From Sulfurimonas sp. (GTDB taxonomy: Bacteria; Campylobacterota; Campylobacteria; Campylobacterales; Sulfurimonadaceae): 32,968 nt of DNA. Positions 1 to 32,968 of the stretch are shown here, piece by piece (positions within the stretch are counted from its first letter, which is position 1; every line of letters starts with the position of its first letter). Position numbers and translations under genes: made by a program. Location: positions 12,665 to 45,632 of the forward strand of contig JALWSY010000144.1 in assembly GCA_027083035.1 (NCBI GenBank), in the 5' to 3' direction. The notes below the pieces were generated by a model. That model did no database searches, was not told the origin of the DNA, and was given only the letters and a program-made list of their open reading frames with translations.

Positions 1-196
1 ACGAAACATTTGCGAACTTTTTAAAAAACAAAACCTGCTAAAACAGGGGTTCATTTACTTAACATTGTCAAAACCCTGAAGTTGGATTTTGTAAAATAGG
101 GTACTTTTGCGAACTTTTAGAGTAAAGTGAGCTTTTTAGGGAGTTCTAAGAGGTGAGAAGATATACTACACCTCTAAAAGATAGCCTAAATAGGCT
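1..196 (+). promoter_or_regulatory. Putative CRISPR leader (incomplete at the window edge)
   Basis: Non-coding AT-rich sequence abutting the non-degenerate end of the array; contains a 13-bp direct repeat TTTGCGAACTTTT at 9-21 and 106-118. Confidence 0.6.
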
Positions 197-1242
197 ATCC
201 TCCTCACACACCGTGAGGAAGTAATTTCGAGACATTTTGAGCAGCTGCTTGTTGCTGTCCGTAATTTATCCTCCTCACACACCGTGAGGAAGTAATTTCG
301 AGACGAGATTCCCCCCTTGAACTCTATTCCATCAATTAATCCTCCTCACACACCGTGAGGAAGTAATTTCGAGACGCGAACTGTTTTGCTGGTGCAGATT
401 CAATTTTGAGTATATCCTCCTCACACACCGTGAGGAAGTAATTTCGAGACTGAACCTTCTAATGTATCTGCATAATCACTAGTAAATCCTCCTCACACAC
501 CGTGAGGAAGTAATTTCGAGACTAATAATATCCTTGCCCTGTGGGACTTTGTTTGAATCCTCCTCACACACCGTGAGGAAGTAATTTCGAGACAATATGT
601 AGTGAATTCCTTATTGGGGAAAAATCAAATCCTCCTCACACACCGTGAGGAAGTAATTTCGAGACGTAACAACAATAGAGTTCATATTGTTGAAGTCATT
701 TATCCTCCTCACACACCGTGAGGAAGTAATTTCGAGACTATTTAAAAGCCACTTAAAGTGGCTTTCTCTCATAAATCCTCCTCACACACCGTGAGGAAGT
801 AATTTCGAGACGAGCCGTTAAGACTTATTCCACTTTTTGTTTTTCCTATCCTCCTCACACACCGCGAGGAAGTAATTTCGAGACGAGCTGCCCATAAAGA
901 GCGCTCTATTTTACCGGGGATCCTCCTCACACACCGTGAGGAAGTAATTTCGAGACGCAGAGGTTCTGTGTTCTCCAGATGTTGGAGCTTCATCTTCCTC
1001 ACACACCGTGAGGAAGTAATTTCGAGACACTTGCTTCAGAAACCACTCCAACGATTTCATATTCATCCTCCTCACACACCGTGAGGAAGTAATTTCGAGA
1101 CGTAATAGCTCCTGCAAAATTCCCATCTTTTGATATCCTCCTCACACACCGTGAGGAAGTAATTTCGAGACTTTTTACCTAGATAAGAATTATCACCAAA
1201 AGTAAATCCTCCTCCCTCACCATGAGAAATTAAACGAAATTA
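197..1242 (+). CRISPR. CRISPR array: 14 repeats of ATCCTCCTCACACACCGTGAGGAAGTAATTTCGAGAC (37 nt) plus a degenerate terminal repeat at 1206-1242; 14 spacers of 33-38 nt
   Basis: Repeats start at 197, 268, 339, 414, 486, 557, 629, 702, 775, 848, 920, 992, 1065, 1135 and (degenerate) 1206; spacers are all unique. The degenerate repeat at the right end suggests the leader is on the left and transcription is on +. No cas gene in the window. Confidence 0.98.
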
Positions 1243-1288
1243 AATTAAAAACTCGTTATAGTCATACAAAGATATTGAAAGGATTTAT

Positions 1289-1978
1289 GTGCAAGAGAGA
1301 GCTTTACCTGTGTTGCGATTTCCCTCTCAAGAAGAGGTTCAAAAACTTGCAGCGCGGGCTACCACTTCAGAAAAGAGAGAGTTTTTCATCAACAATGACA
1401 TCGCAGTTTTGCACAATATCGCTCAGAGACTTGTAAATCAAAACAATCAACAAGCAGAAGAGGCACTACTCCAGCAAGATGATACAGAAGCTTCGCTTGT
1501 AAACTATGCTGCAAATGAGCAGGATATCATAGACACCTATAACTATCTGCTACTCCGCTATGAAGGTGTTCTTGAGAGTAACATAGATAAAGAGCAGTAC
1601 AAACTTTCACTCTACTTTGACAACTACTTTGTGGACTTTGAGTATAACCTCAAAGAGGCAAAAAAACAGCTCCAGACAAAAGTGCATCATCACCCCTACT
1701 TTATGAAGATGTACAGAACAACACAAGATAAACTCTCCACCATCTACAAGATTTACCTTGACAATGTAGAGAGATTTAAAAAAAGCTATGTCACAGATCG
1801 TAATGCACTCCGAGGCGTGAGGGAGGAAAAGAAGCGTTATATGGTTGCGTTTCACTCACTTGTCGATGAGTTTGAAACTTACTCGTCCACCTTTCTTGAT
1901 GCACTCGATGCAGAACCTGAAGATTATGAAGTGTTTGAAAAACAAAAAGAGAAGCTACAACAGAGGTACTCCGTATGA
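1289..1978 (+). CDS. Hypothetical coiled-coil-rich protein, first gene of the VWA operon (GTG start)
   Basis: 229-aa ORF; AAAGGA Shine-Dalgarno-like sequence just upstream; stop overlaps the next start (ATGA). No recognised domain. Confidence 0.8.
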   Translation: MQERALPVLRFPSQEEVQKLAARATTSEKREFFINNDIAVLHNIAQRLVNQNNQQAEEALLQQDDTEASLVNYAANEQDIIDTYNYLLLRYEGVLESNIDKEQYKLSLYFDNYFVDFEYNLKEAKKQLQTKVHHHPYFMKMYRTTQDKLSTIYKIYLDNVERFKKSYVTDRNALRGVREEKKRYMVAFHSLVDEFETYSSTFLDALDAEPEDYEVFEKQKEKLQQRYSV

Positions 1979-3546
1979 TTTTTACTCTAAAAAACTTTAT
2001 CTATATCCTCTTTATGAGCATACGCAACTTTTTGAGTAGCCTCTTCACCTTTGTCCATATGCTCTTTTACAGAAAAGTTCAGAAGATAGAGAGTCAAAGT
2101 ATCCAGCGAGATGCTGATGCCATTATGAATGAGTTCGACCAAGAGTACCGCTACAAAGAGATAAATGAACTCAAACCAACTCGAGGCGAATTTAAGACAA
2201 ATATGCTCTATGCTATTGAAAAACTCTATGAAGAGGTTATCAACGCAACAAACAGAGTCTATAAAAAGATACAGACCTTAGAGTCAAACTACAGCTCCAT
2301 AAAATCAGAACTCGATAACAAACTCTACTATGAACTGCACAACCTTGAGGAGAAACGAGAGGAGATAGAAAGTGAGATAGACAAAACAGATACAGAGATA
2401 GAACACTTTGGAAGACAAAAAGAGGAGATAGAGAAAGAATTTAACAAAGTTGTAAACAAAGAGGTCGTTGGTGATTTGCAAAAACACGCAAAGTGGGTCT
2501 TTTGGATTATCATGTTACCTGCGGGTATGGCTGAGTTTTTTATCTATCAGAATGTCTTTATGTCACAAGAGATAGGTCTGCAGGCAGATGTGCAAGAAAA
2601 TAGACAATATCTCTATGAGCTTATGTCGGGGGTTATGTCTGTTGGCTTTATCATTATGATCATTTGGATGGCACATGCACTTGGTAAATTTATCCGTTAC
2701 TTCTCTACTGCAACAAAAAAAGAGCGACCCTACTACATAGTAAAAATGCTCCTCATTGTACTCATCTCTGGTGGCGCCATCTGGGCAACGGTAGATATCC
2801 GAGGAGAGATGCATGAGGTTATGGCTATAAATCAAAAAGTAAAAGATCTTCGTAACGCTCAAGAGGGTAAAGAGATGGAAAAGCTGTTTCAAGATGAAAC
2901 TCAAGAGAGCGATGATGAGGGGTTTGGTGAGGATGATATGCTAGAGGAGGACTCCTTATCAGCCGATGCAGATACACCACAAGTTAGCTCTGATGCACAA
3001 AAGATAGACACCTTGGAGAACCGTGCCATAGAGGTAAAGAGTGCAACCGCTCCTGTCTTTATGCTCATTAACTTCTTCATCTTCCTTGGAGGTGTTTTTC
3101 TCTCCTACTTTGTCCACACCTCTAGCCCTATGTATGATATGATTGTTGAAGAGATAGAAAAGCTCCATAGACGAAAACAACAACTCCAAAAAGATCTTCT
3201 CAAAATAGATAAACAGATAATGCTCTTTAAAAAGTATGAGATAGACTTTCTCTTTAAAAAACTTCTCAAAGAGGCATCCCTCTATGATCTGCATGTGCGT
3301 GTATATAACACCTACTTAGAGATCTTTTATATGAAAGTTGAACTTATAGAGAACTATCTTAAAAATAGTTTTGAAAGATTTGGGATAGTGGTAGATGACA
3401 CCGACTATAAAGAGTTTCTACAAGAGCATATCACAGTAGATAACAGAACAGAATTGCATCATGTAAACCGTATTGATGAGTATATGATTTATAAATTTAC
3501 TACACCGCAGAGGGTAAAAAACTTAAAAGAGAAGGATGAGAAATGA
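1975..3546 (+). CDS. Membrane protein with about four TM helices and flanking long coiled coils
   Basis: 523-aa ORF; hydrophobic segments WVFWIIMLPAGMAEFFIY, GVMSVGFIIMIIWMAHAL, YYIVKMLLIVLISGGAIW, APVFMLINFFIFLGGVFLSYFV; charged heptad-like stretches on both sides; ATGA overlaps at both ends. Confidence 0.85.
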   Translation: MIFTLKNFIYILFMSIRNFLSSLFTFVHMLFYRKVQKIESQSIQRDADAIMNEFDQEYRYKEINELKPTRGEFKTNMLYAIEKLYEEVINATNRVYKKIQTLESNYSSIKSELDNKLYYELHNLEEKREEIESEIDKTDTEIEHFGRQKEEIEKEFNKVVNKEVVGDLQKHAKWVFWIIMLPAGMAEFFIYQNVFMSQEIGLQADVQENRQYLYELMSGVMSVGFIIMIIWMAHALGKFIRYFSTATKKERPYYIVKMLLIVLISGGAIWATVDIRGEMHEVMAINQKVKDLRNAQEGKEMEKLFQDETQESDDEGFGEDDMLEEDSLSADADTPQVSSDAQKIDTLENRAIEVKSATAPVFMLINFFIFLGGVFLSYFVHTSSPMYDMIVEEIEKLHRRKQQLQKDLLKIDKQIMLFKKYEIDFLFKKLLKEASLYDLHVRVYNTYLEIFYMKVELIENYLKNSFERFGIVVDDTDYKEFLQEHITVDNRTELHHVNRIDEYMIYKFTTPQRVKNLKEKDEK

Positions 3547-4766
3547 AGCGTTATATCATAAGTTTAGTAGTGAGTATGTTCCTCTTCTCTCTTCACGCTG
3601 ATGTCTCTATCGTTGTAGATCTCTCAAAAGGTGTAACAAACAGCGAGTTTAAAGAGCTTATAAACCTGAGCTTTCCAAAAAAACATCAAGAAGAGACCAT
3701 ATATAAAAATGCCGAGCGCGTCCATCTGTATGCCTTCAAGGGTGTTCACAGCATAAAAAAAGATTTCATCTATTTTGGCTCTAGAGTAGATGGTAAAAAA
3801 AATAAAGCAGCAAGAAAAAAATATATGGAGTTTTTTACAAAAGTAAAAAAGTATAAAAAAGCTCCAAAAAAAGAGCGTATAAATGCAAATGTTGTTTTTG
3901 TTGTAGATACATCTGGCAGTATGCAAAATCGTCATCACGACTATCTCGCATCAGTAAAAGAAGCGATGAAAGAGTTAGTACGCAACAAGTCAAAAAAGGC
4001 AAAAATAAGCATAGTTACCTTTGATGGAACAAAAAAGATGAAAGCATCACAAAGAAGCAGAATAATCGCACAAAATCTTCAAAGCAAAAGCAAACTTATG
4101 CAGAAAATAGACTCCATAAAAGTCTCAAAGTATGATACTTTTTTAGGGAGTGGACTACAAAAAGCACAAAGCCTGTTGCCTCAAAGAAGTAAAAGAAAAA
4201 GTGTTATTATGATTTTTACAGATGGGGCAGAGATAAATGACTATGATGATGCTATTGCTAAAGTGCATACACTTAAGAAAAAAGGCATAGAGATAAAAGT
4301 TGTTGCTGTTGGAGGAGCGGATGTTACAATGCTCAAGCAGTTTTCAACTTCAGGATATGTTTTTAATGCAACAAGAGCAGATTTGCAATCCATCATCAAA
4401 AATATCTCTATGAATACAGATGAAATCATTTTACGGCTTGATGATTTTCTCTCTATGTACTCATCCAAAGATGGGGACACATTTTTGCTCTACTCTAGCA
4501 TGGAAAATATCGATAGCATTAGTGATTTTACACTTATTCCAAATATCACATCAAAAACTTTTTATAAAGAGTTTGAAGAGCAAAATAGAGAGCGTGGTAT
4601 AGATATTGATTTTAAAAATGCAAATCTCTATGCGCGGGTATTAGGTGAAAAATCACCCGAAGAGACTAAAAGACTCAAAACATTTTGGAGCAGATATTTT
4701 CGTGACCATAATGCCAACCTACGCTACTTTAGTACAAGTGAACTAGAAAAGAGTGGACTTAAATAG
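3543..4766 (+). CDS. Exported von Willebrand factor A (VWA) domain protein
   Basis: 407 aa; N-terminal signal peptide (MKRYIISLVVSMFLFSLHA); MIDAS residues VVDTSGSM, downstream DTFLGSGL and IFTDGAE. Confidence 0.88.
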   Translation: MKRYIISLVVSMFLFSLHADVSIVVDLSKGVTNSEFKELINLSFPKKHQEETIYKNAERVHLYAFKGVHSIKKDFIYFGSRVDGKKNKAARKKYMEFFTKVKKYKKAPKKERINANVVFVVDTSGSMQNRHHDYLASVKEAMKELVRNKSKKAKISIVTFDGTKKMKASQRSRIIAQNLQSKSKLMQKIDSIKVSKYDTFLGSGLQKAQSLLPQRSKRKSVIMIFTDGAEINDYDDAIAKVHTLKKKGIEIKVVAVGGADVTMLKQFSTSGYVFNATRADLQSIIKNISMNTDEIILRLDDFLSMYSSKDGDTFLLYSSMENIDSISDFTLIPNITSKTFYKEFEEQNRERGIDIDFKNANLYARVLGEKSPEETKRLKTFWSRYFRDHNANLRYFSTSELEKSGLK

Positions 4767-5375
4767 ATGTCGCAATTTTCCCAAAAATATCACAACTTAA
4801 ACTATAAACGCAATAGCACCTCGATAGACAAAGATGAAAAAGTCATTTGGGAGTTTTGGCATAAATGGGGTTTGTTTGAGTATGCAGTCATCGGTTTACT
4901 GCTGCTTATTCTCTTATGTCTGTGTACTATGAAAAGTGATTTTATCTCCACCCCTCTTCAAAAGACTCAAGATGCACTACAAACTCCACAAACAAAAATA
5001 AAAGAGTTAACCAAAAATACACAAAAAGGAGAACTCCTTCTAGGCGAAAAGTATCCACAAAAGATACTTCCAGACTCTATCTTACCCCAAGAGAGCAGAC
5101 TACATTCTCAAAAAGTATATGGCCCTGTAACCATTGAAGACTACCTCTACTTTGTGGATGCAACAGATACAAGCTACCCAGACTTTATAGACGAGGCAAG
5201 TGGGAGAGTCATTAAAAACAAAGCTCCAGCCTGTTTCAAGCCAGAATGCCCTCTTAAAGCCGATACCGGTAACATTTTTCTCTCAGCCTATAGAGCATGG
5301 GCATCACAGCAGAGTCAAAAAGATCTACAACTTATTGAAGAGAACGGTAGCTACTTTTTACATCCTGTAGAGTAA
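4767..5375 (+). CDS. Single-TM protein with possible partial formylglycine-generating-enzyme (SUMF)-like segment
   Basis: 202 aa; TM FEYAVIGLLLLILLCLC; C-terminal 'PVTIEDYLYFVDATDTSYPDF...FLSAYRAWASQQSQKDLQL' resembles the N-terminal part of FGE-sulfatase domains by eye. Starts immediately after the VWA gene stop (TAGATG). Confidence 0.75.
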   Translation: MSQFSQKYHNLNYKRNSTSIDKDEKVIWEFWHKWGLFEYAVIGLLLLILLCLCTMKSDFISTPLQKTQDALQTPQTKIKELTKNTQKGELLLGEKYPQKILPDSILPQESRLHSQKVYGPVTIEDYLYFVDATDTSYPDFIDEASGRVIKNKAPACFKPECPLKADTGNIFLSAYRAWASQQSQKDLQLIEENGSYFLHPVE

Positions 5376-5380
5376 TTCAC

Positions 5381-6616
5381 TTACCCCTTTATCTCCATTT
5401 TACTTTTTTGATATTCATCCATCTCTTGTTGATTGCCACCTTGCCCTGATTGCCCTTCCATTTCACCATTTTGCTCTTGTGTTATCTCTTGATTAGCACC
5501 CTGAGTTTGCTCACCTTGCATTTCATCATCATTACCCTCTTGAGGCTCTGGCCTCTTCTCAAATTTATCAGCTATCCCTTTAGGAATTTTAAAACCTTTC
5601 TCTTTGAGTTTTGTTGCAATATTTTCAAAAAGATTATTTTTAAAATCAACTTCCTTATCATTGAGCAGTTTCTCTTTAAGTAAACCATCTTTATCATCAA
5701 GGCCTAACTTCTCTAAAACTTTTTGTGCCTGTGTTGATTTCACCTCATCTTGATTTTCTACTATCATCTCTGCATCATCAAATAAATCATGCTTCAATTC
5801 ATTTCTATCTCTTGTTCTTGTAATATTTCGATCTATATTATCAACACTCAATGCAAACTCTTCATAACTAAGTGAAGCATGGTCTATATTTTTCAGCTCC
5901 CTATTTAAATCTTTTAGCTTATCAAAATCTAATGAAGTTTTGTTGATATCACCATTAATAATGCCCTCTAGTGCATCATCAAATCCCTGTTTTGTCAAAC
6001 CGTTTGCAATCTTCGCATAGATTGCATCAATCTCTTCTCCACTCGCTCTCGAGACACCCTGTGCAACTTTCTCAACACGAAGTGCTAATTTTAAAAGTCT
6101 TGTATCTTTGAGTATATCTTTATCCAAATCCGTAACATCAGCAAGTCCAAGTTTTGTAGCTACTTCTGCCTTTACATCTTCAAGTGTTGCATCGGAGTTT
6201 TCTCTTTTATACTTCTCTACAAGTGTAGTAAGTGGTGTGATATATTGCTCACCACTCTCAGAGGTCGTAATGAGTGTTAACTTCCCTTTAAACTCCTCTT
6301 TAGTCACCCTATCTATACCACCCTCTACTACTAAAGGTTTTCCAATATCAACTGCTGAAATATCAAGAGTATATCTTCCCTCTGCATCTGTCATCACAAA
6401 AGGCTCACCTGCATCATATTGAGAGTTTTCATTAATATCGAGAAAAACCTTTGCATTCTGAAGTTCTGGGTCTATCGCAACACCAGTAACTGTTATACTC
6501 TCTTGAGGTGTTACACTCGGAGTAGAAACTTCTGTCGTATCACTACCACATCCAACTAAAACTATACTAGCTACTACTGAGAGTGCCATAACCTTGAAAC
6601 TATTTTGTGATTTCAT
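5381..6616 (-). CDS. Lipoprotein, hypothetical, with SdrD/carboxypeptidase-regulatory-like motif
   Basis: 411 aa; lipobox VASIVLVGCGSD; 'VFLDINENSQYDAGEPFVMTDAEGRYTLDIS'; acidic/Gln-rich C-terminus. Confidence 0.85.
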   Translation of the reverse strand: MKSQNSFKVMALSVVASIVLVGCGSDTTEVSTPSVTPQESITVTGVAIDPELQNAKVFLDINENSQYDAGEPFVMTDAEGRYTLDISAVDIGKPLVVEGGIDRVTKEEFKGKLTLITTSESGEQYITPLTTLVEKYKRENSDATLEDVKAEVATKLGLADVTDLDKDILKDTRLLKLALRVEKVAQGVSRASGEEIDAIYAKIANGLTKQGFDDALEGIINGDINKTSLDFDKLKDLNRELKNIDHASLSYEEFALSVDNIDRNITRTRDRNELKHDLFDDAEMIVENQDEVKSTQAQKVLEKLGLDDKDGLLKEKLLNDKEVDFKNNLFENIATKLKEKGFKIPKGIADKFEKRPEPQEGNDDEMQGEQTQGANQEITQEQNGEMEGQSGQGGNQQEMDEYQKSKMEIKG

Positions 6617-6662
6617 TTTCTATTCCTTTTTGTTTTGTTAGCATAATTGTAACAATGTAGTG

Positions 6663-7736
6663 TTAGCGAAGTATTAGCAGATTCTCTAAGGAGAGAAAGA
6701 AAGTGGTTCCTTTTTCGAGTTCACTTGCAAGCTCTATTGTAATACCAAGCTCTTCAGAGAGTTTCTTGACTATATGCAGACCGATGCCTATACCTCTATC
6801 CTGCTCTTTATAAAATCGCTCAAAGACTCGCTTTGGATTTTTTATGCCCTTGCCTGTATCTTCTATCTCTAGTTTATTTTTCTCTACTCTAAGATATACC
6901 ATGCCATCTATTTTGTTATACTTGGCTGCATTAGAGAGCAGATTATCTATGATGCGTTCAAAGGCTTCTCTGTTTGTCTCTATTGTAACATTCGTCGAAC
7001 TCTCAATAACAAAAGAGATATCTCGAAAATTTTTATCTATAAGTTCTACTCGCTCCTCTAAAAGTTGCAAAAGTGAGAACTTCTCTTTTTGTGCTTTATG
7101 GTTGTGCAGATAGACTCTGAGGTTTTGTTGTAGATTTAAAATATTTTGCACACTACTCTCTATACGTCTTATTTTAGAGTTTTGAGGCAGTTCACTCTTG
7201 AGCATCGAGACATTAAGTCGTAGAGTAGAGAGCGGGGTATTAAAGTCATGAAGTATATCTTTGATGAACTCCTCGGTTAAACGAAGGGCATTTCTCAAAG
7301 GAGTGATGGTATATAGAGAGAAGAGTGCAGAGAGGAGCAGAACAACTAAAAGTGTCATTATAAAGTTGCTAACTATCTCACTTTGCAACATTTGAACTTT
7401 TTTTTCATACTGCTCTGTAGTGAGAAAAATCTCTAACATATTCTCCGCAGAACCTGCGATTGTAAAAAAGCTGCTCAGACGCTTTGAAGTTTTCACAAGG
7501 TGATAGAGTCTGCTTTGGTCGTACGGGGAAAAATCTATCTCAAACTCTGGACACTCCAAATCAAAACTACAGATACGCATCTCACTAAAGAGTGCATCAT
7601 CTAGTGAACTCACCTCTTTTTTATACTGCATAAAAAAGAGAGCGCCCACTAAAATAGCCTGAGAGAAGAAAAAAAGTACAAAACTCTTGACAAAAGACTC
7701 AAACTCAACGCCCTTCAAGCATATACCCCACACCAC
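6663..7736 (-). CDS. Sensor histidine kinase
   Basis: 357 aa; two TMs; H-box 'ILHDFNTPLSTLR'; N-box 'NLLSNAAKYNK'; G-box 'IEDTGKGI', 'GIGIGLHIVKKL'. Confidence 0.95.
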   Translation of the reverse strand: MVWGICLKGVEFESFVKSFVLFFFSQAILVGALFFMQYKKEVSSLDDALFSEMRICSFDLECPEFEIDFSPYDQSRLYHLVKTSKRLSSFFTIAGSAENMLEIFLTTEQYEKKVQMLQSEIVSNFIMTLLVVLLLSALFSLYTITPLRNALRLTEEFIKDILHDFNTPLSTLRLNVSMLKSELPQNSKIRRIESSVQNILNLQQNLRVYLHNHKAQKEKFSLLQLLEERVELIDKNFRDISFVIESSTNVTIETNREAFERIIDNLLSNAAKYNKIDGMVYLRVEKNKLEIEDTGKGIKNPKRVFERFYKEQDRGIGIGLHIVKKLSEELGITIELASELEKGTTFFLSLENLLILR

Positions 7737-8343
7737 GAATGTTTTTTATCTCTAACCCAGTAAGCTGTTTGAACTTATTAATAGCTACACGAAGCGCTGC
7801 ATCAGAGGGGTGATGCAGACACTCCATCAACACTCCCTTATCTAAAACACTTCCGATGTTATGCATAAAAATATCACACAGACACTCCTGCACTTCCCCT
7901 AAAGGAACTATCCTGTTCTCTCTGTAAAGCTCTTTTGAGGAGGGAAGATACCGTAGAGTTTGCAGCGCTATCTCTTTGTGAGTGTGTGCAAACTTCGCCT
8001 TAACGCGAATGAGTAACTCCTCTGGAAAAAAAGGTTTTTTGAGATAATCCTCTGCCCCTATTTCAAAAGCTTTTGCGATTGAGTTCATATCGACAAGTGC
8101 GCTTATAAAGATAGCAGGTGTTGCATCATCAGCCTCACGAAGACTCTCTAAAAGTTCTAATCCGCTCATATCTGGCACATTGATATCAAAAATGTACAAA
8201 TCATACTGCCCCTCATAACTCGCATCGACTGCATCATTACCATTATGCACCATATCTACCACAAAACCACTCTCCTCTAAGAGTTCTTTGATAGTCTCTG
8301 CCAAATCTATTGCATCTTCTAAAAGTAAAATCTTCTGTGCCAT
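7705..8343 (-). CDS. OmpR-family response regulator
   Basis: 212 aa; receiver 'LLLEDA...IFDINVPDMSGLELL...KKPF'; winged-helix C-terminus '...IKNIRGVGYMLEGR'; overlaps the HK start by 32 bp. Confidence 0.95.
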   Translation of the reverse strand: MAQKILLLEDAIDLAETIKELLEESGFVVDMVHNGNDAVDASYEGQYDLYIFDINVPDMSGLELLESLREADDATPAIFISALVDMNSIAKAFEIGAEDYLKKPFFPEELLIRVKAKFAHTHKEIALQTLRYLPSSKELYRENRIVPLGEVQECLCDIFMHNIGSVLDKGVLMECLHHPSDAALRVAINKFKQLTGLEIKNIRGVGYMLEGR

Positions 8344-8352
8344 TTTATCACC

Positions 8353-9189
8353 TTAGTAGTAGTATCCAAATCGAATAGAGAGGTAGTTTTTACTTGCCGT
8401 ATCACTTATGCCATAAGCATAGGAGAGCGTTGCAAAGTAGTTTGCATCAAAGCTGTAGTACCCATAAAGCGTTGCTGTCTTTATTGGAATAATATTTTTA
8501 TAGATACTATCACTATAGTTATAGGAGAGACTCGCATAAAGGCTCTCACCTAGATAGTACCCAACGCCACCGGAGAGTGCATGAGTATCTTGATATAATA
8601 CATCACTTTGTGTCCCATCATCATTATCGACTAGCACATCATCATCCCCTATAAGCGTATATCCATACCCACCAAAGAGTGTCATCTTTTTAAAAGTATA
8701 ACTAAGATTAATCGACGCAGTATAATCTGTGTTGTTATTGTTAAGAGTGCTTTGGTATGTTGGTAAGAGAAGACCTACACCAAGCTGTGCAAGGAGAGTC
8801 TCTGTAAGATTAAATTGATATGAAACACCTACAAATGCATCGTAAAATCCACTATCTTCATACCCGTTGCCACTAGTTGTAAAGTAAGAACCGCTTAGCT
8901 GAAGTGAAAAGTTTTCATAGTAATAATCAAACTGAAGAGGCATAGAAAAGGTGTCAGTTTTGTTAAGCGTTTGGTAGTCAGAGTCAGAGTAGTTCACCCC
9001 TATGATAACATCAACACTCTGACGCGAATCTAGTGACTCTACACTACAGCCGTTAATATCTACAAGTTCTGTAAAAGGAGTGTTTGGACATTTATCATAA
9101 GTATCTTCTACACCATCAAAATCACTATCTAAATACTCAGAGTGTGCTAGATTACAAAGAAGAAGGAGTGCTAAAGCTATTTTTTTCAT
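8353..9189 (-). CDS. Outer-membrane beta-barrel protein with N-terminal thrombospondin type 3 motif
   Basis: 278 aa; signal peptide; 'DSDFDGVEDTYDKCPNTP' motif; alternating aromatic beta-strands and C-terminal YFATLSYAYG...LSIRFGYYY. Confidence 0.8.
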   Translation of the reverse strand: MKKIALALLLLCNLAHSEYLDSDFDGVEDTYDKCPNTPFTELVDINGCSVESLDSRQSVDVIIGVNYSDSDYQTLNKTDTFSMPLQFDYYYENFSLQLSGSYFTTSGNGYEDSGFYDAFVGVSYQFNLTETLLAQLGVGLLLPTYQSTLNNNNTDYTASINLSYTFKKMTLFGGYGYTLIGDDDVLVDNDDGTQSDVLYQDTHALSGGVGYYLGESLYASLSYNYSDSIYKNIIPIKTATLYGYYSFDANYFATLSYAYGISDTASKNYLSIRFGYYY

Positions 9190-9195
9190 CTTTTA

Positions 9196-9606
9196 TTATC
9201 TACGTTTCATATCCATAATCTGCTCTTTTTGATGTGGTTGTATCATCTCAACAGGTCTATGCTCTCTCCCCTCTTTCATAAACTGATCCGCTACCTGTTT
9301 TTGATACATCTTTTGGAACTTCTGTACCTCCATGCTATCGTGAGATTGCATCCGCGTTATATGGTTATGCCTTGGCATTGTATCGTGTTTCGTTTGCATT
9401 TTTACCTGTATCTCTTTAATAGCTGCTGCTCTCTCCTGCTTATTCATTTGTGAAATTCTCATTTTAAAAGCATTCATCAACCGAACTCTTTGCGATGCCG
9501 GTGCGCTCTTTATCTGTGCAATCTGTGCATCAATACTCATCTGTGGAGCATTCTCAAGTGCAAAGGCTGTAACGACAAGAGATATAATAATAAAAATTAC
9601 TTGCAT
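9196..9606 (-). CDS. Small periplasmic Met/His-rich protein
   Basis: 136 aa; signal peptide MQVIFIIISLVVTAFA; 'MQTKHDTMPRHNHITRMQSHDSMEVQKFQKMYQKQ'; first gene of the operon leading to RR/HK. Confidence 0.75.
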   Translation of the reverse strand: MQVIFIIISLVVTAFALENAPQMSIDAQIAQIKSAPASQRVRLMNAFKMRISQMNKQERAAAIKEIQVKMQTKHDTMPRHNHITRMQSHDSMEVQKFQKMYQKQVADQFMKEGREHRPVEMIQPHQKEQIMDMKRR

Positions 9607-9710
9607 TCGACCTTACCTTTCTCTTTTTGTAAGCGTATTATGACATAGAAGTGTTAGCAAAGTGTTTGTTTCCTTTTTTTTATGCTATAGTTCTATACAA
9701 GGAATTTTTC

Positions 9711-9902
9711 ATGTGTCTTCTCATATCTATGGCACTTTTTGTAGCTGGATATAACTTTTACATCAACGATTTTGTCACACAAGCCATCATGAGTTGGGCA
9801 TTGGCGATGTTGATTTTAACCTTCTTTACATATAGAATGATAAAAAATCGCCGTTGTATCTTTGGGGACAAAAGAGACTGTAACCGTAAAAAAGAGAAAT
9901 AG
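9711..9902 (+). CDS. Small membrane protein (ORF track start 9651; start at 9711 preferred)
   Basis: AAGGAA Shine-Dalgarno-like sequence before ATG 9711; two hydrophobic helices, then a basic C-terminus. Confidence 0.55.
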   Translation: MCLLISMALFVAGYNFYINDFVTQAIMSWALAMLILTFFTYRMIKNRRCIFGDKRDCNRKKEK

Positions 9903-9955
9903 GCTCTTCTCGAAGCAAATTTAAAAATTTAGAAAAAAACAGTAAGGTTTTGTGT

Positions 9956-9961
9956 TATAAT
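9956..9961 (+). promoter_or_regulatory. -10 box (TATAAT) upstream of rpsU
   Basis: GTGTTATAATTGCG 37 bp before the rpsU ATG. Confidence 0.55.
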
Positions 9962-9997
9962 TGCGTTTCAAATTTCAAAGAAAGTGGGTGATGTGAT

Positions 9998-10210
9998 ATG
10001 CCAGGTATAGTACTACGCCACGATGATAATTTTGACGCGGCTTACAGAAGATTCAAAAAGCAGACTGACCGTAACTTAATCGTTACTGAAGCTCGTGCTC
10101 GCCGTTTCCACGAAACGGAAACTGAAAAGCGTAAAAAGTTCAAAATTGCATCTCGTAAGAAAATGCTTAAGCGTCTTTATATGATGAGACGCTACGAATC
10201 ACGCCTCTAA
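9998..10210 (+). CDS. rpsU: 30S ribosomal protein S21
   Basis: 70 aa, [49 protein letters not shown]...; characteristic S21 sequence. Confidence 0.97.
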
Positions 10211-10235
10211 ACGCTACTCCTTCGGGAGGCGTTTT
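10209..10235 (+). terminator. Rho-independent terminator after rpsU
   Basis: AAACGC-ta-CTCC-TTCG-GGAG-GCGTTTT: stem with UUCG tetraloop and T tract. Confidence 0.8.
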
Positions 10236-10425
10236 CTCTCAACCAAAAAATTTCCGATTATTTATCACATAGTTACTTTTCGTTAACCACTTAAGAGTAT
10301 CATTACAAATATCTAACTTTTCTATCTACAGATGTGCAGCACTAAGCTCTAACATTCGCGCGAATAAACACTATCACTTAGTAACTGCACCTCTAAAACG
10401 TAAATCGGCAAATTTTTCAAAAACT

Positions 10426-11679
10426 TTAAAATTCAACTCCCAAACCGACTAATACTTGAAAGTCACTCTTCTCTGGTACAACTCCACTATCTGACTCTAC
10501 CGGCTCTAATATATAATCCCAAACACCCGTAAAATCAATATCTAGCCAAGTTGTTAACTCATTTTCAAATGTTAGCAGCATATGATGTTTATATCTTCCC
10601 GATGCAGCATCTGTATATGTAAGCTTATAGTCATAGGTTATATCAGTTATAGAATTTAACTCAAGCTCATACTTTGTGCTTAACTCTAGGGCTGGGGAGA
10701 ACTCTTTTTGCTCCTCACCCATATGTACTGTATCATAGCGAGTGTAAAGAAATGCAGGACCCGTCGAGAAGTTCCATGTTGTCTTTTTTGTATCTACAAG
10801 TGTATAACCAACACCCATACCTAAAGTAAGTTGTCTATCAATATTTTTATACTTATCTGTATAAATCTCTCCAAAGACAGGTGTCCAAAAAAACTGCCGT
10901 GTTAAGTATCTGTCATACTTCTCATTGATCCGATGATCATTTGCCATCTCTTGATAATCTTTCGCAGAGTTTCTTCCTAGATAATCAAGTACCAAGCGTG
11001 AGAGTGCTGTTCTACGCATCAGGTTTATCTTTGCACTATAATCATACTGATTAATATTACCTCGTCTCACATCGATACTGAGTGTAATCTTACCCGACCA
11101 AAAATTTCGCTCATGATTGCCATAAGGAGCAAAAGAGACTACATACTCTCTTTCAAAATCATAAGAGTTATCTCCTTGAATAATAGTGAGTTTATCACCT
11201 TTAAGACGCAGCACTCCTGTAAAAGCTGCAACATCTTCGATATTTACAGTCATAATGTTATAGCTTTTAATCTCCGAGATATCTTTAAACTTAAAAGTAT
11301 AAAGGCCTATCTCCTTACTATCAAACTCCAACTTGTCATTAAAGAGTCCCTTTATCTCCCCTTTAAACCACTCACCGGATTTCGTTTTTATCCAGTCATA
11401 CTTCACAGGCGTTGGGGAGAGATCTTCCCAATGCTCTTGAATCTTTGAGATATCAACATACCCATTTGCATCAACAGATTTGTGTATAACATCAATAGGA
11501 ACCTTTCCTTTCTTGGTTACATCACTCTGCCGCGCTTTTTTTCTAATCTCTTTGGCACTTAAACCAGACTTATCTTTGACGACTATCAAATCTTTCACCA
11601 TTGAGGAAAGCTCTTGAAATATTGGTTGTGCGTGAAGTGGCAGCAACAGAAATATAACGAGTAAGAGAGCTTTTTTCAA
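10426..11679 (-). CDS. DUF481-family outer-membrane protein
   Basis: 417 aa; signal peptide; 'GEIKGLFNDKLEFDSKEIG', 'FWSGKITLSIDVRRGNINQYDYSAKINLMRRTALSRLVLDYLG' typical of DUF481. Confidence 0.8.
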   Translation of the reverse strand: MKKALLLVIFLLLPLHAQPIFQELSSMVKDLIVVKDKSGLSAKEIRKKARQSDVTKKGKVPIDVIHKSVDANGYVDISKIQEHWEDLSPTPVKYDWIKTKSGEWFKGEIKGLFNDKLEFDSKEIGLYTFKFKDISEIKSYNIMTVNIEDVAAFTGVLRLKGDKLTIIQGDNSYDFEREYVVSFAPYGNHERNFWSGKITLSIDVRRGNINQYDYSAKINLMRRTALSRLVLDYLGRNSAKDYQEMANDHRINEKYDRYLTRQFFWTPVFGEIYTDKYKNIDRQLTLGMGVGYTLVDTKKTTWNFSTGPAFLYTRYDTVHMGEEQKEFSPALELSTKYELELNSITDITYDYKLTYTDAASGRYKHHMLLTFENELTTWLDIDFTGVWDYILEPVESDSGVVPEKSDFQVLVGLGVEF

Positions 11680-12750
11680 CTATAGCTTTCCATACATCTC
11701 ATTGTAAAAATTGAGTGCATATCTATCACTCATGCTTGCAATATAGTCAGCAATAACTCTATGTTTTGCTCTTTTTTGTAGCTGTTTATAGTAAAATTCC
11801 GGTAACATCTTCTCCTCTTGCATCAATCCACTATAAAGCCCTTTAATAGCCTGACTTCCAGCATACATCTTGCGTACAATCTTTTTATGCTGGTACATTT
11901 TTACAAAAAGGAGTTTTTTTAATTTTTTTATATCACTCTCAAGCACTTTCTCAAAACCTATGGGTATCGAAACACCCTCCTCTTTGAGTTTAGGCTCAGA
12001 ATATTCAAGCAGGGAGTAAACAAGATGGTTAATAAGATGGGAACTAAATCTATAGCGAAACATCTCATCCTCCTCTTCACCTACACCCTCTGATGCAACT
12101 TTTGCAAGTATCTCACACGCTAAATCACTCTCTTTGAGATCCTCAAAAGTAATCACTCCCGAGTTTACACCATCATCTATATCATGGCTCATATAGGCTA
12201 TCTCATCGGCACGATCAACCACCATCGCTTCAAAGGAGGGGTGAGCGTCTAGATTAAACTCTTCATGAATAGAGTCTGGGAGAAAAGATTTACGGTAAGG
12301 GTAGGAGTGTTTTAAGATGCCCTCAAGCGTGGCAAAAGTAAGGTTAAGCCCATCAAAACTTTTGTAGCGTTTCTCAAGAGTCGTTACAACGCGAAAACTC
12401 TGAAAGTTATGCTCAAAGCCATTACTAAAGCCATCTGCTTTTAAACACTCATCTAGGGTATCACCGCCTACATGACCAAAAGGGGTATGTCCAAGGTCAT
12501 GTGCGAGTGCTATCGCCTCTGCTAAAGACTCATTAAGTCCGAGCTGCGAGGTGATGGAGCGAGCGATTTGTGAGACCTCTATGGAGTGTGTAAGTCGTGT
12601 ACGAAAGAAATCACCCTCATGGTTTAAAAAGACCTGTGTTTTATACTCAAGTTTTCTAAATGAACCAGAGTGGATAATCCTGTCACGATCACGGGCAAAG
12701 GGGTTACGAAAATCTTTATCTATTTTATGAAATCGCTCTTCTCTTTGCAT
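11680..12750 (-). CDS. dgt: dGTPase-like HD-domain triphosphohydrolase
   Basis: 356 aa; 'RNPFARDRDRIIHSGSFRKLEYKTQVF', 'RLTHSIEVSQIARSI', 'ALAHDLGHTPFGHVG'. Confidence 0.93.
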   Translation of the reverse strand: MQREERFHKIDKDFRNPFARDRDRIIHSGSFRKLEYKTQVFLNHEGDFFRTRLTHSIEVSQIARSITSQLGLNESLAEAIALAHDLGHTPFGHVGGDTLDECLKADGFSNGFEHNFQSFRVVTTLEKRYKSFDGLNLTFATLEGILKHSYPYRKSFLPDSIHEEFNLDAHPSFEAMVVDRADEIAYMSHDIDDGVNSGVITFEDLKESDLACEILAKVASEGVGEEEDEMFRYRFSSHLINHLVYSLLEYSEPKLKEEGVSIPIGFEKVLESDIKKLKKLLFVKMYQHKKIVRKMYAGSQAIKGLYSGLMQEEKMLPEFYYKQLQKRAKHRVIADYIASMSDRYALNFYNEMYGKL

Positions 12751-13280
12751 TAGGCTTTTTTGATAAACTCTGTTTTAAGATAAATCTTTGTCCCATTTAC
12801 ACGACCCTCTACATGGTCATCCATATCATTTGGAAGAGAGATACGCGTTACTGTTGTACCACGCTTCGCCGTAAAACCAGCACCCTTCACATCTAAATCT
12901 TTTAAGATAACAATGCTATCACCCGCGTGCAGTTCTACACCATTTGCATCACGAAAAACAACTTTGTTTGCCTCAGCATTTATAGCCTGTTGTGCAAGTT
13001 GTTGTTCATCCTCCTCTAAGTACATCATCTCAACCATATCTTGACGACCAAGTTTACTCCAGAGAATATAACTCATAATCTTTACAGCAGGCACTTCAGA
13101 CCACATTGCATCATTTAAGCAGTTAAAGTGTGTCTCATCAAGTTCACCTGACTCTATCTGCCCTTTACAGTTAGCACAAACATAAATGCTCTGCTCTTGG
13201 CTACCATCACTTACCGGTAACTCTAAAACACTTACATCTTCGCTACTACCACACAATTCACATACTTCACTTCTAGCCAT
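12750..13280 (-). CDS. PhnA/YjdM-family zinc-ribbon protein
   Basis: 176 aa; 'CELCGSS...CANCKGQI'; C-terminal 'DANGVELHAGDSIVILKDLDVKGAGFTAKRGTTV'. Confidence 0.88.
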   Translation of the reverse strand: MARSEVCELCGSSEDVSVLELPVSDGSQEQSIYVCANCKGQIESGELDETHFNCLNDAMWSEVPAVKIMSYILWSKLGRQDMVEMMYLEEDEQQLAQQAINAEANKVVFRDANGVELHAGDSIVILKDLDVKGAGFTAKRGTTVTRISLPNDMDDHVEGRVNGTKIYLKTEFIKKA

Positions 13281-13314
13281 TTTCTTTCCTTATAGTTTTA
13301 TTTTCGCAATTATA

Positions 13315-13554
13315 CTACTTTTCATCATCTTTATCGAATTTTATATCTTTATCTGACACTTTTTTCTCATCTGAGACTTTGTTAAATGCTTTTTGGGCTT
13401 TTTTTGCATCATAAGCTTTACACTCTGTGGGTACTACTGCATTTGGGTCTGACTCTATCTTCTCACACATCGCTGCGGTAATCGTAAAGTGTGAACAACC
13501 AGCTGCTAGAAGTGTAGTTGTCGCAAAAAGGAGTGTTTTATTTAAAATTTTCAT
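13315..13554 (-). CDS. Small lipoprotein
   Basis: 79 aa; lipobox TTLLAAGCSH. Confidence 0.6.
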   Translation of the reverse strand: MKILNKTLLFATTTLLAAGCSHFTITAAMCEKIESDPNAVVPTECKAYDAKKAQKAFNKVSDEKKVSDKDIKFDKDDEK

Positions 13555-13555
13555 G

Positions 13556-14389
13556 CTATTTCTTCTTTATAATAAGATCAAGATACTTTTGTGGCGTTAC
13601 CTGCATCATTGCTTGAGCAAGCCAGCGTATTTGAAAATATGCTGCACCGCTATCTCTGAGGGTAAAGTAGTTTTTGAGGCTTCTAAGGTTAAAAGTAACT
13701 ACCATATCTACTTTGACATTATCAGTAATAATATGTTTAAAAGCATCACCTACATTGCGTTTTTTCTTGCCACTTTGCAGCGCATCGTAGAGTTTTTGTG
13801 CATCACCATCAAACTCCTCAATAAGAGCAAGAGAGCTTTTTGCCACAGCAATAGAGTGAAAATCTTCCACTTTTTTTGATTGAAAATCGAGCTTGTCATA
13901 CATAGCACCTATCTCAAGACGATTGTATGTTGCATCAGCGGTCACAAACATATCAAACGCTAAAACTTTTTCAATGAAAAAATCCCTGTCTCCACCATGC
14001 TTTGATGCAACAAAAGCGTTTATGATGCCACTCATAGTGTAGCGTGTGCTTCTTACAGAGATAGCCTGAATACGGTGACGCGCATGCTCTTGTAGTACCC
14101 CGCGAGATGTTCCGCGCACAAGGTAGCTAAGATTTGCGTGTTCTAAGATAGAGTGATGAAAATAGGTCCAAGCAAGGTCATCTAAAAGAGCTGACTCCTC
14201 AACGCCATTGAGTTTATGCAGCATCTCTTGGGTAGGAAGGGTATGTTCTAACTGCTGAATGACTTCATTTTCACTATTGCTAAAGGAGTCGTAACAAGTC
14301 CTTGCAGCACTCTCTGCCACCCCGATACCCGTATCTTGAAGCAAAACTACTTCCGGCTTGCTATACTTTATGCCATACATCTCTTCCAT
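13556..14389 (-). CDS. thyX: FAD-dependent thymidylate synthase ThyX (ORF track extends to 14431; start at 14389 preferred)
   Basis: 'ARHRIQAISVRSTRYT' matches the ThyX RHR-X7-S motif; MEEMYGIKY start avoids overlap with the upstream HepT ORF. Confidence 0.92.
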   Translation of the reverse strand: MEEMYGIKYSKPEVVLLQDTGIGVAESAARTCYDSFSNSENEVIQQLEHTLPTQEMLHKLNGVEESALLDDLAWTYFHHSILEHANLSYLVRGTSRGVLQEHARHRIQAISVRSTRYTMSGIINAFVASKHGGDRDFFIEKVLAFDMFVTADATYNRLEIGAMYDKLDFQSKKVEDFHSIAVAKSSLALIEEFDGDAQKLYDALQSGKKKRNVGDAFKHIITDNVKVDMVVTFNLRSLKNYFTLRDSGAAYFQIRWLAQAMMQVTPQKYLDLIIKKK

Positions 14390-14397
14390 ATATTTTC

Positions 14398-14760
14398 CTA
14401 CTCTTTTTTCTCTAAAATTTTTCTTGCACAATCCGATATAATCCCCAAACGATGCGTAATCACATCTTCAACGATATACAGGTCAACACCTTCATAATCA
14501 TGTGCAATGAAGTTTCTTAACTCATAACTCCCTTTGATATCCACTTTATCAAAATAGGAGAGCAGTTCAAGCTCACCATTATGCAAAAGCTTATCAAACT
14601 GCTCTGCAATGGAGGTTAAATGCATCAAAATAGCAGCTCTTGAGTTTTGTTCATCTTCAAGTGCCTCTATGACAGAGTTTTTCTCATTGACAATAGCCTG
14701 AATAAAAGCTATCTTTTTCTCTATGACTCGCACCCTATCTAAAGCTTTTTGGCTAAACAT
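14398..14760 (-). CDS. hepT: HepT-like toxin (DUF86/HEPN ribonuclease)
   Basis: 120 aa; 'LRNFIAHDYEGVD' matches HEPN R-X4-H-X-Y; adjacent to an MntA-type nucleotidyltransferase. Confidence 0.87.
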   Translation of the reverse strand: MFSQKALDRVRVIEKKIAFIQAIVNEKNSVIEALEDEQNSRAAILMHLTSIAEQFDKLLHNGELELLSYFDKVDIKGSYELRNFIAHDYEGVDLYIVEDVITHRLGIISDCARKILEKKE

Positions 14761-15067
14761 AGATGATATCTTTCATAATTGTATTTTTCATAGAGGAGTT
14801 ACTATCGAGGTCAAATACATCACTATTTTTGTGAAATTTTTCTCGGAGTAGTTGTTTGAGGTGTGCAACTAATTCAAAATATTCATATGCTGATCTTGTT
14901 TGTAAATAGTTTTTCTCTTTCTTGATTGCGACATCAATATCACTATAAATACCTGCTTCATCTCTAGCATAACTCCCAAAAAGAGCCACACGAGAGATGC
15001 CTGCATCTAATAGCTGCTTTTTTATCTCTGTTAAAAAAATGATTATCTCTTCTCTTGTCGCTCTCAT
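14753..15067 (-). CDS. mntA: MntA-like antitoxin, minimal nucleotidyltransferase
   Basis: 104 aa; 'GSYARDEAGIYSDID' = GS-X10-D-X-D; overlaps the HepT gene by 8 bp. Confidence 0.87.
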   Translation of the reverse strand: MRATREEIIIFLTEIKKQLLDAGISRVALFGSYARDEAGIYSDIDVAIKKEKNYLQTRSAYEYFELVAHLKQLLREKFHKNSDVFDLDSNSSMKNTIMKDIIYV

Positions 15068-15096
15068 TATAATAAATCCAATTTTATTTCTCTTCG

Positions 15097-15102
15097 ATTA
15101 TA
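15097..15102 (-). promoter_or_regulatory. -10 box for the mntA-hepT-thyX transcript
   Basis: Minus strand TTATGTTATAATCGAAG upstream of the mntA start at 15067. Confidence 0.5.
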
Positions 15103-15125
15103 ACATAAAAAATATTAAGCGTAAT

Positions 15126-16208
15126 CTACCGTGAGATACTAAAACCTATTCCCACTTTATCTACTTTATGATTATAATCTATAAGCGACTCCCCATAGCC
15201 ACTAAATCCTTTCACATACAAGAAGAGATCTTTATCGTTTGTGATGGGGTAGGAGTAGGAAAATTCTGTTGCTCTATAAGGACTAAAACTATTTCGTGAA
15301 AGTAACTTAAAAAGATGCTCTCTATAGGGGAGTATAAACTGTATCTGAGCATATCCTTGGTACTCCATCAAGTCTGGATTGTATTTTAGAGAGTCAAGAA
15401 CATCACTCCATAGTTTTACCTCTGTAAAGAAAAAACCTGTCTGAAAATACAAAGCGGCTACTGCATAGTTCCAAGAGCGCTCCTCAGCACCTCCCCGTCC
15501 ATTTGATTGATGCTCAAGACTGAAACGGACTGCTTTGAGATACTCAAAGTGTCTTATATGTCCTACAGGGATAGTGATGAAAAACTCTGGATTATAGTTT
15601 GTTTCACGAAAAAAGGCAGAGGGTGCGTAGAGTTGCCAAAAGGACTTTTGTGTATATCCAAAGGAGTAAACTTCACTAAGTCCAAATAAGTTTGCATAAA
15701 AATCATACTTCACACTAAACTGAAACTCTGTTTCAACACTGCGTGCATTATGTCCGTTCGTGGGAGGATACCCTCCCTCAGGACGATAGCTGAAGGGAAG
15801 AAAGTAGTTTGCTGCGTGTGCTTTTATGCTGTAGAGCGACTCTGCATACTGCTTGATAGTCTCTTTTGTCTCTTTATCAATATCTTGATTAATACTACGA
15901 AAAAGTTTACGCGTCTCTTTTTCTATGTCTCGTGTTGGATCGGGTTTATACTCCCAGTAGTATCCATGTGATGCAAACTTATACCACTTTTGAGATGCTT
16001 TAAAATCTCTCTCACACCCCTCTCCATGCTCATACATATACCCTAAGATATACGCTGCATCATAATCATTTTCCTCTTCTGCAAGTCTTTTAAAGATGGG
16101 CAGTACCTTCTTATACTCTTTTGCCTTGTAAAGGAGGTAAGCATTTTCAAACTCTGTACTCCCAAAAAGTAAAATCGCTACGACAAGAAAGAGTAAAATA
16201 GCACGCAT
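15126..16208 (-). CDS. pldA: Outer-membrane phospholipase A (OMPLA) with N-terminal Sel1-like repeats
   Basis: 360 aa; Sel1-like 'AAYILGYMYEHGEGCERDFKASQKWYKFAS'; OMPLA 'YTQKSFWQLYAPSAFFRETNYNPEFF' and 'SLEHQSNGRGG..RSWN'. Confidence 0.88.
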   Translation of the reverse strand: MRAILLFLVVAILLFGSTEFENAYLLYKAKEYKKVLPIFKRLAEEENDYDAAYILGYMYEHGEGCERDFKASQKWYKFASHGYYWEYKPDPTRDIEKETRKLFRSINQDIDKETKETIKQYAESLYSIKAHAANYFLPFSYRPEGGYPPTNGHNARSVETEFQFSVKYDFYANLFGLSEVYSFGYTQKSFWQLYAPSAFFRETNYNPEFFITIPVGHIRHFEYLKAVRFSLEHQSNGRGGAEERSWNYAVAALYFQTGFFFTEVKLWSDVLDSLKYNPDLMEYQGYAQIQFILPYREHLFKLLSRNSFSPYRATEFSYSYPITNDKDLFLYVKGFSGYGESLIDYNHKVDKVGIGFSISR

Positions 16209-16846
16209 TATCTCTGTACGCCATCCAGTACAGGCACAAAATCACAATCTTCAAGCTCCTCTTCAATAATCCTCGAGCCATCTTTTATAAAGCGAGTAAT
16301 AACCTGCCTCTCTCCCTTTTGTAGTGGAGCAATCAGTATCCCCTCATCCGCAAGCTGATCAAAGAGCTTTTTTGGTATCTCTTTGGCTGTAGCAGAGAAA
16401 AGGATTCTGTCATAAGGTGCATAACTCGGCCATCCATTCTGCCCATCATCTGTGCGGGTATGGATATTTTGAATCCCTAAGTTACGAAATCTTCTCTTTG
16501 CCTCTAACATGAGTGGTTCGATACGCTCTATAGTAAAAACCCCACGAAAGAGTTGTGAGAGTACGGCAGCCTGATAGCCACTTCCACACCCCACTTCTAA
16601 AACTCTGTCAGCTCCACGCGGAAAGAGATACTCCGTCATCTTTGCAACAGTCAGAGGGGAGCTTATATACTGTGCAGCACCTATTGGTAAGGCATCGAGT
16701 TTGTAAGCACTATGCTTCATACCAGTTGGGACAAAAGCCTCTCTATCTGTCTTTGCTATCGCCTCTTTTACCTCAGCTGAGAGAGGAAATAGTTTCTCTA
16801 TCTCATCTGCCATGCGCGCTGTTTTTGTTGCTGTAATCTTATCCAC
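16208..16846 (-). CDS. pcm: Protein-L-isoaspartate O-methyltransferase
   Basis: 212 aa; 'AQYISSPLTVAKMTEYL', 'VLEVGCGSGYQAAVLSQL', 'TDDGQNGWPSYAPYDRILFSATAKEIP'. Confidence 0.93.
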   Translation of the reverse strand: MDKITATKTARMADEIEKLFPLSAEVKEAIAKTDREAFVPTGMKHSAYKLDALPIGAAQYISSPLTVAKMTEYLFPRGADRVLEVGCGSGYQAAVLSQLFRGVFTIERIEPLMLEAKRRFRNLGIQNIHTRTDDGQNGWPSYAPYDRILFSATAKEIPKKLFDQLADEGILIAPLQKGERQVITRFIKDGSRIIEEELEDCDFVPVLDGVQR

Positions 16847-17590
16847 TTACTCTCTACCTAAATCTATATATTTTCGCATTAACGCTATCTGCTTTTTCTC
16901 ATAGGGAAGCTCCAAGCAGGGTGCATCTCCATTAAAATGTACTTCACCATGAGGGGTGATGATAGCGCTCTGAGCTGTACACTCTTCATTTTTTGCATCA
17001 CTTGCAACAACATAACACTGATTCATAATCGCGAGTGTCTGTGTAAAGGCTTTAAAATGCTCCTCACGAGGTTTTCCCCACCAAGAGGGTGTCACTATAA
17101 CATCTGCACCCTCTGCCTTTTTCCACAACTCTTTAAAACGAAGCTCAAAACAGATAAAGAGTGCCATCTTGATACCGGCAACTTCAAAGACCTGAAACTC
17201 TGCATCACTTCCCTCTTCCATGAACTTATGCTCACCTCCAAGACGAAAGAGTCGCGCCTTTGTTCGAGAGAAACAGACCTCACCTTTGTGGATAACCTTA
17301 GCGACATTAAAGACTTTACCATCAATGCGCTCAAGCATGGTAAGCACTAGAATTTTATCTCCGACTACCTCTTTGAGTCTCTTAGTAGCCACTTTTGCAA
17401 AAGAGAGCATCGCTTCGTAGTTGTCATAATCAAAACCTGTCAAACAGACCTCATGCGCTACAACAAGCGCACCCTCTTTGGCATTTTGCACAAGAGAGAT
17501 AAGCGTCTCTAAATTTTTTTGATAATCGGGAGTTGTTGTAAAAAGAGTAGCACAGAGTGTGCGACTCCTCTCTTTAGAAGTCATCATCAA
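16847..17590 (-). CDS. Carbon-nitrogen hydrolase (nitrilase superfamily)
   Basis: 247 aa; '[17 protein letters not shown]', '[20 protein letters not shown]', '[31 protein letters not shown]' (E-K-C triad). Confidence 0.88.
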
Positions 17591-18596
17591 AGGTTAAACT
17601 TCCCTTAGAGTAGTTTGTTACTGTTCCCTCAAAGAAGTTTGTCTTCTGGTCATTAAACTTTGCAAAATCATCTACCCACTTTATCGGATTTGTAACATTA
17701 TAGAGTTTCTCAAAACCAACTGATGTGAGCCTATCATCTGCAAGATACTTGATGTACTGCTCAACAATATCATCTGTAAGTCCAAGTATCTGCCCCTGTG
17801 TGATATATTTTCCCCACTCTGTCTCAAGCTTTACAGCCTCTTCAAACATCTCTATCACTTCTGCTTTTAACTGCTCATCAAAGAGATCAGGACGCTCCTT
17901 TCTAAGTGTATTTATCAAGTTTTGAAAAAGCACTAAGTGAGTTACCTCATCACGCTGAATAAAACGAATCATCTGTGCAGAGCCAAGCATCTTTCCAGAG
18001 CGTGCAAGAGTATAGATGTAAGCAAAACCGCTGTAAAAGTAGATACCCTCAAGTATCTGATTAGCAAAACAAGCCTTTACAAAGTTTCTATCTGTCGGGT
18101 TCTTTGCAAGTTCAAGATAGACTCTTGCAATGGCATCATTTTTACTCTTAAGCATCATATCACGACGCCACAAATCATAAATCTCTTCTGAGTTTGTTGA
18201 GATACTATCTACCATAACAGCGTATGATTGAGAGTGAAGTGCCTCCTCAAACGATTGTCTCACCAAGATAAGATTTATCTCCGGTGAAGTCACATAAGGG
18301 TTTACATTATCGATGATGTTATTTGTCTGCAAAGAGTCCATAAAGATAAGCTGAGAGAGTGCTTTGTCATAAGCTGTCTTCTCCATCTCTGTGAGATTTT
18401 TATAATCATTCACATCACGAGTCATATCGACCTCTTTTGGAAACCATGTGTTGTTAAGCATCATCTCCCAAAGGTTATATGCCCATTGGTATTTAATGTT
18501 GTTAAGCTCAAAAATTCCTGTTGGATTTCCACCAAATATCTTTCTGTCATTTACATTCTCTACAGATTCAGGGTTATATATCTTTTTTCTTTCCAT
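17574..18596 (-). CDS. nrdB: Ribonucleoside-diphosphate reductase beta subunit
   Basis: 340 aa; '[10 protein letters not shown]', '[17 protein letters not shown]' (metal ligands and radical Tyr context), '[12 protein letters not shown]'. Confidence 0.94.
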
Positions 18597-18753
18597 TTTG
18601 AGCTCCAGATTATTAAAATAAGTCTATGATTATATCGAGCTAGTGATTAAATCAAAATTATGTCACTATCTATCACTTTTTTATCAAATTTTCAGTATAG
18701 ATTTATCTTATATGCTATAGACTATTGGAAGACAATATGATGAGGAGATAGGA

Positions 18754-19527
18754 ATGGGATTTTTTAGTAGAAATAACATCGATAAAGATGCGTACGATAA
18801 ACTAAAAGAGGAAAATGAGAAGCTTTACGCTCAAAACAGAGCATTAGAGGCAGAGATTCAAGAGTTGCAAGAGAGATGTACAACGCAAAAAGAGACATCT
18901 AAAGAGGAACTCTTAGATAAGCTTATGATCTTGGAGTCACAAAACTTACAATCAAATATTAAAGATATTCAAGGCAATATTGCGGAATCTGTTACAAGCT
19001 CTAAAACGAGTCTTGAAAAAACAGAGCATTTAGTAGAGAGTCTCAACCTTATTAGCCAGAAAACAGCTCAAATATCTACAGTTCTTGAAAATCTCAATGA
19101 ACTCTCAAATAACTCTATAAACACAGTAACAGGACTCTCAGAGAGAACAAATGATATAACAACTATTTTAGCACTTATAAAAGATATCTCTGACCAAACA
19201 AACCTCCTTGCGCTTAATGCTGCCATAGAAGCTGCTCGTGCAGGTGAACATGGACGCGGTTTTGCTGTTGTTGCCGATGAAGTGCGTAAGCTTGCCGATA
19301 GAACAGACAAAGCAGTAAGTGAGATAAATATCTCTCTTCAATCCATGAAACAAGATGTTGATAGTATGTCTGAACAGTTTACAGATATTCAGCAAAATGT
19401 CTCCCAGTCAAATGGCTTAATAAGTGAACTGAACACCTGCATAGGAACAAACCATGAAGAACTTAAGGTCTCTTTTAAGGCAATGGAGTTCTCCAACGAT
19501 AGAGTCTTTATGTCTTTATGTCTTTAG
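18754..19527 (+). CDS. Soluble methyl-accepting chemotaxis protein, signalling domain (separated from its CZB domain by frame change)
   Basis: '[41 protein letters not shown]' MCP hairpin tip; no TM; ORF stops within an 8-bp tandem repeat. Confidence 0.92.
19504..19526 (+). repeat. 8-bp tandem repeat GTCTTTAT x 2.9 causing frameshift
   Basis: GTCTTTAT GTCTTTAT GTCTTTA; removal of one unit would read [14 protein letters not shown] in frame. Confidence 0.9.
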
Positions 19528-19856
19528 CAAAACTTGACCATATCCTCTGGAAGGTAAACACCTACTACTCAGCGATAACACAAACAGAACAGTTTCAGTT
19601 TGTAGATCATCATAACTGTCGTTTAGGTAAGTGGTACTATGAAGGAGAGGGCAAAGAGAACTTCTCAAATACTACGCACTATAAGGCATTAGAGACACCT
19701 CACGCAATAGTACATAACGGTACCCATAAGGTCTTTGAGCTGATGATGCAAGAGCCTATTAATACAAATGCTATGGTAGCTGCTTTTGAAGAGATGGAGA
19801 GTGGAAGTATCCAAGTTTTTGAAACTTTAGATAAAATACTTCATGACAAAGATTAA
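19518..19856 (+). CDS. CZB (chemoreceptor zinc-binding) domain, C-terminal part of the preceding chemoreceptor or a separate protein
   Basis: 112 aa; '[14 protein letters not shown]', '[16 protein letters not shown]', '[12 protein letters not shown]' (3His/1Cys pattern). Confidence 0.88.
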
Positions 19857-20823
19857 TCCACAACCCTTTCACCCTGCATTTGGCTTGCACAACAGCCATC
19901 TGCAAACCATCTACTCCTCACTTTTTAGAAAATCAAAACACCTTACCTATGAAATCGAGAAATTTTCTCTTAGTGATGGAGATTTTGTAGAGTGTTTTTG
20001 GCACAAAAGTCACAAACAAACAACGAACGCTCCTCTATGTGTTATCTTTCATGGACTCGCCGGCTCCTATGAGTCTCCCTACATTGAGGGAGTTGTCCAA
20101 GAGCTTGATAAAAATGGCATAGATGCCGTTGTGATGCACTTTCGTGGCTGTGGTTTAGAGGAAAATCTTCTTCCTCGCTCTTATCATAGCGGGGAGACAA
20201 ATGATGCAAAAGAGTTCCTTACACATCTTAAAAAAAGCAAACCTTCACAGGATATCTACGCAGTAGGCTACTCACTCGGTGGCAATATGCTCCTCAAACT
20301 CTTAGGTGAGATGCAAACTAACACGCTCATTACAAAAGCGGTTGCTGTCTCAGCACCTATGCAGCTCAAAGTCTCTGCCAAAAGTATAAACAGAGGCTTC
20401 TCAAGATACTACCAATACAGACTGATGCGAAGCCTTAACGACTCACTCATAAAAAAGTTTGCTAAACACGATATGAGCAAACTTATCACAATAAAAAAAG
20501 AGGAAGTAAAAAACCTCAAAACATTTTGGGAGTTTGATGATGCATATACTGCCCCGATTCACGGCTTTGATTCGGCAGAAGATTATTATGAGAAATGCAG
20601 TTCAAAACAGTACCTAAAGTATATCCAAACACCTACACTCATCATCCACTCCAAAGATGACCCCTTTATGAGCAAAGAGGTAATTCCAAGTAAGGAGGAA
20701 CTCTCCTCTACAACTACCCTCGAACTTTACGACAACGGTGGTCATGTCGGTTTTATCGCAGGCAGTTTTCTCAAGCCTATTTACTGGCTTGAGAAAAGAG
20801 TAGTTTCCTATCTTTTAAAATAA
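19843..20823 (+). CDS. YheT-family alpha/beta hydrolase
   Basis: 326 aa; 'HLQTIYSSLFRK', 'FHGLAGSYESPYIEG', 'YAVGYSLGGNMLLKLLGE'. Confidence 0.88.
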   Translation: MTKINPQPFHPAFGLHNSHLQTIYSSLFRKSKHLTYEIEKFSLSDGDFVECFWHKSHKQTTNAPLCVIFHGLAGSYESPYIEGVVQELDKNGIDAVVMHFRGCGLEENLLPRSYHSGETNDAKEFLTHLKKSKPSQDIYAVGYSLGGNMLLKLLGEMQTNTLITKAVAVSAPMQLKVSAKSINRGFSRYYQYRLMRSLNDSLIKKFAKHDMSKLITIKKEEVKNLKTFWEFDDAYTAPIHGFDSAEDYYEKCSSKQYLKYIQTPTLIIHSKDDPFMSKEVIPSKEELSSTTTLELYDNGGHVGFIAGSFLKPIYWLEKRVVSYLLK

Positions 20824-20863
20824 AATATTATTTGTAGAACTTATTTTATTTGAAATAAAGCCT

Positions 20864-20891
20864 TATAATATTAAACTCCTAGTATAGGAGT
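20864..20891 (+). promoter_or_regulatory. Promoter -10 (TATAAT 20864-20869) followed by a hairpin containing the Shine-Dalgarno
   Basis: ACTCCTA-GTA-TAGGAGT (20875-20891), AGGAG lies in the 3' arm, ATG at 20896. Confidence 0.65.
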
Positions 20892-20895
20892 AGTT

Positions 20896-21966
20896 ATGAA
20901 GCAGATTTCTATCCAAGCAGAACATTTAAAAAATGAAAAAACACAGTCATTTTTGCGAGTTTTTTTGATTTTTATTATTGTGGTTACTCTTCTTTTATTT
21001 AACAAAGATGCCTTTTATTATAGAGCTTTTGCCTCAACTACAGTAAAAGATATTATGGTGGTTGTGCTTATTGTAAATCTACTCTACTACCTCTTTATTG
21101 TACGTTTTCCTGAACTTTTTGTACAACTGAGAATTGTCCTCATCTCTATGATGGACGTTTTTACCTCTCTTTATGTTATGCACCTTGTTGGGGATTATGC
21201 CCTCTATTACCCTTTTTTAATGCTTTGGTATAGCATAGGGTATAGTATGCGCTACGGCAATGCGATTGGATTTTTTGTTTATGCCTCTGTATTGATGGGC
21301 TGGTTAGTTTTAATCTATACTACTGATGTATGGAGAGATAATCTTCCTATGTCGTTTGGCTGGTTTATAGCGTTTGCCATTATTCCTCTGTATGCCTTTA
21401 AATTAGTGAATGAACTTCATAAAAGTATCAATATCCTCCATAAAAATTTAGATAACTCCATCTTTCAGGCAGAACACGACCAACTAACAGAACTACCAAA
21501 TAGACAATTTTTTGAAAAAGAGTTACACCATGCTCTAAAAAGCTATAAAAAATTTGCTCTTCTCTTTATAGATCTTGATGGTTTTAAAGAGATAAATGAT
21601 ACTTATGGTCATCATACAGGTGATAAAGTGCTTAGAGAAGTTGCAAAGAGAATGAGAGAACACAAATATTTTTCTGCCCGACTAGGAGGAGATGAATTTG
21701 TTTTTATCATACCCTATAAAAATAGAGACGAGGTAGCCACTTTTGCAGACTCTCTTGTAAAATCAATAGCAAAAAAGTGTCCTCTTCTCGATATAGAATT
21801 TTCTGCGAGTGTCGGTATCGCTCTATATCCAGAAGATGCAAATACCCCTTATGAATTAAAAAAGAAATCTGATAGTGCCATGTATCACGCAAAAGAGAGA
21901 GGTAAAAACCAGTTTAGCTTTTACTCCTCTTCATCAAACGAAGTCTGTTTAGTCACTACAAGATAG
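20896..21966 (+). CDS. Membrane-bound diguanylate cyclase (GGDEF)
   Basis: 356 aa; multiple N-terminal TMs; 'DQLTELPNRQFFEKEL', 'ARLGGDEFVFIIP'. Confidence 0.93.
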   Translation: MKQISIQAEHLKNEKTQSFLRVFLIFIIVVTLLLFNKDAFYYRAFASTTVKDIMVVVLIVNLLYYLFIVRFPELFVQLRIVLISMMDVFTSLYVMHLVGDYALYYPFLMLWYSIGYSMRYGNAIGFFVYASVLMGWLVLIYTTDVWRDNLPMSFGWFIAFAIIPLYAFKLVNELHKSINILHKNLDNSIFQAEHDQLTELPNRQFFEKELHHALKSYKKFALLFIDLDGFKEINDTYGHHTGDKVLREVAKRMREHKYFSARLGGDEFVFIIPYKNRDEVATFADSLVKSIAKKCPLLDIEFSASVGIALYPEDANTPYELKKKSDSAMYHAKERGKNQFSFYSSSSNEVCLVTTR

Positions 21967-22148
21967 ATGACTAAACCTCCAAAACCTGCTCCTATTAAAC
22001 CCATCAGTCTCTCTACACCGTGAAACTCATAAACACCGTTCATACCATTCATGCTCCCAACTTCCCCACTAAAGAGTACCTGCAAGCCAGATAGTACAAA
22101 TAGTACACCAGCTGCAATAAGTCCTAAGCGTTGTAGATTTTTCTTCAT
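21921..22148 (-). CDS. Small membrane protein
   Basis: 75 aa; two hydrophobic helices; starts immediately after the stop of the large lipoprotein gene. Confidence 0.65.
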   Translation of the reverse strand: MKKNLQRLGLIAAGVLFVLSGLQVLFSGEVGSMNGMNGVYEFHGVERLMGLIGAGFGGLVIYLVVTKQTSFDEEE

Positions 22149-25100
22149 CTACTCCGCCACTCTGTAAATAATATATGGGTATGCTTTTAAAGATCTACGA
22201 GGTGCTGAAGCACTCTGTGTATCACTCACCTCAAATGTATAATTTTTTGTCACTCCCGGAGTTAAATCAGTTCCACTTAAACTTGCGCCACTTACATTAG
22301 TAACACCAGAGAACTCTATACTATATGTTCCAACACCATCTGGTGCCTCGATACCTTGCAGCATTGCCGTATTTGTACCAATATTTACTTTTGGGTGATA
22401 TGTATCACAATAGTCGGCATCAGTTGCATACATTGAACCAACAAAACTATTATTTACATAGAGCTGGAACGCATCATCTTTGGCACCACCATCATCACAA
22501 ACTGTAACCGTAATACTACTGAGTTTTACGGTATATGTGACACTATTTGACCACTCTGTCCACTTACCATCTACTTTTGTTCTTACTTTTACATCCTGCT
22601 CACCCTCTTTGAGAGATGAAGGAATTATAATTTTAATACTATCCGCAGATGTCCCCGCAATCAATGCAGTCTTGCCACCAACAGTCACTTCGTTTTCACT
22701 ATTTTTTAATGAAAATCCAGAACCTGAAAGAACTGCTTCTACACCAGTAGCTCCACTATCTGGAGTAATTGAGGAGAGTGTAACTTTATCTACTACTTCA
22801 ATAGCAGCCTTTTTTGTTACTATACTGTTTTTATTAAATGTCGGATGGTGTATCGATACATCAATAGGTCCTTGAATATATTTATAAAGAAAATCTCCCG
22901 GAACCTCAACTGTCATAGCCGTACCATCAGGTTTAATATAAGATGGAGTCAGAGTAGTTGTAAGTCCATCACCATCAGTAAACGTAATCTCCGGTTTCAC
23001 TCCTGAGAAGTTATAAAAGTGTTCTTTTATTTCACTAAATCCTGTACCATGAATAGTAAATTTCCTTGAAGAACCATCTGGAATAATCTTATTTGGACTT
23101 ACAGAAGTAATACTAACTGGAAAAACAACAGAGAAGTCAATAATAGCATCTTTTGTACTGAGATCATATACTGCCCCTGCTACATTAAGTCCATTATTTA
23201 AATGCCCAGCTACCTCGTAAGCAGCTGAAATCTGTCCTATTACAGGAACAGCTTTCATACCAATTTTTTTTGCGATTTTCTTCACAAGTTTTTTTGCAAA
23301 CTCTTTTGCAACATTTTTCACTTTAGTACCAAGTGCTGTTTTAGCGATAGCAGTTGTAATTGGTCCGGGTGGTTGAGAAAACAAATCTTGACTTAGCGCA
23401 CTAAAGAGTGACTTTGCAGCTTTTGTATATCCATCCTCTTGACTTAAGTCATTTACTATTATATCTAGTGTGGGTGTTGCATAAGTGTAGAGTATATTGA
23501 TAAAGGTATGAGCATCCATATACTCACCTAATATCTCAGAGAGTACAGGCCAAGTAACTCTCTCTACAAGTGTTCTAATCGCTAAATATTTATGAATATT
23601 TTTTGTCTTCGCATCAGAGTTATCTGATGAAATTTTTGGATCATATTCACTATCTAGACCCGGTGTTACAATCTCAACATTACAGTTCTGTCCACCCGGT
23701 AAATTTAACTCTGAAGTATATGCCCAGAAAAGTAATCCATACCCTTGTGGATTTACTAAATTTGAGGAGAAATAACTTGTTGGGTGATCTTGCAATATTT
23801 TTCCCTTCATATCTGTAATTCTTGCAGAGAGGTAGAGCTGTGTGTCGTTGTAAATATTTATGTTCCCCGTGTCACCTCTCTCATAAACTTCTATGCCATC
23901 TGCACTTGATGGTGTAACCGTTGCATCTGCTCCATATATTCCTCTTCTTGGCGCTGAAGATTTATTGGAGGATTTTTTTGTATATGTCCCTTTTGTAATC
24001 TCTGCATCAAGATATGTAGCAGCAGCTAAAAGTGCCGCATTTGATTTCTCTACAAAAGTTTTACTCTGATTAATCAAAGCTTTTTTATTAACAGAAAGTT
24101 CACTCTGTACAGTCTGTGCAAAAGTTTGCACTTCAGGAAGTGCTTCAATTGCTGAAATAGCTGAAGAGAGTTGACTCTCTTCAATCATAGCATCAAGTCC
24201 CAATCCACTATATACCAACGCAAGTGCTGTAGATTTTGCATCAACATTTACACTTGTATCTTCTGGTAGTACAACAGCATACAAGTAAGGAATATAGTCC
24301 GGATCCTCTACGGAAGTTGTTGTATCTTCAATAGTCGCTGCAGCTAGCATTGGAGTATCTACCTTTACAGGGAGTGTTAAGTATCCACTATAGTCTGGAG
24401 CATAAGAGTCATCAGCCACACTAAAATCTATGCTACTCATTGCAACACTTGTATTTGGAGATTGTACCGTTACAGAGACATCTCTTTTTATAGCCACATA
24501 GAGCTGATTTGAAATACCATCACTATCTTCAACTGCTAACATACCACTTTGCCAAGTATCTCCATACCCTTTTGTGTAAGTAAATGAACTTGCATAACCA
24601 TAACTGTTGTCATAACTATAACTATTTCCATTAAGAATAATAGTAAGATCACTATTTAGATTTTGCCCCTCTATCTCTAGTCTATCATAATAGGCATTAT
24701 ATGATGCACTTGTTATAAGAGGTGTCTTCTCATCCACAAAAAGCAAATCCTCACCTATTGTTCTCATAGAGTCATCTAGAGTTACAAAAAACTCTACCTC
24801 TCCTTTATCAATATTATCAGGACAGATAAAATTAACTACACCATCTTGAGTGATATTCGCATCTTGATTTATACTATCTTGAAGACCTTTAAAAGTAAGC
24901 ATTACCGATGATGTACCTGCTGGTACATTCTCTAAAATCACTTCCATACTATCACCTTTAGAACACACTTTTTCGATTCCCAAAGTTTTGTTTTCTAAAG
25001 ATTTGATAAGTAAACTCTCTGCATATGGAAGATTCTCTCCCGGCATTGCTATACTTCTGTTCATTGCATCTTTCTTTTCTGAAATATCCAAAATACCATC

Positions 25101-26549
25101 ATTATCATTATCAAGGTCTAAATAATCAGGAACTGTGTCACCATCCGTATCTAAAGGATTTATATAATTTTCTCCAATCTCATCACTATCTAAGACACCA
25201 TTTCCATCACTATCTAAATCCAAAAAGTTTGGTTTTCCATCCTCATCTATATCGTTTAATATATTAAGCTCTTCCGCACTCATATCAGGTTTTTCACTCT
25301 GTGTATAAAACTCTATGCTATCTGAAAGACCATCGTTATCACTATCATAGTCCCACCAGTTAGGAATCTTATCTCCGTCAACATCTGCAAGACCACTCTC
25401 ATATGCATATGTATATTCAATAAAATCAATAATACCATCCCCATCACTATCCGGGGTGTTCTCATTTGATTCTATCGCCTGCTCTAAAGTGTCAGAGAGA
25501 CCATCCATATCTGAATCAGAAAAAATCTTGATTGTGTAGTTCCATGATGCATCACTTTTTCCTTGTGCATCAGTTACGATGAGATAGTATGTTGCATCTG
25601 ATGGCACATAGACAGAAGTAAGCGACTTCTTAAGCGCAGAGATATCCGTTGTAATACTTGAAACTGCTGCACCTTGTGCATCTACCATAGATACAATCAA
25701 ATTCATTGATGGATCTAAAGCATCAATAACAATGGAGTAGTTTCCTGTTACAAGTGCAACAGAGTAAAAATCAGAATCTGTTTTAGTGCCTGAATAACCA
25801 TCCTCTGAGTAGATACGCCCCTCAATTTGTAAAGGTACACTCAAGTTTGTTGTTTCTGCAATAGTAATACCATCATTTTTATTATAAGTTGTGTTATTCT
25901 CTTTAGATTCCTTATAGACACTAAGTGCTGTTTTAGAGCTATCTAAAGGGAAATCATCATTAACATCATCTACACCATCTCCATCTGTATCAGCAGAGAA
26001 GTAGTTCCCCTTACCATCTCCATCAAAATCAATATGAGAGACGATATTATCAGGGAAAAGATCATTTATATTTAAAAATCCATCTCCATCTCTATCTGCA
26101 TCATCACTATCACTCAGTCCATCAGCATCTGCATCATCTAAGAGAGTAATAGTTACTTTGTCAGTAGCCTCTTTACCATCTTTGTTTACTACGCGTAGCA
26201 TTACCTCATATTTTCCCGAAGTATCGCCATATACACCTGTACTCTTTGTTGTAGAAGAGATAAAATTTAACTGCGCTGCAGTAGTTGGTTTGGAGACAAC
26301 ACTCCATGTAAATGTACTACCATAACTCGCACTTCCATCAAGGAAAAGTAACTCCTGCGTCTGCACATTTGACATATCTTTTGTAGTTATACCATTGCGA
26401 TCTCCCCCAGCATTTGCAATGGGATCGTTATCAACTGCCACCTTTTTTTCTGTCGGCTCTTCCTTTTGCGAAGAACCACCACTATCCTTGCTACAGCCCA
26501 GCAATGTAACTAAACCTATAAGCAATAATAACTTCATTATTATCTTCAT
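22149..26549 (-). CDS. Very large multidomain lipoprotein (PKD-like, TSP3/Ca-binding repeats, PPC-like, IPT/TIG domains)
   Basis: 1466 aa; lipobox VTLLGCSKD; many DxDxDG runs ('DADADGLSDSDDADRDGDGFLNINDLFPDN'); IPT/TIG-like 'ITSVSPNKIIPDGSSRKFTIHGTGF' and 'LSSITPDSGATGVEAVLSGSGF'. Confidence 0.88.
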   Translation of the reverse strand: MKIIMKLLLLIGLVTLLGCSKDSGGSSQKEEPTEKKVAVDNDPIANAGGDRNGITTKDMSNVQTQELLFLDGSASYGSTFTWSVVSKPTTAAQLNFISSTTKSTGVYGDTSGKYEVMLRVVNKDGKEATDKVTITLLDDADADGLSDSDDADRDGDGFLNINDLFPDNIVSHIDFDGDGKGNYFSADTDGDGVDDVNDDFPLDSSKTALSVYKESKENNTTYNKNDGITIAETTNLSVPLQIEGRIYSEDGYSGTKTDSDFYSVALVTGNYSIVIDALDPSMNLIVSMVDAQGAAVSSITTDISALKKSLTSVYVPSDATYYLIVTDAQGKSDASWNYTIKIFSDSDMDGLSDTLEQAIESNENTPDSDGDGIIDFIEYTYAYESGLADVDGDKIPNWWDYDSDNDGLSDSIEFYTQSEKPDMSAEELNILNDIDEDGKPNFLDLDSDGNGVLDSDEIGENYINPLDTDGDTVPDYLDLDNDNDGILDISEKKDAMNRSIAMPGENLPYAESLLIKSLENKTLGIEKVCSKGDSMEVILENVPAGTSSVMLTFKGLQDSINQDANITQDGVVNFICPDNIDKGEVEFFVTLDDSMRTIGEDLLFVDEKTPLITSASYNAYYDRLEIEGQNLNSDLTIILNGNSYSYDNSYGYASSFTYTKGYGDTWQSGMLAVEDSDGISNQLYVAIKRDVSVTVQSPNTSVAMSSIDFSVADDSYAPDYSGYLTLPVKVDTPMLAAATIEDTTTSVEDPDYIPYLYAVVLPEDTSVNVDAKSTALALVYSGLGLDAMIEESQLSSAISAIEALPEVQTFAQTVQSELSVNKKALINQSKTFVEKSNAALLAAATYLDAEITKGTYTKKSSNKSSAPRRGIYGADATVTPSSADGIEVYERGDTGNINIYNDTQLYLSARITDMKGKILQDHPTSYFSSNLVNPQGYGLLFWAYTSELNLPGGQNCNVEIVTPGLDSEYDPKISSDNSDAKTKNIHKYLAIRTLVERVTWPVLSEILGEYMDAHTFINILYTYATPTLDIIVNDLSQEDGYTKAAKSLFSALSQDLFSQPPGPITTAIAKTALGTKVKNVAKEFAKKLVKKIAKKIGMKAVPVIGQISAAYEVAGHLNNGLNVAGAVYDLSTKDAIIDFSVVFPVSITSVSPNKIIPDGSSRKFTIHGTGFSEIKEHFYNFSGVKPEITFTDGDGLTTTLTPSYIKPDGTAMTVEVPGDFLYKYIQGPIDVSIHHPTFNKNSIVTKKAAIEVVDKVTLSSITPDSGATGVEAVLSGSGFSLKNSENEVTVGGKTALIAGTSADSIKIIIPSSLKEGEQDVKVRTKVDGKWTEWSNSVTYTVKLSSITVTVCDDGGAKDDAFQLYVNNSFVGSMYATDADYCDTYHPKVNIGTNTAMLQGIEAPDGVGTYSIEFSGVTNVSGASLSGTDLTPGVTKNYTFEVSDTQSASAPRRSLKAYPYIIYRVAE

Positions 26550-26642
26550 AGTAAACTCCTTTAGGCTATTATAGTGATAAAAAACTTAATAATTTATAAT
26601 GTTTACAAATATTAAAAATAACAAGTGAGATATTGAGACAGT

Positions 26643-26656
26643 TTGACATTTGTCAA
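26643..26656 (+). promoter_or_regulatory. CRP/FNR-family-type operator TTGAC-ATTT-GTCAA
   Basis: Perfect inverted repeat TTGACA-TT-TGTCAA in the divergent intergenic region; TATACT -10-like sequence follows at 26674-26679. Confidence 0.55.
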
Positions 26657-26708
26657 GTTTCTTATCCTCACTTTATACTAAAATAACAACTTTAAAAGAG
26701 GGAAGAAG

Positions 26709-28406
26709 ATGGAAGAGAAAAAACTAAATAAACGAGAGAGATACAAGGCGCGTCTCAAACCTATTGATTACTATAAAGACTTTGAGACTATCGACTTTGA
26801 AAATTTAGGAGAGGGAGATAGATTTTATCTGCAGGATTTTGGCATCTTTACTACTGACTTTTTAGAGGATGAGTTTACCATACGCATCCGTGTAGCTGGT
26901 GGACGGATTAGAAGAGAAGACTTTGTAGCACTTGGAGAGATTGTCAAAGAGTATGACCTTACTATCGTTTTAACTGCGCGAGCGGGAATACAACTCCATG
27001 ACATAGATGTCGATGATCTCTTAGAGATTCACAAACGCATCAATGCACTCAATCTTACCACATGGCAAAGCTTTGGGGATAATGTCAGAAATATTGTCAC
27101 CGATGCCTATGATGGAGTTATTGAAGAGAGTGAGATAGAGTGTTATCCTCTCATAGAACAGATGCAAAACTATATCTTGAAAAATCCACGCTATGTTGGT
27201 ATGTTGCCACGCAGAGTCTCCATCGGTATCTCAGGAAACACTCTTAATGTCGGCTCCTTTTTTGCCAATGACATCTACTTTGCTCTTGCAAAAAAAGAGG
27301 GCAAGTTTGGTTTTAATCTCTATATGGGTGGAAAAAATACCGAAGTTGCCAAAGATGTTGATATCTTTTTAGAAAAAGAGGAAGTTTTTGACTTTTTTAA
27401 AGCCTTTGTTGAGACTTTTTACAAGCATGGTTCACGCTACTCACGCTCTAAGACTAGACTCTTCTATTTTATTGAGGAGATTGGGGTAGAGAAGCTTAAA
27501 GAGCTTATAGAGGCAGAGTATAAAAAGAAATTTCGCTCCAAAGGGGAGCTAATGCTTAAAAAAGGGGAGTTTAGCGAGTTTAAAAAACTCAAAGATGGCA
27601 GTTATGCCTTTGTTTATCAAACAAACTTCTCAAAGCTAACAGCAGAGGAGATAACGCAGATAACAGAGTTTGCATCAAAGTACTCTCTAGAGATTCGTTT
27701 TGGTATAGATCAAAATATCTATCTACTTGGTCTCAAAGAACCAATATGTTCTCTTACATCTCCCTCAAAAAGCTCTACAATTGTCGCCTGTGCAGGAAAC
27801 CTCTGCCCCTACGCTGTATGGAGCATAAAAGATGAGACGCGCTATCTGCCACTTGAGCTAATAGAGAAGCACTCTTTATATGTCGGTTTTTCAGGGTGTG
27901 CAAAAGGGTGTGGCAGACATCGTCATACAGATATAGGGCTAATTGGATTAAAAACAAACAACTTTGGAGATACCGAGGGTGGATGCAGAGTCTTCATCGG
28001 CGCACAGCACTCTTATGGTGAGAGTGTTGGTAGAGAACTCTTCTCTATGGTGCCTTTTGTACATCTCAATACAACCATAGAGTGCATCATAGAACTTTAT
28101 GAGTTAAGTGGTTATGATGACTTTGAGGTCTATGCTAAAGAGATTTTAGCGTACTACTCAGAACTCTTCTTAGCACTCTGGCATCTAAAATGTTTAGAGA
28201 CAAATAGATGCATAGCTCTTCCACAGCAAAAACAAAGAGTTACAGAAGAGATAGAGAGAGATTTGCTCTTTACGAACTTTGAGGATTTTGAATTAGTTGA
28301 TGATGATTTCAAGAAGAGTATCAGCCACAAAGTAAAAGAGCTTTGGACTGTAAAGGGGGAGGCTGCACTCTATACGCCTCCCATCAAAAGAACTGCGTTT
28401 CGCTAG
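26709..28406 (+). CDS. Sirohaem-dependent sulfite/nitrite reductase family protein
   Basis: 565 aa; 'GGRIRREDFVALGEIVKEY', 'LPRRVSIGISG', Fe-S cysteines 'CAGNLCPYAVW' and 'GCAKGCGRHRHTDIGLIG'. Confidence 0.9.
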   Translation: MEEKKLNKRERYKARLKPIDYYKDFETIDFENLGEGDRFYLQDFGIFTTDFLEDEFTIRIRVAGGRIRREDFVALGEIVKEYDLTIVLTARAGIQLHDIDVDDLLEIHKRINALNLTTWQSFGDNVRNIVTDAYDGVIEESEIECYPLIEQMQNYILKNPRYVGMLPRRVSIGISGNTLNVGSFFANDIYFALAKKEGKFGFNLYMGGKNTEVAKDVDIFLEKEEVFDFFKAFVETFYKHGSRYSRSKTRLFYFIEEIGVEKLKELIEAEYKKKFRSKGELMLKKGEFSEFKKLKDGSYAFVYQTNFSKLTAEEITQITEFASKYSLEIRFGIDQNIYLLGLKEPICSLTSPSKSSTIVACAGNLCPYAVWSIKDETRYLPLELIEKHSLYVGFSGCAKGCGRHRHTDIGLIGLKTNNFGDTEGGCRVFIGAQHSYGESVGRELFSMVPFVHLNTTIECIIELYELSGYDDFEVYAKEILAYYSELFLALWHLKCLETNRCIALPQQKQRVTEEIERDLLFTNFEDFELVDDDFKKSISHKVKELWTVKGEAALYTPPIKRTAFR

Positions 28407-28418
28407 CTCTTTTGCGTG

Positions 28419-30230
28419 CTATTTAGGTTGTTTGCGAGAGTGGCGTTTACGCTCATTCTCTGTAAGGTACTTTTTACGGATACGGATATTTTTCGGAGTA
28501 ACTTCTAGTAACTCATCATCCTCTATCCACTCCAAAGCACGCTCAAGAGACATCTCTCTGTGTGGTACGAGCTTGATTGCCTCATCAGCACCTGATGAAC
28601 GAACATTTGACTGTGCTTTTCCTTTAATAGGATTTACTACAAGGTCATTTTGACGAGAGTGTTCACCAATAATCATCCCCTCATAAACTTTTGTCTGCAC
28701 ACCGATAAACAAGACACCACGATCTTGAATACCAAAGAGTGAAAATGCCAAAGTCTCTCCATCGGTCATAGAGATAAGCGCACCATAACTTCTTGACTCA
28801 ACGCCACCGCTAAATGGTCTAAACTCTAAAAATGAGTGGTTCATTACACCCTCGCCTTTTGTATCTGTCAAGAACTGCCCACGGAAACCGATAAGTGCGC
28901 GCGCAGGAATCTCAAACTCGATTCTCTGGAAACCCTGTCCCATCGGAAGCATTGATTTCATCTCTGCTTTTCTCTTTCCAAGACGCTCGATAACTGTACC
29001 GCTTAAATCTTCAGGAACATCGATAACAAGATGCTCAAACGGCTCACACTTCACACCCTCAATCTCTTTAACGATAACCTCAGGACGAGAGATAGAGAAC
29101 TCATAATCTTCACGACGCATATTCTCAGCAAGAACAGTAATCTGCAACTCACCACGACCACTTACCTTAAACTTACCCTCACCAATAGTCTCAAGCTTCA
29201 TCGCAACATTTGTACGCATCTCCGCTTCAAGTCTATCTCTAAGCTTGTTTGATGTAACATGTTTTCCCTCTTGACCTGCAAGTGGAGAGTCATTTACAGC
29301 AAAAACAACTGTAAGTGTCGGCTCTTCAATGTGCATAGGATCAAGGGCAACAGGATTGTTAGCATCGGCAACAGTATCACCAACATCAACAGTCTCCATT
29401 CCTGCAAATGCTACGATATCACCCGCTTCTGCCTCATCAATCTCCATACGATTGAGACCATGAAAACCGATAAGTTTAGAGATTTTACCCTTAACCATTT
29501 CACCATCAGCTTTGGCAAGCATAACATTGTCACCCTTTTTAACAGTACCATTAAAAATACGGCTGATACCGATTTTTCCAACATAATTATCATAATCAAG
29601 CGTGAAGACCTGTGCCTGTAAATCATTTGCTGCATCACCCTCCGGCTCAGGAACAGACTCTAAGATAGTCTCAAAAATACACTCAAAGTTGCCATCTTCC
29701 TCATCCATATCAAGCTTTGCGATTCCATCACGAGCAGCTGCATAGATTACAGGGAAATCTTGCTGATCATCTGTTGCACCCATATCTGCAAAGAGGTCAA
29801 ACATCTCATCTACAACACGATCTGGCTCAGCAGAAGGCTTGTCTATTTTATTGATAACAACGATTGGTTTTTTACCGAGTGCGAGCATCTTTTTTACAAC
29901 AAACTTAGTCTGTGGCATAACACCTTCGTATGCATCAACAAGAACTAAAACACCATCTACCATCTTTAAAACACGCTCAACCTCACCACCAAAATCGGCG
30001 TGACCCGGAGTGTCAATAATATTAATCTTATAATCTTTGTAGCGAATAGCTGTATTTTTAGAGAGAATCGTAATTCCACGCTCTTTTTCTAAATCATTGC
30101 TATCCATTGCTCTCTCATCATGTTGTTCATGAGAACCAAAAGTACCAGACTGCTCTAGTAGTCCATCAACCAGTGTTGTTTTACCGTGGTCAACGTGAGC
30201 GATAACGGCAATATTTCTAATTTTTTGCAT
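28419..30230 (-). CDS. typA: Translational GTPase TypA/BipA (ORF track extends to 30263; [19 protein letters not shown] start preferred)
   Basis: G1 '[15 protein letters not shown]', '[20 protein letters not shown]', '[15 protein letters not shown]', C-terminal '[20 protein letters not shown]'. Confidence 0.96.
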
Positions 30231-30317
30231 ATTAGGAGTTTCCTTGGGGAAAAATTTTCGCAATTATATCCAAATAAATATTAGAAACTTGTAAAACAAA
30301 TGATATACTTATATATT

Positions 30318-31550
30318 ATGAACTATCCAAGAGAACTTGATCCCATTTTTAACACACTAGCGAAGAAGCATATCCGCCCTGTTATAGTAGGAGGGTTCGT
30401 TCGTGATGCACTCCTTGGCATTGAGTCAAAAGATATCGACATTGAACTCTATGGTATCACTTCACTTGAGAGTTTGGAGGAAATCTTAGCAGAGTTTGGC
30501 GAAATAAATAGTGTTGGGAAGAGTTTTGGGGTGTGTAAACTCACTTTTGAAGGTTTAGAGATTGATTTTTCACTCCCCAGAGAGGACTCTAAAGTCTCTC
30601 ATGGACATAGAGGCTTTGAGATAACTACCAATACTTCACTTAGCTTTAAAGAGGCTGCTAGCAGGCGTGACTTTACAATGAATGCCATAGGTTTTGATAT
30701 CATAACATCAAAACTCCTTGATCCTTTTGAGGGAACAAAGGATATAGCTCACCAACTTATCCGTGCTGTTGATCTCAAGAAGTTTGGAGAAGATCCTCTA
30801 CGGGTTTTACGTGCTGTGCAGTTTGCTTCTCGTTTTGCATTTAGACTCGATGATGCACTCTTTTTGGAATGTAAGAGAATGATACAAAATGAGGTGCTAG
30901 AGGAGCTTGCTAAAGAGCGCATTTTTGAGGAGATAAAAAAACTCTTACTCAAATCAAAATACCCTTCCATAGGACTCAAACTTCTCAAAAAGCTTGACGG
31001 ATTTACATACTTTAAGGAGTTTGCATCACTTGATGCAGAGGAGTTTGAGGAGATTTTAAAGAGTATAGATTACCTTGCATCACAAAATATCTCTCTAAAA
31101 AAACTCACTCTTATGCTTGCTCTGCTCACAGCAAAGTTCTCTACCAAAGAGAGAAAAGATTTTTTAGATAGACTTACAAATAAAAAAGAACTTCTCTCAG
31201 AAGTAGAGATAATCACATCTACTTTTATAGATGTGAATAACTTCTCCGACTTTGATATCTATCTGCTTGCAACAAAGGTAGAGATTAAAACCTATATCTA
31301 CTATCTCAAAGCACTAATGCCAAAAGAGAATACAGAGCGGTTAGAAAAATTAGAAAAGAGAGCTAAAGAGCTTCATGTTTATGAAAAAAAGGCTCCACCT
31401 CTTCTCTTAGGTAGAGATCTTATAGCGCTTGGAATTACGCCCTCAGCAGAGTTTTCTAAAATTTTACGCGAAGCTTACTTGGCACAAATAAGTTCTAAAT
31501 TTCAGACAAAAAAAGAAGCTATAGAGTGGGTAAAAAATAACTTACTCTAA
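30318..31550 (+). CDS. CCA tRNA nucleotidyltransferase / polyA polymerase family (ORF track start 30300)
   Basis: 'PVIVGGFVRDALLGIESKDIDIELYG', 'RRDFTMNAIGFD', 'DPLRVLRAVQFASRFAFRL'. Confidence 0.92.
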   Translation: MNYPRELDPIFNTLAKKHIRPVIVGGFVRDALLGIESKDIDIELYGITSLESLEEILAEFGEINSVGKSFGVCKLTFEGLEIDFSLPREDSKVSHGHRGFEITTNTSLSFKEAASRRDFTMNAIGFDIITSKLLDPFEGTKDIAHQLIRAVDLKKFGEDPLRVLRAVQFASRFAFRLDDALFLECKRMIQNEVLEELAKERIFEEIKKLLLKSKYPSIGLKLLKKLDGFTYFKEFASLDAEEFEEILKSIDYLASQNISLKKLTLMLALLTAKFSTKERKDFLDRLTNKKELLSEVEIITSTFIDVNNFSDFDIYLLATKVEIKTYIYYLKALMPKENTERLEKLEKRAKELHVYEKKAPPLLLGRDLIALGITPSAEFSKILREAYLAQISSKFQTKKEAIEWVKNNLL

Positions 31551-32009
31551 AACACTCCTTTTTTGAGACATCTCTAGTAGTTTATCAAGTGTTCGTGCGC
31601 CGACTTCAAGAGCATCTTGAAATCGTGATGTATATATCTGTTTATATTCTCTATCATACGCCTCTATAATATCCTCATAGGTCTCTATAAACTGTCTTAC
31701 CAACTCCATGCTCTCTACTGTAATTTTAGACTTACTCATAGTAGATAGAACTAACTCAAAAGCCTTTTTCTTTTTTGTATCCATATCATCTGCGCTAATA
31801 TAGAGCTTTTGTGTGGAAGCATCTGGAGTGATAAGTCTCTTTAAAACAGCATTAAGACCATAAGAGGTTAAGGGAAAATCTTTAAGGTTGTTGTTTATGT
31901 AAGATTTCATATCAGTTAAGTTCATCTTCTCTATACGCTCTAAAATCTCTCTCTCTTGATCACTCACTTCACTCTTTTTTACTTTTTTCCCAAGAAATTT
32001 TTTAAACAT
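31542..32009 (-). CDS. Conserved-looking hypothetical protein
   Basis: 155-aa ORF, tightly followed/preceded by typical genes; no recognised domain. Confidence 0.65.
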   Translation of the reverse strand: MFKKFLGKKVKKSEVSDQEREILERIEKMNLTDMKSYINNNLKDFPLTSYGLNAVLKRLITPDASTQKLYISADDMDTKKKKAFELVLSTMSKSKITVESMELVRQFIETYEDIIEAYDREYKQIYTSRFQDALEVGARTLDKLLEMSQKRSVLE

Positions 32010-32016
32010 AATAAAC

Positions 32017-32394
32017 CTACTGTTTTGTGCTATCTATCTCTATAACTGTGTGTACATTACCACGCGGTTTAAAGTCAGCTACAAGTTTAAGATTTTTTGG
32101 ACTGAGTTTCTCCCAGAGAGTATCATATATTTTATTTGCAGCATTCTCATGGGAGATATACTGAAACATAAAAGAGTTGATGTAAAGCTTTATAGCTTTG
32201 AGTTCTACTACATACTTATCGGGTGTATATTCCACATAAATAGTAGCAAAATCCGGATACCCGCTACGCGGACATAGAGCCATAAACTCAGGCAGCGTTA
32301 TCTTAATGAGATAATCTTTCTCATTCTCATTTGGCCAAATCTCCAAATCCTTCTCTACATCAAACTCTCGTATCTCCTTCTCACCATACTTCAT
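32017..32394 (-). CDS. queF: 7-cyano-7-deazaguanine reductase
   Basis: 125 aa; '[23 protein letters not shown]', '[27 protein letters not shown]'. Confidence 0.92.
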
Positions 32395-32403
32395 CTCTTC
32401 TCC

Positions 32404-32968
32404 TTAGTTTTCATATAACGGATCTAGTCCAGCTAACTCTTTTCCCTGTCTGTAGTCTATCTTCATCTCTTGGACTAGTGTAAGTGTCTCTGGCTCCTCT
32501 ATCTTCTTCATCCAACTCTTCACACCCTTCTCTCTCGCCATAAGAAGAAAGCCCTCTATTATAGAACGATTTTTCTTTAACTTAGATGCACTCGAGTAGT
32601 ATGTATCTATACGAATAATATCTATATCTAACTCCCTAAGATAGAGAAAACTTGTGTGGATAGAACCTACTCTATCTATGGCTATCATGACTCCAAGGGC
32701 TTTGAGCCTATTGAGCAGAGCGTTATATCTGCTTGTATGACTATAATACTCTACTTCACTTAAAACAAAGATGATTTGTGTTGTAGTTGTCTCTAAAAGC
32801 TCCTTTGCCCTGTTTAAAAACTTCTCATTTCTTAATGAAGTCGGAGAGATATTCACAGCATATCTTACCTCACTCCCCTGTGTACTCTCTATAACTTTAC
32901 TTAAAACTAGTAAATCATACGCCACACCAAGTCCAAGTTTATTGATAACCTTTATATAACTTTTTGGA
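32404..32968 (-). CDS. EAL-like domain protein, C-terminal part, degenerate; runs off the right edge
   Basis: Frame is open upstream of 32925 to the window end ('PKSYIKVINKLGLGVAYDLLVLSK'); 'VNISPTSLRNEKFLNRAKELL', 'IAIDRVGSIHTSFLYLRELDIDIIRID'. Confidence 0.75.
   Translation of the reverse strand, partial: PKSYIKVINKLGLGVAYDLLVLSKVIESTQGSEVRYAVNISPTSLRNEKFLNRAKELLETTTTQIIFVLSEVEYYSHTSRYNALLNRLKALGVMIAIDRVGSIHTSFLYLRELDIDIIRIDTYYSSASKLKKNRSIIEGFLLMAREKGVKSWMKKIEEPETLTLVQEMKIDYRQGKELAGLDPLYEN

Follow-up and report, generated by a model that had tools for sequence, protein, structure and literature searches.

Several soluble chemoreceptors are built from an MCP signalling hairpin followed by a zinc-binding CZB domain (PF00015 and PF13682, respectively), the closest described case here being TlpD of H. 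pylori. Another chemoreceptor of the Campylobacterota, Tlp7 of C. jejuni (Cj0951c/Cj0952c), occurs either as a single gene or divided over two adjacent ORFs, and it works as one protein or two (PMC3461409). Tlp7 is a membrane receptor in which a stop codon lies between the periplasmic and the cytoplasmic domains, and both its strain variation and its function have been shown. Reversible changes of function by the gain or loss of one unit of a short intragenic tandem repeat have been described for icaC of S. aureus (unit ttta; PMC4117637) and for mutL of Salmonella (6-bp unit GCTGGC; PMC2955026). In the latter two genes, reversibility and variation were shown experimentally, whereas the locus discussed here is known from one sequence with one copy number.

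This locus lies in the window, i.e., the whole stretch of 32,968 nucleotides that was analysed, from a 2.29-Mb draft genome (G000; 192 contigs, 94.6% complete) whose named relatives are mostly Sulfurimonas. ORF1 (18754..19527, plus strand; 257 aa) contains an N-terminal coil and the MCP signalling domain (PF00015 match at residues 119-225, E 1.8e-34). It is truncated just before the CZB domain, ending in ...DRVFMSLCL with a stop codon at 19525-19527. The severed CZB domain is found in ORF2 (19518..19856, plus strand; 112 aa; PF13682, E 3.9e-14), which contains the full set of four candidate zinc ligands, H8, C34, H62 and H66, paired by motif with H315, C340, H368 and H372 of TlpD (PMC12871147). 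Hydropathy analysis revealed no membrane segment in either ORF, with maximal 19-residue values of 0.84 for ORF1 and 0.72 for ORF2 against 2.46 for a membrane GGDEF protein used as control. Unlike TlpD, in the structure of which an N-terminal PAS domain is present (PMC12871147), the receptor has no PAS domain according to Pfam. The gene is preceded by a ribosome-binding region with an AGGAG core (18734..18753, plus strand; duplex energy -8.6 kcal/mol). It is flanked upstream by a divergent gene for the ribonucleotide reductase small chain (17574..18596, minus strand; PF00268), which lies beside the receptor in many relatives, and downstream by an alpha/beta hydrolase gene (19843..20823, plus strand; PF00561), which overlaps ORF2 and lies beside the receptor in several relatives. 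This gene order as a whole is common to several relatives, which supports the orthology of the locus. Elsewhere in the window, a CRISPR-like array is present at 195-1233, with ~15 repeats of ATCCTCCTCACACACCGTGAGGAAGTAATTTCGAGAC at a spacing of 70-75 nt and a degenerate final repeat, and the minus strand at 22149-26549 contains a 1466-aa lipoprotein-like ORF with many Asp-rich (calcium-binding-like) repeats. No Rfam families were found within the window.

The two ORFs meet at an 8-bp tandem repeat, GTCTTTAT x 2.9 (19504..19526, plus strand). According to TRF, this array, GTCTTTAT-GTCTTTAT-GTCTTTA, is perfect, with a length of 23 bp, a period of 8, 2.9 copies and a score of 46, and it stands one unit above the in-frame two-copy state. 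The overlap between ORF1 and ORF2 measures 10 bp and includes most of the last GTCTTTAT unit. A table of the reading frame by unit number showed an open frame of 364 aa with two units and an open frame with 8 additional residues with five, whilst 1, 3, 4 or 6 units result in an early stop; hence, the frame depends on the unit number modulo 3. An earlier note on this DNA had already described the end of ORF1, the 10-bp overlap and the position of the repeat exactly at the MCP/CZB junction, all of which were found as described. Its predictions that deletion of one unit joins both domains in one frame and that changes of -8 or +16 toggle the frame are borne out by the same table. Programmed -1 frameshifting as a route to the CZB frame was ruled out, as no canonical slippery heptamer (X XXY YYZ) is present anywhere in ORF1.

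The comparison with relatives comprised 110 distinct loci related to the CZB ORF, and a locus was called open when its frame continued upstream of the junction for 150 codons or more. In 106 of them, the junction is read through in one frame. The remaining four include two that are open to the contig end, one in genome G009 with a different lesion (see below), and the window itself. The split is common to no relative, and an old, conserved gene split was ruled out on this ground. The locus has the MCP domain and the 3His/1Cys CZB domain of a soluble TlpD-like receptor and lacks a membrane segment as expected, and its orthologues read as one protein, but in the window the frame breaks between the hairpin and the CZB domain, so that there is no single polypeptide. 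On these comparisons, it appears to be an orthologue of the soluble TlpD-like MCP-CZB receptors (N-terminal coil, MCP hairpin, C-terminal CZB), and the Pfam domains and the single-frame state of the relatives agree with the earlier note, which had expected a soluble CZB chemoreceptor in a single frame. Relative to its relatives, the window has gained one 8-bp unit, and this comparison and the frame table both point to the extra unit as the cause of the split, as had been proposed. In contrast to Tlp7, the receptor is soluble and is split by an 8-bp repeat within the signalling helix.

The origin of the repeat can be sought in the protein sequence. The junction peptide is the same or closely variant in the great majority of the related loci, and Val-Phe-Met-Ser-Leu can be encoded as GTC TTT ATG TCT TTA. 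Since these codons can give GTCTTTATGTCTTTA, the repeat is a by-product of conserved protein sequence. The exact 15-bp two-copy seed GTCTTTATGTCTTTA is present in two orthologues (L033 and L053) and near-copies of it in two others (L032 and L135); other relatives differ from it by mostly synonymous changes. The seed is sporadic, with a period-8 run of at least 7 in only four orthologues. A search of 135 genomes of the genus that allowed up to 2 mismatches found the three-unit array in one of them and in none of the other 134. Among 200 Markov-simulated versions of the window, none had a period-8 run of at least 15. In a 252-kb sample of the window genome, from which the repeat background was taken, this array is the only such run, and it is also the sole perfect period-8 array reaching 2.5 copies. 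Period-8 runs of at least 7, i.e., 15-bp two-copy seeds, occur 23 times in this sample (~91 per Mb). The three-copy array exceeds chance and its two-copy precursor is common; with seeds at this density, one expansion is unremarkable, and one slippage event on a 15-bp seed is enough to make the array. The MutL C-terminal domain was not found in four genomes of the genus (G000, G018, G103 and G030), whilst the MutS N-terminal domain was present; the absence of MutL might loosen repeat stability. Loops of 8 bp are generally poor substrates for mismatch repair.

The consequences for the protein were considered with the nearest orthologue that is intact, in the AlphaFold2 model of which (mean pLDDT 85) residues 168-273 form a single helix with the junction VFMSL (251-255) inside. 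In this model, the break is located in an uninterrupted helix that connects the zinc site with the kinase-control hairpin. The corresponding helix in the TlpD structure ascends from the hairpin tip and bears the first zinc-ligand histidine (PMC12871147). A search of the PDB with the orthologue model gave weak coiled-coil matches only, and phmmer with ORF2 matched no solved CZB structure. Since the cut removes the whole CZB domain from ORF1, loss of function is most likely, and what is left of the receptor is expected to be unable to sense zinc or redox state. Truncation of TlpD at residue 322 left hardly any protein to detect, and deletion of its last 45 residues gave a diffuse protein that did not support chemotaxis (PMC13001251); by analogy with these truncations, the truncated receptor is probably unstable or non-functional. 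The start of ORF2 has a weak Shine-Dalgarno sequence (-2.4 kcal/mol vs. -8.6 kcal/mol for the receptor's own start), and ORF2 probably yields little or no protein.

The genome encodes many CheW and MCP domains as well as FliF, and chemotaxis as a whole appears intact. Three other CZB receptors have open frames of 390-495 aa and could cover the role of the split one. Different lesions were found in two other genomes. At the syntenic locus of G009 (L010 1393-1821, G009:C2), an in-frame deletion joins the N-terminal coil directly to the CZB domain. This CZB ORF without an MCP core was considered as a sign of free-standing CZB function, which was ruled out, as it is a deletion remnant; it also lost the first zinc-ligand histidine. 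Its genome has little chemotaxis machinery left, i.e., few chemotaxis domains, with an internal stop in one CheW-type domain. In G035 (L163 2398-3883, G035:C65), a CZB gene is cut short beside an IS3-like transposase pair; because it adjoins this element, the fragment was rejected as a second case of frameshift. Thus, there seems to be more than one way in which the genus loses its CZB receptors, and this variety speaks for ordinary gene loss and against a dedicated switch.

Synonymous change (dS) relative to the nearest relatives is saturated and, therefore, gives no direct date for the split. When the 27 orthologues are ordered by mean dN (for the window, its distance to the 26 others), the window comes 13th with its MCP half and 12th with its CZB half, i.e., neither half shows faster protein evolution, and no further disabling lesions were found in either half. 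Since neither half shows relaxed or faster evolution, the mutation is probably recent. The mid-rank dN and the absence of further lesions do not fit long decay; they would fit an event of recent date as well as selection acting on the two halves, for which the dN statistics have the same outcome.

The explanation that we consider likely is a recent slippage duplication, which probably inactivated one of the four CZB receptors and left a loss-of-function allele that can revert, not a dedicated switch. We infer that the additional 8-bp unit arose by replication slippage on GTCTTTATGTCTTTA, a 15-bp sequence that had two copies by chance. Its insertion shifts the frame, and translation stops a few codons later, in the helix running from the hairpin to the zinc site. 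The resulting receptor would be deprived of zinc/redox sensing, with the CZB ORF scarcely translated. Reversion by loss of one unit is possible in principle and would be expected to occur at the low rate of a three-copy repeat.

The precedents of icaC, mutL and Tlp7 make phase variation or a working split receptor possible. The earlier note had proposed a phase-variable locus, i.e., one where slippage is frequent enough to toggle the fused receptor within the population and to generate heritable heterogeneity in zinc/redox taxis. Like in a contingency locus, a change in unit number switches the frame, and the array is placed at the very point where a change of one unit fuses or separates the two domains; the low-copy repeats of icaC (PMC4117637) and mutL (PMC2955026) can drive reversible changes, and the undetected MutL C-terminal domain in four genomes of the genus would also suit this proposal. 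However, the array has fewer than three copies and is found in none of the 134 other genomes searched, and neither the repeat tract nor its two-copy seed is conserved among the orthologues. Even with the 4-6 units of its variant strains, icaC yielded <1 variant per 45,000 divisions (PMC4117637). The unrelated lesions that broke other CZB receptors in the genus also argue against the proposal, which we regard as unlikely. Its most specific form, a population switch in which cells with two units make the fused zinc/redox receptor and those with three a sensorless MCP protein plus a free CZB domain, is less probable still.

We give an equally low chance to a functional split receptor, in which ORF1 and ORF2 would be made separately by termination-reinitiation over the 10-bp overlap and then associate in a Tlp7-like manner. 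The start of ORF2 is a Met conserved in most orthologues, ORF2 retains its four candidate zinc ligands, and its dN is not accelerated. The overlapping hydrolase gene has an equally weak Shine-Dalgarno sequence, which leaves room for coupled translation and suggests that coupling may be usual here. On the other hand, Tlp7 is cut between its periplasmic and cytoplasmic domains, whereas the cut in the window falls, according to the orthologue model, inside the helix between zinc site and hairpin (PMC12871147); truncation of TlpD close to the matching position results in poor production of the protein (PMC13001251), the Shine-Dalgarno sequence of ORF2 is weak, and the split state was seen in no relative examined. 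An artefact of assembly or sequencing, or the raising of a minority variant to consensus in a population that truly has two units, would be consistent with a draft of this contig number and completeness and with the read-through in nearly all relatives. Yet, the 23-bp array fits inside one short read, and ten other window proteins that were scanned match Pfam domains without a sign of frameshift. An insertion of 8 bp is not a typical error of current sequencing platforms, and we consider an artefact very doubtful.

A recent and probably inactivating slippage event, as preferred here, would offer a clear single-event example of a short, codon-dictated repeat dividing a receptor between two of its domains, in a genus in which further CZB receptors were broken in other ways. 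If the population switch were real, slippage would uncouple a sensor from its signalling domain, which goes beyond mere gene silencing. If the copy number varies in nature, the locus would be a chemoreceptor gene in which phase variation acts at the level of domains, and nature would thereby provide a test of whether a two-piece CZB receptor is functional.
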